Shown: piece by piece, positions 1 through 64,000 of the stretch | Position numbering within the stretch: the stretch's first letter is position 1 | Layout: each line of letters starts with the position of its first letter | NCBI GenBank assembly: GCA_017440465.1 | Contig: JAFSHF010000019.1 | Span: 1 to 64,000, forward strand | Reading direction: 5' to 3' | Source of the DNA: Clostridia bacterium | GTDB taxonomy: Bacteria; Bacillota; Clostridia; Oscillospirales; QAKW01 | Length of the DNA stretch: 64,000 bases | Position numbers and translations under genes: made by a program | Notes under the pieces: model-generated | Seen by the model: the letters and a program-made list of their open reading frames with translations, nothing else | Database searches by the model: none | Told to the model about the DNA's origin: nothing

Positions 1-24
1 ACAACATAATAACCATTATGTGAT
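1..24 (+). repeat. dif-like recombination site, copy 1
   Basis: This 24-bp dyad is repeated exactly at 64-87. Its core is CATAA, a 6-bp centre TAACCA (10-15) and TTATGT. That matches the layout of Xer/dif sites, where two roughly 11-bp arms flank a 6-bp crossover region (E. coli dif also has CATAA-N6-TTATGT). The left arm is cut by the window edge. The neighbouring tyrosine recombinase gene makes a recombination role plausible, but that role is inferred. Confidence 0.55.
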
Positions 25-25
25 G

Positions 26-51
26 CCGATGTTTTTTAACATCGGTTTTTT
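26..51 (+). terminator. Rho-independent terminator between the two dif-like sites
   Basis: An 8-bp stem CCGATGTT (26-33) and AACATCGG (38-45) with a TTTT loop is followed by six T (46-51). It works only on the + strand, so it would stop transcription entering from the left, outside the window. Confidence 0.8.
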
Positions 52-63
52 AGACGATAAGCA

Positions 64-87
64 ACAACATAATAACCATTATGTGAT
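64..87 (+). repeat. dif-like recombination site, copy 2
   Basis: Exact 24-bp copy of 1-24, offset by 63 bp, with the same 6-bp centre TAACCA (73-78) and inverted arms. It lies 37 bp beyond the stop codon of the tyrosine recombinase gene. Direct orientation relative to copy 1 would allow deletion of the 63-bp unit between them. Confidence 0.6.
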
Positions 88-90
88 ATT

Positions 91-126
91 TAAACCGCTA
101 CCGATGTGTGGCGGTTTTATTTTTTA
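91..126 (+). terminator. Second + strand terminator after dif-like site 2
   Basis: Stem AAACCGC (92-98) and GCGGTTT (111-117) is followed by a T-rich tract to 125. The T tract is on the + strand, so this again faces transcription from the left. It overlaps the stop codon of the convergent recombinase gene. Confidence 0.65.
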
Positions 127-966
127 TAGGATCAATCGCATATTTTCCAAGCGGCGTCGATGCTCGGCACCGGTCGTGATAATATAAATACGCGTTGTGT
201 TGATATTGGAATGGCCGAGAATATCCGCCAACTTCGCGATATCTTTTTCGATCCCATAAAACGTGCGGGCAAATAAATGCCTTAAATTATGCGGGAATAC
301 CTTTTGCGGCGAAACTCCCGCCTGCACGCAAAGTTCCTTCATCTGCCGCCAGATATTACTGCGATCCAACGGCTTGCCGCTTTTGGTCATAAACAGTATG
401 CCGGACACAATTCCCTGCTCTGCCGCATAGCGCAGCAATTTTTTCTGCAAAGCCTTCACAATGAATATCTTTCGGGTCTTCCCTTTGCAGGAGACCACGG
501 CTTCGCCGCGTCGGACGGCTTCCACTGTTATACTCTGCAATTCACTGACACGAATGCCTGTCCCGCAGATGGTCTGAACGACGAGAGAAAGACGTTCGTT
601 ATTCTTTTGCTCTGCCGCTCGGACAAGGGCTTTATATTCCGCCTTGGTCAGTTCCTTCTCCTCCGAGCAATAGGCTTCCTTTTGCACCTTGAATTGTTTG
701 ACACAAAGATCGTGCCGCCCCGCAAACCGCAGGAACGCATTCAAGGCAGCCAGCATCGAATTGGCACTTCTGACCGCATATTTGCGCCCTAACAGTTCCT
801 TATAATTCAGGATCAACCCTTTATCCGGTATACGATCGGCGGCATACTCCATAAAGCAGCCAATATCGTACATATATTTCTGAATGGTTGCCTCCGCTTT
901 TTCATTCTCCAATAAATAATTCTTGAATGAGTGCATTGTTTGGTTTGTGATCATTCTTTTTTTCAT
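124..966 (-). CDS. Tyrosine recombinase (XerC/XerD/phage integrase family)
   Basis: A 280-residue site-specific recombinase expected to cut and rejoin DNA through a phosphotyrosine intermediate. The N-terminal SAM-like DNA-binding domain covers about residues 10-90. The catalytic domain shows the full active-site set: Arg139 (GTGIRVSEL), Lys163, His226 and Arg229 (HNLRH), His252 (LGHSNINTT) and nucleophile Tyr261. Length fits Xer-type enzymes. The ATG at 966 has GGAGG about 8 nt upstream. It is transcribed alone, convergent with whatever lies left of the window, and two dif-like sites sit directly behind its 3' end. It could be a host Xer paralogue or the integrase of a small element; the adjacent direct repeats favour a self-associated recombinase. 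Confidence 0.9.
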   Translation of the reverse strand: MKKRMITNQTMHSFKNYLLENEKAEATIQKYMYDIGCFMEYAADRIPDKGLILNYKELLGRKYAVRSANSMLAALNAFLRFAGRHDLCVKQFKVQKEAYCSEEKELTKAEYKALVRAAEQKNNERLSLVVQTICGTGIRVSELQSITVEAVRRGEAVVSCKGKTRKIFIVKALQKKLLRYAAEQGIVSGILFMTKSGKPLDRSNIWRQMKELCVQAGVSPQKVFPHNLRHLFARTFYGIEKDIAKLADILGHSNINTTRIYIITTGAEHRRRLENMRLIL

Positions 967-1057
967 ACCATAACCTCCGTTTCTTTTTTTAATATTAGTT
1001 TATATCAGAACGGTTCGTTTAGTCGGAGTTTGGGCAAAATGACATTCGGCAAAAAAG

Positions 1058-1087
1058 AAAAATACCGAGAGTGCTCTCGGTATTTTT
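1058..1087. terminator. Bidirectional terminator after the C_GCAxxG_C_C gene
   Basis: A near-perfect inverted repeat of 14 bp (1058-1071 with 1074-1087) ends in T tracts on both strands. It closes the six-gene minus-strand operon that begins at 5848. Confidence 0.85.
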
Positions 1088-1133
1088 CTATGTAAATCTC
1101 AAAATGATCGCATATCGGCATCTCTTGCACACA

Positions 1134-1523
1134 CTATTTCAAAAGCTCGCAGACCAAGCGCACCCCACATTCGATACATTCATCGCAGGTGGTTTTCTTT
1201 TCGGCTTTGATGGTTTTGCAGGGGATGGCACCGCATCGGGCTTCAAAGGCTTCGCCCAGCACTTTGGCAAGGTCATAGGTCTGCTTTTTGGTGGCGGGAG
1301 AGCTTCCATCGGCATTTTTCAGCCCCGCCACAAAGATCGCACCGCTCAAGGCACCGCAGGCTTGCTCGCGGCTACCCATCCCCGCACCAAAGCCCTCCAA
1401 GGCTTTCGCCGCCAGTTCTTTGGGCATTCCCAACTCTTCGGCGAAGGGCATCCCCACCGCTTGGGCACAGTTGAAACCCTGCGCGTGCAACGCAGCGGCT
1501 TCTTTTAATTTTTGATCAATCAT
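1134..1523 (-). CDS. C_GCAxxG_C_C family protein (putative redox/metal protein)
   Basis: This 129-residue protein has the family signature in order: Cys in FNCAQAV, the GFGAGMGSREQACGALSGA block, then paired cysteines near the C-terminus (CGAIPC, CDECIECG). Family members are small, cysteine-rich and assumed to bind metal or act in redox reactions; no substrate is known. It is the last gene of the operon and begins 1 bp after the stop of the M20 peptidase gene, with AAGGAG upstream of its ATG, so the two are probably co-translated. No membrane segment or signal peptide is visible. Confidence 0.85.
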   Translation of the reverse strand: MIDQKLKEAAALHAQGFNCAQAVGMPFAEELGMPKELAAKALEGFGAGMGSREQACGALSGAIFVAGLKNADGSSPATKKQTYDLAKVLGEAFEARCGAIPCKTIKAEKKTTCDECIECGVRLVCELLK

Positions 1524-1524
1524 A

Positions 1525-2961
1525 TTATCTCTCCTTGATCAATCGCAGATAAAATTCCACCGTTTTGCCGATGGTTTCCAAGGGGATGCGCTCGTCGTTG
1601 CCGTGGATACTGCCGCGCTCCTCTTTGGAAAGCGCCATCGCCGAGAACCGATAGACCTTATCGGAAAGATCCCGATAATGCCGCGAATCGCTGCAGGCAA
1701 GCATCAAGTAGGGCGAGACCAGAACATTCTCCCATGTGCCGCGGATGGCGGCGGAAAGCTGAGCCCATTCCTCACATTCGGTTTGGGAGACCGGCGAAGG
1801 ATCGCAACCCTCCATCAGGTTGATCTCGATTTGAGGATCATTGACGGTTTTACGGATATAATCCAAGGTGGAGTCCACCGTTTCGCCGCTGATGATCCGC
1901 AGGTTGGCAGTCATTTTCGCATAGGGAGGAAGAACGTTTAATCCTTTACTGCCCTGCATCGTTGTGAAGGCGCAGGTGGTGCGCATCAAGGCGTTGAGCT
2001 CGCCGCCGGATTTTTTGCAGATGATATCCAAAATCGGCAAAAAGCACCAAAGGTTGGCGAAGATGATCTTATAGACAAAGGTCGAATGTCGGCCCAAAAT
2101 ATTGAACATTCCCTTCGCCGGCGCAGTCAGCCTGCGGGGTGCGGGATGGTTTTCCATCCGCACGCAGGCGGCGGAAAGGGTGCCGACAGCGGTATGGGGC
2201 GGGGGCGAAGAGGCGTGACCGCCGTTGCCCCGCACTTCAAAGGAAACGTTCATCAGGCCCTTTTCGGCGATCCCCACCACAGCGCAGGGACGCCGGACAC
2301 CGGGGAAGACATTTTCCACCACTGCGCCGCCTTCGTCCACCACCATCGCGGGATGGATATGATGGTCCTTGAACCATTGGACGATGGCGGGTGCGCCGTT
2401 GCCGTTGATCTCTTCATCGCCGCCGAAGGCGAGATAGATATCCTTTTTAGGTACAAAGCCTTGAGAAATCAACTGTTCTGCCGCCTGCAGAACACCGTTA
2501 AAGGTGGCTTTGGTATCTAAGGTGCCGCGCCCCCAGAGAACACCGTCCTCGATAATACCTTCAAAGGCAGGCTTTTGCCAATTTTCTTCCACCACCGAGA
2601 CCACATCGTAGTGCGCCATCAAAACGGTGGGATCCCCCTCTTCCCTGCCCTTCCAATAAAAGAGCAAAGCGCGGGGGTCGGGGCGGTGGAGAACGCAGGT
2701 TTTATAGACATTCGGGAACCGCTCGGGGAGCAGATGCAGCAGTTTTTCAAATTCCGCTTCGTCTTCCTTGGATTTATCCTTATCGGAGACGGTTTTACAA
2801 CGGATCATTGCCTGCAGGTCATCGATCGCCTTTTGGGCATCGAATAGGGGCACATCCGCCTGCAACGCTTCTTCGGGCAGCGGCTTAAAGCAGGCGGCGC
2901 GCAACAGCACCACCGCTAAAAACAGCGCGATCAATGCTAAAATTATCCAAAGAACGATCAT
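1525..2961 (-). CDS. M20 family metallopeptidase (PM20D1/carboxypeptidase-like)
   Basis: This di-zinc amidohydrolase/peptidase of 478 residues should cleave small peptides or N-acyl amino acids. Metal ligands are visible in HYDVVSV, GRGTLDTK, GGDEEINGNGA and the VVDEGG region, with a C-terminal conserved His. The N-terminus (MIVLWIILALIALFLAVVLL) is a membrane anchor or uncleaved signal, so the enzyme may be membrane-tethered. I chose the ATG at 2961 over an upstream in-frame start because AGGAAAG sits 7-8 nt before it and the anchor begins there. It lies 1 bp after the stop of the upstream membrane protein gene, which suggests coupling with a transporter-like pair. Confidence 0.9.
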   Translation of the reverse strand: MIVLWIILALIALFLAVVLLRAACFKPLPEEALQADVPLFDAQKAIDDLQAMIRCKTVSDKDKSKEDEAEFEKLLHLLPERFPNVYKTCVLHRPDPRALLFYWKGREEGDPTVLMAHYDVVSVVEENWQKPAFEGIIEDGVLWGRGTLDTKATFNGVLQAAEQLISQGFVPKKDIYLAFGGDEEINGNGAPAIVQWFKDHHIHPAMVVDEGGAVVENVFPGVRRPCAVVGIAEKGLMNVSFEVRGNGGHASSPPPHTAVGTLSAACVRMENHPAPRRLTAPAKGMFNILGRHSTFVYKIIFANLWCFLPILDIICKKSGGELNALMRTTCAFTTMQGSKGLNVLPPYAKMTANLRIISGETVDSTLDYIRKTVNDPQIEINLMEGCDPSPVSQTECEEWAQLSAAIRGTWENVLVSPYLMLACSDSRHYRDLSDKVYRFSAMALSKEERGSIHGNDERIPLETIGKTVEFYLRLIKER

Positions 2962-2962
2962 T

Positions 2963-3637
2963 TTAAATCTTTCCTTTCTTATAAAGGACTCTTGCCACCG
3001 CAATGGCGATCAGCGCGCCGACGGGGACAAAGATGCCCACCAAGCCATCCAAGCCCGTAACCCCGCAGAAGGGCAGGATGATATAGATCGCCAGCATCAC
3101 CGAAATCGGCGCGATCGCCAATTTCCAATTGCGGGAGATATACACCACGCCCAACGCGCCGAACAATGCGGGCAGGATGTTATCGAACGCAGGCTCCAAG
3201 GCGGGGCTTTCCAAAATCGGAGTGATGGGAACGATCAGCAGAACGCCCAAGGCGATGATCAGAATGGTAACGATCGAAGAGGTTGCCACCGCGATGGTGG
3301 AGAGGATCTCCCCTTCCTTACTGCCGGGCTTCACTTCGGCATTCTCCATTGCGTTCATCGCGCAGGGGGCTTTGAGGTTGGTGATATTTCCGGTGACAAA
3401 GGCGAGATACGAATTGCCCGCGCCCAGCATCGGAATATAGGTAAAGACTTCAATCAATCCAACCGTCCAGAAAATGGGAGCGACCCCGATCAAGCCCTTT
3501 AAAACGACCCCCCAATCGGGACGCAGGTTATAGATAATCGCCACCAACAGCGGAAAGGATACGATGGCAACCGCGGCAATGGCGCCCCAGACGCGGCCGT
3601 CGATATGGATTTGTTCGTCATAACTTCTTTTTTTCAT
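2963..3637 (-). CDS. Integral membrane protein, partner of the DUF5058-like protein
   Basis: A 224-residue hydrophobic protein with about six predicted membrane segments and a short charged N-terminus (MKKRSYDEQ). I do not recognise a characterised family. The ATG at 3637 is chosen because GGAGG lies 9 nt upstream; that ribosome binding site is inside the end of the previous gene, 5 bp away. Its place between a DUF5058-like membrane protein and an M20 peptidase suggests that the two membrane proteins form a two-component permease for a peptidase substrate. That function is inference from context only. Confidence 0.75.
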   Translation of the reverse strand: MKKRSYDEQIHIDGRVWGAIAAVAIVSFPLLVAIIYNLRPDWGVVLKGLIGVAPIFWTVGLIEVFTYIPMLGAGNSYLAFVTGNITNLKAPCAMNAMENAEVKPGSKEGEILSTIAVATSSIVTILIIALGVLLIVPITPILESPALEPAFDNILPALFGALGVVYISRNWKLAIAPISVMLAIYIILPFCGVTGLDGLVGIFVPVGALIAIAVARVLYKKGKI

Positions 3638-3642
3638 TGCAA

Positions 3643-4374
3643 TCAACCTCCGATCCAATTCGTTATGGGAAGCGCAGATGCCATTCCGACCAGCATACAG
3701 ATCGGCAGGGCATAATCATTGATCCAATTCCATTTGGTGACCTTGATCAGCAGGCCGAACAATGCCATACAGACAGCGGAAACGATCATAACAAAGACAG
3801 GGATCCAGCCTGCAAGACCGGTATTGATATTGCCAAAGATCAAGCCCATAAAGGCACTGATCATTCCCATAAACAGGGCGGTAGTCACAAGTTCGCCCCA
3901 TTTGGTATCCTTATCGCGCATCTTGACCATTCCGCCTTGAATCTTTTTGCAAAGGATGGGGACCAAAATCAGGCCGACGATGATGCCGATGGTCATTACG
4001 ATCGTGATATTCAAAAATTGCTCGCCCGAGACCACAGTGGCGGAATCGGAAAGGGAGGTCCCCGCCGCTTTGGCGGCGTTTTCCGCCGCGGTCAGTTCAT
4101 AAGTAAGGGCGCCGATGACCGAAAGGCGCAGCCAGGGCAATGCCAACCCCAATTTCTTGGAGAGCACCAGAACGCCCATCAAGATCGAGACGGCGGGCGC
4201 GATGGTGAAGATGGCAGAAGAGACGACGGTTTTACGCAGTTTGCTTGTCTCCATTCCCATCTCCTTGCCCGCCTTCCAGGCGCGGACCAAAAAGAAGACC
4301 GATTGCGCCAGCACCAACAATAAGATGGCGCCGACAATGATAAACAAAATCGGACTGTTCAGACTGAATTCCAT
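3643..4374 (-). CDS. DUF5058-like integral membrane protein
   Basis: The 243-residue protein has about six to seven hydrophobic segments. Its opening (SPILFIIVGAILLLVLAQSVFFLVRAWKAG) and the stretch PWLRLSVIGALTYEL resemble the DUF5058 family found in Firmicutes beside M20 peptidases; this is recalled by pattern, not searched. The ATG follows AAAGGAG by 8 nt. The next gene encodes a second membrane protein starting 5 bp after this stop. Transport of a small peptide or amino acid derivative is a reasonable guess, not shown. Confidence 0.7.
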   Translation of the reverse strand: MEFSLNSPILFIIVGAILLLVLAQSVFFLVRAWKAGKEMGMETSKLRKTVVSSAIFTIAPAVSILMGVLVLSKKLGLALPWLRLSVIGALTYELTAAENAAKAAGTSLSDSATVVSGEQFLNITIVMTIGIIVGLILVPILCKKIQGGMVKMRDKDTKWGELVTTALFMGMISAFMGLIFGNINTGLAGWIPVFVMIVSAVCMALFGLLIKVTKWNWINDYALPICMLVGMASALPITNWIGG

Positions 4375-4387
4375 AGTTTTTTCTCCT

Positions 4388-4714
4388 TTATAATAATTCT
4401 TTCAATTTATCCAAAAAGGCCTCTTCACCAAAGGTATTGACCTTCCAGAACATCGCCTGACTACCGCCGGTGGCGGCGGCAAACAGATGCAGTTCGCCTG
4501 CGCTTTCAAACAGAGTCACACTCAGGCTGACACGATTGCCGCCGGCATAACTATACCGCTCGAATACCCGCACTGCGCACCGCGCAGAAGGGGTGTTATA
4601 GTCGCAGGATTCTTCCAAAGAAGCAGAGATACTGCCGTCGATGATGCCATCTTCGATCCGCCGCAAAACTTCATCAAAATTTCGGTTGGGAAGTGTCCTA
4701 TTTAAACTTGCCAT
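4388..4714 (-). CDS. Small protein of unknown function (DUF6054-like)
   Basis: This 108-residue soluble protein has a mixed alpha/beta look: an N-terminal helix (FDEVLRRIEDGII) followed by beta-rich segments (CAVRVFERYSYAGG, VSLSVTLFES) and a C-terminal helix (FLDKLKELL). Overall pattern resembles small DUF6054 proteins of Clostridia, but the match is weak by eye. AAAGGAG lies upstream of the ATG. It sits 12 bp after the RNA methyltransferase gene and 13 bp before the DUF5058-like gene, so it is in the same transcription unit. Confidence 0.7.
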   Translation of the reverse strand: MASLNRTLPNRNFDEVLRRIEDGIIDGSISASLEESCDYNTPSARCAVRVFERYSYAGGNRVSLSVTLFESAGELHLFAAATGGSQAMFWKVNTFGEEAFLDKLKELL

Positions 4715-4726
4715 AGGGTTTCTCCT

Positions 4727-5848
4727 TTAGTTTCTGAAATATTGATAGATATTACATTCCAAGGTGCCGTTATAGACCTTGCGGCGTTTATCGGCGGGGC
4801 GGCCGAAGAGCTTTTCAAACTCTTTTTCGGGAGCAATGATGAAATACCGCCAGCCCGCCTGCTTCAAAAAGACCTTACCCATCACCTTATAAAGCTGACG
4901 CGCCTGCTCCACATCCAAAAGGCGCTCGCCGTAGGGCGGGTTGGTGACTACCATTCCCCGCGGGGTATCCAAGATAAATTCCTTGACATCGCGGACCGCG
5001 AAGGTCAGGCAATCCGCCACCCCCGCGCGCTTAGCATTATCCAAGGCGATGGCCGCCATTTTAGGATCGATATCAAAGCCGAAGCCGCGGAACTCAATAT
5101 CCTTTTTGGCTTGGGAACGCGCCGCCTTGCGCCGCTCCTGCCAGAGTTCGCGGGGCAAACTTTGCCAATTTTCCGCCGAAAAGCCTCTGCCGATGCCCGG
5201 TGCCATATTCCGCGCCAGCATCGCTCCTTCGATCAACAGCGTTCCGCTGCCGCAGAAGGGATCATACAGCATCGTATCGGGATAAGGGCGCGCCAGCATC
5301 GCCATTGCCGCCGCCAGCGTTTCCCGCAAGGGGGCAGGCTGGGCGGCGGGGCGGTACCCCCGCTTATGCAGGGCATTGCCCGAGGTATCCAGCATCAATA
5401 CCGCCCGATCCTTAAAAATGGAAAACCGCACGCTGAACAGCGCACCGCGCTCCGAAAAAACAGAGCGTTTATAATGGCCTTCCAGCCGACGGACGATGGC
5501 TTTTTTGACGATGGATTGGCAATCGGGTACGCTATGCAATTTGGAATTGAGAGCGTGACCCTTGACCGGAAAACGTCCGTCCTCTTCGATCCACTCCTCC
5601 CAAGGAAGTTTGCGCACCCCTTCAAAAAGTTCTTCAAAACTGCGGGCGGGAAATTCGCCCAAGACGATCTCCACCCTCTGCCCTGTTCGCAACCAAAGAT
5701 TAGCATCAATAACGGTTTCTTTGGTGCCTTCAAAAAAGACTCTGCCGTTTTCGGTCTGCACCGCTTGGGCACCGATATTCTTCAGTTCCTGCGCCACCAG
5801 CGATTCCAAACCGAACAAGCAGGGAACGCAGCATTTAATCATTTTCAT
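4727..5848 (-). CDS. THUMP-domain SAM-dependent RNA methyltransferase (RlmL/YpsC-like)
   Basis: This 373-residue class I methyltransferase is expected to methylate guanine in 23S rRNA. An N-terminal ferredoxin-like plus THUMP region covers about residues 1-155. The Rossmann domain follows, with the SAM-binding motif YDPFCGSGTLLIEGA and the N-methylation motif NPPYGERL. Lengths match the YpsC/RlmL N-terminal methyltransferase group. The ATG at 5848 has GAGG 6-7 nt upstream. It is the promoter-proximal gene of the minus-strand operon; the link to the downstream transporter/peptidase genes is unexplained. Confidence 0.88.
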   Translation of the reverse strand: MKMIKCCVPCLFGLESLVAQELKNIGAQAVQTENGRVFFEGTKETVIDANLWLRTGQRVEIVLGEFPARSFEELFEGVRKLPWEEWIEEDGRFPVKGHALNSKLHSVPDCQSIVKKAIVRRLEGHYKRSVFSERGALFSVRFSIFKDRAVLMLDTSGNALHKRGYRPAAQPAPLRETLAAAMAMLARPYPDTMLYDPFCGSGTLLIEGAMLARNMAPGIGRGFSAENWQSLPRELWQERRKAARSQAKKDIEFRGFGFDIDPKMAAIALDNAKRAGVADCLTFAVRDVKEFILDTPRGMVVTNPPYGERLLDVEQARQLYKVMGKVFLKQAGWRYFIIAPEKEFEKLFGRPADKRRKVYNGTLECNIYQYFRN

Positions 5849-5878
5849 AATTTTCCTCGCTTTTATATTAATGAACTT

Positions 5879-5907
5879 ATTTTATCATAAATTGATGGAA
5901 ATGAAAA
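5879..5907 (-). promoter_or_regulatory. Sigma-A promoter for the 5848-1134 operon
   Basis: On the minus strand, -35 TTTTCA (5907-5902), a 17-bp spacer and -10 TAAAAT (5884-5879). It is back to back with the + promoter at 5916-5944; the two -35 boxes are 8 bp apart. Confidence 0.5.
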
Positions 5908-5915
5908 CCTTTTTA

Positions 5916-5944
5916 TTGTATTTTGGAGATTTATTCTTTATAAT
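5916..5944 (+). promoter_or_regulatory. Sigma-A promoter predicting a leaderless radical SAM mRNA
   Basis: -35 TTGTAT (5916-5921), 17-bp spacer, perfect -10 TATAAT (5939-5944). The expected transcription start is at about 5951-5952, which is the A of the ATG. No ribosome binding site lies between -10 and the start codon. Confidence 0.6.
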
Positions 5945-5951
5945 ATTGGAT

Positions 5952-6806
5952 ATGAAGATATACACCTTTAACGATTACTGCAAAGATACCTTCGGCGAAA
6001 AACTTTATAAGATTTCGCTGGACGGTGGATTCAGCTGCCCCAACCGCAGCAGCCGCGACCAAGGCGGTTGCGCCTTTTGCGCGGGCGGGAGCGGCTTTTT
6101 TTCGGCTGCCCAGATCGATAAAGCCAAGGCGCAGGTGGCTGAAAAATTCAAGGGTGAGCGGTTTATCGCCTATTTCCAATGCTATACCAACACCTACGCC
6201 CCATTGGAACGATTAAAGGAAATTTACTTGCCGGTCGTCGCGCGGGAGGATATTGCCGCCATTGCCATCGGCACCCGCCCCGATTGCCTGCCGCCCGAAA
6301 CGGTTGCCTTTTTGGGCGCGCTTTCGCAGATAAAGCCGCTATTTATCGAGTTGGGCTTGCAGACCGCCAACGACCAAACCGCCCAAAGTTTTGGGCGGGG
6401 CTACCCCACCGCCTGTTTTTTGGAGGCGGTGAAAGCACTGAAAGCATACCCCCAAATCCATACCGTTGCCCATCTGATGATCGGACTGCCGAATGAGACC
6501 GAAGAAGACCTTTTAGCAACGGTAGAGGTGGTCAATCGGGCGGAAATCGACGGTGTAAAATTACACCTTTTGCATATTTTAGAGGGCACGCCCTATGCCG
6601 ATCTTTATCGGCAGGGAACGATCCAAACGCTCACCTTGGAGGAATACGGCGACCGTTTGATTTTGGTATTAAAAGCACTGCGACCAAATACGGTGATCCA
6701 CCGTATTACCGGCGACGGTGCCAAAGCGTTGTTGATCGCACCCCTTTGGAGTGGGGATAAAAAGAAAGTTTTAAACTACTTGAACAAACGGATTCAACAA
6801 GCATAA
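5952..6806 (+). CDS. Radical SAM protein, TIGR01212/YtqA family
   Basis: This 284-residue radical SAM enzyme has an unusually spaced iron-sulfur cysteine motif, Cys29 (CPNR) then Cys40 and Cys43 (GGCAFC), characteristic of the TIGR01212 (YtqA) family, followed by the TIM-barrel segments ELGLQTAND and HLMIGLPNETEEDL. The chemistry is unassigned in most members; a role in tRNA or cofactor modification is often proposed. I chose the ATG at 5952 because family members begin just before this conserved block (MKIYTFNDY). An in-frame longer form starting near 5894 is possible. The only promoter seen predicts a leaderless transcript. A strong terminator follows. Confidence 0.88.
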   Translation: MKIYTFNDYCKDTFGEKLYKISLDGGFSCPNRSSRDQGGCAFCAGGSGFFSAAQIDKAKAQVAEKFKGERFIAYFQCYTNTYAPLERLKEIYLPVVAREDIAAIAIGTRPDCLPPETVAFLGALSQIKPLFIELGLQTANDQTAQSFGRGYPTACFLEAVKALKAYPQIHTVAHLMIGLPNETEEDLLATVEVVNRAEIDGVKLHLLHILEGTPYADLYRQGTIQTLTLEEYGDRLILVLKALRPNTVIHRITGDGAKALLIAPLWSGDKKKVLNYLNKRIQQA

Positions 6807-6854
6807 AAAAATCTCTCAATTAAGCTAATCAAGCAAAATTGAGAGATTTTTTTA
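6805..6854. terminator. Bidirectional terminator between the radical SAM gene and glpK
   Basis: A long stem built on ATCTCTCAATT and AATTGAGAGAT (6811-6848) has A and T tracts on both sides, so it serves both convergent genes. Very similar stems occur at 18553-18600 and 22815-22850. Confidence 0.85.
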
Positions 6855-8333
6855 TTTAAACGTACGGGCGGCGGCGACGGCTTTATGCCAGCGGTCCATT
6901 TTGGCGGCGGCTTCCGCTTGATCGATTTGCGGTTGCCAGCGGTTTGCAATACGGTTCTTTTGTTTCAGTTCTTCCGCATCCTTCCAAAAGCCCACCGCAA
7001 GACCTGCCAAGAAAGCGGCACCCAGCGCGGTGGTTTCGTGGATCATCGGGCGGCAGACCTCCGCCTGCAAGAGATCGGCTTGAAACTGCATCAAAATGGG
7101 ATTGGCGGTGGCACCGCCATCCACCTTTAAGCAAAAAATAGGCTTGCCCAGCGCCTGCTCCATCCCCGCCAGAACATCGGCGGTCTGATAGGCGATGGAG
7201 TCCAAGGCGGCGCGGATGAGGTGGTTTTTATCGGCGCCGCGGGTTAGCCCGAAGATACTGCCCCGCGCTTCGCTATCCCAATAGGGCGCGCCCAAGCCGG
7301 TGAAGGCAGGGACGATGATGACACCGTTACTGTCGGGGACCTGCGCGGCGGCTTCGCCGCTTTCGGCGGAGGTTTGGATCAGTTGCAGTTCGTCCCGCAG
7401 CCATTGCACCACCGCACCGCCGATAAAGACGCTTCCTTCCAGGCAATAACACGCGCTCCCATCGGGCAGGGCACCCAAAGTGGTAAGCAATCCGCCGCCG
7501 TCTTCTTTGGGCGGTTCTTGCCCCATATTCATCAAGGCAAAGCAACCGGTGCCGTAGGTGGATTTCAGCGTACCCGCTTCAAATCCGCATTGACCGAAGA
7601 GCGCCGCCTGCTGATCCCCTGCCACTCCGCGGATGGGGACCAAGGCACCGCCGATCTCCGCCATCCCGAAATCCCCCATCGAGGAGCGCACTTCAGGAAG
7701 CATCGAAGCGGGGATGCCCAGCACCTCCAAAAGATGCCCATCCCAGCATTTGCGGTGGATATCAAACAGCATCGTGCGGGACGCATTCGTATAGTCGGTG
7801 GCGTGGACCTTGCCGCCGGTGAGTTTCCAGATCAGATAAGTATCGACGGTGCCGAAAAGCAGTTTCCCTTTTTCGGCGCGCTCTTTCGCTCCCTCGATAT
7901 TCTCCAAAATCCAATGCAGTTTGGTGGCGGAAAAATAGGGATCGACCACCAATCCTGTTGTTTGGCGGATATACGCCCCTTCCCGCTGTTCCAATTCCTT
8001 GCAGAATTCGGCGGTGCGGCGGCATTGCCAGACAATGGCATTGCAGATCGGCTCGCCCGTCTGCTTATCCCAGACCAGCGTTGTTTCCCTCTGGTTGGTG
8101 ATGCCGATGGCGGCAAGCTCGGCAGGCTGAATATTCCCTTTCAGCAACGCTTCCGATAAGACACCGTATTGGGAGACCCAAATATCCGCAGGGCGTTGCT
8201 CCACCCAGCCCGCCTTGGGATAAAAGATCTCAAATTCCTTTTGAGCTACCGCGACAATATTCAGTTCTCCGTCAAATATGATGCAACGGGAGCTGGTTGT
8301 CCCCTGATCCAAAGCGGCGATATATTTGTTCAT
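6852..8333 (-). CDS. glpK: Glycerol kinase
   Basis: This FGGY-family kinase of 493 residues phosphorylates glycerol to sn-glycerol 3-phosphate. It carries the N-terminal [13 protein letters not shown] phosphate-binding motif, NQRETT, the [13 protein letters not shown] block and the C-terminal DGGATANP adenosine motif. Length is normal for the family. The segment before [13 protein letters not shown], where Firmicutes enzymes activated by PEP-dependent phosphotransfer carry a His (YHFYG context), reads AEIGGALVP and lacks it, so activation by HPr looks unlikely. No glpF or glpD is adjacent. AAAGGAG precedes the ATG. Confidence 0.96.
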
Positions 8334-8372
8334 TTTATGCTCCTTTCACAAAGGATCTTCTCTTTTTATTCC

Positions 8373-8401
8373 ATTCTACCATCAAAACAGAGAATCTGCA
8401 A
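8373..8401 (-). promoter_or_regulatory. Sigma-A promoter of glpK
   Basis: On the minus strand -35 TTGCAG (8401-8396), 17-bp spacer, -10 TAGAAT (8378-8373). It is divergent from the pflB promoter; the -35 boxes are separated by 8 bp, so occupancy of one could affect the other. Confidence 0.7.
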
Positions 8402-8409
8402 TTCCTTTA

Positions 8410-8438
8410 TTGACATTTCTACCTTAAAATGATACTAT
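8410..8438 (+). promoter_or_regulatory. Sigma-A promoter of pflBA
   Basis: Consensus -35 TTGACA (8410-8415), 17-bp spacer, -10 TACTAT (8433-8438). Transcription would begin near 8445, giving a leader of about 135 nt that holds the ZTP riboswitch. Confidence 0.8.
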
Positions 8439-8444
8439 ATATAT

Positions 8445-8524
8445 GACCTTACGATCCCTGACGGATAATCGCGGAGTGATACCGCGGTGGGCTCGCAAGG
8501 CTTCAAAAGCCGACCGTCTGGGCA
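8445..8524 (+). ncRNA. ZTP riboswitch (pfl motif) in the pflB leader
   Basis: The leader has the 5' element TGACGGATAA, a variable hairpin (CGCGG paired with CCGCG), GGTGGGCTCGC, a short linker hairpin (GGCTTCAAAAGCC) and the hallmark 3' segment CCGTCTGGGCA (8514-8524). These match the pfl motif, known to bind ZMP/ZTP, signals of 10-formyl-tetrahydrofolate shortage. The terminator that follows reuses the GGGCA strand, so ligand binding should prevent termination and raise pflBA expression, which supplies formate. Recognised from conserved sequence; no covariance test was possible. Confidence 0.87.
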
Positions 8525-8561
8525 GTTTGCGTCTATTGCGAACTGTCCTTTTATTTTTTCT
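8520..8561 (+). terminator. Riboswitch-controlled intrinsic terminator upstream of pflB
   Basis: Stem GGGCAGTTTGCG (8520-8531) pairs with TGCGAACTGTCC (8537-8548), using three G-U pairs, and is followed by a T-rich tract. Its 5' strand overlaps the conserved GGGCA of the ZTP aptamer, so the two structures exclude each other. Confidence 0.85.
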
Positions 8562-8580
8562 ATATAGGAGGTACTATAAT

Positions 8581-10806
8581 ATGCAAGCTTGGGACGGATT
8601 TAAAAGCGGAAATTGGCAAAAGACCATTGATGTCCGCGATTTTATTCAACGAAACTATACGCCCTATACCGGGGATGAAAGTTTTTTGGCTGCGCCGACT
8701 GCGCGCACCGAAAAGGTGCTGGCAAAATTTGAGGCTCTTTTGGCAGAGGAACTGAAAAAGGGCGGTATTTTGGATATTGATACCGAAACGGTCAGTTCTC
8801 TGACCCACTATAAGCCCGGTTATATCGATAAGGAGAACGAGCTGATCGTCGGTCTGCAGACCGATGCGCCTTTAAAGCGCGGTGTCTGCCCCTTCGGCGG
8901 TCTGAATATGACCCGCAAGGCCTGCAAGGCCTACGGCTACGAGCTTTCCCCCAAGATCGAGGAAGAGTTCACCTATCGCACCACCCACAACGACGGTGTC
9001 TTCCGCGTCTATAATGAGACCATCCGCGCCGCGCGGCACAGCGGCATCATCACCGGTCTGCCCGATGCCTACGGCCGCGGCCGCATCATCGGCGATTATC
9101 GCCGCGTTGCCCTTTACGGTGTGGATCGCTTGATCGAAGAAAAGCGCAAGGATAAGCAAAAGCTTTCCGCCAACGCCATCGACGCCGATACCATTCGTCG
9201 GGTGGAAGAACTCTATCAGCAGATCGAGTTCTTAAATAAAATGAAACAGATGGCAGAACTCTACGGCTTTGATATTTCTCAGCCTGCGACCAATGCCAAG
9301 GAAGCCATCCAATGGCTGTATTTCGGCTATCTGGGTGCCATCAAGGAGCAAAACGGTGCCGCCATGAGCCTTGGGCGCACCTCCACCTTCCTGGATATCT
9401 ATATTCAGCGGGATCTCGAGAACGGCACGTTGGATGAAGCCGGCGCGCAGGAACTGATCGACGATTTTGTTCTGAAACTGCGCTGCGCCCGCCATCTGCG
9501 CACCCCCGAATACAACGAACTCTTCGCCGGCGATCCGATGTGGATCACCGAATCGCTGGGCGGTATGGGCGAGGACGGACGGACCTTGGTCACCAAGAAT
9601 ACCTTCCGTTTTCTGCATACCCTTTATAATCTCAATCCTTCGGCGGAACCCAACCTGACGGTTCTTTGGTCCCGCGGTCTGCCCAAGGCGTTCAAACGCT
9701 ATTGCGCCAAGGTATCGGAGGATACCTGCTCCATCCAATATGAGAACGATGATGTCATGCGTCCTTATTATGGGGATGATTACGCCATCGCCTGCTGCGT
9801 TTCCGCGATGCGGGTGGGCAAGGATATGCAGTTCTTCGGCGCGCGGGTCAACCTCGCAAAACTGTTGCTTTATAGTTTGAACGGCGGCCGCGATGAAAAG
9901 AACGGCGATCAGGTCGGTCCCAGAATGCCTGTTTACGAAGGCGAATACCTCGATTTCGAGCAGGTGGTAGAGCGGCTGGATTATTATCGCGAATGGCTGG
10001 CAAAGACCTATGTTACCGCGATGAATATGATCCACTATATGCACGATAAATATTGCTATGAAAAGACCCAGATGTCGCTCCACGATACCGATGTTCATCG
10101 CTATATGGCGTTCGGTGTGGCAGGGCTTTCGGTGCTGACCGATTCCCTTTCCGCCATCAAATACGCCAAGGTCAAGCCCATCCGCAACGAAGAGGGTTTG
10201 ATCGTCGATTTCGAGACCGAAGGGGAATTCCCGATGTATGGCAACGACGATGACCGCGCCGATGCGATCGCCCAGAAGCAGACCAAACGCTTCCTGGAAG
10301 AACTGAAAAAGGTTCCCACCTATCGCAACGCCGAGCATACCCTCTCGGTGCTGACCATCACTTCCAATGTGGTCTACGGCAAGAAGACCGGCTCTACTCC
10401 CGACGGACGCAAGGCGGGCGAGCCCTTTGCCCCCGGTGCCAACCCCATGCACGGCAGAGAAAAGAACGGTGCGCTGGCAGCCCTCAACTCCATCGCCAAG
10501 CTTTCCTATGATATCTGCAAGGACGGCATTTCCAACACCTTCTCGGTAGTCCCCTCTGCGCTGGGCAACGACCCCGAGGAACGCAAAGAGAAGCTCTCGT
10601 CCATCATCGACGGCTATTTTGCCCAAAAAGCCCAGCACATCAATGTCAACGTCCTCAAGCGGGAAACTCTGCTGGATGCCCAGCAACACCCCGAAAAATA
10701 TCCCAACCTGACCATCCGCGTTTCGGGCTATGCGGTCAACTTCCATAAGCTTTCCAAGGCCCAACAGGATGAAGTCATCTCCCGTACCTTCCACGAGGCG
10801 ATCTGA
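8581..10806 (+). CDS. pflB: Formate C-acetyltransferase (pyruvate formate-lyase)
   Basis: This glycyl-radical enzyme of 741 residues converts pyruvate and CoA to acetyl-CoA and formate. The catalytic Cys pair is Cys405-Cys406 (IACCVSAM), and the radical Gly is Gly716 in RVSGYAVNF near the C-terminus. The ATG at 8581 is fixed by AGGAGG and by the typical start [11 protein letters not shown]; a longer in-frame reading through the riboswitch is not real. It overlaps pflA by one base (TGATG), so the enzyme and its activase are coupled. Expression is under a sigma-A promoter and a ZTP riboswitch. The encoded enzyme is oxygen-sensitive, which fits an anaerobe. Confidence 0.97.
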
Positions 10807-11513
10807 TGCAAGGATCTGTTCATTCCTTTGAATCGATGGGCTGCGCCGACGGGCCGGGTGTTCGGTTTATCGCCTTTTTGCAAGGCTGCCCCTTGCGCTG
10901 CGCTTATTGCCATAATCCGGACACTTGGGAGCGCGAAAGCGAGACCCTTTACACCCCGCAGGAAATTTTGGATAAAGCGTTACGCTATAAGCCTTATTTC
11001 GGCAACGAAGGCGGCATCACCGTCTCGGGCGGGGAGCCGCTGGCGCAGAGCAAATTTCTCATTGAACTTTTAAAACTCTGCAAGGAACACGGTCTGCATA
11101 CCGCCATCGACACCTCCTGTTCCGCAGGGGAGGCCGATTGGCAGGAAGTATTAAAATACACCGATCTGGTCCTTGCCGATCTGAAATTTGCCACCGAGGA
11201 AGCCTATCAAGCCCATTGCGGAGGCGATCTGCAAAAGGTTCTGCGGTTTTTAAAAGCCACCGAAGCTGCGGGGGTGGATCTTTGGGTTCGCCACGTGGTA
11301 GTCCCCGATTTGACCGATACGGATCTGCCGGAGATCATCAAAATTGCCACGCAGTTTCAAAACCTCAAGCGGATCGAGCTACTACCCTTTCGCAAACTTT
11401 GCAAAAGCAAATATGAGAATTTGGGGATCCCCTTCCCCTTGATCGAGACCCCCGAATGTGATGCCGCTCTTTTGGCAAAACTCAAAGCGCAGATCCCCGA
11501 GCAATACCGATAA
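10806..11513 (+). CDS. pflA: Pyruvate formate-lyase activating enzyme
   Basis: A 235-residue radical SAM activase that installs the glycyl radical on PflB. The cluster motif CX3CX2C is Cys28, Cys32, Cys35 (CPLRCAYC), followed by the SAM-binding TVSGGEPL. It starts inside the pflB stop codon (TGATG) and is followed by a strong terminator, so pflBA is a closed two-gene operon. The length is typical for PflA proteins without an extra ferredoxin domain. Confidence 0.95.
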   Translation: MQGSVHSFESMGCADGPGVRFIAFLQGCPLRCAYCHNPDTWERESETLYTPQEILDKALRYKPYFGNEGGITVSGGEPLAQSKFLIELLKLCKEHGLHTAIDTSCSAGEADWQEVLKYTDLVLADLKFATEEAYQAHCGGDLQKVLRFLKATEAAGVDLWVRHVVVPDLTDTDLPEIIKIATQFQNLKRIELLPFRKLCKSKYENLGIPFPLIETPECDAALLAKLKAQIPEQYR

Positions 11514-11520
11514 AATGCAA

Positions 11521-11556
11521 AACACCCGCAATGTTAAAACATTGCGGGTGTTTTAT
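11521..11556 (+). terminator. Terminator of pflBA
   Basis: A 15-bp stem AACACCCGCAATGTT and its complement with a short A-rich loop is followed by TTTTATT. Confidence 0.88.
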
Positions 11557-11567
11557 TGCAAAAAATA

Positions 11568-11596
11568 TTGCATTTTCATTTGATCCGCTTTATAAT
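11568..11596 (+). promoter_or_regulatory. Sigma-A promoter of mscL
   Basis: -35 TTGCAT (11568-11573), 17-bp spacer, perfect -10 TATAAT (11591-11596), 32 bp before the start codon. Confidence 0.75.
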
Positions 11597-11627
11597 TAAA
11601 CTATCAAACAAAAAGGGGTGTTTTTCA

Positions 11628-12053
11628 ATGAAAAAGTTTAACCTTTCGGAGAATAAGACCTGGAAAGAGTTTAAAGAATTTATCGCCCAAGGAAACATTT
11701 TGGATATGGCCATCAGTTTCGTTATGGGTACTGCTTTCAAGGCGATCGTTACCAGCCTGGTCGATAACATTTTGATGCCGCTTTTGGGCGTTGCGATGGG
11801 CGGAAAAGATTTTTCCGAGCTCAGCGTCAAGATCGGCAACGAAGCCATCGCCTACGGGATGTTCCTGCAGAGCATCATTGATTTTCTGATCATTGCCGTC
11901 TGCCTGTTCTTCATCTTAAAGATGATGACCATCCTCACCCGCAAGCGCAAAGCCGCCGAAGCGGAAGCGGCCGCCGCGGCCGCCGCGGAAGAACCTGCAA
12001 AATCCGCCGAAGTTTTGCTGCTGGAAGAGATCCGCGATCTTTTGAAAAAGTAA
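11628..12053 (+). CDS. mscL: Large-conductance mechanosensitive channel
   Basis: A 141-residue channel subunit that opens under membrane tension to release solutes during osmotic downshock. The N-terminal amphipathic helix (WKEFKEFIAQGN) leads into TM1 (ILDMAISFVMGTAFKAIVTS), a short periplasmic loop, TM2 (FLIIAVCLFFILK) and a C-terminal helix. An Ala/Glu-rich linker (about residues 108-120) precedes the conserved end LLEEIRDLL. Start set by GGGG upstream of the ATG at 11628 and by homology; a longer in-frame reading is unsupported. Single-gene unit with its own promoter and terminator. Confidence 0.95.
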   Translation: MKKFNLSENKTWKEFKEFIAQGNILDMAISFVMGTAFKAIVTSLVDNILMPLLGVAMGGKDFSELSVKIGNEAIAYGMFLQSIIDFLIIAVCLFFILKMMTILTRKRKAAEAEAAAAAAAEEPAKSAEVLLLEEIRDLLKK

Positions 12054-12058
12054 TACAT

Positions 12059-12094
12059 AAAAGGCTCAGACCGTATGGTCTGAGCCTTTTTTTC
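12059..12094. terminator. Terminator between mscL and the XRE gene
   Basis: Stem AAGGCTCAGACC (12061-12072) with GGTCTGAGCCTT (12077-12088) is followed by T7. The A tract on the left makes it usable for the convergent XRE gene too. Confidence 0.85.
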
Positions 12095-12154
12095 AACTAT
12101 TTAATATAGAATTACACTCGCATAATGACAAACGTTTTCACGATGATGAATAAT

Positions 12155-12397
12155 TCATTTTAATTCTTGCTCAAGGGCGTCAAATTCCTCCGTAGAGAAA
12201 AATTCGCCAAGGGTAATATCCAATCCGTCACAAATCATTTTAATGGTAATGAGCTTAGGATTTTGGCTCTTGCCATATAGAATATTCTTAATGCTGGACG
12301 GTGGCAATGCAGAAATTGTTGCCAATTTATTGATGCTGATCTCGTGTTCGCCACATAATTGAAGAATTCGATTTCGGACTGCGGAAATTGTGTTCAT
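12155..12397 (-). CDS. XRE-family helix-turn-helix regulator
   Basis: This 80-residue Cro/CI-type DNA-binding protein is essentially one HTH_3 domain: INKLATISALPPSSIKNILYG is the helix-turn-helix, followed by SQNPKLITIKMICDGLDITLGEFF. A short acidic tail follows. It is divergent from the SLOG-like gene at 12508, and the shared spacer holds inverted GGCTAT boxes around the SLOG gene's -10 element, which fits a dedicated repressor. The gene is AT-rich compared with its neighbours, suggesting acquisition with its partner. Confidence 0.85.
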   Translation of the reverse strand: MNTISAVRNRILQLCGEHEISINKLATISALPPSSIKNILYGKSQNPKLITIKMICDGLDITLGEFFSTEEFDALEQELK

Positions 12398-12445
12398 AAA
12401 ATTGCTCTCCTAATTCAGTTTCTGATATTAGAATAAACAATTTAG

Positions 12446-12491
12446 TTGCAAAATATAGGCTATGTGTGCTACTATTAGGCTATACATAGCC
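12446..12491 (+). promoter_or_regulatory. Promoter and operator of the SLOG-like gene
   Basis: -35 TTGCAA (12446-12451), 18-bp spacer, -10 TACTAT (12470-12475). The -10 sits between GGCTATGT (12458-12465) and the palindrome GGCTATACATAGCC (12478-12491); GGCTATGT and ACATAGCC are exact reverse complements. Binding of a dimeric XRE repressor here would block RNA polymerase. The boxes are seen; the identity of the binder is inferred. Confidence 0.6.
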
Positions 12492-12507
12492 GAAAGGAGC
12501 AACATTT

Positions 12508-12951
12508 ATGGCGGTATGCACTTTCTTTGGTCATCGTAATTGTCCGGAGTCAATTAAACCCAAACTACGAGCAACACTGATAAATCTAATTATTAACTAT
12601 GATGTAGATACTTTTTACGTAGGACATCAAGGACAATTTGACACCATTGTATGCGACGTTTTAAATGAATTAAAGATAGAATATCCAATAATAAGGTTTT
12701 ATATCACATTGGCTTATATGCCGAAAAAAGAGAGCAGCGATGCTGATTTTTCAAATTCTTTGCTACCGAATGGAATTGAATCTGTTCATCCTCGCTATGC
12801 GATCGTATGGCGTAATAATTGGATGCTCCGCCAATCTGATTATGTTGTCACCTACATCACTCACTCATGGGGTGGTGCCGCTCAATTTGCAAAAAAGGCA
12901 CAAGTGCAAAAGAAAACCATATTTGAATTAGAAACTACTTTTTCGGACTAA
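12508..12951 (+). CDS. SLOG-superfamily-like protein (FGHR motif)
   Basis: A 147-residue soluble protein beginning MAVCTFFGHRNCPE. The early FGHR motif, the beta strand plus helix rhythm and VGHQGQFDTIV recall the SLOG/YpsA-type Rossmann-like fold, which binds nucleotide-derived ligands. The segment WMLRQSDYVVTYITHSWGGAAQFAKKA looks like the second conserved ligand-site region. Similar stand-alone proteins are common in Clostridia with no assigned function. Clear AAAGGAG ribosome binding site. It pairs with a divergent XRE regulator and is AT-rich. A nucleotide-sensing or defence role is possible but is inference from the superfamily. Confidence 0.75.
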   Translation: MAVCTFFGHRNCPESIKPKLRATLINLIINYDVDTFYVGHQGQFDTIVCDVLNELKIEYPIIRFYITLAYMPKKESSDADFSNSLLPNGIESVHPRYAIVWRNNWMLRQSDYVVTYITHSWGGAAQFAKKAQVQKKTIFELETTFSD

Positions 12952-13067
12952 TATTTCGCAAAAAGAAAGAGCAGGGCAAAGCCCTGCGGAAGACGTATAA
13001 AACAAGGTAGAAACTCTGCGCTCTGATGATTGCGGCGGGGGATTATTTCTTTTTCTCCTCGCTTAAT
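12952..13067. other. Non-coding stretch after the SLOG-like gene
   Basis: No credible gene. It contains a hairpin GCAGGGC-AAA-GCCCTGC (12971-12987) without a T tract and the motif GGTAGAAACT (13006-13015), which is the exact inverse of the AGTTTCTACC that opens the repeat element at 13068. Confidence 0.6.
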
Positions 13068-13216
13068 AGTTTCTACCGCATCAAAGCCCTAATAAACGCC
13101 CCTTTGCAACATCAGAAAATTCTTCGCGAGCCGTTGTTCGCTCGATATTTTCTGTGTTGCGGCAGCCGCTAACCGCCTCGCTTCATCTGCCACCGGCAGC
13201 GCTTCGGCGTCGCGAC
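13068..13216 (-). repeat. Dispersed repeat element, copy A (near tRNA-Trp)
   Basis: About 150 bp resembling 29017-29177 in the same orientation. Shared blocks read on the + strand are AGTTTCTACC, CAACATC/TAACATC, CGCTCG-TATTT, GTGTT-C-GC, GCTAACC, CTCGCTTCATCTGCC and GGCAGCGCTTCG. On the minus strand it contains the small hairpin GCTGCC-GGT-GGCAG. No convincing coding potential. Both copies lie beside tRNA genes. It could be a small mobile or retained extragenic element, or a structured RNA. Confidence 0.6.
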
Positions 13217-13261
13217 CCGCGACACGCAAGCGTGTCGTGGAGAGATTCTGCTGCACCTAAA

Positions 13262-13297
13262 ACAAAAACAGCCTTGGCAGAAGCCAAGGCTGTTTTT
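13262..13297 (-). terminator. Terminator of tRNA-Trp
   Basis: Stem AAAAACAGCCTTGGC with its complement GCCAAGGCTGTTTTT lies directly behind the CCA end of tRNA-Trp on the minus strand. Confidence 0.85.
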
Positions 13298-13298
13298 G

Positions 13299-13374
13299 TG
13301 GCAGGGGCAGTAAGAATCGAACTCACGACACGCGGTTTTGGAGACCGCTGCTCTACCAGCTGAGCTATACCCCT
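13299..13374 (-). tRNA. tRNA-Trp (CCA anticodon)
   Basis: The minus strand folds as a complete cloverleaf: acceptor AGGGGTA with TGCCCCT, anticodon stem GCGGT/ACCGC around loop CTCCAAA (anticodon CCA), T arm with GTTCGATTC, and an encoded CCA end. A perfect promoter and a terminator flank it, so it is transcribed alone. Confidence 0.95.
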
Positions 13375-13392
13375 AAGTTTTGGTACTAACCT

Positions 13393-13421
13393 ATTATATT
13401 CATTTCTCACAGAATTGTCAA
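13393..13421 (-). promoter_or_regulatory. Consensus promoter of tRNA-Trp
   Basis: On the minus strand TTGACA (13421-13416), 17-bp spacer, TATAAT (13398-13393): a perfect sigma-A promoter, 18 bp before the tRNA 5' end. Confidence 0.9.
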
Positions 13422-13799
13422 GGGCTTTTTGAAATAAAAAAAACGCAGGGAGACTGATCAAAAATGTTTCCGAATTCGTCAAACCGTTCTCGTCGGCGTT
13501 TTTTCGGGGACCCCGACAAAACAAGGTTTTGTCGGGGAAAAGGAAGAGCCAATGATATTAGCGGATTTTTGCCCTTAGGCAAATGGAGCGGTTTTCATTG
13601 GGTCTGACGCACGGTAGAGAGCGGTTTGGCGGATAGCAGAAAAATTCAAATCAAATTCCGCATTAATATGCGGAATTTTCCCTTATAAAGAACATAGAGA
13701 AAGAGTGTATACTCCTTCTCTATGAACATCTTTATAAATCGTTTTAAACCCCTTTTTATTTTTCTTTTCTGCGGTCGGGGACTTTTTTGACAGTCTCGA
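13422..13799. other. 378-bp intergenic region with three hairpins
   Basis: No gene is supported. It contains a perfect 12-bp inverted repeat CCCCGACAAAAC with a 3-nt loop (13511-13537), a perfect 11-bp palindromic stem AAATTCCGCAT (13653-13678) and a 14-bp near-perfect stem CATAGAGAAAGAGT (13693-13724). The last two lie downstream of hprK on the minus strand and may terminate or stabilise its transcript; neither has a strong T tract. The function of the first is unknown. Confidence 0.6.
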
Positions 13800-14732
13800 T
13801 TAGTCTTCTTCTGCCATTCCCATAATGAGTTTATTAATTTCGTCGGCCGCATTATAGCCCAACCGCTTTTGGCGGTTGTTCATTGCCGCGACTTCGATAA
13901 TGATCGCCAGATTTCGACCGGGCCTGACCGGAATGGTCAAGGTCGGCACATCCACATCTAAAATATTGGTATAATTCGTATCCATTCCCAGACGGTCATA
14001 AATCTTATTCTGATCCCAATTTTCCAGATGGATCTCCATATCGATCATCGCTTCTTCTTTGACCGCGCCGATACCGAAGATCTTACGGGCATTGATGATA
14101 CCGATGCCGCGCAGTTCAATAAAATACTGAATATTGCTCGGCGCGGTCCCTTTCAAGGTGGTGGAGGTCACTCTTTTGACCACCACCGCATCATCGGCGA
14201 TCAAGCGGTGGCCGCGCTTAACCAGCTCAATAGCGGTCTCGCTCTTACCGACCCCGCTTTCACCGGTCAGCAAAATACCTTCGCCATAGACCTCGACCAA
14301 GACCCCGTGCATCGTCAACTGCGGGCCGAGGCGGTCGTTGAGCAAGAAAATGGCACCGCTGACAAATTGCGCGGTATGCATCGAGGAACGAAGTACGGGG
14401 ACCTTATATTTTTCCGCAATCTCCAGCAGTTCGGGGAAACATTCCATATTGCGTGTAATAACCAACGCGGGGAAACGGAAAGAAAACAGGCGGTCCAGAA
14501 CGCTATAACGCTCTTCCCTGCTCATTTTTTCCAAATAGGTATGCTCCACCATTCCCAAGACCTGAATACGGGCCTCATCAAAATAATCGAAAAAACCAAC
14601 CAGCTGCAGAGCAGGGCGGTTGATATCGGTGGAGGTGATCTCCTTCTCCAAGCCGCCGACCGGCATATAGATCGCTTCCATCGCCATCGGCTTCATCATA
14701 TCTTCCAGGGTCAATTTTTGATCAAAAGGCAT
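13800..14732 (-). CDS. hprK: HPr(Ser) kinase/phosphorylase
   Basis: A bifunctional enzyme of 310 residues that phosphorylates and dephosphorylates Ser46 of HPr, the central switch of carbon catabolite control in Firmicutes. The N-terminal domain (about 1-130) precedes the P-loop GESGVGKSETA and the RGHRLIADDAVVV segment; the C-terminal signature ELRGIGIINARKIFG is present. Start ATG at 14732 is set by AGGAGG. Its target HPr is encoded at 30576-30836 and carries Ser46. Single-gene unit with a TTGAAC-17-TATAAT promoter. Confidence 0.96.
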   Translation of the reverse strand: MPFDQKLTLEDMMKPMAMEAIYMPVGGLEKEITSTDINRPALQLVGFFDYFDEARIQVLGMVEHTYLEKMSREERYSVLDRLFSFRFPALVITRNMECFPELLEIAEKYKVPVLRSSMHTAQFVSGAIFLLNDRLGPQLTMHGVLVEVYGEGILLTGESGVGKSETAIELVKRGHRLIADDAVVVKRVTSTTLKGTAPSNIQYFIELRGIGIINARKIFGIGAVKEEAMIDMEIHLENWDQNKIYDRLGMDTNYTNILDVDVPTLTIPVRPGRNLAIIIEVAAMNNRQKRLGYNAADEINKLIMGMAEED

Positions 14733-14754
14733 ACTTATTCCTCCTTTTGGAAAT

Positions 14755-14783
14755 ATTATATCAAATAAGAGGCTATAGTTCAA
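14755..14783 (-). promoter_or_regulatory. Sigma-A promoter of hprK
   Basis: On the minus strand TTGAAC (14783-14778), 17-bp spacer, TATAAT (14760-14755). Confidence 0.8.
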
Positions 14784-14815
14784 ATAAAATGTTTGTTTTT
14801 TTGCAAAAAAAATGC

Positions 14816-14844
14816 TTGCTTTTCTAAGACACCTATGTTAAAAT
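14816..14844 (+). promoter_or_regulatory. Sigma-A promoter of rpmB
   Basis: TTGCTT (14816-14821), 17-bp spacer, TAAAAT (14839-14844). The leader of about 85 nt shows nothing recognisable beyond the ribosome binding site. Confidence 0.7.
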
Positions 14845-14937
14845 AATTGTTGCGTAATAAATAACGTGAATTTTGATTAAATGATCGAGGCTGGTTTTTC
14901 AGTCTCTTCTATTTGCCTGATAAGGAGGTGTACTATC

Positions 14938-15126
14938 ATGGCGAAATGTGAAGTATGCGGCAAGGGTGTATCCTTTGGTATTAAGGTTTCCCATTCTCAT
15001 CGTCGCAGCAACAAGGCTTTCAAGCCCAATGTAAAGCGTGTCAAGGCGGTTGTGAACGGCACTCCCAAGCGTGTTTATGTTTGCTCCAGATGCCTCCGCT
15101 CCGGCAAAGTTGAAAGAGCCATCTAA
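14938..15126 (+). CDS. rpmB: 50S ribosomal protein L28
   Basis: 62-residue large-subunit protein. It has the zinc-binding form with two CxxC pairs (CEVCGKG near the N-terminus, CSRC near the C-terminus), the L28 motif VSHSHRRSNKAFKPN and the basic C-terminal half. The ATG at 14938 follows AAGGAGG; a longer in-frame reading from 14881 is unsupported. Monocistronic, with a terminator immediately after. Confidence 0.96.
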   Translation: MAKCEVCGKGVSFGIKVSHSHRRSNKAFKPNVKRVKAVVNGTPKRVYVCSRCLRSGKVERAI

Positions 15127-15138
15127 CCTTAATAAATC

Positions 15139-15169
15139 AGGATGCAGTCGATGCATCCTTTTTTATTTT
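15139..15169 (+). terminator. Terminator of rpmB
   Basis: Stem AGGATGCA (15139-15146) and TGCATCCT (15152-15159) followed by a T-rich tract. Confidence 0.85.
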
Positions 15170-15178
15170 TCTTAAAAG

Positions 15179-15212
15179 CAAAAGAAGCCATCTCAACGAG
15201 ATGGCTTCTTTT
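15179..15212 (-). terminator. Terminator of the class A PBP gene
   Basis: Stem AAGAAGCCATCTC and GAGATGGCTTCTT lies directly behind the minus-strand PBP stop codon. Confidence 0.8.
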
Positions 15213-15213
15213 A

Positions 15214-17598
15214 TTATTCTTCTGTTTTTTCTTCGTTCGATTCATCCGGAGCGGAAGGTTCGGGCTCTGCCGGAGTTTCCGGTTTCTCCGGTGTTTCGGG
15301 GGTTTCCGGAGCCGGAGTCTCCGGCTTCGGAGTTTCCTCCCCTCCATCAGTTGCAGGAGGAGTCTCAGGCGTTGCCGGCGCGTTGGGATCGACCGGTGCA
15401 TTGGGATCTGCCACGCCGCAGACATCGCAGGGCGCCGAAGGGACGCTGCCTGCATAATAGAGGCCGCTGACCTTGGCGGTACACTTCTCTGTGGGAACTT
15501 TTCCGCTTTCGGCGCAGACCTCGGCGGTAGTCAGACCGGAAGGCTCGGTAAAGGCTTTATAAGGCAGCCCTTCGTGCAGGGGTTGCATAACCTTTTTCCA
15601 GGTAGCCGCCGCAGGGTTGGGTCCGCCGTAATAGACGGTGGCGGGATGGTCATAGCCAAACCAGACACCGGCGGTATAATAATCGGTATAGCCGACATAC
15701 CAACGGTCCTTATCGTCGTTGGTGGTACCGGTCTTGGCGCCGATGGCAGCGCCGCTGAACTTGCCGGAGGTTCCGGTTCCGTATGTGGCCGCATTATTCA
15801 GCATCTTATTGATCATTCGCGCGGTTTCTACCTTCATCGCTGTGGAGGACTCCACGCGATTTTCAAGGATGACCCGCCCATTCTGATCGCAGACCTTGGT
15901 AAAGGTATAGGGTTTGACATAAGTGCCTTCTTTGGGGAACGCCGAATAGGCGGCGGTGATCTCCATAACGCTGATGCCCTTAGTCAAACCGCCCAATGCC
16001 ATAGAAGAGGCATTTTCGTCGTTTCCTGCGCCGGGAATCAAGGTGGTGACACCCAGGTTATTCTTCAAGAAATTAAAGGCGGTAGTGGCTCCTAAAGCCT
16101 GATTAACGCGAACCGCCACAGTATTGGTGGAGTTATTGATGGCGGCTTGGACCGACATCATCTTTTCGGTGACTGCATCATAGTTTTTGGGCCACCAGGT
16201 TCCGTCGGGCTTTTCCTCCACGCCCTTATCCAGCACCAGCAGACCGGGGGATACACGGACACCTTCGATCGCTGTCTCAAACTCGATGGCGGGGGCATAG
16301 GTGCCGATGGGTTTCATACAGGAGCCGGGCTGCAGGAAGGATTGGGTGGCACGGTTCAAACCGCGGGCAGTATCCTTCTTGCCGATCCCGCCTGCCATTC
16401 CCGCCACAGCACCGGTCTTATTATTGATGACCACCATCGCGCTTTGGGGTGTTTGGGTGATGGTCTCTTTGTTTACTTTAACCTTCGATGTGATCTTGGG
16501 GAAATTATCGGCGTCCCGATAGATCTTATCGATCTGCGCCTGAACATCCATATCCATCGTGGAATAGATCTGGATACCGCCGGCATAGACCAAGGAATGG
16601 GCATAGGATTGGCTATATCCTTTTTCCTTGACCAGCGCGTCCACCACATCCTCGATCACCTGGTCCACAAAATAGCTGTTGACCGCGGTGCCGGACTCAT
16701 TGACCTCGGTGGTACTGCTGATATTCAACTTCAGTTCCTGCCCCATCGCTTCGTCATACTGCTCTTGGGTGATATACTCCCATTCCAGCATTTTTTTCAA
16801 CACCAATTTGGTACGCTTTAAGTTATTTTCGGGGTTCCGATTGGGATTATAGTAGGTAGGAAGATTGGTAATGGAAGCAATGCTGGCACATTCCAGCAGA
16901 GTCAGATCCTCCAGATCCTTGCTGAAATAATGTTGCGCCGCGGTCTGCACCCCATAGCAGCCATCCGAAAGAAAAATCGTATTGAGATAGACCTCTAAGA
17001 TCTGGTCCTTTTTATATTCCCGCTCCACATACCAGGCGCGGCGGATCTCCTGCACCTTACGGGAAACGGTCTGCTCGCTATCGCCCGAAAGGTTTTTGAT
17101 GACCTGTTGGGTAATGGTGGAGCCGCCGAAAGTTTCGTCGCTGGACGGATTGACAAAATTCAGCACGGCGTGCAGGGTACGCTTTAAGTCCACGCCGCTG
17201 TGCTTATAGAACCGTTCGTCCTCGATCGCCACAAAGGCGTGTTGCAGGTCCTTGGGGATCTCGTCGATATTCGCCCAGATGCGGTTTTCGCTGGCGTGCA
17301 GGCTTTCGGCTTCCACATAGGCACCGTCCTTCAAGCCATAGACCACCGAGGTATAGTTCAGCGAACTATCCACCTGGGAGAGATCAAACTCATCGTCCAG
17401 ATAAAAGAACGCAAACCAACCAAATGCCAATACGCAAAAGACGCAGGTCAAAATTCCGGTCAGCAACACCGCCTTGCCTACTTTGCGCAGAAGGATCTGC
17501 TTTTTGGTCAGCGGTTTTTTCTCTTCCTTGGACTTGCGCTTAAAAATCTTTTTCAAAAAATCTTTCATATTATTATATAGCTTTTTTAAAATTTCCAA
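15214..17598 (-). CDS. Class A penicillin-binding protein (transglycosylase/transpeptidase, PBP1A type)
   Basis: 794-residue bifunctional peptidoglycan synthase. A basic cytoplasmic tail and one membrane segment (about residues 35-65) precede the GT51 domain (EDERFYKHSGVDLKRT, GGSTITQQVIKNL) and the transpeptidase domain with SCMK active-site motif (QPGSCMKP), STN and KTGTT. The C-terminal 60 or so residues are a Pro/Glu/Thr-rich tail. I keep the TTG start at 17598 because AAAGGAG sits 9 nt upstream, while the ATG ten codons later has no ribosome binding site. Monocistronic. Confidence 0.94.
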   Translation of the reverse strand: MEILKKLYNNMKDFLKKIFKRKSKEEKKPLTKKQILLRKVGKAVLLTGILTCVFCVLAFGWFAFFYLDDEFDLSQVDSSLNYTSVVYGLKDGAYVEAESLHASENRIWANIDEIPKDLQHAFVAIEDERFYKHSGVDLKRTLHAVLNFVNPSSDETFGGSTITQQVIKNLSGDSEQTVSRKVQEIRRAWYVEREYKKDQILEVYLNTIFLSDGCYGVQTAAQHYFSKDLEDLTLLECASIASITNLPTYYNPNRNPENNLKRTKLVLKKMLEWEYITQEQYDEAMGQELKLNISSTTEVNESGTAVNSYFVDQVIEDVVDALVKEKGYSQSYAHSLVYAGGIQIYSTMDMDVQAQIDKIYRDADNFPKITSKVKVNKETITQTPQSAMVVINNKTGAVAGMAGGIGKKDTARGLNRATQSFLQPGSCMKPIGTYAPAIEFETAIEGVRVSPGLLVLDKGVEEKPDGTWWPKNYDAVTEKMMSVQAAINNSTNTVAVRVNQALGATTAFNFLKNNLGVTTLIPGAGNDENASSMALGGLTKGISVMEITAAYSAFPKEGTYVKPYTFTKVCDQNGRVILENRVESSTAMKVETARMINKMLNNAATYGTGTSGKFSGAAIGAKTGTTNDDKDRWYVGYTDYYTAGVWFGYDHPATVYYGGPNPAAATWKKVMQPLHEGLPYKAFTEPSGLTTAEVCAESGKVPTEKCTAKVSGLYYAGSVPSAPCDVCGVADPNAPVDPNAPATPETPPATDGGEETPKPETPAPETPETPEKPETPAEPEPSAPDESNEEKTEE

Positions 17599-17668
17599 GA
17601 TCTTTTGCTCCTTTTAAGATATATCGAACCTTTTAAATTATATCATATCCATTGATGAAATTCAAGCA

Positions 17669-18490
17669 CTACCGCAAACTTCTCTTGCGGCAATACTCCC
17701 GCCAGCCTGCCTTTGCCAATCGCTCGGCATAGATCGAAAACGGTTCTCTCTCTGACCCTTGGCTTGAAAAAAGTCCCAGGAGCAGTAAAGCGACATACCG
17801 CAAATAAAAAATGAGGGTTTGCAGCAGCCGACCCTTTATCGCCTGTTTGCCCACCTTCAACACCTGCCCCACCCCGGCATCCTGCACCGAAAGCAGCAGA
17901 TATTTACATAGAACATAGCGCACGGAACTAAGCACCATTGCAAGCAAAACACCGCACCAAAGCAAGACCGAAAGGACAATGAGGGGCGGCGTATGCGCCA
18001 TAAATTCTGCCGCCAAAATAAAGGGATTGCCTTCAATACCGAAAAGGTCCTCCCCTTTAAATAAGAGGAACAGAAAGAACATTACCACTTCCAGCAGCGA
18101 AGCGGCAAGCAAGATCCACAACCGCTCCAGATAAATAAACACTTTCTTCCCCATCGATACCGCGATTGCCTTGAGCAACAAAGATGGGCGGCAAAAGAGA
18201 AAAAACAGCGCCGAAAACCGCGCCTTTCCTTCAAAGGAACGCAGGAAATAATAGGAAATTCCATAGGAAAACGGCGTATACAGCACCGAGGAAAGAAAAA
18301 GAACCCCCGCAGCCGAAAGATAAAAACTCGACGAAAGCCGAAGGCGGAACGCCTGATAAAAATCACGATTACGATAGTATAGATACAACCCGCCGATCCC
18401 GCAGGCGATCAATGCCGCAAAGATCACCAAAAACAGCAATACATAAAAAACACCCCGCCGCTCCGGCGGCACTTTTTTATCTCGCGACAT
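17669..18490 (-). CDS. Polytopic membrane protein of unknown function
   Basis: A 273-residue protein with about five hydrophobic segments (around 14-37, 55-75, 125-150, 165-190 and 235-250) and Arg-rich ends. I do not recognise the family. The ribosome binding site AAGGAA is 7-8 nt before the ATG. No neighbour is co-oriented within an operon distance. A dif-like site sits 20 bp before its start codon, between the start and the terminator of the next gene, so its promoter region could be affected by recombination there. No catalytic motif is visible. Confidence 0.75.
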   Translation of the reverse strand: MSRDKKVPPERRGVFYVLLFLVIFAALIACGIGGLYLYYRNRDFYQAFRLRLSSSFYLSAAGVLFLSSVLYTPFSYGISYYFLRSFEGKARFSALFFLFCRPSLLLKAIAVSMGKKVFIYLERLWILLAASLLEVVMFFLFLLFKGEDLFGIEGNPFILAAEFMAHTPPLIVLSVLLWCGVLLAMVLSSVRYVLCKYLLLSVQDAGVGQVLKVGKQAIKGRLLQTLIFYLRYVALLLLGLFSSQGSEREPFSIYAERLAKAGWREYCRKRSLR

Positions 18491-18510
18491 CGCTTGTTCC
18501 TTCTTTCAAT

Positions 18511-18526
18511 ACATAATGGTTATTAT
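18511..18526 (-). repeat. dif-like site, partial third copy in inverse orientation
   Basis: Sixteen bases are identical to the reverse complement of the sites at 1-24 and 64-87. They include the full TTATGT arm core and the 6-bp centre (TAACCA on the minus strand, 18522-18517). The other arm is degenerate (AATAA instead of CATAA). It is 20 bp upstream of the membrane protein start codon. Confidence 0.45.
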
Positions 18527-18552
18527 TATTCGCAGGCACAGCGGAAAATAAC

Positions 18553-18600
18553 AAAAAAATCTCTCAACCGAGCCATCAAGCCGGATTGAGAGATTTTTCT
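18553..18600 (-). terminator. Terminator of the solute-binding lipoprotein gene
   Basis: Stem AAAAATCTCTCAA and TTGAGAGATTTTT with a T tract on both sides; same stem family as 6805-6854 and 22815-22850. Confidence 0.85.
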
Positions 18601-18616
18601 TTTTAAACTATGGAAG

Positions 18617-20620
18617 TTATTCGGCAAACAATACCGTAGCGGGCATCAAGGTCGCATTCAAAATTCTCGCGATACTGCCGGTATCTTTACCGGTCTCGAC
18701 GACGCTGCTGGGTTGACCGTCCATAAATCCGCTCCAGGAGGTCTGGATATCGGGATTATAAATGGTGTTCACCTGATTCTTATGATACATCGGCGCAACA
18801 ACCAACTCCGCATTATTATCGAAATGGATCAAACCGAGGTAATAGGAACGCTCGGTAGAAAATGCATCCGGATCTAAGGTATGCATCGAGTTGCCGCTGA
18901 CGCTTGTTCCGTTATAAGTAAATGAGTAGAAATACTTGGAATAGCCGGGATATGCCTCATTCACATCGGCCGCCTTTTCGGTCCATGCGCGGACAAAGGA
19001 GACACCGATATTGCTCTTCATATCCTCATAACGAGCAACCTGCTCTTCGTTCATCAGGTCAAGATACGGCGTTTCGTATTCGGCCTTCCAGATCTTCACA
19101 TATTCTTCGCCGACGCGCAGTGCGACAGAAGGATTCTGGCAAGTCTTCATAACAGCGAATCCACCGACCCAACCTGCGGCGGGAGTGGCAAGTTTCTCTG
19201 CATCTTCGCCTTCCGCGGACATAGCTGCAATGAATTCCTCTTCGGTCATGGCGCGATAGGTGTCTTCATAGGTTTCACCATAAGGATACGCAACGTATTC
19301 CCATTCATTGCCGGTAGTTTCCGCCATCTTATCGATGGCCGCCAGATCCTGCAGATCGCTGCCGACAAAACTAAAGGATTGGATGGCATCGTTGCCGTTA
19401 TAACTATTGAACAATTTTTCAAAAACGATCTCATCGGAATAATCATCGGCGGGAGCGAAAGAACCGATGTAGTTCTTTTCATCTTCGCCCTTAAGATCCC
19501 AATACCAATTTTGAACGACATCCACCGATTTATTGACCGAAGTGAGTTCTTCCTGCGCGGTCAGATTGGCAACGCCGGTGGCGGAATTGATCAGGAAGCC
19601 TGCAAAGTCTTCCATACCATACCAGATATCCAGACCATCCAGACGGTCGATCTCGGAAGCGATACCGACATTGGAGCCTGCGGTGCTCGCCTGCAACATC
19701 GCGGTGAACGCATTGATACCCCAAGTGCCGTTTTTATACATTTCTGCAGGGTCGGTTACATTGATCTCACGCAACGTTGTCTTTACGCCTTCGGCATTCA
19801 AGACCGTTTCTTCCGCCAAGGTGGCGGCTTTTAAATTATCTTTATTATAAACCAGGAGATACGGTGCGCCCATACCGGCGGCAACGTAATAATTTATGAC
19901 GCTGGAATCCAAAGTATCTTGCACAAAGAATTTCTTAGAATATGCAGAGCTATATGTATTCATCTCATCGCCCAGCTCCATATTGATGAAATTCTGAATC
20001 GGCTGAGTGAAGGGATGAACATCGCCCCAAATAGAATTATCGACATACATCAAATCAACCTTATCGCCCGAAAGAGCCGCCTTACGGCAATTGGCAACAT
20101 AGGTCGAGCCGGTACCTGCGCGACGGACGTTGACCGAGCAACCATATTGCTCTGCCAAGGCTTGAACCGCTTTGTTTTCCTCCTCGATGGGGAAATTATC
20201 AGGGACCATGATCTTGACGGAACGCCCATTCAACAGCTCATCGCTGACACCGGTAGCACTGTTTGCAGGGCCGTTGGCCACCTTTACTGCCTGCACCAAT
20301 TCGTCGATCTTGCTGAGCAGGGTAACGGAATCAAACGTAGAGGTAAAGGGGGTATAGACCGGATCGGGTTCGGGCTCCGGTTCGTTATCCGGCTCATCCG
20401 GCATGGGGACCAGATCCGGACCGACATATTCATATTCCGGATCTCCCTCGGGAGCCGGTTGATAATTAAAGTTGGGAATGATCAACAGATTTTTCAGCAT
20501 ACTGCTGATATCTTCGCTATTATTCGCCGCGCCGGACGGTCTGCCGATATAGTTGCATCCGGCGAGACTCAACACGACTGCAATAATCATCAAAATTGCC
20601 GAGATTCTTTTGAGATTCAT
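18617..20620 (-). CDS. Extracellular solute-binding lipoprotein, orphan
   Basis: A 667-residue exported lipoprotein. The signal peptide ends in the lipobox LAGC with Cys22, followed by a low-complexity acidic/Pro region (EPEPEPDP, about 75-90) and a family-1-like solute-binding fold (SVKIMVPDNF, DLMYVDNSIWGD, YLLVYNKDNL, GTWGINAFTAML). It is longer than typical binding proteins (about 400-550). The start is the second ATG (20620), which has AGGAGG at 7 nt; the first ATG is too close to it. No ABC permease or ATPase gene is nearby, so the transporter partner, if any, is elsewhere. Confidence 0.82.
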   Translation of the reverse strand: MNLKRISAILMIIAVVLSLAGCNYIGRPSGAANNSEDISSMLKNLLIIPNFNYQPAPEGDPEYEYVGPDLVPMPDEPDNEPEPEPDPVYTPFTSTFDSVTLLSKIDELVQAVKVANGPANSATGVSDELLNGRSVKIMVPDNFPIEEENKAVQALAEQYGCSVNVRRAGTGSTYVANCRKAALSGDKVDLMYVDNSIWGDVHPFTQPIQNFINMELGDEMNTYSSAYSKKFFVQDTLDSSVINYYVAAGMGAPYLLVYNKDNLKAATLAEETVLNAEGVKTTLREINVTDPAEMYKNGTWGINAFTAMLQASTAGSNVGIASEIDRLDGLDIWYGMEDFAGFLINSATGVANLTAQEELTSVNKSVDVVQNWYWDLKGEDEKNYIGSFAPADDYSDEIVFEKLFNSYNGNDAIQSFSFVGSDLQDLAAIDKMAETTGNEWEYVAYPYGETYEDTYRAMTEEEFIAAMSAEGEDAEKLATPAAGWVGGFAVMKTCQNPSVALRVGEEYVKIWKAEYETPYLDLMNEEQVARYEDMKSNIGVSFVRAWTEKAADVNEAYPGYSKYFYSFTYNGTSVSGNSMHTLDPDAFSTERSYYLGLIHFDNNAELVVAPMYHKNQVNTIYNPDIQTSWSGFMDGQPSSVVETGKDTGSIARILNATLMPATVLFAE

Positions 20621-20676
20621 GCGCATACCTCCTGAAAATAAGCCATGGTCATAAAGATATATAATATATCGTTATT

Positions 20677-20705
20677 AGTATATCATAAGGGAATGACTAC
20701 TTCAA
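20677..20705 (-). promoter_or_regulatory. Sigma-A promoter of the solute-binding lipoprotein gene
   Basis: On the minus strand TTGAAG (20705-20700), 17-bp spacer, TATACT (20682-20677). Confidence 0.7.
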
Positions 20706-20764
20706 GAGGATTTTTATAATTAGTTAATATTTACAATTTTTCTTTTTATATTTTGTGCAAAAAA

Positions 20765-20956
20765 TCAATGGACCTGCTCTCGTTTTTTGGTATCTGAAAT
20801 CAGGAAATTCATTCGCGATTTAAGTGCCAACAGTTCGTACGCCAAGGCATCCATCAGCATCGGCTCACTGATCATCGCCAGCTTGGTTTCCAGATTTTCC
20901 ATTCTTCGGCGCAGATCAACCAATTCTTCGCGGGGTGTTTGCAGTTTCTTTTTCAT
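20765..20956 (-). CDS. Small DUF2508/YaaL-like protein
   Basis: This 63-residue charged helical protein (EELVDLRRRMENLETKLAMI, SEPMLMDALAYELLALKSRM) resembles DUF2508/YaaL proteins, which have the same pattern of a helix, a short ...EP-L-D... turn and a second helix. ATAGGAG precedes the ATG by 7-8 nt, which supports it as a real gene. YaaL usually lies near recR or bofA; those are not here. Function unknown. Confidence 0.65.
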   Translation of the reverse strand: MKKKLQTPREELVDLRRRMENLETKLAMISEPMLMDALAYELLALKSRMNFLISDTKKREQVH

Positions 20957-21019
20957 AAAATCATCTCCTATAAGTGTTATTGACGATTATTTCCATTCTA
21001 TGCAACAAAAGAAGAGTTC

Positions 21020-21048
21020 TTGCAAAATGAATAGGAATATAGTATAAT
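21020..21048 (+). promoter_or_regulatory. Sigma-A promoter of the TPR/LRR gene
   Basis: TTGCAA (21020-21025), 17-bp spacer, perfect TATAAT (21043-21048), 30 bp before the ATG. Confidence 0.8.
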
Positions 21049-21078
21049 AAAAACAGCACACAAAAGGAGAGCGATTTT

Positions 21079-22797
21079 ATGAAATCATTACCGAAATGGC
21101 TTCAAAATAAATGGATCTTATTTGCAATTTCCGCGGCAGGCACCCTACTGCTCTGCTTATTGATCTTTTTTCTATTCCTAAAAGGGCCCTTTGCAAACCT
21201 TTTCTTAAAGCAAGGTGCCAAGGCGCAGGAAGAAGGCGACCTCGATGCCGCCGAAAATAAATATGCCATGGCACTCTCTTTAAAAAAGAATGATGAAGAG
21301 ATCTACTTAGGATTTGCCGATGTTCTGACGCAAGCGGGCAATTATGACCGCGCCATCGAGATTTTAGACGAAGGCATCGATCGGATCAGCGGCGCCGAAG
21401 CGCTTTATCTGCGCAAGGTGCAGGTGTATGTGGACAGCGGCCGTATCGGCGCTGCGGCAGACTTCCTTGATAATATCGAGAATTCCTACATTAACAAAAA
21501 ATTGCAGAGTCAACGCCCTGCTGACCTGAGCTATACCCCCACCCAAGGAAAATACAGTACTTCGCAGGATCTGGAATTGATCCCGCGGGAAAAAGAAACC
21601 ATTTACTACACCGTCAACGGCGAAGACCCCACCCTTTCTTCCGCGGTATACAAAGAACCGATCCATTTGAGCAATACGACGACGGTGATCGCCATCGCTG
21701 TCAGCGAAGACAAAATGGTCTCTCCTCGGCTGACCCTCAACTATGAAATTGATAATGCCAACGAAGCCATTACCTTTGAAGATCCCACCGTTGAACAGAT
21801 GGTTCGGTTTGCATTGGACCGCCCTTCGGGAAAGCTTTACGCCGCCCAATTGGCGGCGGTGACCGATCTTTCCTCGGATTATGCCGAGGGCGATATCCGC
21901 TCGCTGAAGGATCTGGAACTGCTCCCTGCACTGAATTCTTTATACCTCAGCGACGAACTTTTGATCGAAGATTATTCCTCGCTGGCGCGTCTGCCTGCAC
22001 TGACCAATCTTTCCATTACCGGCTGTGCGCTGACCGATACCGCTTTGGCGCAGATCAACGCCTGCACCCAACTGACCGAACTGAACATCAGCTATAACCA
22101 AATTACCGGGCTGGACGCGATCAACGGATTGGCTTATCTGCAATATCTGGACGCCTCCAACAACGAGATCTCCTCGGTGGCGGCGATCAACTACCCTGCC
22201 TTGGTCACCTTGAATCTGAGTTGTAACTATTTGAGTGACCTTTCGGGGATCGAAACACTCAAAACACTCACCAATCTGGATATTTCCGATAATCTCATCA
22301 CCGACCTGACCCCGCTGACCAAAATGCAGCAACTGCAGGAACTCTGGATGAGAAACAATATGCCCACCAACATCAAAAAGCTCAGCAGTTTGAAAAAACT
22401 GATCGCTTTGGATATTTCGGGCTGCGGATTGGCTTCTCTAAGCGTGGTCAATGATTTTCCCGCGTTGATCAGCCTGAGCGCAAACAATAACCAGATCGCT
22501 TCCCTTTCCACCTTCAAAAAGCAGGTGGAAGAACTTTATATCAATTATAATCCCTTGGTAGATCTTTCCCCGTTGGCAAACCAAAAAGCATTGCTTACGC
22601 TGGAGGTTGTAGGTACGCAGGTAAAAGATATCTCCTGCCTGACCGGACTGCCCAAACTTGCCTCGCTGGATATTACCGATACTTCGGTCACCGACGCAAC
22701 GATGCTGAAAAAATGCCCTGCGCTGACCACCCTTTATTGCTCGGAAAACACCAGCACCGTCGATCTGCCTGAACGGATCTACGTTGTTATTTATTGA
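21079..22797 (+). CDS. Membrane-anchored TPR / chitobiase-C-like / leucine-rich repeat protein
   Basis: The 572-residue protein has a short basic N-terminus, one membrane segment (about 14-37), two to three TPR-like helical repeats (about 43-150; EGDLDAAENKYAMALSLKK), a small beta domain resembling CHB_HEX_C_1 (about 160-225; YYTVNGEDPTLSSAVY) and then about a dozen internalin-type leucine-rich repeats (about 265-565; LTNLDISDNLITDLTPL). The outside-facing part is likely the repeats. A surface-interaction or cell-envelope scaffold role is inferred. Monocistronic, with AAAGGAG, a promoter and a terminator. No LPXTG anchor. Confidence 0.85.
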   Translation: MKSLPKWLQNKWILFAISAAGTLLLCLLIFFLFLKGPFANLFLKQGAKAQEEGDLDAAENKYAMALSLKKNDEEIYLGFADVLTQAGNYDRAIEILDEGIDRISGAEALYLRKVQVYVDSGRIGAAADFLDNIENSYINKKLQSQRPADLSYTPTQGKYSTSQDLELIPREKETIYYTVNGEDPTLSSAVYKEPIHLSNTTTVIAIAVSEDKMVSPRLTLNYEIDNANEAITFEDPTVEQMVRFALDRPSGKLYAAQLAAVTDLSSDYAEGDIRSLKDLELLPALNSLYLSDELLIEDYSSLARLPALTNLSITGCALTDTALAQINACTQLTELNISYNQITGLDAINGLAYLQYLDASNNEISSVAAINYPALVTLNLSCNYLSDLSGIETLKTLTNLDISDNLITDLTPLTKMQQLQELWMRNNMPTNIKKLSSLKKLIALDISGCGLASLSVVNDFPALISLSANNNQIASLSTFKKQVEELYINYNPLVDLSPLANQKALLTLEVVGTQVKDISCLTGLPKLASLDITDTSVTDATMLKKCPALTTLYCSENTSTVDLPERIYVVIY

Positions 22798-22814
22798 TGC
22801 AAAGCAAAATAAAG

Positions 22815-22850
22815 AAGTCTCTCAACCGCTCGGTTGAGAGACTTTTTATT
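22815..22850. terminator. Bidirectional terminator between the LRR gene and the deo operon
   Basis: Stem AAGTCTCTCAACCG (22815-22828) and CGGTTGAGAGACTT (22831-22844), flanked by A and T tracts. Confidence 0.85.
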
Positions 22851-23653
22851 TATATTTTTTCGTAGACCAATAATGTAAATTCCACTTGGGTGGAAAGTGT
22901 TTGATACTTCTTCAGTTTTTCCCGATCCTTCGGCGAGGTTCGATAGTAATACGGCGTCATCTGAAAGAGCGCTTGGATCTGCTCTTGGGATTGCAGACGG
23001 ATCTCAAATTGCAACGGACAGCGTTCCAAAAGCCGCAATCCTGCAAGCTCCTCCCGCTCGGGACGATTGGGCAGTGCAGTCTCGTAAATTGCCTGCTTGA
23101 GTTGCCATAAATGATGCTCCCCCGGAACCGCGCGAAACAACTTTCCGCCTTGCTTTAAGACTCTGGCATACTCTTCATCCGCCAAAGGCGAAAAGAAATT
23201 GATCGCCCCATCGGCAGAGCCATCAAACAGGGGCAAATGATAGCAACTTGCGACCGCCAAATGTGTAAAGTATTTTCGCTTGGCAGCCCATTTCAGTGCC
23301 TCTTTAGAGATATCAAAACCCACCACCGAAAAATCCTTGCATAACGGCTCGGTATACCAACCCTCCCCGCATCCGGCATCGATAATGGTTCCGTTTTTTG
23401 TGGTGTAAAAATACACTTTTTCCTTTAAAAGATCTCGCAATGGCACATAAAACCCCAACTCCAAAAAGTCGCGGCGGGCGGCGATCATCTCCCGATCGTC
23501 GCCGTGGTTGCGGGCGGAGGAACGCTGGCTTTGCAGAAGATTGACATAACCTTGCTTGGCGCGATCAAAGCGATGCCCCGCAGCGCAGGCATATTCTTTT
23601 TCCAGCCCCATCAATTCTCCTTGGCAGACCGGACAGCGTAATAACTTATTCAT
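22850..23653 (-). CDS. rlmA: 23S rRNA (guanine-N1)-methyltransferase RlmA-type
   Basis: 267-residue methyltransferase of the RlmA(I)/RlmA(II) family, which methylates a guanine of hairpin 35 of 23S rRNA (G745 or G748). The N-terminal zinc finger is CPVC with a later C..H (CAAGHRFD), followed by the family signature KQGYVNLLQ and the Rossmann motif IIDAGCGEGWYTEPL. Start ATG at 23653 overlaps the pdp stop by 8 bp; an in-frame GTG three codons earlier is less likely. Last gene of the deo operon, which is an unusual but plausible hitchhiking position. Confidence 0.92.
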   Translation of the reverse strand: MNKLLRCPVCQGELMGLEKEYACAAGHRFDRAKQGYVNLLQSQRSSARNHGDDREMIAARRDFLELGFYVPLRDLLKEKVYFYTTKNGTIIDAGCGEGWYTEPLCKDFSVVGFDISKEALKWAAKRKYFTHLAVASCYHLPLFDGSADGAINFFSPLADEEYARVLKQGGKLFRAVPGEHHLWQLKQAIYETALPNRPEREELAGLRLLERCPLQFEIRLQSQEQIQALFQMTPYYYRTSPKDREKLKKYQTLSTQVEFTLLVYEKI

Positions 23654-24953
23654 CCGCACCACCGATCCGATCCAATATCAGCGGCAGTATTTTCGGCGGT
23701 TGCGCCCCGACGGTCAATGCGTTTAAGAAGCACCGCTCCGCCCCTTCAAAATCTTCTGCCGAAGCGGTGAACAATTCGGCGATGGACTCGCCTTTTTGCA
23801 CCTGCTCACCGGTCTTTTTCAATAAACGGATGCCTGCGGCATAATCAATCGCATCTTCTTTCTTGGCTCTTCCTGCACCGAGCAGCATAGCGGCGATGCC
23901 GATCTGCTCCGCGTCCATTGCGGTGATATAACCGCTTTCTTTGGCAACAACCCGATGGGAGCGGCAAGGAACCTTTCGTTGCTGCAAAAAGGCATTGAGA
24001 TCCCCGCTTTGGGCTGTGATCCATTCTTCAAATTTTGCATAGGCAGCGCCGCTTTGCAACGCTTCTTTGACCTTGGCTTCTGCCTGCGCAAGGCTCCACT
24101 TTCGGCAAAGGGAAAGCATCTGCGCCGCCAGAGCGATGCAGACTTCTTTCAAGTCTTCGGGGCCTTGCCCCTGCAGGACAGCGATCGCTTCTTCCACCTC
24201 CAGCGCATTGCCGATGGCAGAGCCCAGCGGAAGGTCCATATTGGTGATCAATGCCGCCATCTTTCTGCCGCAGGCGGTGCCGATCTCGACCATTGCCTCG
24301 GCCAAGATCTTTGCATCCTCTGCCGTCTTCATAAACGCCCCGCTGCCGCATTTGACATCCAAAACGATGGATTTTGCGCCGGCGGCGATTTTTTTGCTCA
24401 TAATGCTGGAGGCGATCAGCGGCACCGATGCCACTGTGGCGGTGACGTCCCGCAGGGCATAGAGTTTTTTATCGGCGGGTGCCAGATCTCCGCTCTGCCC
24501 CGCTACCACCATTCCGTGCTTTTGAGAAAGGTTCAAAAATTCTTCCATCGATAGGGCCGTTTGATAGCCGGGGATGGATTCCAGCTTATCCACCGTTCCG
24601 CCGGTATGCCCCAAGCCTCTGCCGCTCATTTTGGCGACCGTTCCGCCCAAGGAAGCGACCAAGGGCGCCACGATCAGGGTGGTCTTATCCCCCACCCCGC
24701 CGGTGCTGTGTTTATCCACCGTATTTTTCAATCCGGAAAGGTCCACTTGGTCCCCGCTCTCTGCCATATATTGCGTCAACAGCGCGGTTTCTTCGGCGGT
24801 CATCCCATTAAAGCAGACCGCCATCGCCCAAGCAGACATCTGATAATCGGGGATCTCCCCTTTGGTAAAGCCATCGATCAGAAACCGCAGTTCTTCGGCA
24901 GTATGGGCATTTCCTTGTTTCTTTTTTTCAATCAGATCAACTGCGCGCATCAT
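23646..24953 (-). CDS. pdp: Pyrimidine-nucleoside (thymidine) phosphorylase
   Basis: This 435-residue enzyme splits thymidine, uridine or deoxyuridine with phosphate to free base and (deoxy)ribose 1-phosphate. The family signature SGRGLGHTGGTVDKLE is present, with the KHSTGGVGDKTTL phosphate-binding loop. Full length for the Pdp/DeoA group. The ATG at 24953 overlaps the cdd stop as ATGA, with GGAGGGG upstream. It supplies substrate for DeoB in the same operon. Confidence 0.95.
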   Translation of the reverse strand: MMRAVDLIEKKKQGNAHTAEELRFLIDGFTKGEIPDYQMSAWAMAVCFNGMTAEETALLTQYMAESGDQVDLSGLKNTVDKHSTGGVGDKTTLIVAPLVASLGGTVAKMSGRGLGHTGGTVDKLESIPGYQTALSMEEFLNLSQKHGMVVAGQSGDLAPADKKLYALRDVTATVASVPLIASSIMSKKIAAGAKSIVLDVKCGSGAFMKTAEDAKILAEAMVEIGTACGRKMAALITNMDLPLGSAIGNALEVEEAIAVLQGQGPEDLKEVCIALAAQMLSLCRKWSLAQAEAKVKEALQSGAAYAKFEEWITAQSGDLNAFLQQRKVPCRSHRVVAKESGYITAMDAEQIGIAAMLLGAGRAKKEDAIDYAAGIRLLKKTGEQVQKGESIAELFTASAEDFEGAERCFLNALTVGAQPPKILPLILDRIGGADE

Positions 24954-25351
24954 TTCCCCTCCAAAGCAAAGGAAAGGGGCAACAGTTCCCCTAATGTATG
25001 GCGGGAAAGGGTGGATTCATTTCCTAAAATAATCGAAAAATCCCCATCGCAAAATTCCGCCATCACCTGCCGGCAGATGCCGCAGGGGGATGCCGCTTCA
25101 TCGGCTTTCAACCCCCTACCGCCCGCTACGGCAATCGCCTTAAACTTGCGTGCTCCTGCGCTGATGGCGGCAGTAAAGGCCGCCCGCTCGGCGCAGATGG
25201 TGGCGGAATAGGAGGCATTTTCCACATTGCAACCGGTATAAACCGTTCCGTCCTCCGCCAGCAAGGCGGCGCCGACCCGATAGCCCGAATAAGGCGCATA
25301 GGCGGCCTCGCGGGCGATCATCGCGGTATTTAAAAGTCCACGCTCGGTCAT
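24950..25351 (-). CDS. cdd: Cytidine deaminase
   Basis: 133-residue zinc hydrolase that converts (deoxy)cytidine to (deoxy)uridine, feeding Pdp. The catalytic CAE motif (ICAERAAF) and the second zinc motif PCGICRQ are present, as expected for the small homotetrameric class. It overlaps deoB by an ATGA at the 5' end and pdp by an ATGA at the 3' end. Confidence 0.95.
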   Translation of the reverse strand: MTERGLLNTAMIAREAAYAPYSGYRVGAALLAEDGTVYTGCNVENASYSATICAERAAFTAAISAGARKFKAIAVAGGRGLKADEAASPCGICRQVMAEFCDGDFSIILGNESTLSRHTLGELLPLSFALEGK

Positions 25352-26490
25352 AACATTCGTTCTCCTTCCGTAAGGGCGGTATCATACCATCCTGCAATCG
25401 TCTGCCCCACATCGCTGAAGCTTTGCCGCGTTCCTAAGGGGCGCGGCGGCAACGCAGGGCTATACACTAAAATAGGGATATATTCTCGGGTATGGTCGGT
25501 ACTTTGATCCGCGGGATCGCAGCCATGGTCGGCGGTGATGATCAGCCGATCCTCCGGCTCCATCGCCGCCAATAATTGCGGCAGCCAGCCATCAAATTCC
25601 GCCAAGGCTTTGGCGTAACCGTCCACATCCTGCCGATGCCCGTAGATCATATCAAAATCCACTAAATTCAAGAAAATCAGTCCATCCTGCCCCTCTTGAA
25701 CCAACCGCAAGGTCTCGTTCATCCCTTCGGTATTGCTATGGGTGCGGATGGCGCGATCAATGCCGCGCTCCGCGAAAATATCAACAATCTTGCCCACCGA
25801 GGTGACCGAAACCCCCTTCTTTTGCAGAATATCCAGCAGGGTATCCTGCGGGGGCTCCAGCGAAAAATCGCGGCGGTTGGCGGTACGGGTATAGTTTCCG
25901 CTCTCGCCGATAAAGGGGCGGGCGATGACCCGACCGACGCCCCATTCCCCTTTTAAAATCTCCCGCGCCTTGCGGCAAATTTCATAAAGTTCTTCCAAGG
26001 GGACGATCTCTTCGTGGGCGGCGATCTGGAAAACGCTATCCGCCGAGGTATAGACGATCAATTTCCCTGTTTGGACCATTTCATCCCCATAATCGCGGAT
26101 AACCTCGGTGCCGGAATAGGGCCGATTGCATAAAATTCCTCTGCCCCAGGCTTGCTCCATTTTCTGCAACAGTTCTTGGGGAAATCCATCAGGAAAGGTA
26201 GGCAGCGGGCGCTCCGAGACCACCCCCGCCAACTCCCAATGACCGATGGTGGTATCCTTTCCTTGGGAGCGTTCCATCGCTCTGCCATAAGAGGCCTTCG
26301 GCGCATCAGATGCGCCCAAAAACTCCAACCCCTCAATATTCCCCAAACCCATCTTTTGCAGGTTCGGGACGGCAAAATGAGGGCTTTTGGAAATACTTTT
26401 TATGGTATGGGCGCCTGCGTCGCCAAAGGCGGCGGCATCGGGCAAAGCACCAGCACCCAAGCTATCTAAAACAATCAATATAGACTTCAT
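25348..26490 (-). CDS. deoB: Phosphopentomutase
   Basis: 380-residue alkaline-phosphatase-fold mutase that interconverts (deoxy)ribose 1-phosphate and 5-phosphate. Metal-binding motifs are present: LDSLGAGALPDA at the N-terminus, HWELAG, and ITADHGCDP with DHTREYIP in the C-terminal part. Overlaps deoD by ATGA. Its product goes to DeoC. Confidence 0.96.
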   Translation of the reverse strand: MKSILIVLDSLGAGALPDAAAFGDAGAHTIKSISKSPHFAVPNLQKMGLGNIEGLEFLGASDAPKASYGRAMERSQGKDTTIGHWELAGVVSERPLPTFPDGFPQELLQKMEQAWGRGILCNRPYSGTEVIRDYGDEMVQTGKLIVYTSADSVFQIAAHEEIVPLEELYEICRKAREILKGEWGVGRVIARPFIGESGNYTRTANRRDFSLEPPQDTLLDILQKKGVSVTSVGKIVDIFAERGIDRAIRTHSNTEGMNETLRLVQEGQDGLIFLNLVDFDMIYGHRQDVDGYAKALAEFDGWLPQLLAAMEPEDRLIITADHGCDPADQSTDHTREYIPILVYSPALPPRPLGTRQSFSDVGQTIAGWYDTALTEGERML

Positions 26491-27200
26491 CTTAACGCAG
26501 TCCTCAATGCAAGTTCCATCATATCGGTAAAGGAATTTTGCCGCTCTTCGGCAGTCGTGGCTTCACCGGTTACCAGCGAATCGGAGACGGTGCAAAGAGC
26601 CAACGCTTTTTTGCCGCAACGGGCGGCGTTCATATAAAGAGCCGCCGCTTCCATCTCTACAGCCATAACTCCCATTTTGCCCCAAGCGAGGGTATCTCCC
26701 TCCCCTGCATCATAGAAGGTATCGGAAGAGAGCAGGTTGCCCACATGGTAGGTCAAGCCCATTTCCTTGGCTTCTTTCACGCATTTTTCCAGCAGTCCAA
26801 AATCAGCGATGGGCGCAAAACTGCCCCGCAGATGAAATTGCTCGGCATAGGCACTATTGGTGCAGGCACCCGCACCGATAACAATATCCCGCACCTTGAC
26901 ATCTTCCCGCAAGGCACCCGCCGAGCCGATCCGCAGGATCTGCTCCACACCGAAAAACTCAAACAATTCATAGCTGTAGATCCCGATGGAGGGCATTCCC
27001 ATTCCGCTGGCCATCACCGAGATCTTCTCGCCCTGCCAACTGCCGGTGTATCCTTGGATCCCGCGGACATTATTGATCAGCTCAGCATTTTGCAAAAAGG
27101 TTTCAGCAATAAATTTAGCGCGCAGAGGATCGCCCGGCATCAGGACCGTTTTGGCAAAATCCTCGGGTTTTGCGTTAATATGCGGTGTCGGATAATTCAT
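26487..27200 (-). CDS. deoD: Purine-nucleoside phosphorylase
   Basis: 237-residue hexameric-type (PNP-UDP family) phosphorylase acting on purine (deoxy)nucleosides. Visible motifs are the N-terminal [37 protein letters not shown] and the nucleoside-binding VEMEAAALY. The start at 27200 lies inside the end of deoC (26-bp overlap), with GGAGGGCGA upstream. Completes purine salvage within the operon. Confidence 0.95.
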
Positions 27201-27855
27201 TTTCTTCGCCCTCCTTAATAATCTTAACTATAGCGCTGGTCCCTAAGCGATCCGCGCCGAGATTTATGAAATCTTCCGCATCCTGCAAAGAGCGGATGCC
27301 GCCTGCCGCCTTAATCTTTAAGCCTTGGGGAACATTCTTTGCAAACAAGGCAATGTCCTCCCGCGTGGCACCGCCGATGGAAAAGCCGGTAGAGGTTTTG
27401 ATATAATCCGCCCCCGCTTTGCCCACAATAGAGCAAAGAGCAACCTTTTCTTCTTCGGTCAGCAGGCAAGTTTCGATGATCACCTTTAAGATCTTCTCAC
27501 CGCAGGCTTTTTTAACTGCGGCGATCTCCTGCTCCAGCGCATCCCATTTACGCTCCTTTGCCCAGCCGATATTGATGACCATATCAATTTCATCGGCACC
27601 GTTGGCGACCGCATCGGCGGCCTCAAAGCATTTGACCGCGGTGGTGGAATAACCGCAGGGGAACCCGATGACAGTGCAGATCTTCACCTGCCCTTTGGCG
27701 TACTCCGCCGCCTGCCGCACAAAGCTTGCAGGGATGCAGACCGAGGCGGTTTGGTATTTCACACCGTCATCAATAATTGCTTGGATCTGCGCCCAGGTGC
27801 TTTCGGGCTTGAGCAAGGTATGATCTACGGCGTTTAAGATTTTATTTCTATCCAT
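27175..27855 (-). CDS. deoC: Deoxyribose-phosphate aldolase
   Basis: 226-residue class I aldolase that splits deoxyribose 5-phosphate into acetaldehyde and glyceraldehyde 3-phosphate. Schiff-base region DYIKTSTGF with its Lys, plus the second active-site segment KIKAAGGI, are present. First gene of the deoC-deoD-deoB-cdd-pdp-rlmA operon. GGAG lies 7 nt before the ATG. A TATAAT at 27893-27888 (minus) could be the -10; no good -35 was found. No DeoR-type regulator or nucleoside transporter is adjacent. Confidence 0.96.
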
Positions 27856-27949
27856 CGGATCGCTCCTTTTTCTTGTTTTCTGATTCTATTATATACGATA
27901 TTTCAAAATAAAAAAAGAGGCTTATAAATTTTTATTAAAGATTCTTAAT

Positions 27950-27978
27950 TTGTTCTTTTCCGTTCTTTAAATTATAAT
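27950..27978 (+). promoter_or_regulatory. Sigma-A promoter of the DegV-family gene
   Basis: TTGTTC (27950-27955), 17-bp spacer, perfect TATAAT (27973-27978). Confidence 0.7.
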
Positions 27979-28008
27979 AGTTATAGAATTGTGATTATGA
28001 GGTGTGTT

Positions 28009-28839
28009 ATGAGCTATAAAATCATTGCCGATTCCGCGGCAAATCTTTTTGAACTAAAAAATGTGCCCTTTGCCTGTGTTCCATTGACTGTGCGCTGTGA
28101 AGGAAAGGAATTTATCGATACGCCCCAAGCAGATTTAGAGGGGATGCTTCAGATCTTAAGAACCACCAAAGAAAGCTCCTCCACCTCCTGCCCCAATATG
28201 CAGGATTGGCTGGATGCGTTCGGCGATGCCGAAGAACTCTATGCCATTGCCATTACCGGCTCTCTTTCGGGGAGTTATTCTGCGGCAATGCAAGCCAAAG
28301 AAGAATATCTGCAAGACCATCCGAACGCCAAGGTCCATGTCATCAACACCCTTTCCGCCGGTCCGGAAATGGCGTTGCTTGTCGAAAAAATCGCCGCGCT
28401 CAAGACTTCCGATTGCACCTTTGACGAAACGGTTGCCGCCATCACCGCATATGCTGAAAAAAACAAGCTTGCCTTTTGCTTAAAATCCATCAATAACTTT
28501 GCCCGCAACGGTCGGGTGAGCGTTGCCAAAGCCAAGCTGGTGGGAACTTTAGGGATCCGCATTGTGGGCAGAGCCTCCGATGAAGGAACCTTACAGCAAG
28601 AGCATCTCTGCCGCGGCGAAGTGAAAAGCCTACAGGCAGTTGTTGCCGAAATGAAAGGTAATGGTTTCAAGGGTGGTAAGGTGCGGATCCATCATTGTCA
28701 TAATGAGCAAGCCGCCCAAAAACTGAAAAGCCTTTTGCTTGCTAATGCTCCCACCGCCGAAATTAAGTTGCGTTCCTGCGGCATTCTTTGCAGTTATTAT
28801 GCCGAAGAGGGCGGTCTTCTGATCGGGTATGAAACATAA
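28009..28839 (+). CDS. DegV family fatty-acid-binding protein
   Basis: 276-residue protein of the DegV family, which binds fatty acids; in Firmicutes, FakB members deliver them to the kinase FakA. Opens with KIIADSAANLF, then the SSTSCPN and ITGSLSGSYSAA ligand segments, and ends in a region ending GLLIGYE. The start ATG (28009) has GAGGTG upstream; the upstream in-frame start is dismissed. No fakA is adjacent. Monocistronic with terminator. Confidence 0.9.
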   Translation: MSYKIIADSAANLFELKNVPFACVPLTVRCEGKEFIDTPQADLEGMLQILRTTKESSSTSCPNMQDWLDAFGDAEELYAIAITGSLSGSYSAAMQAKEEYLQDHPNAKVHVINTLSAGPEMALLVEKIAALKTSDCTFDETVAAITAYAEKNKLAFCLKSINNFARNGRVSVAKAKLVGTLGIRIVGRASDEGTLQQEHLCRGEVKSLQAVVAEMKGNGFKGGKVRIHHCHNEQAAQKLKSLLLANAPTAEIKLRSCGILCSYYAEEGGLLIGYET

Positions 28840-28856
28840 TAATAAAGAATACTTCA

Positions 28857-28897
28857 TAAAAAAACGACAAGTTTCAAATTGAAACTTGTCGTTTTTC
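28857..28897. terminator. Bidirectional terminator between the DegV-family gene and tRNA-Leu
   Basis: A 17-bp stem AAAACGACAAGTTTCAA with its complement (28861-28895) and T tracts on both strands. Confidence 0.85.
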
Positions 28898-28898
28898 T

Positions 28899-28983
28899 TG
28901 GTGCGGGCGACAGGGGTCGAACCTGCACATCGAAAGACACCAGATCCTAAATCTGGCGCGTCTGCCAATTCCGCCACGCCCGC
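28899..28983 (-). tRNA. tRNA-Leu (TAG anticodon)
   Basis: The minus strand gives a complete class II tRNA: acceptor GCGGGCG with CGCCCGC, D arm GGCGGAATTGGCAGAC, anticodon stem CCAGA/TCTGG around TTTAGGA (anticodon TAG), a long variable arm, T arm GTTCGACCC, and an encoded ACCA end. Its promoter is not adjacent but 240 bp upstream, beyond a truncated copy of its own 5' end and a repeat element. An 11-nt segment of the leader (29002-29012) is exactly complementary to its D/anticodon side (28955-28965). Confidence 0.95.
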
Positions 28984-29016
28984 ATATTTAGTTTTAGAGT
29001 TGCAGACGCGCCGCAG

Positions 29017-29177
29017 AGTTTCTACCCGCGCTTGCAATATGGATATTGAAGAAGTTTTGATCAACAAGACGTTTGTAACATCGACAAATCCATCGCGCGA
29101 GCGCTCGGTATTTCTCGTGTTACTGCACCTGCTAACCTGCTCGCTTCATCTGCCGCAGGCAGCGCTTCGCAGTCGCA
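29017..29177 (-). repeat. Dispersed repeat element, copy B (in the tRNA-Leu leader)
   Basis: About 160 bp resembling 13068-13216 with the same blocks and orientation (AGTTTCTACC, GCTAACC, CTCGCTTCATCTGCC, GCAGCGCTTCG). It separates the truncated tRNA-Leu 5' fragment from the intact tRNA-Leu. No coding potential. Confidence 0.6.
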
Positions 29178-29178
29178 A

Positions 29179-29200
29179 CTGCCAATTTCGCCACGCCCGC
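29179..29200 (-). pseudogene. Truncated 5' end of tRNA-Leu
   Basis: 22 bp matching the first 22 nt of the intact tRNA-Leu (28983-28962) with one mismatch; the next four upstream bases also match. It is directly behind the tRNA promoter (29225-29253), at the place where a normal tRNA would start, but the sequence diverges into the repeat element after the D arm. Confidence 0.7.
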
Positions 29201-29224
29201 ATATATGGCTTTAGGCTGCATTTA

Positions 29225-29253
29225 ATTTTAAGGGAAGATCCTTTTTTTGTCAA
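29225..29253 (-). promoter_or_regulatory. Promoter of the tRNA-Leu transcription unit
   Basis: On the minus strand TTGACA (29253-29248), 17-bp spacer, TAAAAT (29230-29225). Transcription would start near 29218, run through the truncated tRNA copy and repeat, then the intact tRNA-Leu. Confidence 0.8.
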
Positions 29254-29302
29254 GAGGGAGAGAAGTCTTTTATTATGTTTTATTTTCCCATTTTGCCACA
29301 AC

Positions 29303-29331
29303 TTGAACTTCGGCGGCAGATATGCTATACT
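29303..29331 (+). promoter_or_regulatory. Sigma-A promoter of the GNAT gene
   Basis: TTGAAC (29303-29308), 17-bp spacer, TATACT (29326-29331). Confidence 0.75.
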
Positions 29332-29360
29332 GATTTCAAAAAAAACGGAAGGCGGGCGGT

Positions 29361-29807
29361 TTGGAAATTATGGATTTTTATATCAAAACCTTTGATGCGC
29401 TGAGCGGCGCGGAGGTTTATGAAATATTAAAGGCGCGGTCGGCGGTCTTTATGATGGAGCAGGAGATCCGCTATTTAGATATGGATGATATTGATTATCG
29501 CAGTCTGCACTGCTTTATGGTGGAAGACGGCAAGGTGGTCGGCTATCTGCGTGCCTTTGCCGAGCCCTCGCAACCGCATACCTTTCAGGTCGGGCGGGTG
29601 CTGACCACCCGCCGCGGCCGCGGGCTGGGGCGCGCCTTGATGGAGCAAAGTATGGCGTCGCTCCAAAAGCAATTTCATTGCCGCAAGGTGATCGTTCATT
29701 CCCAGACCCCTGCGGCAGGGTTTTATAAAAAATTAGGCTTTTTCCCCATCGGCGAAGAATTTACCGAGGCGGGGATTCCACACATTACAATGGAATACAC
29801 TTTATAA
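29361..29807 (+). CDS. GNAT family N-acetyltransferase (ElaA-like)
   Basis: 148-residue acetyl-CoA-dependent acetyltransferase. The acetyl-CoA loop is VLTTRRGRGLGRALME (R/Q-x-x-G-x-G/A), preceded by the beta strands CFMVEDGKVVGYLRAF and followed by KVIVHSQTPAAGFYKKLGF. The opening VYEILKARSAVFMMEQEI resembles the ElaA subgroup. Start: the TTG at 29361 has GGAAGG 8 nt upstream, while the ATG at 29370 (three codons later) has only GGA close by; either is possible. Monocistronic. Substrate unknown. Confidence 0.88.
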   Translation: MEIMDFYIKTFDALSGAEVYEILKARSAVFMMEQEIRYLDMDDIDYRSLHCFMVEDGKVVGYLRAFAEPSQPHTFQVGRVLTTRRGRGLGRALMEQSMASLQKQFHCRKVIVHSQTPAAGFYKKLGFFPIGEEFTEAGIPHITMEYTL

Positions 29808-29843
29808 AAAAATTGCGTAATGCAGATGCATTACGCAATTTTT
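29808..29843. terminator. Bidirectional terminator between the GNAT gene and rpe
   Basis: Stem AAATTGCGTAATGCA and TGCATTACGCAATTT with A and T tracts. Confidence 0.87.
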
Positions 29844-30508
29844 TATTTGAAGGTTTTGAATTTTTCGATAAAGGCTTGGGCATTCTTTTCAATCTCGCCG
29901 GGCTTGAAGACCGCCGAACCTGCCACAAAGACATTGGCACCTGCAGCCGCCGCTGTCGCGACCGTTTGCAGGCTGATACCGCCATCTACCTGGATCATAT
30001 AATCCAAGCCAAGATCCTCGCGCAGAGCGCGGAATTTTGCCACTTTCGGCATCATATCCGCCATAAAAGACTGACCGCCGAACCCGGGCTCTACGGTCAT
30101 AACCAAGACCATATCGCAAAGAGGCAGATAGTCCTTGATGGCTTCCGCGGGGGTTGCGGGTTTGACCGCGATGGCAAACATCTTGCCTGCCGCGTGGACC
30201 TTTTCGGCGATGGCTTCGATCTCCTTGGTCGCCTCGCAATGGATACAGATCAAATCGGCACCCGCCTTCAAGAAATCATCGATATACCGCTCAGGGCGAT
30301 CGATCATCAAATGGACGTCGAAAAAGGCATCGGAGACGGGACGCAAGCACTTATAGACCGGCGCGCCGAAAGAGATGTTCGGGACAAATGCGCCGTCCAT
30401 CACATCAATATGCAACCATTCGGCACCGCCGCGGACGGCAAGTGCGGTATCTTCCGCCAGCTTGGAAAAATCCGCCGAAAGGATCGAGGGGGATAAAATG
30501 TATTTCAT
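29843..30508 (-). CDS. rpe: Ribulose-phosphate 3-epimerase
   Basis: 221-residue TIM-barrel enzyme that interconverts ribulose 5-phosphate and xylulose 5-phosphate in the pentose phosphate pathway. Motifs: LSPSILSADFSKL, HIDVMDGAFVPNISFG, DVHLMIDRPERY, VEPGFGGQSF and VDGGI. Start ATG at 30508 is set by GGAGG; a longer in-frame reading is unsupported. It follows ptsH on the same strand, but the ptsH terminator lies between them. Confidence 0.96.
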   Translation of the reverse strand: MKYILSPSILSADFSKLAEDTALAVRGGAEWLHIDVMDGAFVPNISFGAPVYKCLRPVSDAFFDVHLMIDRPERYIDDFLKAGADLICIHCEATKEIEAIAEKVHAAGKMFAIAVKPATPAEAIKDYLPLCDMVLVMTVEPGFGGQSFMADMMPKVAKFRALREDLGLDYMIQVDGGISLQTVATAAAAGANVFVAGSAVFKPGEIEKNAQAFIEKFKTFK

Positions 30509-30542
30509 AACGATTCCTCCGAACAGTAAATTTGACATCACA

Positions 30543-30575
30543 TTAAAAAACACCGCAGTTGCGGTGTTTTTTAAA
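30543..30575 (-). terminator. Terminator of ptsH
   Basis: Stem AAAAAACACCGCA and TGCGGTGTTTTTT with T tract on the minus strand. Confidence 0.82.
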
Positions 30576-30836
30576 TTAGTCTTCCAATTTTTTAACCAAT
30601 TCTACCAATGCGGTAACAGCGGCTTCTTCATCAGCACCGTCTGCCAAGATGGTGATATCGGTGCCCTTGATGATACCTAAGGACAAAATGCCCAAAAGGC
30701 TCTTGGCGTTGATACGGCGAGAGCCGATCTCCACCCAGATGGAGCACTTAAACTCATTTGCCTTCTGAATAAAGAAGGTGGCGGGGCGGGCATGAAGGCC
30801 GACGCTATTGGTAACCTGCACAGTTTGAGAATACAT
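30576..30836 (-). CDS. ptsH: HPr phosphocarrier protein
   Basis: 86-residue PTS phosphocarrier. His15 in VGLHARPAT is the PEP-derived phosphate acceptor and Ser46 in NAKSLLGILSLG is the HprK target; both are present, so this is HPr rather than Crh. ATG at 30836 is set by AGGAGG. No ptsI is adjacent. Its upstream region (30837-31204) is long, AT-rich and carries DnaA-box-like and Spo0A-box-like sites. Confidence 0.96.
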   Translation of the reverse strand: MYSQTVQVTNSVGLHARPATFFIQKANEFKCSIWVEIGSRRINAKSLLGILSLGIIKGTDITILADGADEEAAVTALVELVKKLED

Positions 30837-30884
30837 ATAGAAGATCCTCCTGATCATTCATAGTTTATTTTAGTGTTACTAATA

Positions 30885-30912
30885 TATTAACGGAAAATTT
30901 TTCTTTCGTCAA
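30885..30912 (-). promoter_or_regulatory. Sigma-A promoter of ptsH
   Basis: On the minus strand TTGACG (30912-30907), 16-bp spacer, TAATAT (30890-30885). TTCGTCA (30905-30911), a match to the Spo0A box form TTCGNCA, overlaps the -35. Confidence 0.65.
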
Positions 30913-31204
30913 GATGTTCTCCGTTATTTTGTATATTTCACTAAATCAACGATTATTAAGACTGCTTTTTTAGTTATTTTTAGGTAGTATCGGTTTAGTG
31001 AATTTTCACTGCATTTTTACAAAAATTTGACTTTTTCGACACTATTTATGTTACATAATTTACTTTTTCAAAGTATGAAATGTACCGTTTTTTTGAACAT
31101 TATCCACAGGTTTGTGTACAGAATCGGCACGCAACACCGCGTTTTTTTACAGTTTGAACAGAGTTATGCACAGTTTTGCACAACTTGGGTGTGAAATAAT
31201 TTAG
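30913..31204. other. AT-rich ptsH upstream region with DnaA-box-like sites
   Basis: No gene. It contains a perfect DnaA box TTATCCACA (31100-31108), TTATGCACA (31164-31172) and TTTTGCACA (31174-31182), plus TTCGACA (31035-31041), a perfect Spo0A box read on the minus strand as TGTCGAA. The surrounding sequence is strongly AT-rich. No dnaA, dnaN or other origin marker is in the window. Confidence 0.55.
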
Positions 31205-32218
31205 TTAACATAATTGTTTTTCGATACTGTACGCAGAAAGCGCGTTAAGGTCTAATCCCGCTGTATTTCCCGCCTTAAATTCATAATATGCCTGAGCCCC
31301 GACCATCGCTCCATTATCACCGCAAAGGGACAAGGGCGGCATAAATAATTGCTGATCCTGCTCCTTGCCGGCCAGCAGTTTTTCCCGCAGCATGGAATTG
31401 GCGCTGACACCGCCGGCAATCACCAAGGTCTTCTGATCATAATCTTTGGCGCAACGCAGGAAATTTTCCGCCAAAATTCCGGTCACCGCTTCGCTATAAG
31501 AGGCGGCCACATCGGCAAGGTTGGGTTCCTCCCCTTTTTGGCGCGCGTTATGGACATAGTTGACAATAGCGGTCTTGACCCCCGAAAAACTGAAATCATA
31601 CGGATCTTCTTTAAACCGCACCTTGGGGAATTGGATGGCTTTGGGGTTGCCCTCCTTGGCGAGCTTATCCATATGGACCCCGCCGGGATAGGGCAGACCC
31701 AGCACCCGCGCCCCTTTATCAAAGGCCTCCCCCGCCGCATCGTCCTTAGTGCGGCCGAGGATCTGATACTCGGTGTAATTTTTCACCAATACAATATGGG
31801 AATGCCCGCCGCTGACGATCATTGCCAAAAAGGGCGGCTTGAGTTCGGGGTACGCCAAATAATTCGCCGCCACGTGCGCACGGATATGATGGACCGGAAT
31901 CAACGGCAGATTGCGGGCATAGGCATAGCCTTTGGCAAAATTCAGCCCCACCAGCAACGCGCCGATCAAGCCCGGGGCGGCGGTAACCGCCACCGCATCG
32001 ATCTCATCCTCCGAAAGACCGCTTTGGCGGATACATTCTTCGGTCAACTGCGAGATCTTTTCGATATGATAGCGGGATGCAATTTCCGGCACTACCCCGC
32101 CATAGACCTTATGGATATCGATCTGGGAGATGACGGTGCTTGCCACCACCTCCCGCCCGTCGCGGACAATGGCGACCGCGGTCTCATCGCAGGAACTTTC
32201 AAAACTTAATATATTCAC
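31205..32218 (-). CDS. tsaD: tRNA N6-adenosine threonylcarbamoyltransferase
   Basis: 337-residue ASKHA-fold enzyme that, with TsaB/TsaE, transfers threonylcarbamoyl to A37 of tRNAs reading ANN codons. Motifs: SSCDETAVAIV, the metal-binding HHIRAHVAAN, MIVSGGHSHIVL and GGVSANSMLREKL. The start is GTG at 32218, with GGAGG 7 nt upstream. It follows rimI, from which it is separated by a 56-nt hairpin. The usual tsaE and tsaB neighbours are absent from this window. Confidence 0.96.
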   Translation of the reverse strand: MNILSFESSCDETAVAIVRDGREVVASTVISQIDIHKVYGGVVPEIASRYHIEKISQLTEECIRQSGLSEDEIDAVAVTAAPGLIGALLVGLNFAKGYAYARNLPLIPVHHIRAHVAANYLAYPELKPPFLAMIVSGGHSHIVLVKNYTEYQILGRTKDDAAGEAFDKGARVLGLPYPGGVHMDKLAKEGNPKAIQFPKVRFKEDPYDFSFSGVKTAIVNYVHNARQKGEEPNLADVAASYSEAVTGILAENFLRCAKDYDQKTLVIAGGVSANSMLREKLLAGKEQDQQLFMPPLSLCGDNGAMVGAQAYYEFKAGNTAGLDLNALSAYSIEKQLC

Positions 32219-32233
32219 TCAGATACCTCCATA

Positions 32234-32289
32234 GTGAGCAATCATACTTGAACACCGTTTCATACCGAAGTTCAAGATTGATTGCTCAC
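32234..32289. repeat. Large stem-loop between rimI and tsaD
   Basis: Arms 32234-32253 and 32270-32289 pair at 17 of 20 positions with a 16-nt loop. The right arm overlaps the rimI stop codon and the left arm ends just before the tsaD ribosome binding site. No T tract follows, so it is more likely an mRNA processing or stability element than a terminator. Confidence 0.6.
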
Positions 32290-32720
32290 CCTAACCGATA
32301 AACCAACCCATCTTCTGCGGGTTGCTGATAATACCCTTTGCGGATTCCGATCTGCCGAAATCCGAACTTCTCATACAGTGCCTTGGCGGCGGCATTGGAT
32401 GCGCGCACCTCCAAAAACAGTTCTTTGCCACCCTGCTCCTGAAAGGTCTTGATCGCTTGCCGAAGCAATTGGCTTCCGATCCCCTTGCCGCGGGCATCGG
32501 GGCAGACACCGATATTGAGGATGTCCCCCTGCTCAAAGCTTTGGGAAAGCCCGCAAAAGCCCAGCAGCGTTTCCCCTTCCGTTGCCACCCAGAAAAAGCG
32601 GCTGGGGTCGGTTAGGGACGCTTCAAAATCTGCTTCCGACCAACTTTCTTTGGAAAACAGTTCTTTATCCAAAGCCGCGACGGCGGCGATCTCTTTGGAT
32701 GTCAATTTACTTACAGTCAT
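32286..32720 (-). CDS. rimI: Ribosomal-protein-S18-alanine N-acetyltransferase RimI-like
   Basis: 144-residue GNAT acetyltransferase. Acetyl-CoA loop PDARGKGIGSQLL, preceding DILNIGVCP and the C-terminal NAAAKALYEKFGFRQIGIRKGYY are typical of RimI. The ATG at 32720 overlaps the polA stop by 14 bp, with GGAGAG upstream; longer in-frame readings are dismissed. Gene order polA-rimI-tsaD supports the RimI assignment, since rimI and tsaD commonly neighbour each other. Confidence 0.9.
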   Translation of the reverse strand: MTVSKLTSKEIAAVAALDKELFSKESWSEADFEASLTDPSRFFWVATEGETLLGFCGLSQSFEQGDILNIGVCPDARGKGIGSQLLRQAIKTFQEQGGKELFLEVRASNAAAKALYEKFGFRQIGIRKGYYQQPAEDGLVYRLG

Positions 32721-35181
32721 ACCAACTCTCTCCCCGTGCCACTTCCGCCAGCATCGCGACCGAAAGATCGGCGGCGCCCTCCATCTCCCGCTGCAACAGC
32801 TGAGCCGCCCGCTCCGCATCGGCGCGGGAGGATTCGATGATCAGTTCATCGTGGACCTGCAAGATCAGATGGGCGTCCAGCCCTTCCTTGCGCAAGGCCT
32901 GAAAAACTCTTACCATCGCAATTTTAATAATATCGGCGGCAGTCCCTTGGATAGGGGTATTGAGTGCCACCCGCTCCCCGAAGGAACGCTGAATAAAGTT
33001 TGCGGATTTGAGTTCCGGCAGGTAACGGCGGCGGCCCATCAAGGTAGTGACATAGCCATCCTTTTTCGCCTGCTCCACAATCCCGCTCATATACGCGCGG
33101 ACACCGCTGTATTGCTCCAAATATTGATCGATATAGGCCTTGGCTTCCTTTTTGGAGACCCCGATATCCCCTGCCAAGGAGAAATCGGAAATGCCGTAGA
33201 CGATCCCGAAATTGACCGCCTTTGCCTGCCGCCGCATCTCCGGTGTGACCATAAAGGCGGGGACACCGAATACGGTGGCGGCGGTGACGGTATGGATATC
33301 CTCCCGCTCGCGAAAGGCGCGGATCATTGTTTCATCCTTGGCGATATGCGCCAGCACCCGCAGTTCGATCTGGGAATAGTCGGCATCCAGCAGGATGCGA
33401 TCTGCGCCGCCTGCGATAAACATCCGCCGCAGTTCTCTGCCCAGCGCATCGCGGACGGGAATGTTCTGCAGATTCGGCTCGGATGAGGAGATTCTTCCGG
33501 TCTGGGTGACCGCTTGGTTATAGGTGGTGCGGATGCGGCCGTCTTCTTCAATCAATTTCAATAAGCCTTCGCCGTATGTGGAATGTAATTTGGCATATTT
33601 GCGGTATTCCAAAATCTTGGCGACAATAGGCTCGTCCTTGAGTTTTTCCAAGACATCGGCATTGGTGGAATAGCCGGTCTTGGTCTTTTTACCGCCCTTT
33701 AAGCCCATCTTGACAAAGAGGATCTCCCCCAACTGCTTGGGAGAATTCAGATTGAAATCTTCCCCTGCCAAAGCGCGGATCTCCTGCTCCAATGCGCAGA
33801 TATGGTCTGCTAACTTGGCGTTATATTCGGTCAGGCGGGCGCGGTCCACCGCAAAGCCCCGCTGCTCCATATCCGCCAAAACGACGGTCAGCGGCAATTC
33901 CACATCAAACAGCAACGCTTCCTGCCCGTTTTCGCGGATCGTTGCCATCAATGCTTCACACAAGGCGGGCAACAATGCCACGCAATCCTCGGCAGTCTCG
34001 GCGTTTTTATCCAAATATTTTTTCAGCAGATGGGGCAGGTCGTATTTATCGCTCGGATCCGCCACATAGGCGGCGATCATACAATCAAAATAGGGAGCAC
34101 CGCGAAAGTCCGAACCGTAAAACGGCTTGGCATCATAGGTGAAGATCATTTCCACCCGATCCAGCAGAGTCTCACCGTCCTCCAGCAACAACACCCGATC
34201 TTGATAGCGGGCATAAAACCCATCGGTCTTAATAAAATAAAGACCGTTTTCTTTAAAATAGTCTAAATAATCGGCGGCTTTGCCCTCCGCTCTTTCGGGC
34301 TTTTCATACTGCTCGGGAGCGCGCACCGCAAAGAGGGATGCGATGCTTTCCAGCTCCAGATCCTGCAGCAACGCCGCCAGCTCGGCGGTATTGAATTCCG
34401 CTACTGCCAATTCTTCTTGGTTCAACTCAATGGGCACTTCGCGGCAAATCTTGGCAAGATCATAGGAAAGATACGCCATCTCTTTACCCGCTTCCAATTT
34501 ATTGCGCAGAGCGGGCTTGATTTCTTCCAGATGGGCATACACCGCATCCAACGAGCCATAGGTTCGGATCAGTTCCAATGCACCCTTTTCGCCGATGCCC
34601 GCAACACCTTTGATATTATCGGAAGTATCCCCTTGGATCGCTTTCACATCGATCAGCTGGGCGGGGTCCAAACCGTATTTTTCTTTCACTTTGGCGGTAT
34701 CGTAGATCTCCATCTCACTGCTGCCTGCGCGGGTGACGGGCATCAAGATCCGCACCCCTGCATCTGCCAACTGGAAATCATCCCGATCGCCCGAAACGAT
34801 ATCACATTCCCAGCCCTGCTCACAGCAATAACGGCTGACGGTACCGATAATATCATCCGCTTCATAACCCGCCAATTCCAAAATGGGAACGTTCATTGCC
34901 CGCAACACCGCCTTGAGCGGCTCCACCTGCGCGGCAAGATCCTCCGGCATTCCCTTGCGCTGCGCCTTATAATCGGCATACAGTTTATGGCGGAAGGTCT
35001 TCTCCCTCAAATCAAAGGAGACCGCCACCATATCGGGCTTGGAGAGCTCGAAATATTTATGATAGAGTTTTAAAAAGCCGAAGATGCCGTTGGTGGGGCG
35101 CCCATCCTTGGTGGAAAGGGCGCGGATGGCATAGTAGGCGCGGTTCAAGATGGAATTGCCGTCAAATATCAAAAGTTTCAT
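32707..35181 (-). CDS. polA: DNA polymerase I
   Basis: 824-residue family A polymerase for repair and Okazaki-fragment processing. The 5'-3' exonuclease domain covers about residues 1-290 (LLIFDGNSILNRAYYA, GDRDDFQLA, IKGVAGIGEKGA). The central 3'-5' exonuclease-like domain lacks the acidic D-x-E motif (reads FIKTDGFYARY), so proofreading is probably absent, as in several Firmicutes. Polymerase motifs A (DYSQIELRVLAHI), B (RRQAKAVNFGIVYG) and C (VHDELIIE) are intact. GAGGAAG precedes the ATG, which lies inside the end of the RluD-type gene. Confidence 0.96.
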   Translation of the reverse strand: MKLLIFDGNSILNRAYYAIRALSTKDGRPTNGIFGFLKLYHKYFELSKPDMVAVSFDLREKTFRHKLYADYKAQRKGMPEDLAAQVEPLKAVLRAMNVPILELAGYEADDIIGTVSRYCCEQGWECDIVSGDRDDFQLADAGVRILMPVTRAGSSEMEIYDTAKVKEKYGLDPAQLIDVKAIQGDTSDNIKGVAGIGEKGALELIRTYGSLDAVYAHLEEIKPALRNKLEAGKEMAYLSYDLAKICREVPIELNQEELAVAEFNTAELAALLQDLELESIASLFAVRAPEQYEKPERAEGKAADYLDYFKENGLYFIKTDGFYARYQDRVLLLEDGETLLDRVEMIFTYDAKPFYGSDFRGAPYFDCMIAAYVADPSDKYDLPHLLKKYLDKNAETAEDCVALLPALCEALMATIRENGQEALLFDVELPLTVVLADMEQRGFAVDRARLTEYNAKLADHICALEQEIRALAGEDFNLNSPKQLGEILFVKMGLKGGKKTKTGYSTNADVLEKLKDEPIVAKILEYRKYAKLHSTYGEGLLKLIEEDGRIRTTYNQAVTQTGRISSSEPNLQNIPVRDALGRELRRMFIAGGADRILLDADYSQIELRVLAHIAKDETMIRAFREREDIHTVTAATVFGVPAFMVTPEMRRQAKAVNFGIVYGISDFSLAGDIGVSKKEAKAYIDQYLEQYSGVRAYMSGIVEQAKKDGYVTTLMGRRRYLPELKSANFIQRSFGERVALNTPIQGTAADIIKIAMVRVFQALRKEGLDAHLILQVHDELIIESSRADAERAAQLLQREMEGAADLSVAMLAEVARGESWYDCK

Positions 35182-36103
35182 TCAAATCTTCCTCGTTCCA
35201 AAGAATCTTTTTACTCTTCAAAAAATCCACAAGGTCTTGGGGCAGCGGGCAACGCAGAGCGATCGCCTGCTTGGTGATGGGATGGGCAAAGGCGATCGAT
35301 GCCGAATGCAATGCCTGCCTGCCCAAAGAAGCATCCTCCTGCCCATAGAGGAAATCCCCTGCCACCGGCGCGCCCAAATGCGCCATATGGACGCGGATCT
35401 GATGGGTACGGCCGGTATCTAATTTGAGATGCACCAGACTATAACCCTCCCCCTCTGCCAACACTTTATAATGGGTGATTGCCCCATCCCCTTGGGGATC
35501 GACTCTGCGCGCCAGCACCGAACCCGGAACTCTTGCGATGGGAGCATCGATCGTCCCTTGCTTTTGGGGCAGGGTCCCTTGCAGAATGGCAAGGTAGGTG
35601 CGGACCACTTGATTTTTCTTTAGGTCTTCTCCCAGCACCCCTGCGCTATGGGCATTTTTTGCCAGCAGGATCGCCCCGCTGGTATCCTTATCCAAGCGGT
35701 GGACCGGACGGAAAACAAACTCTCTGCCCCTTAGATAATAGGCGACCGCGCCCGCCAAGGTGGCGCCGTGGTTGCCCAGCGAAGGATGGGTCGCCAATTT
35801 CGGGGGCTTATCCACCACCAAAAGGTCTTCATCCTCATAAAGGACCGAAAGGGGCAGATCGATCGGTTGAATATGCGCGTTATCCACCTGACTTTCGCGG
35901 TTGGCGATCCGCACCGTCAGCAGATCGCCTTTTTTGAGCTGCTTTTGCACCGTGACCCGCTTTCGGCCGATGGTGATACCGTAAGGATTCCGCTTTAAGC
36001 CCGCCAGAACGCGCGCAGAAAATCCCCGCTCTTTCAAAAAGGAAAGAACGGTTCGGCCCGCATCCTGCTCTTCAATTTCATAGGCGATCTTGCGATAATC
36101 CAA
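35162..36103 (-). CDS. RluA/RluD-family pseudouridine synthase
   Basis: About 313 residues with a short S4-like N-terminal region and the RluA catalytic motif HRLDKDTSGAILLAK containing the active Asp. Modifies uridines in 23S rRNA (RluD type) or tRNA; the exact target cannot be told. The TTG at 36103 is chosen because GGAG lies 9 nt upstream; the TTG at 36118 has none. First gene of the rlu-polA-rimI-tsaD operon; it overlaps polA by 20 bp. TTGTAA-17-TAGAAT promoter upstream. Confidence 0.88.
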   Translation of the reverse strand: MDYRKIAYEIEEQDAGRTVLSFLKERGFSARVLAGLKRNPYGITIGRKRVTVQKQLKKGDLLTVRIANRESQVDNAHIQPIDLPLSVLYEDEDLLVVDKPPKLATHPSLGNHGATLAGAVAYYLRGREFVFRPVHRLDKDTSGAILLAKNAHSAGVLGEDLKKNQVVRTYLAILQGTLPQKQGTIDAPIARVPGSVLARRVDPQGDGAITHYKVLAEGEGYSLVHLKLDTGRTHQIRVHMAHLGAPVAGDFLYGQEDASLGRQALHSASIAFAHPITKQAIALRCPLPQDLVDFLKSKKILWNEEDLNETFDI

Positions 36104-36136
36104 GGCATATGTCTCCAATTTATATAATACTTAAAT

Positions 36137-36165
36137 ATTCTACCACATTTAATATTAATTTACAA
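36137..36165 (-). promoter_or_regulatory. Sigma-A promoter of the rlu-polA-rimI-tsaD operon
   Basis: On the minus strand TTGTAA (36165-36160), 17-bp spacer, TAGAAT (36142-36137). Divergent from the spoIIGA promoter. Confidence 0.7.
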
Positions 36166-36186
36166 TATTTTTTCTGCGCTCTTTAT

Positions 36187-36220
36187 TTCGACAACATCTG
36201 TTTTTTCAAGGTGCTATACT
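36187..36220 (+). promoter_or_regulatory. Spo0A-type promoter of spoIIGA-sigE
   Basis: -10 TATACT (36215-36220). TTCGACA (36187-36193), a perfect Spo0A box on the minus strand (TGTCGAA), contains the -35-like TCGACA (36188-36193), giving a 21-bp spacer. The B. subtilis spoIIG promoter is likewise sigma-A dependent with a 22-bp spacer and Spo0A boxes at -35. The start codon lies only 6 bp after the -10, so the message may be leaderless. Confidence 0.65.
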
Positions 36221-36226
36221 GAGCCT

Positions 36227-37078
36227 ATGGTTATTTATGTTGATATTTTATTCTTCACCAATTTCATAATGGATACCCTGCTGCTCGCCACCACCGCATT
36301 GATCGCCGCCCGCAAGCTGACCCCCTGGCGGCTATTGCTGGGCGCGGCGGTGGGGGCACTTTTCGGCTGCCTGCTCTTTTTTACCAAGCTTCCCCTGGCG
36401 TTGATGGTTCTTTTAAAACTCGTCGTTCCTGCCGCCATTCTGCTTTTGGCTTTCCCCTTTGAGCGATTGCTCTCTTATGGGCGGACGGCGTTGATCTATT
36501 TTGCCGCCCATCTGCTCTTTGGGGGCGGGATGTATGCCTTTTATGCCTTCACCGATGCGGGCAGCCATATCCGCGCCTCCAACGGTGTCTATTATATGGA
36601 TCTGCCCCTTTGGTTGCTATTGTTGCTCTCCTTTGGGTTTTATGGATTGACCCGCGGCTTTTTCCATCTGCTCAACCTGAGGAAAGAAAAATCCTTTCTC
36701 CATACCCTGACGGTGGATGGGCAGGATCTGCTTGCCCTTTTGGACACCGGCAATTCCCTTTACGATCCCATCTCCTTAAAGCCGGTGGTGCTCTGCCAAT
36801 GGGATTGCCTTTCCCTCCCCGAAGAATTGTTACAAGCGATTTTACATAACGACTCCGCGGCACTCCCCCGCCTTTCCAAGCAATTTCCCCACCTGAAGCT
36901 GCGGCTGCTGCCCTACACCGATGCCACCGGCGCCCGCACCTTGATCTACGCTTTTTGCCCCAAAACCCTGCTGATCGACCACATCCAAAGGGATGCGTTG
37001 ATCGGCATCACCCTGCAGCCCTTATCCCCCGACGGACGTTTTCAAGCACTACTACATAGAGATTGGAGTAACTTATGA
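36227..37078 (+). CDS. spoIIGA: Sporulation sigma-E processing peptidase SpoIIGA
   Basis: 283-residue integral membrane aspartic protease that cleaves the pro-sequence from sigma-E in the mother cell. Five hydrophobic segments occupy about residues 1-140. The cytoplasmic domain carries the aspartyl motif [11 protein letters not shown]. The opening [16 protein letters not shown] is typical, which fixes the start at 36227 although there is no ribosome binding site. It overlaps sigE as ATGA, so substrate and protease are co-expressed. Confidence 0.93.
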
Positions 37079-37791
37079 ACATTCTGCGCTATTACTTAAT
37101 GTACCACCCCGCCCTCGCCAAGCTCCTGCACCGCCTGGCAGGCAAAGTCCATTACGCCAACGGCTATATCACCCTGCCGCCGCCCCTTTCCGCCGAGGAG
37201 GAGCGGCAATTCATTGAGGCCTTGGATCAAGGAGAGGCCTATGCCTCTCAAAAACTGATCGAACACAATCTGCGGTTGGTGGTCTATATCGCCAAGCGGT
37301 TTGAAAATACCGGCATCGCCGCCGATGATCTCATCTCCATCGGCTCCATCGGGCTGATCAAGGCGATCAATACCTTTCGCTCGGATAAAAACATTAAATT
37401 GGCGACCTACGCCTCCCGCTGTATTGAAAACGAGATCTTAATGTTTCTGCGCAAAAACCACGCCCAGCGGTCTGAGATCTCTCTGGATGAGCCGCTGAAT
37501 GTGGATTGGGACGGCAACGAGCTTTTGCTTTCGGATATTTTAGGCACCGACGCCGACAGCGTCTCGCGGAATTTAGAGGAAGATATTGAGCGGCAGATCC
37601 TCCACGCCGCCTTGGAGCATATTCCCCTGAGGGAACGGATGATCATGGAGATGCGGTTCGGGCTGGGCGGATATCGGGAGATGACCCAAAAAGAGGTGGC
37701 GGATGTCTTGGGGATCTCCCAATCCTATATCTCCCGCCTGGAAAAAAAGATCATCTCCCGCCTCAAGCGCGAGATCGAGAAAAATATATAA
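37075..37791 (+). CDS. sigE: RNA polymerase sporulation sigma factor SigE
   Basis: 238-residue mother-cell sigma factor. An N-terminal pro-sequence of roughly 25-30 residues (up to about GYITLPPPL) is removed by SpoIIGA. Region 2 ([34 protein letters not shown], with the [12 protein letters not shown] -10 recognition part) and region 4 ([21 protein letters not shown]) are complete. Strongly supports a spore-former. Its neighbour sigG, often next in Clostridia, is not here; a terminator follows. Confidence 0.96.
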
Positions 37792-37796
37792 CTTTG

Positions 37797-37828
37797 GCTC
37801 GAAGGTGAACCCTTCGAGCCTCTTTTTA
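37797..37828 (+). terminator. Terminator of spoIIGA-sigE
   Basis: Stem GGCTCGAAGG (37797-37806) and CCTTCGAGCC (37811-37820), then TCTTTTT. Confidence 0.88.
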
Positions 37829-37981
37829 TCCAAAATCTGCATAATTAAAGAAAAACAGAGCATTTCAAAGCATTTATGAGCATTTGAAAGATTTTCAAAA
37901 AACCGCTCGGTTTGGGCAGTGCCTTTTGCGGAAATATTTTGAAATTTTACGAAAAAATATGACTTTTTTTGCGCAAATTTA

Positions 37982-38010
37982 TTGACAAACCGTATATAAA
38001 TGTTTATATT
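37982..38010 (+). promoter_or_regulatory. Sigma-A promoter of potABCD
   Basis: Consensus TTGACA (37982-37987), 17-bp spacer, TATATT (38005-38010). The 70-nt leader holds a small possible hairpin (TGGG...CCCA). The rest of the 37829-38084 gap is AT-rich with nothing recognised. Confidence 0.8.
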
Positions 38011-38084
38011 ATAAACTGAATTATATTGGGGTCATTTGTGCCCATATAAACAATGCTTTATTTACGGAGGTTGGGAAAACAGCG

Positions 38085-39134
38085 TTGAAAAACATCATTG
38101 AGCTGAAAGATATTCACGTTTCTTTTGACGGCGAGGTGATCCTCGATCATTTTAATCTGGCAATTAAGGACAAGGAGTTTGTCACCCTGCTGGGCCCTTC
38201 GGGCTGCGGCAAGACAACGACCCTGCGGACGATTGCCGGCTTTGTCCAGCCGCAAGAGGGGCGTGTTTTATTTGAGGGGCAGGATATCAGCAAACTGCCC
38301 GCTCATAAACGCCAGGTCAATACCGTCTTCCAGCGGTATGCCCTCTTCCCCCATTATAATGTTTATGAAAATATCGCTTTCGGCCTGCGTATCTCCAAGA
38401 CCCCCGAAGAAGAGATCGAAAAGCGGGTCAAGGAAATGCTGGCGTTGGTCAACCTGAAGGGCTATGAAAAGCGCAACGTTTCTTCCCTTTCGGGCGGTCA
38501 GCAGCAGCGGGTCGCCATCGCGCGCGCTTTGGTCAATAACCCCAAGGTTCTGCTTTTGGACGAGCCTTTGGGTGCCTTGGACCTCAAACTGCGCAAGGGG
38601 ATGCAAAACGAGCTTTTGCGGATCCAGCGGCAGATGGGGATCACCTTTATCTATGTCACCCACGATCAGGAAGAAGCGCTGACTATGAGCGATACCGTCG
38701 TCGTTATGAAAGACGGACTGATCCAGCAGATCGGCACCCCCGAAGATATTTACAATGAGCCTGCCAACCCCTTTGTGGCGGATTTTATCGGTGAAAGCAA
38801 CATCTTCGGCGGCAAGATGATCCGCGATTATCTGGTGGAGTTTGAGGGGATCGAGTTCCCCTGCGTCGATGCAGGCTTCGGCGAGAATGTGGCGGTGGAC
38901 GTAGTCGTCCGCCCCGAAGATATTGAGATCTTAGATGCGCAAGACGGGATGCTTTGCGGCACGGTTGAGACCGTCACCTTTAAGGGTGTGCATTATGAAA
39001 TGATGGTCCGCTCCGATCGGTTCCTTTGGAAGATCCATTCCATCAAATGCCGCGAACCCGGCGACAAAATCGCAATGAAGATCATTCCCGAATATATCCA
39101 CATTATGAAAAAGGAGGCGGGTACCGTAAATTGA
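38085..39134 (+). CDS. potA: Spermidine/putrescine ABC transporter ATP-binding protein
   Basis: 349-residue ABC ATPase that powers polyamine import. Walker [11 protein letters not shown], signature [15 protein letters not shown], Walker [13 protein letters not shown] and H-loop THDQEEAL are intact; the C-terminal TOBE-like regulatory domain begins near residue 240. The start is TTG at 38085: GGAGG is 14 nt upstream, which is long, and no in-frame ATG is better placed. First gene of potABCD, overlapping potB by 4 bp. Confidence 0.94.
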
Positions 39135-39925
39135 AAAAAAAGTTAATTGCGGTCCCATACTATGTATGGGCGGCGGTATTCATCGTTGTTCCGCTCCTGA
39201 TGATCGCCTACAGCGCCTTTACCGATACCCAAGGCAATTTCACGCTGGACAATATCGTTCAGATCGGGAAATACTGGCCGGTGATGCTGCGCTCGGTGCT
39301 TTATGCCTTGGTCGCCACCGTTTGTTGCCTGGTTCTGGGGTATCTGCTGGCGTATTTTATGGCGCAACAATCGGAGCGCACCAAGACCCTATTGATGATC
39401 TTGCTGATGCTGCCGATGTGGATCAACTTCGTTCTGCGTACCCAAGCGATGCAGGACCTTTTGGATCTTTTGCAGAATTGGCTGCGGCTTGCCGATATTC
39501 CTTTGCAGGTGAGCAACAATCCCTTTGCAGTCGTCTTGGGTCTGATTTATAACTATCTGCCCTTTATGGTACTGCCGATCTATACCTCTTTGGAAAAATT
39601 AGATCGTCGGGTGATCGAAGCGGCGGAGGATCTGGGCGCCAATCGCTTCAATGTCTTCCGCAAGGTCATTTTGCCGCTGACCATGCCCGGCATCGGCAGC
39701 GGTGTCATTATGGTCTTTGTCCCCACCATTTCTACTTTTGTTATTTCCGAAAAATTGGGCGGGGCGAAGCACAACCTGATCGGTAATGTCATTCAAGAGC
39801 AGTTCCTGCAGGTGTATAACCCCAATGTGGGCGCGGCGATCAGCCTTGTTATGCTGGTGCTGATCCTCTTTATTCTCATCATCTTCAGCGCGCTGGATGA
39901 GGAGACAAAGGAGGGGCTGCTATGA
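39131..39925 (+). CDS. potB: Spermidine/putrescine ABC transporter permease PotB
   Basis: 264-residue permease with about six membrane segments and the EAA loop ... [26 protein letters not shown] that docks with PotA. The TTG at 39131, overlapping the potA stop (TTGA), is the likely start, since the membrane part begins at once ([16 protein letters not shown]); AAGGAGG is 13 nt before it. A longer in-frame reading would extend into potA. Confidence 0.92.
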
Positions 39926-40713
39926 GAAAGTTTTTTGAAAAAAGCTATATGGCGCTGATCTTCGGCTTTCTTTATCTGCCGATCGCCTACCTCATCTTCT
40001 TTTCCTTCAATGAAGGCAAATCCAAAGTCATTTTCAGCGGATTTACATTGAAAAATTATGTAAACCTGTTCCGCGACGAAGAGATTATGCAAGCGTTGCT
40101 CAACACCTTGATCATCGCCGCCATCGCTTCGGTGGTAGCGACCGTCATCGGGACGATGGCCGCCATCGGCATTCAGCGGTTGCGCAAATGGCAACGCAAT
40201 GCGGTGATGAATGTGACCTACATTCCGGTTTTGAACCCCGATATCATCACCGGTGTTTCGCTGATGCTGCTTTTCTCCATCTTTGGCATCACCTTGGGCT
40301 ATGGTCCGGTTTTGCTGGCGCATATTACCTTTAATATCCCTTATGTCATCTTAGCGGTAATGCCGAAACTGCGGCAGGTGGATTCCTCCATCTACGAAGC
40401 CGCGCTGGATCTGGGTGCCTCCCCCGCCCTTGCCTTCCGCAAGGCGATCCTGCCCCAAATTATGCCCGGTATCATCTCCGGCTTTATGATGGCTCTCACC
40501 CTTTCGGTGGATGACTTTGTCATCACCTTCTTCTTAAAGGGTGTGGAGGTGGAGACCTTAGCCACCATGATCTATTCCACCACCAAGGTCCGCATCGATC
40601 TTTCGATGAATGCCCTTTGCGGTGTGATGGTCTTAGTTGTTTTGATTATTTTGATCCTTGCCAATCTTCCCCAAAAGAAGAGCGGAAATAAAAAAAGAGA
40701 GGAACGCATCTGA
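39922..40713 (+). CDS. potC: Spermidine/putrescine ABC transporter permease PotC
   Basis: 263-residue second permease with six membrane segments and its own EAA loop (YEAALDLGASPALAFRKAILPQIMPGI). ATGA overlap with potB and TGATG with potD. Pairs with PotB as the membrane channel. Confidence 0.94.
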   Translation: MRKFFEKSYMALIFGFLYLPIAYLIFFSFNEGKSKVIFSGFTLKNYVNLFRDEEIMQALLNTLIIAAIASVVATVIGTMAAIGIQRLRKWQRNAVMNVTYIPVLNPDIITGVSLMLLFSIFGITLGYGPVLLAHITFNIPYVILAVMPKLRQVDSSIYEAALDLGASPALAFRKAILPQIMPGIISGFMMALTLSVDDFVITFFLKGVEVETLATMIYSTTKVRIDLSMNALCGVMVLVVLIILILANLPQKKSGNKKREERI

Positions 40714-41765
40714 TGAATCGAACCAAACGCTTGGTTGCTCTGGCTTTGGCGGCAATACTGCTGCTTTTGCCCTTGAGCGGATGCAAGCAATATGCGCCCA
40801 ACGAAGTCTTATATGTCTATAATTGGGGCGAATATATGGATGAGACGGTCAACGAGCTTTTTGAGCAGGAGACCGGCATTAAGATTATTTATAAGATCTA
40901 CGATAACAACGAATCGATGTATGCCGTTGTCAAAAACGCGCCCGGCACCTACGATGTCGTCTTTCCTTCCGATTATATGGTGGGGCGGATGATCGCCGAA
41001 GAGATGCTGGAGCCCATTAATTTTGAAAACGTCCCTAATTTTCAATATATTATGGACGACTTCAAAAATCTGGATTACGATGCGGGCAACCGATATTCCG
41101 TTCCCTATACCTGGGGAATGGTGGGTCTGCTTTATAACACCAAGATCGTGAAAGAAACTCCGAAAAGTTGGGATGCCCTTTGGGACGAGCAGTACAAAGG
41201 GCGGATCTTAATGTATAATAACTCCCGCGATACCTTGGGCATCTCGCTTCTGCGCAACGGTTGCTCTTTGAACACCACCAGCGAAGCGGAACTGCGGGTC
41301 GCCAACGATGCACTGATCAAGCAAAAAGATCTGCTGCAAGCGTATGTTTCGGATGATATCTTCGGCAAGATGGAAAGCGGCTCTGCCGCCCTCTGCCCCG
41401 CCTACGGCGGCGATGCCATCTCGATGATGGGCGAAAATCCCGACCTTGCCTGCGTCTTCCCCGAGGAGGGGACCAATCGGTTTATCGATTGCGTCTGCAT
41501 TGTGAAAGACGCGCCCAATAAGGAAGCGGCAGAAAAATACATCAACTTCCTTTGCCGGCAGGACATTGCAGAGCTCAACCGCGATTTCACCGCCTATTCT
41601 ACCCCTCAGCAGCAGGTCTACGATGCGCTGCCCGAGGAGATCAAAAATGATCCCATCGCTTATCCCAAAGCGGAAGTGATCCAAAAATCGGAGGTTTACG
41701 ACCATCTGCCCCAGGAAACCTTGGAACTTTATAATTCTCTTTGGAATGACCTGAAGAATAAATAA
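40713..41765 (+). CDS. potD: Spermidine/putrescine-binding lipoprotein PotD
   Basis: 350-residue polyamine-binding protein. Signal peptide ends in the lipobox LSGC (Cys24), so the protein is a lipoprotein in this single-membrane cell. The conserved VYNWGEYMDETV segment, SDYMVGRMI and YSVPYTWGMVGLLYN match PotD; acidic and aromatic residues in these segments bind polyamines in the family. Last gene of potABCD, followed by a terminator shared with the convergent pseudouridine synthase gene. Confidence 0.95.
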   Translation: MNRTKRLVALALAAILLLLPLSGCKQYAPNEVLYVYNWGEYMDETVNELFEQETGIKIIYKIYDNNESMYAVVKNAPGTYDVVFPSDYMVGRMIAEEMLEPINFENVPNFQYIMDDFKNLDYDAGNRYSVPYTWGMVGLLYNTKIVKETPKSWDALWDEQYKGRILMYNNSRDTLGISLLRNGCSLNTTSEAELRVANDALIKQKDLLQAYVSDDIFGKMESGSAALCPAYGGDAISMMGENPDLACVFPEEGTNRFIDCVCIVKDAPNKEAAEKYINFLCRQDIAELNRDFTAYSTPQQQVYDALPEEIKNDPIAYPKAEVIQKSEVYDHLPQETLELYNSLWNDLKNK

Positions 41766-41798
41766 AAAAACACCCGCCGCGGCGGGTGTTTTTTTATT
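41765..41798. terminator. Bidirectional terminator between potD and the rluA-type gene
   Basis: Perfect stem AACACCCGCCG with CGGCGGGTGTT, flanked by A7 and T7. Confidence 0.9.
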
Positions 41799-42741
41799 GA
41801 ATATAATCTTCAAAATAGACTTTGGGGACTTTGAACACTTTTCCATTAAGATAGGAAAGAAAATGCTCTTTTGGGAGTTTAAATTCCAAGGAATAGGCAT
41901 AAAGGGCTTGATGGCGGAAAGGATTTCCTTTATTGGCCCCCGCGTTACCGTATTTCATATCCCCTGCCACCGGATGCCCCTCAAAGGCAAGGTGGGCGCG
42001 GATCTGATGGGTGCGGCCTGTAACCAACTCGATCTCCAGCAAGGAAAGCCCATTCCCTTCCCGCAGGACCCGATAGCGGGTGATGATCTCCTTGAAGCCT
42101 TCCTTCTTTTGGGCGGATACCTGCACCATATTTTGGTTGGCATCCTTCTTCAGCCAGGCTTTTAAGGTGGCTTGCTTACGGTCGAATTGCCCCAATGCCA
42201 ATGCCAGATACCGCTTTTCTACTTGCCGATATTTCACGATCTCATAAAGGGCTCTGCCCGCCTTGGCATTTTTAGCGACAATGACAATGCCGCCGGTATT
42301 TTTATCCAAGCGGTTGCAGAGCGCAGGGGTGAAGGTGTTTTCCGCATCGGGATCGTAATCGCCCTTTTGATAGAGATAGAGCAGGATATGATTGATGAGG
42401 GTATCGCGGCTGCCGTGGTCATCGGCGTGGACCGGAACACCCGCTTTTTTATCCACCAGCATCAGATTTTCGTCTTCATAGATAATCGATAAATTGGGCT
42501 GATAGGCAATGGAGCGGAAATCGCTTTTCTTTTCGGTGAAAAACTCATCGTTGATATACATTTCCACAATATCGCCTTCGGCTAAGCGGGCATTGCCTTC
42601 CGCCCGCTTGCCGTTGACCTTGATGGATTTTTTACGCAGATACTTATACATCAGCGAGGGGCTCAAATTGCCCGCCACCTTTTGAATAAAGCGGTCCAAT
42701 CGCTGCTCTGCATCGTTTTTGGTTATCTCAAATCGTTTCAT
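41794..42741 (-). CDS. RluA-family pseudouridine synthase with S4 domain
   Basis: 315-residue enzyme. The N-terminal S4 RNA-binding domain (EQRLDRFIQKVAGNLSPSLMYKYLRKKSIKVNGKR) is followed by the catalytic domain with NRLDKNTGGIVIVAK containing the active Asp, and LVTGRTHQIRAHLA. Related to RluC/RluD; target uridines cannot be assigned. Starts with an ATGA overlap behind the transglutaminase-like gene, so it is part of that operon. Confidence 0.9.
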   Translation of the reverse strand: MKRFEITKNDAEQRLDRFIQKVAGNLSPSLMYKYLRKKSIKVNGKRAEGNARLAEGDIVEMYINDEFFTEKKSDFRSIAYQPNLSIIYEDENLMLVDKKAGVPVHADDHGSRDTLINHILLYLYQKGDYDPDAENTFTPALCNRLDKNTGGIVIVAKNAKAGRALYEIVKYRQVEKRYLALALGQFDRKQATLKAWLKKDANQNMVQVSAQKKEGFKEIITRYRVLREGNGLSLLEIELVTGRTHQIRAHLAFEGHPVAGDMKYGNAGANKGNPFRHQALYAYSLEFKLPKEHFLSYLNGKVFKVPKVYFEDYIQ

Positions 42742-45386
42742 TTAAACTTCCATATCATCGCTTTATAGCGCGGTTTTTTATCCAAATTAAAGGTGATCCA
42801 TAGCCAACGGATGGGCTCGACTCTGCCAAAGAGTTTGCGGTCCAAGGCTTTGGTAAACGCTGCCACCGCATCCCGCTCTTCTTCGCCGATCTCCTCGGTG
42901 CCGTACAACGCCTTTTGCAACGCAGGAACGATGGGTTTCATCGGCAAGGGAGAAATGCTCAAATTATCGACTCTTTGCGCAAAGGACTCCAGCAATTCCC
43001 CTTCAAAGAACTTAAAGCCGCGCATCTGCATCAGGCGCAGAATAATGGTATAGGCTTCGCGAACGCCTTCGGTCGCAGGCAGGGTACGAATCTTTTTCAA
43101 TCGGCTGTGGTGCAGATACCATAACCCGCCGACGATGGCACCCAACAGCATCATCAACAGCAAAATTTCGATCGCCAGCAACCACCATCCGCTCTCTTCG
43201 CTCAGATCGGGCAACAAAACGGGGCGGGTCTCCTCTTCTTCGGGCAGGTCGGTCTCGATCGGTTCGGGGATGACGTTATAAAGAATGATCCCTTCATCCG
43301 GCTCGACATATTCCACCTCGACGTCGCCCTCATTATATTGCGGTTCCTCGCCTTGGTCCGAAAGATCCAAAAGGTAATAATTGCGCTCCACCCCAAATCC
43401 TGCGGTGGGTTCAAAGGAAACCCAGCCAATGCCGTCAAAATAGACCTCTACCCAAGCGTGATGGTTATGGTCATAGATCTGCGCGCTGTATTGATCCAGA
43501 TCGACCATCTGCGGCTCCACATAATAGCCGCTGACCACCCGCGCAGGGATGCCGAGGCTACGGAGCATCGCGGTCATGGAGGAGGCAAAGAGAGTGCAAT
43601 AACCGTCTTTTTTCTCATTCTGGTAGAGGAAATATCGGATCTGATCAAAGGCATCCGCAGGGGTTCCGTCCTCGCGGGAAAGTTTGCGGCGCTCTGCCGA
43701 ATAGGTATAGTTTTCCCGCAGGTAGCGTTCGATCGCCTGCACCTTTTCGATCTTATCGTCATAGTTCTTGGTGATATTCACCGCATCTTTTTGGACCATA
43801 TTCCGCAGTTCGGTCGGCAGAACGGTATAATAGTTCATCACCATTCTGCTATAGATCCATTCATTCATAAGATAAAAATCCCGATTGGCATTTTTTCGGC
43901 GCATACTCAGATACGCATCTTGATTTGCCTGAAACTTGCTCAAAAAGTCATTGCCGGTCAGCAAGGGGGAAACAATGTCAAAGGAATAGGTGCGGTCGGA
44001 GGGCTGTTTATGATACATCAATGCGGTATCCGCCACCTGCTCCAATTGGGTATATTTCCCTTGGGGAGCCGTATCCGCCGCCCCATTGGGAATACCGAGA
44101 AAATTACTTGCCCGATATTGGGGGCGAACGGTAACGGTATCGTTGACGTATCCCTCAAACTCAGCATCCACAGCATCCAGCTTGGCGGTCTTGGGATCGC
44201 CGCTGGGCGCAGTCAATTTTAAATATTCATAATATTGGGTATATTCATAAAATCCATTATCCAGACCGGATCTTAAAAGTTCCTCATAACTGCCGTCGGC
44301 CGCCAACCAGCCCTCTTCGGTGATCGCCATCGTGGGGCGATAGCGCAGATAGACCGGAAGTTCGGTCGTGGTGGTGATCTTTGCCACCTTCAGCCGCCGC
44401 CAGCGGGGCAGTTCAAGGCTTAAGGCCTCGCCTTCTTCCATATAACCTGCCACATTCAGGTTCTTTTCATAGGTCTCGGCAAACACCAAGTTCATGGCGT
44501 CTTCCGCCAGCATATCAATGGATGCACGCACCTGCTCCATCTGGACAATGGGGCGGCTATAGATAAAAGAGGCGGTTGCGATGGTGATAATCAACATCAC
44601 AGCCGTTACCACCACACCGAAATTTCCGTTTTGGGAGGCAAAAGCCAACCGCTCTTTGGTGGTATATTTCTTTCGGATCTTGGGGGCTTTTTTGCCCTTT
44701 TCTTTTTTGGGTTTCTTTTCTCTTCCCTTGGATAAAGAGCGAGTCAGGCTCTGCCCATAGCAACCCACCACCGCCGAAAGAAAGACACTAAAGGCAATAT
44801 AATGGGGCACGATTCCGTAGAAGAAGAACGGAACCAGCAACGCGGCGGGCACCAAAAAGGAGACGATCGGCGGAATCCTGCGGAACAATGCCAGCGCAAA
44901 GAACACCGCCGCGATCAGTGCCAACAAAATGATGGCGGTATAGAAATAGCGTTGCAGAACCGTCGGGGTCTTGAGGATATCGGCGATATCCATCGTCATA
45001 TAGTCTTTATAATCGGAATAATCGGGTTGGGTCGCCAGCAGATGTATTGTGTAGTTATAGCACACCTCCAGCGCGCGCCAGAGCGACTGATAAAGCGGAA
45101 AAGAGATCTTCCACCCCAGCAGAGAAAGAGCACCGATGCCGCCCAAAACACTAAAGAACACACGCTTATACCACACCATCAGGATCATCAGCCCAAAGGC
45201 GATGGCCGCCACCGGCAGGATGATCAGCGGGTGGATATTCATATCCAAAGCGGTGGTATTGCAGAACAAGTAGCCCGCCAGACCGACATACAGCAGCAAG
45301 ATCTCCAGCAGGATCCCCCCTGCCGCGTTGCCTTCGTTCATCCGCACCTGCGCGGGGACATAAATAGGCTTGGAGCGTTTACTCAT
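42738..45386 (-). CDS. Transglutaminase-like membrane protein (TgpA/DUF3488 type)
   Basis: 882-residue protein. About five N-terminal membrane segments (within residues 20-210) and one more (about 260-285) precede an extracytoplasmic region. A transglutaminase-like domain near residues 540-690 has the catalytic Cys in GYCTLFASSMTAMLRSLG, His in NHHAWVEVYF and Asp in DGIGWVSFEPT. A C-terminal membrane segment and a cytoplasmic tail follow. Usual partner of MoxR and DUF58 proteins, as here; the substrate of such enzymes is mostly unknown. Confidence 0.9.
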   Translation of the reverse strand: MSKRSKPIYVPAQVRMNEGNAAGGILLEILLLYVGLAGYLFCNTTALDMNIHPLIILPVAAIAFGLMILMVWYKRVFFSVLGGIGALSLLGWKISFPLYQSLWRALEVCYNYTIHLLATQPDYSDYKDYMTMDIADILKTPTVLQRYFYTAIILLALIAAVFFALALFRRIPPIVSFLVPAALLVPFFFYGIVPHYIAFSVFLSAVVGCYGQSLTRSLSKGREKKPKKEKGKKAPKIRKKYTTKERLAFASQNGNFGVVVTAVMLIITIATASFIYSRPIVQMEQVRASIDMLAEDAMNLVFAETYEKNLNVAGYMEEGEALSLELPRWRRLKVAKITTTTELPVYLRYRPTMAITEEGWLAADGSYEELLRSGLDNGFYEYTQYYEYLKLTAPSGDPKTAKLDAVDAEFEGYVNDTVTVRPQYRASNFLGIPNGAADTAPQGKYTQLEQVADTALMYHKQPSDRTYSFDIVSPLLTGNDFLSKFQANQDAYLSMRRKNANRDFYLMNEWIYSRMVMNYYTVLPTELRNMVQKDAVNITKNYDDKIEKVQAIERYLRENYTYSAERRKLSREDGTPADAFDQIRYFLYQNEKKDGYCTLFASSMTAMLRSLGIPARVVSGYYVEPQMVDLDQYSAQIYDHNHHAWVEVYFDGIGWVSFEPTAGFGVERNYYLLDLSDQGEEPQYNEGDVEVEYVEPDEGIILYNVIPEPIETDLPEEEETRPVLLPDLSEESGWWLLAIEILLLMMLLGAIVGGLWYLHHSRLKKIRTLPATEGVREAYTIILRLMQMRGFKFFEGELLESFAQRVDNLSISPLPMKPIVPALQKALYGTEEIGEEERDAVAAFTKALDRKLFGRVEPIRWLWITFNLDKKPRYKAMIWKFK

Positions 45387-46546
45387 TCTTCAACACCCCC
45401 TTCCAACTCCTCTAAGGTGATCAGCTTCATTTGCTGATTGCAAGGCTCTTGCTGAGGGCGAAGGAGGAAACATTGCAAGTTAAAGGTTGCGCCCAGCAGA
45501 TAGGGGCGCAGAGCTTTGGTCAATTCTTCCGCGGGCATGGAGGTGACGATATAGAGCGCACCACCCTGCAGAGAAGAAAAGTCCACTTCCGAAAGGGATT
45601 GCTCCAGACTGCCCCGCTTCATCATCGGGACCATCGCGAAGGCATCGGCAACTGCGATCTGCTCTTCGATGGTGGTGATGCTTTGCATCTGAAGAAGGCC
45701 GTCATTGGTGGGATACCCCAAAGAGATATGTACCCCTTGCTCCGCCAAAAGGTTGCTGACCTCCAGCACCGCTTCCACCACCCCATCGGTGAGGCGGCGG
45801 TTGAGCAGTTGTTCCTCTTCATAAGGGAAAAGATCGGCAAGCACCATAATATTCTGGCAGGAATTTTCCCAATAGGTCTTCACAATCATTTTGGAAAGGC
45901 GGGCGGATAACTTCCAATGGACATTCCGCAAGGTATCGTATTCATTAAATTCACGAATGCCCGATAGATCGCCGTCGTTTTTGGTCTCTCTGCCGCCGGC
46001 GGTCACGGTATTTTCCTGCTCCTGCGGGCTGGGGTTCAAAGGAAGACCCAAATGCAGGTCGCGGGGATAGGCGGTGATATTGGATCGGCAGGCGATCTTC
46101 CGCCGAATACAAAAGAGCTTCATAAAATCATAAAATTCCACCCAATCGATCCCCACTTCATAGACCCCGCGGGTATTAAAACGAAGGGGAATTTCCAGAA
46201 TACTTTTACCGAAAGCGCGGTAATGGGCAACGGTATAGCCCTTGACAGAAGCATCGCCGGTCGGATTTGAGGCGAGGATGCCGAATTTCATCATCGGTAG
46301 CATCAACGGAGTCTTGCTATCGATCTGCACCTTCATCACCGCCGTTTGCATCCGATCCACCCTCGCAGGTGCAGGGATCGCGCGGACCTTGACCAGCATC
46401 AAGCTGATCAAAAAGCAAAGAAGAGAGACGATCGGCAGCAAAAGCACCACCGCCAATGTAAACAGCGAAATGGAATCATACAGCGCTTGGGAAAAGACAA
46501 ACGCTGCGATCAATAACGCCAGATATGTCAGACGAGAACGAATCAT
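45383..46546 (-). CDS. DUF58 domain protein
   Basis: 387-residue protein with two N-terminal hydrophobic segments (about 6-25 and 29-52) and a C-terminal DUF58 domain. The DUF58 signature is seen as DGDLSGIREFNEYDTLRNVHWKLSARL, followed by a von Willebrand A-like fold (NIMVLADLF). Works with MoxR AAA ATPases in an unknown membrane assembly. ATGA overlap with the transglutaminase-like gene; 18 bp after the MoxR gene. Confidence 0.92.
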   Translation of the reverse strand: MIRSRLTYLALLIAAFVFSQALYDSISLFTLAVVLLLPIVSLLCFLISLMLVKVRAIPAPARVDRMQTAVMKVQIDSKTPLMLPMMKFGILASNPTGDASVKGYTVAHYRAFGKSILEIPLRFNTRGVYEVGIDWVEFYDFMKLFCIRRKIACRSNITAYPRDLHLGLPLNPSPQEQENTVTAGGRETKNDGDLSGIREFNEYDTLRNVHWKLSARLSKMIVKTYWENSCQNIMVLADLFPYEEEQLLNRRLTDGVVEAVLEVSNLLAEQGVHISLGYPTNDGLLQMQSITTIEEQIAVADAFAMVPMMKRGSLEQSLSEVDFSSLQGGALYIVTSMPAEELTKALRPYLLGATFNLQCFLLRPQQEPCNQQMKLITLEELEGGVEE

Positions 46547-46564
46547 AATTTCAAGATTTCCTTA

Positions 46565-47524
46565 TCATTTCAAAATCGGTGCTTTGACGGTATCTCTCAG
46601 ATTTTCCAAGATGGCAGAGGCGGTCAGCCGCTCGATCTTCGCTTCGGGAGAAAGCATCAAGCGGTGGGAAACGATGGCCTCATACATCTCCGCCACATCG
46701 CGGGGAATGACATAGGAACGCCCCTCCAGCAAGGCAGAAGCGCAGGCGGCGCGCATCAATGCAAGGGAAGCACGCGGGGAAGCTGCCAGCGCGATCATAT
46801 TGTTTTCACGCGTAGCGCAGACCAGATCGACGATATATTGCTTGACCGCATCGTCCACATGAATCTCCTCGACGGCCTTTTGCAACACTAAAATCTCTTC
46901 GGGAGAAGCAACCGCCTCCACCGAATCCATCGGATTGATGCCGTGGCGGTCGCCGATGATCAGCGCCTCCTGATCGGCGGTGGGATAGCCCATCGACATC
47001 TTCATCAAAAAGCGGTCGAGCTGCGCCTCGGGCAAGGGATAGGTACCGATATAACCCAAGGGGTTTTGGGTCGCCACCACCATAAAGGGCTCCGGCAATT
47101 TATGGGTCACACCATCCACAGTGACCTGCCGCTCCTCCATCACCTCCAGCAACGCCGATTGGGTCTTGGGGGAGGTACGGTTGATCTCATCAGCAATCAA
47201 AATATTGGTCATACATACACCGGGTCTATAGACAAACTCGCCGGTCTTGCCATCGGGCGCGGTGAAGCCCGAAATATCGGTTGCCATAACATCGGGAGTA
47301 AACTGCACACGCTTGGCTTCCAAGCCGGTGGCACGCGCCATGGCAACGGCCGCAGTAGTCTTACCCACACCGGGAACGTCCTCGACCAAAATATGGCCCT
47401 TGGAAAGCAATGCGATCAAAAGCAGGCGCAGTTGGTCGTCTTTGCCGATGATGACCTTTTTCATCTCATCTAAGATCTTGGCGCACAACCGCTTTTTCAT
47501 TTCCATATTCTGCAGATTTTCCAT
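46565..47524 (-). CDS. MoxR family AAA ATPase
   Basis: 319-residue AAA+ chaperone-like ATPase. Walker A DVPGVGKTTAAVAMA, Walker B ILIADEINRT, sensor-1 VVATQNP and an arginine-finger region EAQLDRFLMK are visible. Likely assists assembly or activation of the DUF58/transglutaminase pair in this operon. AAGGAG lies 7 nt before the ATG. First gene of the MoxR-DUF58-transglutaminase-RluA operon. Confidence 0.94.
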   Translation of the reverse strand: MENLQNMEMKKRLCAKILDEMKKVIIGKDDQLRLLLIALLSKGHILVEDVPGVGKTTAAVAMARATGLEAKRVQFTPDVMATDISGFTAPDGKTGEFVYRPGVCMTNILIADEINRTSPKTQSALLEVMEERQVTVDGVTHKLPEPFMVVATQNPLGYIGTYPLPEAQLDRFLMKMSMGYPTADQEALIIGDRHGINPMDSVEAVASPEEILVLQKAVEEIHVDDAVKQYIVDLVCATRENNMIALAASPRASLALMRAACASALLEGRSYVIPRDVAEMYEAIVSHRLMLSPEAKIERLTASAILENLRDTVKAPILK

Positions 47525-47682
47525 TCTTATTCTCCTTGAAATTCAATATTATATCAGTTTAATAATAATAAATATTTATGTTAATTGCAAGGAATTTCAC
47601 AATTTGTTTAAACAACTTGGCGATTTAACCAAAAACAGCCCATTTCTATTGGTTATTTTGCCATTCGCTTTATAAATAACTG

Positions 47683-47711
47683 TTGACGAATGTCGCATTA
47701 TCTTATAAAAT
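47683..47711 (+). promoter_or_regulatory. Sigma-A promoter of thrC
   Basis: TTGACG (47683-47688), 17-bp spacer, TAAAAT (47706-47711). No leader structure or T-box seen in the 25-nt leader. Confidence 0.75.
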
Positions 47712-47742
47712 AGATATATTAATTGTTATGGAGGCAAATGTT

Positions 47743-49215
47743 ATGCTTTATCAAAGCACCCGCAACAAAAATCTTACCGCGACCGGTCCGGAAGCGATCC
47801 TGCGCGGCATCGCGCCGGACGGCGGCCTTTATATGATCCCCGATTTTTCGCAGATCTCCTTGGATTGGACATCCCTTTTGGATTTAGACACCATCCCGAT
47901 GGCCGCCAAGATCCTGCAGGCGATCCTGCCCGATTTCAGCCCCGAAGAGATGGAAGAACTTTCCAAAAAAGCCTATTGCGGCAAGTTTGAGAGCGAGGAT
48001 CTCACCCCCCTTGCCAAGGTGGGCAATCGCTATGTTTTAGAACTGTTCCGCGGCCCCACCAGCGCCTTTAAAGACGTGGCGCTTTCGATGCTGCCTCAGC
48101 TGATGACCGCATCCAAAGAAAAGACCGGTATGAAGGAAGAGATCGTCATCCTCACCGCCACCAGCGGCGATACCGGCAAGGCGGCGTTGGAAGGGTTCCA
48201 CGATGTGGAGGGCATCCGCATCATCGTCTTCTTCCCCAACAACGGCGTCAGCGCGGTGCAAAAAGCCCAGATGGTCACCCAAAGCGGCAAGAATGTTTTG
48301 GTCGCCGCCATCAACGGTAATTTCGACGATGCCCAGACCGGGGTCAAAAAGACCTTTGCGGCGGCGGCTGATGCCGATCTCAAGGGAATCGAACTTTCCT
48401 CTGCCAACTCCATCAATATCGGGCGGTTAGCCCCGCAGGTGGTCTACTATTTCAAGGCCTACGCCGATCTGGTGCGGGAGAAGACCATCGCGGTCGGCGA
48501 TGAAGTCTCCTTTGTCGTCCCCACCGGCAATTTCGGCGACATTTTGGCAGGATATTTTGCCAAAAAATTGGGCTTGCCTGTGAAAAAACTCATCTGCGCG
48601 TCCAACGAAAATAAAGTTTTGACCGACTTTTTGGAAAAAGGTCTTTACGACCGCAAACGCCCCTTCTATAAGACCACCTCTCCATCGATGGATATTCTGG
48701 TCTCCAGCAACCTGGAGCGTCTGCTCTTTATGGCCGCGGATGGCGACAGCGATTTGGTCGGCGGCCTGATGAAGCAACTCAACGAGCAGGGAAGCTATCA
48801 AATTCCCGCCGCAATGCTCCAAAAGATCCAGTCGGAATTCGGCGCGGGCTTCTGCGATGATGTCAAGACTGCCGCATACATCGCCAAAGTCTGGAAAGAC
48901 TACGGCTACCTGATGGATACCCATACCGCTGTCGGCTGGGCGGTCAGCGAGGAATATGTCAAGGACGCGACCGAGCCGGTGATCGTCCTTTCCACCGCCT
49001 CCCCCTTCAAGTTCCCCCACGCGGTACTTTCGGCATTGGGCGAGACTCCCGCCGCCGATGAATTTGATTGTCTGGAGCAATTGGCGGCGGTCAGCAACCT
49101 GCCCATTCCCAAAAATCTGGCGGGGCTGAAAGGTGCCAAGGTATTGCACGAAACGGTCATCGAAAAAGACGATCTGGTCGAATTTGCCTTGACGCAAGCC
49201 AAAAAATTTCAATAA
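47743..49215 (+). CDS. thrC: Threonine synthase
   Basis: 490-residue PLP enzyme that converts O-phosphohomoserine to threonine. The PLP lysine is in GPTSAFKDVALS; the SGDTGKAALEG phosphate loop, VPTGNFGDILAGYFAKK and the N-terminal STRNKNLTATGPEAILRGIAPDGGLY are all typical of the long class I type. The ATG at 47743 is fixed by GGAGG; the upstream in-frame ATG is unsupported. Stand-alone gene with its own promoter and terminator, without thrB or hom nearby. Confidence 0.96.
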   Translation: MLYQSTRNKNLTATGPEAILRGIAPDGGLYMIPDFSQISLDWTSLLDLDTIPMAAKILQAILPDFSPEEMEELSKKAYCGKFESEDLTPLAKVGNRYVLELFRGPTSAFKDVALSMLPQLMTASKEKTGMKEEIVILTATSGDTGKAALEGFHDVEGIRIIVFFPNNGVSAVQKAQMVTQSGKNVLVAAINGNFDDAQTGVKKTFAAAADADLKGIELSSANSINIGRLAPQVVYYFKAYADLVREKTIAVGDEVSFVVPTGNFGDILAGYFAKKLGLPVKKLICASNENKVLTDFLEKGLYDRKRPFYKTTSPSMDILVSSNLERLLFMAADGDSDLVGGLMKQLNEQGSYQIPAAMLQKIQSEFGAGFCDDVKTAAYIAKVWKDYGYLMDTHTAVGWAVSEEYVKDATEPVIVLSTASPFKFPHAVLSALGETPAADEFDCLEQLAAVSNLPIPKNLAGLKGAKVLHETVIEKDDLVEFALTQAKKFQ

Positions 49216-49220
49216 ACGAT

Positions 49221-49260
49221 AAAAAACCTCTGTATTCCAAAAGAATACAGAGGTTTTTTT
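49221..49260. terminator. Bidirectional terminator between thrC and the zinc-ribbon gene
   Basis: Stem AACCTCTGTATTC and GAATACAGAGGTT flanked by A6 and T7. Confidence 0.87.
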
Positions 49261-49720
49261 ATTCATCGCTATAATCCAATTTCGTTAAAGTTTCTCGCCT
49301 CATATATTGCCCATCGGTAAAAGAGAGATTCAATGTGATATCGTCTTCCAGCTCGTAGAAATACACATAATGATTTCCCTCTTCGCTGATCAACCGCAGT
49401 TCATTATCAGACAATTCATATTTCCCGATCAATACACTCTGCCCGCTGATCAGATGGAATCGATGGCCGTCACTTGTGACGATCAGCGCCATATCCTCGT
49501 TCTCCCAGGTGCCTTCGATCCACTTTTGGCTGATGTTCAACTGCACCGCCGATACGATAAAATATGCCGCGGTTGCAAGGATCATAACACCGCCGAGCAC
49601 ACCCATCATCCAAGTAACCCATTTGGGAAACTTCTTCTTTTGCTTGGGTCGGCCGTAGAAACACTTGGGGCAGATGTTTTCGGGATCGTTATGTTCGGTA
49701 CCGCATCTTGCACAGATCAT
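49259..49720 (-). CDS. Zinc-ribbon, single-pass membrane protein of unknown function
   Basis: 153-residue protein. The N-terminal zinc ribbon has CARC (residues 3-6) and CPKC (17-20), followed by a basic stretch, one membrane segment (about 36-60) and an outside domain (about 65-150) rich in beta strands (GTWENEDMALIVTSDG, VLIGKYELSDNELRLISEEG) that looks lipocalin-like. I do not recognise a named family. AGGAG lies upstream of the ATG. It lies between the ftsZ terminator and the thrC terminator, so it is its own unit. Confidence 0.8.
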   Translation of the reverse strand: MICARCGTEHNDPENICPKCFYGRPKQKKKFPKWVTWMMGVLGGVMILATAAYFIVSAVQLNISQKWIEGTWENEDMALIVTSDGHRFHLISGQSVLIGKYELSDNELRLISEEGNHYVYFYELEDDITLNLSFTDGQYMRRETLTKLDYSDE

Positions 49721-49736
49721 TTTAAATACTCCTTAT

Positions 49737-49771
49737 AAAAAGCCGGTTTCCGCGGAGAAACCGGCTTTAAG
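49737..49771 (-). terminator. Terminator of ftsZ
   Basis: Stem AAAGCCGGTTTC and GAAACCGGCTTT with a T-rich tract on the minus strand, 8 bp beyond the ftsZ stop. Confidence 0.82.
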
Positions 49772-49778
49772 TTTTTAA

Positions 49779-50864
49779 TTATTCACCAAGGTTTGCAAAG
49801 AGATCCAAGAAATTCAGATCGTCGGCCTCTTCCTCGGCCTCTTCGCCGATGGAATCGATAAAGCCCAGCTGCGGCTCTTCGGCGACAACGCCTTTATTGA
49901 CCTTATCGCCGGAGGGGAAGCCGGTGGCGATAACGGTGACGATGATCTCATCGTCCAGATCATTATTGAGCGCAACACCCCAGATGATATTGGCATCGGG
50001 ATGCGCCGCCTGCTCGACCATACGGCTGGCTTCGTCCACTTCGTCCATCCCGATATCGGGGGATGCGGTGATATTGAAGATGACACCGGTGGCACCTTCG
50101 ATGGAGGTTTCCAGCAAGGGGCTGGAGATCGCCATCTCGGCCGCCTTGACGGCTTTATCCTCGCCTGCGGCACGGCCGACACCCATATGGGCGTTGCCTG
50201 CGTCCTTCATAATCTTATGTACGTCGGCAAAGTCGACATTGACCAGACCGGGGATCAAGATCAGATCGGAAATACTCTGAACACCCTGGCGCAGGACATC
50301 GTCGGCGACCTGAAATGCATTGAGCAGAGTGATGCGTTCATTGGTGGCATCCTTCAGTTTTTCATTGGGGATCACGATCAAACTATCCACATGGGCGCGC
50401 AGTTTTTCGATGCCCGCCTCGGCGGTCTTCATCTTCATACGGCCCTCAAAGCCAAAGGGCTTGGTGACGATCGCAACCGTCAGAATTCCCATATCTTTGG
50501 CGATCTCGGCAACCACCGGCGCACTGCCGGTACCGGTGCCGCCGCCCATACCTGCGGCGATAAAGACCATATCGGCACCGCGCAGAGTAGCTTCGATCTC
50601 CTCGCGGCTTTCCAGCGCACTGTTTTCACCCACATTGGGATCGCTGCCTGCGCCCTTTCCTTTGGTCAGTTTTTCGCCGATCTGCAATTTGATGGGTGCG
50701 CTGGAATTATCCAGCACCGGCTTATCGGTATTGATGACGACAAAATCGACGCCTTCCACACCGGCACGGATCATCCGGTTGACTGCATTACAGCCACCGC
50801 CGCCGCAACCGATTACCTTTATATTAACAACACCTTCGTTGCTTTCTGCAAATTCAAAACCCAC
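49779..50864 (-). CDS. ftsZ: Cell division protein FtsZ
   Basis: 361-residue tubulin homologue that forms the Z ring. GTP-binding motif GMGGGTGTGSAPV, N-terminal KVIGCGGGGCNAVNRMI and the T7 loop NVDFADV are intact. The GTG at 50864 is chosen because AGGAGG lies 8 nt upstream; a 69-residue longer reading runs through the leader and is not real. The C-terminal linker is short and acidic and ends DDLNFLDLFANLGE, without the usual (D/E)IPxFLR-type tail that binds FtsA/SepF. Own promoter; the upstream divIB gene has its own terminator. No ftsA nearby. Confidence 0.96.
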   Translation of the reverse strand: MGFEFAESNEGVVNIKVIGCGGGGCNAVNRMIRAGVEGVDFVVINTDKPVLDNSSAPIKLQIGEKLTKGKGAGSDPNVGENSALESREEIEATLRGADMVFIAAGMGGGTGTGSAPVVAEIAKDMGILTVAIVTKPFGFEGRMKMKTAEAGIEKLRAHVDSLIVIPNEKLKDATNERITLLNAFQVADDVLRQGVQSISDLILIPGLVNVDFADVHKIMKDAGNAHMGVGRAAGEDKAVKAAEMAISSPLLETSIEGATGVIFNITASPDIGMDEVDEASRMVEQAAHPDANIIWGVALNNDLDDEIIVTVIATGFPSGDKVNKGVVAEEPQLGFIDSIGEEAEEEADDLNFLDLFANLGE

Positions 50865-50928
50865 TGTTTTTACCTCCTGCTGCTTTTTATCGGAATATAC
50901 TCTTAGATCATAAAATACTCTATTTATT

Positions 50929-50957
50929 ATTTTAATATTATTTAGTGTTAATTGCAA
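50929..50957 (-). promoter_or_regulatory. Sigma-A promoter of ftsZ
   Basis: On the minus strand TTGCAA (50957-50952), 17-bp spacer, TAAAAT (50934-50929). Confidence 0.75.
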
Positions 50958-50991
50958 GTAATTTTTATGATTTTTAAAAAGAATTTGCTGG

Positions 50992-51023
50992 AAAAAGATC
51001 CTCCCGCTTTTTACGGGAGGATC
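50992..51023 (-). terminator. Terminator of the mraZ-divIB cluster
   Basis: Perfect stem GATCCTCCCG (50997-51006) with CGGGAGGATC (51014-51023); five T follow on the minus strand. Confidence 0.88.
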
Positions 51024-51027
51024 GATG

Positions 51028-51987
51028 TTATTTTTTGGGTCTGTAATATACACGGTTGGGATCGGATACATCCACTGTCGCGGTCTGGGCAGTACCGTTG
51101 TCTTTCAAGAGATAGGATGCCAATTCCACCTTGGTCTCGGCTTGATCTAAAGTGCCGAAATCGATCACCACCCGATCGCTGTAGACCACGCGGATATCAT
51201 AGCGGGCGGCAAAATGCACTTGATCTACCTTTGCCCATTGCAACTGCTCATCGCGGCTGATCGCTTCATAAAGCTCTTTCAAAAAACCGGTGTAATCCTG
51301 CTCTTTTTCGCCAAACTGAGCAATCTCGCCCACCTCGGCCTTCTCCGCTTTCAGCGGGGTCAACTGCGGAATCTTTGCCAACCGAGGGTGCGGCTCTTTG
51401 GGCTTTTCTTCCTCTTTTTCTTCCTCTTTTTGCTCTTCTTGCGGTTCTTCCTGCGGTTTTTCCTCTTCCTTGGTCTCTTTCTCATCCTCAGCAGGTTCTT
51501 TAGAGGTAGAGATCTCTACTTTGGGTTCTTCTTTTAAAAGATCCGATTCCTCAGGGAAAGCATCCGCCGATACCTCCAGCACCTCCAGCACCCGATACTC
51601 TTCATTGAGCAACGCCGCGCCGCCGGGAGTACGCACCCAGACGACAGGCTGGTTTTCGATCACCTTGACTACCAACGTATTGGGCAGTTTGCGGTCGATC
51701 TCCACATCTTTGACATAGGGAAATTCCTGCATCTTTTCGATGGTTTTAAACTTATCCAAGCGGAATAGGTTCTGCCCCACCGAAAGTTCGCCCTGCTCCA
51801 ATAATTCCTTGGCGGTATAGCGGGTGTTTCCCTCGACAATGATCTCTTCCGCATTGAAAAAGACCGTCACCGAAAGGATCCCTAACGTCAGCATCATCAA
51901 TATGAAAAGCAAGCCGAAAAAGACGATTTTGATCTTCTTTTTGCGGCGCTTCTTTTTTTGGTAATAGCGGTCCACGCTGTTTGCCAT
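51028..51987 (-). CDS. ftsQ: Cell division protein FtsQ/DivIB
   Basis: 319-residue bitopic division protein. A very basic cytoplasmic tail (YYQKKKRRKKKIK) and one membrane segment (about 21-45) are followed by the POTRA domain (EEIIVEGNTRYTAKELLEQG) and the beta domain (VVKVIENQPVVWVRTPGG). An insertion of about 50 residues made almost only of Glu, Lys and Pro (around 165-205) splits the extracellular part. ATG at 51987 set by GAGGAAG. Last gene of the cluster, 21 bp after murG. Confidence 0.9.
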   Translation of the reverse strand: MANSVDRYYQKKKRRKKKIKIVFFGLLFILMMLTLGILSVTVFFNAEEIIVEGNTRYTAKELLEQGELSVGQNLFRLDKFKTIEKMQEFPYVKDVEIDRKLPNTLVVKVIENQPVVWVRTPGGAALLNEEYRVLEVLEVSADAFPEESDLLKEEPKVEISTSKEPAEDEKETKEEEKPQEEPQEEQKEEEKEEEKPKEPHPRLAKIPQLTPLKAEKAEVGEIAQFGEKEQDYTGFLKELYEAISRDEQLQWAKVDQVHFAARYDIRVVYSDRVVIDFGTLDQAETKVELASYLLKDNGTAQTATVDVSDPNRVYYRPKK

Positions 51988-52008
51988 AATTGACTTCCTC
52001 ACAACTTA

Positions 52009-53121
52009 TTAAGAATGAAGCAATGCGTAAATTTCTTGATAAATTTCTTCCGATGCCTGCGGTAATCCCAATTTCAACGCCCCGCGGGAAAGGGTTTCCC
52101 GCTTGGCGGGATCTTCCTTCAGATCCAAAATCATTTCGTATAATTTTCCTGCTGAAAGATCGGTCTCCTCCAGCAGCAGTGCGCCCTCCCGATCGGAAAG
52201 GGAGCGGGCATTATAATACTGATGGTTATGGGTGACATTGGGGGACGGAATCAACACCGCAGGCTTGCCGAGGGCGGTGATCTCTCCCAAAGTGATCGCC
52301 CCTGCACGGCTGATGACCGCATCGGCGGCCGCTAAATGCAATGCCATATCATAGAGGTAGGGACGTACCTTAATGCGCCCTTCTTCCTCCACATTATATC
52401 CTTTTTCCAGCAAGGCCTTAGGCATCCAAGCCCAAGCCCGCTCGCCGGTGGCGTGGGTATGGTAAAAATCGCCTTTTTTGGCATTCTCAGCAATGAAATC
52501 CACCATCGCCTCGTTGATCTTTTGCGCGCCCAAACTCCCTGCAAAGGAGAGCAGATAAAAGGCATCGGCGGGGATCCCCAACTGTTTGCGGGCATCTTCC
52601 CGCTTGGTATTTAAGACTTCGGTCCGCAAGGGATTGCCCGAAAGGACCATCTTTTTGACCTTACCGAAATATTTTTCGCTGCCGGGGAAGCTGATAAAGA
52701 CGATATCCGCCTTCCGCGCCAGCATCTTGCTGGTGACCCCGGGGTAGGCATTTTGCTCGTGGATGCAGGTGGGGATGCCCATATTCTGCGCCGCCGCCAC
52801 CACCGGACCCGAAACGTATCCGCCGGTACCGATCACCAGATCGGGCTGAAATTCTTTAATGATTTTGCGGCAATCGCTTTTGGCTTTCAAATACAGCCAA
52901 ACGGTTTTGAGATTATCGGGGGAAAGGGAGCGGCGAAAGCCTTGGATACGGATGGCTTTGAAATCAAAGCCCGCCTTTTGCACCAAGGTCTCTTCGATCT
53001 TACCGCGGTTGCCCACAAACAGAATCTGCGCGTCCTTATTCTTTTCCCGAATGACCGATGCAATGGCGATGGCGGGGTTGCAATGCCCCGCGGTACCGCC
53101 GCCTGCTAATAAGACTCTCAT
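52009..53121 (-). CDS. murG: UDP-GlcNAc:undecaprenyl-pyrophosphoryl-MurNAc-pentapeptide transferase
   Basis: 370-residue GT28 glycosyltransferase that makes lipid II on the inner membrane face. The first glycine loop GGGTAGHCNPA, the SFAGSLGAQKIN second loop and the ISRAGAITLGEI nucleotide-sugar site are visible. ATGA overlap with ftsW. In canonical position just before divIB. Confidence 0.96.
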   Translation of the reverse strand: MRVLLAGGGTAGHCNPAIAIASVIREKNKDAQILFVGNRGKIEETLVQKAGFDFKAIRIQGFRRSLSPDNLKTVWLYLKAKSDCRKIIKEFQPDLVIGTGGYVSGPVVAAAQNMGIPTCIHEQNAYPGVTSKMLARKADIVFISFPGSEKYFGKVKKMVLSGNPLRTEVLNTKREDARKQLGIPADAFYLLSFAGSLGAQKINEAMVDFIAENAKKGDFYHTHATGERAWAWMPKALLEKGYNVEEEGRIKVRPYLYDMALHLAAADAVISRAGAITLGEITALGKPAVLIPSPNVTHNHQYYNARSLSDREGALLLEETDLSAGKLYEMILDLKEDPAKRETLSRGALKLGLPQASEEIYQEIYALLHS

Positions 53122-54278
53122 TCTTTCATTCCCTCCAATCTGGAATAGCGGGAGACCGCCAAGACAATGCCCATCTCCACCAACAAAATGACCAGCGCGG
53201 TTCCGCCGTAGCTGAAGAAGGGCAAACTGATTCCTGTGGGCGGGATGGAATTGGTGACCACGCCGATGTTCAAAATCGTTTGGATCGCGACCCGCGAGAC
53301 AATACCGATGACCATCAGCGAGCCGAATTTATCCTTGGCGTGATAGGCAATGACAAAGCCGCGCCAGATCAACAGCACAAACAGGATAATCACCATCAAT
53401 GCGCCGATAAAGCCCAACTCTTCGCAGACAATGGAGAAGATATAGTCGTTTTGCGGCTCGGGGATATAAAGATATTTTTGCCGCGATTGCCCAAGCCCCA
53501 AGCCCAGCAGACCGCCGCTGCCGATGGCGTATAAGGACTGCATCGTCTGGAACCCTGCGCCGGTGGGATCGGCTTCGGGGTTCATCATCGTCTCAATACG
53601 AGTACGCGCGTAGGGGATCAGCCAGGCGAAGCCCGCCAGAGCAGCGATTCCCGCACCGCCGATGCTGAAGAAATACTTGAGGTTGACACCGCCGACAAAC
53701 ATCATCACCGCGCCCACCGCAAAGATCAAGATCGCGCCGGAAATATGGGTTTCGATCGCCACCAAAAAGCAGACCAGAAACAACGCCGCCGCCGGATAGA
53801 TCATACCCACTTTAAATTCTTTCATTCGCTTATAGTTTGCCGCCATATAGGAGGCAAACAGCATAATGACCGCCAACTTTGCCAATTCGCTGGGCTGGAA
53901 GGTCAGACCGCCGAATCCCAGCCAACGCCGCGCACCGCCGCCCACAATACCGATCCCCGGGATCAGCACCAAAATCAGCATCAATACCGAGATACCGAAA
54001 TAGGCAGGGATAAACCGACGGAATACGCTATAGTCAAAGCGCGTGATAAACAGCATCAACGCCACACCGATGATGGCGAAGATCAACTGACGCTTGATAT
54101 AGTGGTAGCTATCGCCCTCCTTATGGAGCGCGCTGACATAGCTGGCAGATGCCACCATCACCAGCCCGAAGCCCAAAAGGCAAAAGACCAAGATCAGAAA
54201 GACCGGATCGATGCCGCCGGCCTCCCCTTTTTTAGCAAACCATTGGATCTTCTTTTTGGTTTTTTTATTGGTTGCCAA
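53118..54278 (-). CDS. ftsW: SEDS peptidoglycan polymerase FtsW/SpoVE
   Basis: 386-residue SEDS-family glycosyltransferase with about ten membrane segments (first at about 25-50, GIDPVFLILVFCLLGFGLVMVASA). Family signature NIGVVTNSIPPTGISLPFFSYGG near the C-terminus is intact. Polymerises lipid II at the septum with the class B PBP encoded upstream. The TTG at 54278 is chosen because GGAGG lies 7 nt before it; the GTG three codons earlier would overlap that site. May serve vegetative division, sporulation, or both. Confidence 0.94.
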   Translation of the reverse strand: MATNKKTKKKIQWFAKKGEAGGIDPVFLILVFCLLGFGLVMVASASYVSALHKEGDSYHYIKRQLIFAIIGVALMLFITRFDYSVFRRFIPAYFGISVLMLILVLIPGIGIVGGGARRWLGFGGLTFQPSELAKLAVIMLFASYMAANYKRMKEFKVGMIYPAAALFLVCFLVAIETHISGAILIFAVGAVMMFVGGVNLKYFFSIGGAGIAALAGFAWLIPYARTRIETMMNPEADPTGAGFQTMQSLYAIGSGGLLGLGLGQSRQKYLYIPEPQNDYIFSIVCEELGFIGALMVIILFVLLIWRGFVIAYHAKDKFGSLMVIGIVSRVAIQTILNIGVVTNSIPPTGISLPFFSYGGTALVILLVEMGIVLAVSRYSRLEGMKE

Positions 54279-54312
54279 AGGGCTCACCTCCGTTGAAAGT
54301 TAAAACACAAGA

Positions 54313-55323
54313 TTAAATTGCAATTCCGTAGTAGACCAAGCCCCAAAGTGCCAGCAGGCAACCGATGGCGCTGATGACGGTGAAGACCGCCACGATCTTA
54401 ATCTCCGACCATTTGCACATCTCAAAATGATGGTGGATGGGGGTCATTTTAAAGATCCGCTTGCCGTGGGTCAGCTTGTAAAAACCGACCTGCAGCACCA
54501 CCGAAAGACCTTCGATGAGGAACATAATACCGCCGATAACAATGAAGTAGGGCAGGTCATATGCCATCGCCATACCGACAATGGCGGCACCCAAAAATAG
54601 GGATCCGGTATCCCCCATAAAGACCTTGGCGGGATGGAAATTATAAATAAGAAATGCCGCCAAGCCACCGGTCAATGCCGCGGCAAAGACGGTAATACCG
54701 GTATTGTTCATCACCTTGGAGAGCATAAAACCGATGAGGATAAAAGAGATGGTATAGGGCAGGGAAACGCTGGTGACCAAGCCATCCAAACCATCGGTCA
54801 GATTGACCGAATTGACAAAGAAGAACACCATCGGGATCATGATCACAAAATAGAAATACCAAAGGGGCAGGCGATAATTGATAAAGGGAATAAAGATAGT
54901 ATCGTCAATAATGCCGTTGACATACAATGCACCCAAAAAGAGCGCGATCGCCGCCATCAGCGGCAGGGTCTTTTGCCAGACCGTCAGCCCTTGGTTGCGT
55001 TTTTTGACCACCTTGATATAATCATCCAAAAAGCCGACCAATCCGCAGATCAGGGTAAAGCCCAGCACCAGCATCAACCGCAGATCCCCCTGCAGAAGTT
55101 CGGTGAACCCGAAAAAGAGGGAGACCGCGATGGTGGGAACGATAAAGATCAACCCGCCGATGGTGGGGGTCCCTTGCTTGGTTTCCTTATGCCAGGAAGG
55201 TCCGATCTCCAAAATGCTTTGGGCGCACTTTAAGCGGCGCAACCAAGGCAGGATCAACGGTGCCAAAAGGACCGCAAGCAAAAAACTTGTGATCAACGCG
55301 GATAAGATCAGCCAATAGTTCAT
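54313..55323 (-). CDS. mraY: Phospho-N-acetylmuramoyl-pentapeptide transferase
   Basis: 336-residue polytopic enzyme (about ten segments) that forms lipid I. Catalytic motifs LDDYIKVVKKRNQGL, NSVNLTDGLDGL and HHHFEM are present. Starts by ATGA overlap with murF. The gap to ftsW is 34 bp; murD, which usually lies between mraY and ftsW, is absent. Confidence 0.96.
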   Translation of the reverse strand: MNYWLILSALITSFLLAVLLAPLILPWLRRLKCAQSILEIGPSWHKETKQGTPTIGGLIFIVPTIAVSLFFGFTELLQGDLRLMLVLGFTLICGLVGFLDDYIKVVKKRNQGLTVWQKTLPLMAAIALFLGALYVNGIIDDTIFIPFINYRLPLWYFYFVIMIPMVFFFVNSVNLTDGLDGLVTSVSLPYTISFILIGFMLSKVMNNTGITVFAAALTGGLAAFLIYNFHPAKVFMGDTGSLFLGAAIVGMAMAYDLPYFIVIGGIMFLIEGLSVVLQVGFYKLTHGKRIFKMTPIHHHFEMCKWSEIKIVAVFTVISAIGCLLALWGLVYYGIAI

Positions 55324-56660
55324 TGATTTTTCATCCTTTCTTTCAAGCTGTTTGCCAACTGCTGAAAATTCATACTGTTGGACGCTTTGAAAAGTACCGT
55401 ATCGCCTGCAGAGACCGCCTGCTCTAACACATCGAGCGCCTCGGCGCGATCCGATACATAATATTTTTCCATTTCATCGGGTAATGCTTTATAGATCTCT
55501 TTGGCGCGGGTGCCGATCGCCACCACCGCATCGAGCTTCAGCTCGCCGCAAAGGGCACCGACCTGCCGATGCCCCTGCAGTTCAAAACTGCCTAACTCCA
55601 GCATATCCCCTAAGACCGCCACCCGCCGACCGCTCTTGGCGGCAAGCACCTTTAAGGCGGCCGCCATGGAATCGGGGGAAGCATTATAACTATCATCGAT
55701 GACGGTGATCTTCCCGACCGTCTCGGTAAACATCCGCCGCCCATCGCCTTCAAAGGCTTCCAAGCCTTGCTTGAGCAACGCGGGATCAATTCCCAAAAGG
55801 TGCCCCACGCCAAAGGCGGCAAGGGCATTCATAATTTGATGGTCGCCCTCCGGCTGTAAGGTGACCGCGATCACACCGTCGGGATAATGCAGATCGAAGG
55901 TGGTTCCGCGGATATTTTCCGCGCGGTAATCGTTATGCTCCGAAAAGCCGAAATACAGGCATTTTTTATCGGGGCGCGCACCATAGAGCAACGGCTCATC
56001 GCCGTTGAGCAGAGCGATGCCGCTCTCCCCCAGCGCATCCACCAATTCCAATTTGGCGCGGGCGATATTGGTGCGGCTTTTCAGCAGTTCCAGATGCGCC
56101 ACACCGATATTGGTGATCACCGCAATATCGGGGCGGACAAACTGCGTCAGATAGGTAATCTGACCCAATCCGCGCATTCCCATCTCTACCACCGCGGCGC
56201 GATCCTGCTCCGATACCGCCAAGGCGGTCAGCGGAACGCCCAATTCATTGTTCATATTCCCTGCGGTGCCCGCTGCTTTGATGGCGGCATTGAGTGCAGA
56301 AAGGATAAAATTCTTGGTGGTGGTCTTGCCCACACTGCCGGTGACACCGATGATCTTGGCATCCAACGCTTCCAAATGGGCTTTGGCGATCATACCCAGC
56401 CCTTCCCGCACGTCCGATACGACAAAACAGGGGTTTCTCAGTTCCTCTTCGGGCGGCTCGGAGACCAAAAAGACAATATTCTCATAGGCTTGGTCCAGCG
56501 CGGGAATAAAGGAATGACCATCCACCCGCTCGCCCTTGATGGCGGCAAAAAGGCAGCCTTTTTGCACCTTGCGGGAATCGGTGACATAGGTATGGACCTC
56601 AAAATCCGGTCCGTTATATATACAATTTAATGCAACTGCAATCGATGAAACACTCAGCAT
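55320..56660 (-). CDS. murF: UDP-MurNAc-tripeptide:D-Ala-D-Ala ligase
   Basis: 446-residue Mur ligase that adds D-Ala-D-Ala. ATP loop TGSVGKTTTKNFI, the N-terminal TDSRKVQKGCLFAAIKGERVDGH and the DSYNASPDSM segment are typical of MurF. Overlaps murE by 7 bp and mraY by ATGA. Confidence 0.95.
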   Translation of the reverse strand: MLSVSSIAVALNCIYNGPDFEVHTYVTDSRKVQKGCLFAAIKGERVDGHSFIPALDQAYENIVFLVSEPPEEELRNPCFVVSDVREGLGMIAKAHLEALDAKIIGVTGSVGKTTTKNFILSALNAAIKAAGTAGNMNNELGVPLTALAVSEQDRAAVVEMGMRGLGQITYLTQFVRPDIAVITNIGVAHLELLKSRTNIARAKLELVDALGESGIALLNGDEPLLYGARPDKKCLYFGFSEHNDYRAENIRGTTFDLHYPDGVIAVTLQPEGDHQIMNALAAFGVGHLLGIDPALLKQGLEAFEGDGRRMFTETVGKITVIDDSYNASPDSMAAALKVLAAKSGRRVAVLGDMLELGSFELQGHRQVGALCGELKLDAVVAIGTRAKEIYKALPDEMEKYYVSDRAEALDVLEQAVSAGDTVLFKASNSMNFQQLANSLKERMKNQ

Positions 56661-58081
56661 TGCTTTAAATATTCCTCTACAATTTCTTTCTCATCAAAAT
56701 GATGCTTTTCCTTGCCGATGATCTGATAATCCTCGTGGCCTTTGCCTGCCAGCAGAATGAGATCATCCTTTTGGGCGTTTTGGATGGCGTAGCCGATGGC
56801 TTCCTTGCGGTTTTCGATCACCGCATAGGGCACATCGCACCCCTCCAAGCCCACTAAAATTTCCTTAATGATCGCCGCGGGATCTTCGGTGCGGGGATTA
56901 TCGGAGGTGACGATCAGAAAATCGCTGTATTTCGCCGCGGCCGCCGCCATTTTGGGGCGTTTGGTGCGGTCGCGGTCGCCGCCGCAACCAAACAATGTGA
57001 CGACTCTGCCCTTGGCGTAGGTGCGGATGGTGGTCAAAATATTCTCCAACGCATCGGGGGTATGGGCATAGTCCAGCATCACATCGAAGGGCAACCCTTC
57101 GGTGATGATCTCGGCGCGGCCTGCCACCTTGGGAATGCAGTTGAGCCCGCGAACCACCTGATCCAAGGTATACCCTGCCGCCAGCAAGACTCCTGCGGCG
57201 CAGAGGGTATTATGGACCGTAAACAAGCCGGGGGTGGAAACTTTGATCTGCGCGGATTTTCCGCAATAATTCAGCTGATAAGCAACCCCCGAAACATCCA
57301 TTTGGATCTTGGTCGCATAAAGATCCGCCTTGCCCTTGGCGGAATAGGCCAGCCCGCCGAAGCGGGATTTAAACTCCATCCCCGCGGCATCGTCGATATT
57401 ATAGACACCCTTGCCCGCCAACGAAAAGAGGCGCGCTTTGGCTTCTTTATAATTCTCCATCGTCTTATGATAATCCAGATGGTCTTGGGTCAGATTGGTA
57501 AAGCCCGCCGCCGCAAAGGGCAGGCTATCGGCGCGGCGTTGGTCCATCGCCTGAGAAGAGACCTCCATCACCACCACTTCGACCCCTGCATCCTTCATCC
57601 GACGCAGCAGGGCAAACAGTTGGTAGGGTTCGGGGGTAGTAAACTCCGCAGGCTCGCTGACGGTGCCGATTTGATTGAGCACTGTCCCGATCAGCCCCGC
57701 TTTGACCCCCATTCCATCCAAAATACTTTTGATGAATTGGGTGGCGGAAGTTTTACCATTCGTACCTGTCACCCCCAAAAAACGCATCGATTTTTCGGGA
57801 TGCCCGAAATAATTGGCGCAGACCTGCTGGAATGCCATGCGGGTATCCTTGACCAAAATTTCAGTCGCGGTATGCTCTGTGGCATATTCCGCCAAGATCA
57901 CCGCCGCGCCTTTTTCGGCGGCGGAAGCGGTGAATCGATGACCGTCGACGGTCTCGCCGCGGATGGCGCAGAAAAGGAAATCCTTTTCCACCTTGCGGGA
58001 ATCAAAGGCGATGCCTGCAATTTCGCGGTCGGTATATACATTTAATGTCTGAATTCCGTTTAAAAGTTCCGATAACAGCAT
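56654..58081 (-). CDS. murE: UDP-MurNAc-L-Ala-D-Glu:meso-DAP ligase
   Basis: 475-residue Mur ligase that adds the third stem-peptide residue. ATP loop TGTNGKTSATQF, SRKVEKDFLFCAIRG, and the specificity motif DNPRTEDP, which marks the meso-diaminopimelate type (lysine enzymes differ here). So this organism likely has meso-DAP peptidoglycan. GGAG precedes the ATG; 23 bp from spoVD. Confidence 0.95.
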   Translation of the reverse strand: MLLSELLNGIQTLNVYTDREIAGIAFDSRKVEKDFLFCAIRGETVDGHRFTASAAEKGAAVILAEYATEHTATEILVKDTRMAFQQVCANYFGHPEKSMRFLGVTGTNGKTSATQFIKSILDGMGVKAGLIGTVLNQIGTVSEPAEFTTPEPYQLFALLRRMKDAGVEVVVMEVSSQAMDQRRADSLPFAAAGFTNLTQDHLDYHKTMENYKEAKARLFSLAGKGVYNIDDAAGMEFKSRFGGLAYSAKGKADLYATKIQMDVSGVAYQLNYCGKSAQIKVSTPGLFTVHNTLCAAGVLLAAGYTLDQVVRGLNCIPKVAGRAEIITEGLPFDVMLDYAHTPDALENILTTIRTYAKGRVVTLFGCGGDRDRTKRPKMAAAAAKYSDFLIVTSDNPRTEDPAAIIKEILVGLEGCDVPYAVIENRKEAIGYAIQNAQKDDLILLAGKGHEDYQIIGKEKHHFDEKEIVEEYLKQC

Positions 58082-58104
58082 TATTCTAAGCTCCTTTCGG
58101 ATGA

Positions 58105-60324
58105 TTAGTTTTGAACCCCCACAGAGCTGTTGGTTCGAATGGTAATAACCGTTCCTTCGGGGACCACTTCCCCTGCGGCAGGCGATTGGGAGATGACCAG
58201 CGCGGTGGAGCCGGCATTGGAGTTGCCCACTACCCGCACGTTCAGGCCCATCGACGTAATCCGGTTGGACGCACCCGCCACCGAATAATCCACCAAATTG
58301 GGAACGGTGATATTCTTGGAGGGTTTGGCATCCCCGGTATAGAGGATCATCGTTCCGCTCTGGGGCATGGTGGAGCCGGGCTGGGGCATCTGATCCAAAA
58401 CGGTATCGCCGTCGCCCTTGACTTTATACTTGATCTCTTTATCGATCAGCACCGCTTCCGCATCCTTCAAGGATTGCTCCATCAACGAAGGAATCGAAAC
58501 ATCCAAGGTCTCCAATTCTTCCTCGGTATACTGCGGTTGGATGCTCAAATAGGGCAGAATATCTGCCAAAATATCGCCTGCGACCGGCGCGGCAATGATA
58601 CCGCCGTAGATCTCCCCTGCGCTGGGGCTATCCAGCATTACCAGAATGGCATATTCGGGGTCATCCGCCGGCGCAAAGCCGATAAAGGACGAAATATAGT
58701 ATTTATCGCCGGTGGCATTGAGAACGTCGATCTTTTCGGAGGTACCGGTCTTTCCTGCCACGCGGTAGCCTTTAACATAGGCATTTTTACCCGAACCGAC
58801 GGAGACCACCTCTTCCAGCAGATCGCAGACCAGCGCGCTGGTTTCGGCAGAGATGATCTGCCGCTTGACCTGCGGAGTGAAGGATTTGACCACCTTTTCG
58901 GTGCCGTCTTCCTGCGTTTCGGTGATCTCCTTGACCACATGGGGAGTGACAAGTTTTCCGCCGTTGCTGGCGGCACCCACCGCGGTGATCATCTGCAACG
59001 GGGTGATCTTAAAGTTCTGCCCGAAGGAGGCGGTAGCAAGCTCGACTTCCTGGAACTTACTGAACCAGATGCCGCTCGCCTCACCGTTGAGGTCGACACC
59101 GGTCTTTTCGGTCAAGCCGAAGTTTTTGAAATACTGATAGAACTTGGTGGCACCCACCTTGGCACCGATGGTGATAAAGGCGGGGTTGCAGGAATTCTGG
59201 ATCGCCTGCGCCAAGGTCTGATGCCCGTGCCCACCCGATTTCCAGCAGCGGATGGTGCGGTCGGCGACGCGAATATAGCCGGGGCAGGAATAGGTATTGC
59301 TCGTATTGATCAAGCCTTCCTCCAACGCCATCGAAAGGGTGACGATCTTGAAGGTGGAACCGGGCATATAGGTATCCACAATGCACTTATTACGCCAGAT
59401 CTTATTGCGGAAAGCGGTTTCCTGCTCTTTACGCTCCTCTTCTTCATATTCTTCCAGCGCTTCCAACGCCATTTGGTCGGTGATGGTATAGTAGCTGTTG
59501 GGGTCATAGTTGGGCAGGGATGCCATCGCCAAGATCTCGCCGGTCTTGACGTTCATAACGATGCCCGCCGCACCCTCGACGCACTTTTGCTCCAACCGCG
59601 CTTCCTGCAGGTGCTTTTCCAGATAGTATTGCACCGTCTCATCGATGGTCAGCACCACGTTTTTGCCGTTCTCGGCGGCGACATAGGTCTCGTATTCATA
59701 GGGCAATTCGGTACCGATCGCGTTTTTGGCGGTGATCAATTTACCTGAGGTGCCCTGCAGATATTCGTTGTAGATGGACTCAATGCCGTCCAGACCGACG
59801 TTATCGGTACCGGTGAAACCCAGAATATGGCACGCCATACTGTTATAGGGATAATACCGCTTGGTATCCTCCACCAAGTGGACCCCCTCCAGATCCTTTT
59901 CGTCCACCCATTCGCGGATCCGGTCGGCAACCTCCGCATCGATGCGGCGCTTGATCATCTCATAATAATTCTTTTTCAGCGTTTTCTGATAAATGGCATC
60001 CTCATCCATCTCCAGAATGGATGCCAGCCCCTCGGCAACGGTTCTGCGGTCTTCTTCGTCGATGGAATTGGGGGCAATATACACCGTCTCCACCGGCGCG
60101 GAAATGGCAAGAGGAGTATAGTTACGGCTGTAAATGGAGCCGCGGTTGGGTGCCAAGGTGGTATCCATCGTTTGCTGAGCGATGGCGCGGGTCTGATAAT
60201 AGTTATAGTTGACGATCTGGTATTTCACCAACACGCCCGCCATCCATACCAACAATGCCGCGGCAAAAATACCCAGCAGAATCGTACTTCTTTTGACCAT
60301 CGAACGACTCGGTCCTTTACCCAT
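58105..60324 (-). CDS. spoVD: Class B penicillin-binding protein (SpoVD/PBP2 type) with two PASTA domains
   Basis: 739-residue transpeptidase of the septum or spore cortex. One N-terminal membrane segment, the PBP dimer domain (about 55-230), the transpeptidase domain with STFK (YMPGSTFKIVTL), SCN and KTGTSEK, and two C-terminal PASTA domains (about 600-735). PASTA-bearing class B PBPs in this cluster are called SpoVD or PBP2B/FtsI; one copy may do both. ATG at 60324 is set by AAAGGAG; longer readings are unsupported. It is separated from ftsL by 130 bp that may carry its own control. Confidence 0.92.
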   Translation of the reverse strand: MGKGPSRSMVKRSTILLGIFAAALLVWMAGVLVKYQIVNYNYYQTRAIAQQTMDTTLAPNRGSIYSRNYTPLAISAPVETVYIAPNSIDEEDRRTVAEGLASILEMDEDAIYQKTLKKNYYEMIKRRIDAEVADRIREWVDEKDLEGVHLVEDTKRYYPYNSMACHILGFTGTDNVGLDGIESIYNEYLQGTSGKLITAKNAIGTELPYEYETYVAAENGKNVVLTIDETVQYYLEKHLQEARLEQKCVEGAAGIVMNVKTGEILAMASLPNYDPNSYYTITDQMALEALEEYEEEERKEQETAFRNKIWRNKCIVDTYMPGSTFKIVTLSMALEEGLINTSNTYSCPGYIRVADRTIRCWKSGGHGHQTLAQAIQNSCNPAFITIGAKVGATKFYQYFKNFGLTEKTGVDLNGEASGIWFSKFQEVELATASFGQNFKITPLQMITAVGAASNGGKLVTPHVVKEITETQEDGTEKVVKSFTPQVKRQIISAETSALVCDLLEEVVSVGSGKNAYVKGYRVAGKTGTSEKIDVLNATGDKYYISSFIGFAPADDPEYAILVMLDSPSAGEIYGGIIAAPVAGDILADILPYLSIQPQYTEEELETLDVSIPSLMEQSLKDAEAVLIDKEIKYKVKGDGDTVLDQMPQPGSTMPQSGTMILYTGDAKPSKNITVPNLVDYSVAGASNRITSMGLNVRVVGNSNAGSTALVISQSPAAGEVVPEGTVITIRTNSSVGVQN

Positions 60325-60454
60325 TTTGCAGCTCCTTTCTCTGATTTTGGCATATTTATGCCCATTTATTGTCAAAAAATTGCTTCCCTTTAAAGCGCAA
60401 AATGAGAGTAAGAAAAAACTTCCCACTCTCGTTTTACTTTAATCTTATTTTAAA
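60325..60454 (-). promoter_or_regulatory. Possible separate control region of spoVD
   Basis: This is the largest gap in the cluster. It holds a -35-like TTGACA (60375-60370 on the minus strand), a 14-bp palindrome GGCATATTTATGCC (60349-60362) and a hairpin (60399-60409 with 60425-60435). No good sigma-A -10 lies at the right distance from the TTGACA, so a different sigma factor or no promoter at all is possible. Confidence 0.4.
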
Positions 60455-60841
60455 TCAGCTCAGATATTCCAACAAAATGTTGAATTCTGCCACAACGCCG
60501 TCCCACCAGCTATCGTTTGTGGGCTCGTCTTTGATGATCTCCACGGTATCATCGGTCAGCAGATTGATGGTCTGGATCTGATAATTCTCGATCTTGACCA
60601 TACCCAATTCCTCGGTGGCGATCCGCTCGATCTCTCCCATGGAATTTTTGCTGTCGATGGAAACCTGCAGATTTCCCGCCTCGCCTTCCAGCTTGGTCAG
60701 CTCTTGCTTGGCCGCCAGAAGCTCGCTGGAGACCTCGTTGAGGGCAATGTGACTATATAAAAGATATCCGCCGATGGCAATGAATACCGCCGCGATCAAA
60801 ACGACCGACCAGCGGATATTGCGCAGATCCAATTTCTTCAT
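60455..60841 (-). CDS. ftsL: Cell division protein FtsL/DivIC-like
   Basis: 128-residue bitopic protein: short basic N-terminus, membrane segment (about 13-30), then a coiled coil (EVSSELLAAKQELTKLEGEAGNLQ) and a conserved GEIERIATEELGMVKIE segment typical of FtsL/septum formation initiator proteins. Partner of DivIB. Position between rsmH and spoVD is canonical. C-terminal tail acidic. Confidence 0.88.
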   Translation of the reverse strand: MKKLDLRNIRWSVVLIAAVFIAIGGYLLYSHIALNEVSSELLAAKQELTKLEGEAGNLQVSIDSKNSMGEIERIATEELGMVKIENYQIQTINLLTDDTVEIIKDEPTNDSWWDGVVAEFNILLEYLS

Positions 60842-60868
60842 AAAGGTCTCCTTTACTTTAATACTTCT

Positions 60869-61804
60869 TTATCGTTTTTCCCCTACGCGCAGTTTTGCCG
60901 GCTTGGAGCGGGAATTTTCGGCAAGTTCCTGCGGGGAGGCTGTCATCGGTTTATGGGTGATCTGCTTGATAATCGGCGTTCTGCCGCAGACGCAGATCGG
61001 AAGATTTTTATCGCAGACGCATCCGGAGGCGAGGTCTGCAAAGACGTTTTTAACAATGCGATCTTCCAATGAATGGAAGGTCAACACCGCGATCCTGCCG
61101 CCGCTTTTCAGCATCGACACCGCATCTCTTAAGGCTTGCTCCAAGATCCGAAGCTCGCCGTTGACTTCGATGCGGATCGCCTGAAAAGTACGCTTGGCGG
61201 GATGCTTATTGCCATAGCGTTCCTTGGGCGGGAACACCTTTTCAATGATTCGGACCAATTGACCGGTGGTCTCGATGGGGGCGATCTCCCGCTGCCTGCA
61301 GATGGCAGAAGCAATTTTCGGGCTCATCCGCTCTTCGCCGTATTCATATAAAATCTTGGTCAACTGCTCTTTGGAATAGGTATTGACGACCTGATAGGCA
61401 TCTAAGGGGTTCTCGCGGTCCATCCGCATATCCAGCGGCGCATCAAAGCGATAAGAAAAGCCGCGGCTTTCTTCATCCAGCTGAAAGCTGGAGACACCCA
61501 AGTCAAAGAGAATTCCGTCGATTGCAGGGATCTCTTCCTTATTTAATACATCCTTTAAAGCGGAAAAATTGGATTTGACTGCCTTGAAGCGGTCCCCGAA
61601 GGGTGCAAGCCTTTGGCTTGCCGCTTTCAGCGCGTCGCGGTCCTGATCAATGCCGATCAGCAATCCTTGATCCAATTTGGCGGCGATCAAAGAGCTATGC
61701 CCGCCGCCGCCCAAGGTGGCATCCACATAGATTCCATCGGGGCGGATCGCCAGAGCATCGATGCACTCTTTCGCCATCACACTGTAATGTTCAAATTCCT
61801 TCAT
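60869..61804 (-). CDS. rsmH: 16S rRNA (cytosine1402-N4)-methyltransferase
   Basis: 311-residue SAM methyltransferase. Motifs: HYSVMAKECIDAL, DATLGGGGHSSLIAAKL, DLGVSSFQLDE, and AVLTFHSLEDRIVK; a cysteine-rich C-terminal segment (CVCDKNLPICVCG) is typical. TGATG overlap with mraZ. Confidence 0.96.
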   Translation of the reverse strand: MKEFEHYSVMAKECIDALAIRPDGIYVDATLGGGGHSSLIAAKLDQGLLIGIDQDRDALKAASQRLAPFGDRFKAVKSNFSALKDVLNKEEIPAIDGILFDLGVSSFQLDEESRGFSYRFDAPLDMRMDRENPLDAYQVVNTYSKEQLTKILYEYGEERMSPKIASAICRQREIAPIETTGQLVRIIEKVFPPKERYGNKHPAKRTFQAIRIEVNGELRILEQALRDAVSMLKSGGRIAVLTFHSLEDRIVKNVFADLASGCVCDKNLPICVCGRTPIIKQITHKPMTASPQELAENSRSKPAKLRVGEKR

Positions 61805-62229
61805 CAGAAATCAAGCTCATCCATCGCGGCGACGATACTATCGGTATCCAACGCCTGCTCCATCGCGGCAAAGCGATCGGGATTCCAGATCTCCACACGG
61901 TTGCCGTTGCCGACGATGACGGCGTTGCCTTCGATCTCAGCGATGCGGCGCAACGCGATGGGAAGCTGAATTCTCCCCTGCTTATCGGCAGTAACGTCGG
62001 ATTTATAGGTATTGAAAAAGTGGCTGACGCCGCGCCCCTTGGAGATGGGGAGCTTGGCGAGTTTTTCTTCCAGAGCGGCCCAAGCCTCTCTGGTCAGGAC
62101 ATACACGCAATCATCTAAGCCTCTGGTAAAGACCAGCTCACTGCCCATCTGCTCTTTGAGCTTCTTGGGCATAATAACGCGGCCCTTTTCATCCACAAAG
62201 TTTTCATAAAAACCGGTCAGGTAAGACAT
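61804..62229 (-). CDS. mraZ: Transcriptional regulator MraZ
   Basis: 141-residue double SpoVT/AbrB-like domain regulator. Each half shows the DEKGR / DKQGRIQLP motif (VDEKGRVIMPKKLKEQMG, TADKQGRIQLPIALRRI). Represses its own operon in other bacteria. It starts the cell-wall cluster; AAGGAGG upstream of the ATG. Four repeats with an 11-bp period precede it, matching MraZ boxes. Confidence 0.96.
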   Translation of the reverse strand: MSYLTGFYENFVDEKGRVIMPKKLKEQMGSELVFTRGLDDCVYVLTREAWAALEEKLAKLPISKGRGVSHFFNTYKSDVTADKQGRIQLPIALRRIAEIEGNAVIVGNGNRVEIWNPDRFAAMEQALDTDSIVAAMDELDF

Positions 62230-62253
62230 GCGTGCACCTCCTTTCTAAAAATC

Positions 62254-62329
62254 ACCCACTTGATACACACTTAGTACCCATTTAGACTCCACTTGGTTTA
62301 AATTATACCATTTTTTTAGAAAAAATCAA
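62254..62329 (-). promoter_or_regulatory. mraZ promoter with four MraZ boxes
   Basis: On the minus strand -35 TTGATT (62329-62324), 16-bp spacer, -10 TATAAT (62307-62302). Downstream, TGGAG (62291), TGGGT (62280), TGTGT (62269) and TGGGT (62258) repeat with exactly 11-bp spacing. MraZ is known to bind spaced TGGGN-type repeats, so autorepression is likely. Confidence 0.8.
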
Positions 62330-62361
62330 TAGGTTTTTATATATTTTTTAAAAAAATCAAC

Positions 62362-62397
62362 AAAAAAATGAGCTTTCGATCGAAAGCTCATTTTTCT
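62362..62397 (-). terminator. Terminator of the PTS IIC gene
   Basis: Perfect stem ATGAGCTTTCG with CGAAAGCTCAT (62369-62392) and a run of seven T on the minus strand. Confidence 0.87.
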
Positions 62398-62413
62398 TGA
62401 TTTTATGCAGTTT

Positions 62414-63475
62414 TTACAGTTTGAGATCGTTTTCCTTGATCCAGCCGATACGGCGCAACAGGAACCCGCCCAACCAGCAAAGGATCGCGGGAAGGACAAA
62501 GCAGATCAAGATCAATCCGATCCAATCCATCGCGGTGATGGCGTGGCCGGTCTCCACCCAGCCGGTATACACACCGATCTGACCTACCAGACCGCAGGTG
62601 CCCATACCGGAGGAAACGGGGGCACCGTTCATTTCCAATTTAAAGAGGCAGGTCGCCAAGGGGCCGGTGATCGCCGAAGCGACGATGGGCGGGATCCAGA
62701 TCCGCGGATTGCGAACGATATTGCCCATCTGCAGCATCGAAGTACCGATGCCCTGAGAGACCAGACCGCCCCAGCGGTTTTCCTTAAAGCTCATCACCGC
62801 AAAACCCACCATCTGCGCGCAACAGCCCGCCACCGCGGCACCGCCCGCCAGACCGGTCAGACTTAATGCGGCGCAGATCGCCGCGCTGGAAATAGGTAAG
62901 GTCAGCGCGATACCAACCAGAACCGAAACCAAAATCCCCATCAGGAAGGGTTGCAGTTCGGTAGCGTGCTTGATCAATTCGCCGAAGGCAAATGCGCCCT
63001 TGCCGATCCAGGGAGCAAGCCAAGCCGAAAGGCTGACACCCACCAAAATCGTCACCGACGGAGTGACCAAGATATCCACCTTGGTTTCTTTGGAGACCAA
63101 TTTGCCGAATTCGGCGGCAAGAATGGCGATGATCAATACCGCCAAAGGTCCGCCCGCACCGCCGAAGCCGTTGGCGGCACTGCCGACAGCGACCAAAGAA
63201 AAGAGCACCAGATTGGGCGCCTTCAGCGCATAGCCGATGGCGACCGCCATCGCAGGGCCGGACATCGCCGAGGCATATTTGCCCAGCTCCACCAAAAAGT
63301 TGCCCGCGGTCTCTGCCCCGCCGGAGATCAAAAGATCACCGACTGTATCGATAATGGTACCGATCAGCAAGGAGCAGAACAACCCCTGCGCCATCGCGCC
63401 GAGGGCATCAATGAAATAGCGTTTCCACGAAAACTCAATATCTTTTCTTTGCAAAAAAGCCTTGAATTTACTCAT
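62414..63475 (-). CDS. PTS-type EIIC-like permease (PTS_EIIC_2 family)
   Basis: 353-residue polytopic protein with about eight to ten membrane segments and Gly-rich loops (GSAANGFGGAGGPL). It resembles the PTS_EIIC_2 family of stand-alone IIC proteins, often without IIA/IIB partners; none is adjacent here, so sugar specificity and even PTS coupling are unknown. ATG at 63475 follows AGAAGGTG; longer in-frame readings pass through the promoter. C-terminal LLRRIGWIKENDLKL. Confidence 0.85.
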   Translation of the reverse strand: MSKFKAFLQRKDIEFSWKRYFIDALGAMAQGLFCSLLIGTIIDTVGDLLISGGAETAGNFLVELGKYASAMSGPAMAVAIGYALKAPNLVLFSLVAVGSAANGFGGAGGPLAVLIIAILAAEFGKLVSKETKVDILVTPSVTILVGVSLSAWLAPWIGKGAFAFGELIKHATELQPFLMGILVSVLVGIALTLPISSAAICAALSLTGLAGGAAVAGCCAQMVGFAVMSFKENRWGGLVSQGIGTSMLQMGNIVRNPRIWIPPIVASAITGPLATCLFKLEMNGAPVSSGMGTCGLVGQIGVYTGWVETGHAITAMDWIGLILICFVLPAILCWLGGFLLRRIGWIKENDLKL

Positions 63476-63509
63476 TTGATTCACCTTCTGTTTTAATTTA
63501 TTTGAGACC

Positions 63510-63538
63510 ATTCTATCACATTCATATTTTGGATACAA
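63510..63538 (-). promoter_or_regulatory. Sigma-A promoter of the PTS IIC gene
   Basis: On the minus strand TTGTAT (63538-63533), 17-bp spacer, TAGAAT (63515-63510). Confidence 0.7.
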
Positions 63539-63593
63539 GGGGAATGTTTTACAAAATTTGAACACCATAACAACAAATTTCGACCAAACTGCT

Positions 63594-63624
63594 AAAAAAT
63601 CCCCACGCAACAGCGTGGGGATTT
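63594..63624 (-). terminator. Terminator of the htrA-like gene
   Basis: Perfect stem AATCCCCACGC (63599-63609) with GCGTGGGGATT (63613-63623), T tract on the minus strand. Confidence 0.87.
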
Positions 63625-63629
63625 GATAT

Positions 63630-64000
63630 TTATTCACTTGCTTCGGTCAGCAAGATCTCAATGGTCGTTTCTTTATTATTGCGCCAATAGGTGATCTTCA
63701 CCTTATCGCCGGGATGGAATTCATCCTTCTTCTCATTGAGTTCCGCCATCGAACTGATCTTCTCGCCGTTGAAACCGACGATGATGTCGTTCTTTTGCAG
63801 GCCCTTGGCGGCCGCATCGCAATGGAGATCCACCCCCGCCACCAAGACACCTTGGGGCATTTGATATTGCGCCGCTTCCTGCGCGGTAAAATCTCTGCCG
63901 CTGATGCCGATATAGGCGCGGGTCTTGACCTTACCGTGGGTGATCAATTCTTCTGCGATCTCCACCACATCGTTGATGGGAATGGCAAAGCCGATCCCTT
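63630..64000 (-). CDS. HtrA/DegP-type serine protease, C-terminal part
   Basis: The gene runs off the right edge. The visible part begins with IGFAIPINDVVEIAEELI, the typical end of an HtrA trypsin-like domain, and continues into one PDZ domain (AYIGISGRDFTAQEAAQYQMPQGVLV, GLQKNDIIVGFNGEKI, GDKVKITYWRNNKE). Catalytic residues and any membrane anchor lie outside the window. Envelope protein quality control is the known role. Confidence 0.85.
   Translation of the reverse strand, partial: GIGFAIPINDVVEIAEELITHGKVKTRAYIGISGRDFTAQEAAQYQMPQGVLVAGVDLHCDAAAKGLQKNDIIVGFNGEKISSMAELNEKKDEFHPGDKVKITYWRNNKETTIEILLTEASE

Follow-up and report, generated by a model that had tools for sequence, protein, structure and literature searches.

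The two direct repeats at the left edge of the window (the whole 64,000-nucleotide stretch that was analysed) are in all likelihood the recombinase-proximal end of an invertible promoter, which would be flipped by the adjacent recombinase and which carries a movable terminator unit. Judged from sequence, an invertible promoter is very likely, and the locus fits the sequence-level definition of an inverton: inverted sites flank a segment both in related loci and, across contigs C11 and C15, in the same genome, and the segment holds a promoter that faces the genes in one orientation (with an extended -10 in C15, L046, L048 and L049). In the proposed mechanism, the tyrosine recombinase would exchange strands at the 6-bp core TAACCA between inverted sites and so flip the intervening DNA. 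The flipped DNA would carry one outward promoter, TTGCCA-N17-TATAAT, and a long terminator-like hairpin would lie behind it, as it does in relatives. When the promoter points away from the recombinase, the surface-protein operon on C15 would be on; with the promoter pointing toward the recombinase, the operon would be off and transcription would be halted by the terminator at 92–117. Directly observed are the sites, their orientation, the promoter, the terminators, the synteny and four arrangements in four relatives, and we infer that the recombinase itself carries out the inversion.

Recombination sites and recombinase at the contig edge

The sites are two exact 24-nucleotide copies of ACAACATAATAACCATTATGTGAT on the forward strand, at 1–24 and 64–87, with a start-to-start distance of 63 bp. 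About 7e-6 exact 24-mer repeats of any kind would be expected by chance in 64 kb. The original prediction described two exact 24-bp dyads 63 bp apart; the copies and their spacing hold, but the perfect dyad, ACATAAT-AACC-ATTATGT, spans 18 bp and is shorter than the repeat. The dyad can also be read as ACATAA-TAACCA-TTATGT, and on this reading the predicted CATAA-N6-TTATGT core with its 6-bp centre TAACCA is correct. The inner copy (site b, 1–24, core TAACCA) lies at the contig edge and is homologous to the inner site of the related loci L046, L048 and L049. Site a (64–87) is a direct repeat of b on the recombinase side, and its counterpart in relatives lies just past the recombinase stop.

Across the genome, the 18-bp core is found three times only, compared with no match for a reversed-pattern control (the genome is an incomplete MAG, 65%). 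The third copy lies on another contig of the same MAG, near its start (C15:124–141), and is inverted relative to both window sites. The suggested search for further site copies yielded one more core copy, in inverted orientation, and the count of three speaks against the suggestion that the window holds the end of an array.

Each site is followed by a forward-strand intrinsic terminator, as predicted, judged by folding energy and z-score. The first (25–46; −12.2 kcal/mol, z −3.4) is terminator T of the movable 63-bp unit; it is directed out of the switch, which in the window means toward the recombinase. The second (92–117; −13.8 kcal/mol, z −3.8) lies between the switch and the recombinase gene, where it would block read-in from the switch. 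A terminator against transcription from the switch into the recombinase occurs at 73 of 112 loci, with 0/112 in the other direction and 4/112 in shuffled sequences.

The adjacent gene (124–966, reverse strand) encodes an Xer-like tyrosine recombinase of 280 amino acids (Pfam PF00589, 1e-26), the presumed invertase. Its adjacency to the sites had been noted correctly, although its end lies 36 bp, not 37 bp, from the nearer site. The catalytic R-K-HxxR-H-Y set of tyrosine recombinases is present, and residues R139, K163, H226, R229, H252 and Y261 are invariant in 173 of 173 sequences. Of 394 genomes sampled from the order, 108 encode a close relative (E 1e-60).

We consider it extremely improbable that the repeats are the host dif site, served by XerC/D-type dimer resolution. 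The arms are dif-like, and the recombinase aligns to the XerD and XerA families and to the XerC-like structure 4a8e. Its scores against the XerC, XerD and XerA models are, however, 107–137 bits, far under the cut-offs (107–110 bits against 330–335 for the XerC/XerD dimer recombinases, the XerD cut-off being itself strict and passed by 4 of 14 named control genomes). Because of these low scores, and because close relatives have separate XerD-like genes scoring 305–334 bits, the recombinase does not appear to belong to the host Xer system; there are also three sites instead of one. A search of the family for a Bacillus-like dif gave matches at control level. An integron or attC array was ruled out, with 50 bits against a cut-off of 265 for the integron integrase model and three site copies only.

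A promoter segment between inverted sites

On C15, a promoter with an extended -10 (TTGCCA-N17-TATAAT) stands before the site. The genes after the site encode a Cys-rich KTR protein, a TetR regulator, a SipW-like signal peptidase, camelysin/TasA-family proteins and a BspA-type repeat protein. In L048, the recombinase, the switch and the KTR, TetR and SipW genes are contiguous on one contig, and these three genes show 61%, 79% and 83% identity, respectively, between C15 and L048. Because everything is contiguous in L048, the left ends of C15 and of C11, the window contig, can be placed on either side of one switch. The sequences thus indicate that a single switch between C11 and C15 broke the assembly; a stretch of some 140 bp of the segment, with the hairpin in it, is presumably absent between them, both the length and the hairpin content being estimated by alignment and comparison with L046. 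The original prediction that the element continues to the left of the window was borne out, in that the missing inverted partner lies across the promoter segment on C15.

Two further features were seen in this operon. A conserved terminator-like hairpin, GAGCCTGTGCCATTTAATCG...CGATTATGGTGCAGGTTTTTTC, is located in the leader that precedes the KTR gene (L044:222–290, on C15; about 9280–9360 in L048), and it perhaps adds a second layer of control by attenuation. This hairpin has no Rfam match, and an Rfam search of leaders and switches returned no family. Ahead of the TetR gene is a conserved palindrome, TGTAGTAAA-NNN-TTACA (L044:624–640; also in L051 and L052), probably an operator for autoregulation.

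An inverted site pair is found just downstream of the gene (within 900 bp) at 131 of 172 related recombinase loci, and many of the remaining loci stop at a contig edge inside the switch. The presence of equivalent sites downstream of the recombinase in relatives upholds the earlier assignment of the Xer-type sites to the adjacent gene. The usual site-to-site distance is about 262 bp and encloses the promoter and the hairpin. The arms are ACATAA/TTATGT in most loci and ACATTA/TAATGT or ACAGAA/TTCTGT in more distant members, and 70 different 6-bp cores occur across the family. None of the 70 cores is palindromic; about one would be expected, so this is not significant. The enclosed DNA is homologous between loci, with the long hairpin at about 0.38 of its length and then the outward promoter. 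Segment hairpins were folded sequence by sequence and have a mean z of −3.6. T-runs next to the hairpin are commoner opposite to the promoter direction (31/60) than along it (13/60), and for this reason the hairpin may serve, in the off state, to keep read-through from the recombinase side out of the genes.

These loci bear on the earlier reading of the window sites as the remnant of an excision (a minimal cassette or array) or as the end of a mobile element that exploits Xer, which is now highly improbable. Although the dif-like arms (CATAA-N6-TTATG) and the combination of direct repeats with an Xer-like recombinase are what such a reading would lead one to expect, the partner site is inverted and a promoter is enclosed, as in the 131 loci, and the genome has three copies only. 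An excised cassette is contradicted by the inverted partner across a promoter-bearing segment, and an Xer-exploiting element by sites that in relatives enclose a promoter segment about 262 bp long. The recombinase and switch are located on chromosomes and large plasmids, and the one full-length phage-labelled match above 40% (at 43%) is to a protein near which no inverted pair was found. An IMEX, in which phage or plasmid genes would lie between dif-like sites, was ruled out because the segment of about 262 bp in relatives is too short.

Both promoter orientations occur across loci, in keeping with an invertible promoter. Consensus-based promoter calls at the 131 loci placed 94 toward the recombinase, 30 away from it and 7 as unclear. 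Recombinase-facing promoters are thus about three times as common as operon-facing ones in assembled loci, an excess that suggests an off bias. Of 80 contigs, 10 break off in the 400 bp downstream of the recombinase gene and 1 in the 400 bp upstream; such a downstream excess is an indirect sign of inversion, to be expected where mixed orientations disrupt assembly.

The first and second downstream genes at 41 loci include TetR, SPFH/Band-7, zinc-ribbon, BspA-type repeat, collagen-like, dockerin/cohesin, camelysin and signal peptidase families. The switch layout is also present on large circular plasmid records of 335–387 kb (L269, L272 and L273, from Monoglobus and Subdoligranulum), and in L273 tandem sites lie on the gene side, 55 bp apart. 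One genome, G046, has at least 15 recombinase paralogs (L126–L140), most with a switch and with the core TTGATA in common, so that recombination between loci would be possible. Orthogonal cores within genomes were unsupported: the G046 paralogs mostly use one core, and chance would account for distinct cores elsewhere.

The terminator unit and the spacing of sites

A unit of 62–63 bp between two direct sites, holding a terminator hairpin, is present in L046, L048, L049 and the window; the hairpin is imperfect in L048. With the sites lettered a to c, the promoter as P and the terminator as T, the unit lies next to the genes in L046 (a P< b T c) and L048 (a P> b T c), and the promoter faces the recombinase in the former and the genes in the latter. 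In L049 the order is a T b P<, with the promoter toward the recombinase and the unit on the recombinase side, and the window joined to C15 reads a T b / P> c, with the promoter toward the genes and the unit on the recombinase side. The same hairpin of T adjoins the genes in L046 and L048 and the recombinase in L049. All four arrangements predicted by inversion are present, one per close relative; the four states are drawn from four species, and that of the window was joined from two contigs. The terminator of the unit points out of the switch in every case, a constancy that inversion requires. A shorter unit, of tandem sites about 31 bp apart, likewise lies on opposite sides at two other loci, next to the recombinase in L075 and next to the genes in L087, and holds no terminator.

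The side on which the unit ends up would depend on whether inversion uses the nearer or the farther of the tandem sites. The four states would differ in whether the promoter faces the genes and in whether a terminator stands in between. With three sites, a single recombinase could set promoter direction and terminator position separately, and we infer expression levels of off, damped and full for these states. Deletion between the close tandem sites is presumably disfavoured because 31–63 bp of DNA would be too short for looping.

A plain two-state invertible promoter, in which a passive duplication gave rise to the second tandem site and its terminator, neither having a regulatory role, is a possible but doubtful alternative. 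Most relatives have a single site per side, and tandem-site units elsewhere often have no terminator. At the other tandem-site loci (30–39, 53, 63 and 77 bp) a clear terminator is mostly absent. Against this, the terminator unit is kept in four species, on differing sides and outward every time. Judged on only four loci, those whose tandem unit carries a terminator, the balance tilts somewhat toward the unit acting in a four-state manner.

Site-to-site lengths cluster at about 209, 220, 230, 241, 251, 262, 272, 283, 292, 309 and 318 bp, in steps of about one helical turn (period near 10.5–11 bp). At periods near 11 bp the Rayleigh R was 0.57–0.61 whether the loci had been thinned at 90, 80, 70 or 65% protein identity, and 0 of 1000 sets with phase-destroying jitter reached the observed value. 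The gene-to-site distance is without periodicity at thinning to 80% or below (p 0.48–0.72). With the dominant 258–266 class removed, a test of phase toward 262 gave p 0.0002 at 70% thinning, 0.003 at 65% and 0.09 at 60% (16 loci). Among tandem spacings, 30–34 bp is about three turns, 53 bp about five and 62–63 bp about six, while 39 and 77 bp fit more poorly. We lean slightly toward the combined view of a natural four-state promoter and terminator switch with site spacings in whole helical turns throughout the family.

Relation to known switches

XerC/XerD-dif shares with the present system a 6-bp centre between CATAA/TTATG arms and the recombinase superfamily, but here there are three sites, an inverted partner and an intergenic switch, and relatives have separate Xer genes. 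The fim switch uses two recombinases and two sites, whose sequence is unrelated to the present one. E. coli fimS, with FimB/FimE, is alike in having its promoter within an invertible segment beside tyrosine recombinase genes (PMC2784873). The C. difficile cwpV/RecV system also combines an XerC/D-family recombinase, inverted repeats (about 195 bp apart), an intrinsic terminator and a surface protein target (PMC2784873). In cwpV, however, the promoter lies outside the inverted DNA rather than inside as here, the terminator forms in the OFF transcript and recV is not adjacent (PMC2784873).

Gut invertons from PhaseFinder, including group 139, are similar in having inverted sites around a promoter, an adjacent tyrosine recombinase, nearby surface genes and an occurrence in Clostridia (PMC11892184). 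In the available part of that account, inverton group 139 is linked to invertase group 35 in Clostridia by statistics, and its repeat motif is described as previously unpublished. These two groups are probably the published counterpart of the present family, although the same part of the account mentions neither a terminator unit that moves, nor four states, nor helical phasing. A literature search for three-site or helically phased invertons found nothing relevant; the family itself is probably covered by PMC11892184, while no published description of the four-state arrangement and phasing was found.

An odd repeat at a contig edge thereby becomes a defined phase-variation module, and surface, secretion, zinc-ribbon and SPFH genes are among its predicted targets. 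The terminator unit, if the four-state reading is true, would make this a natural switch that uses more than two states. The series of segment lengths is a clean natural setting in which to ask whether short-range inversion by tyrosine recombinases is constrained by helical phasing.
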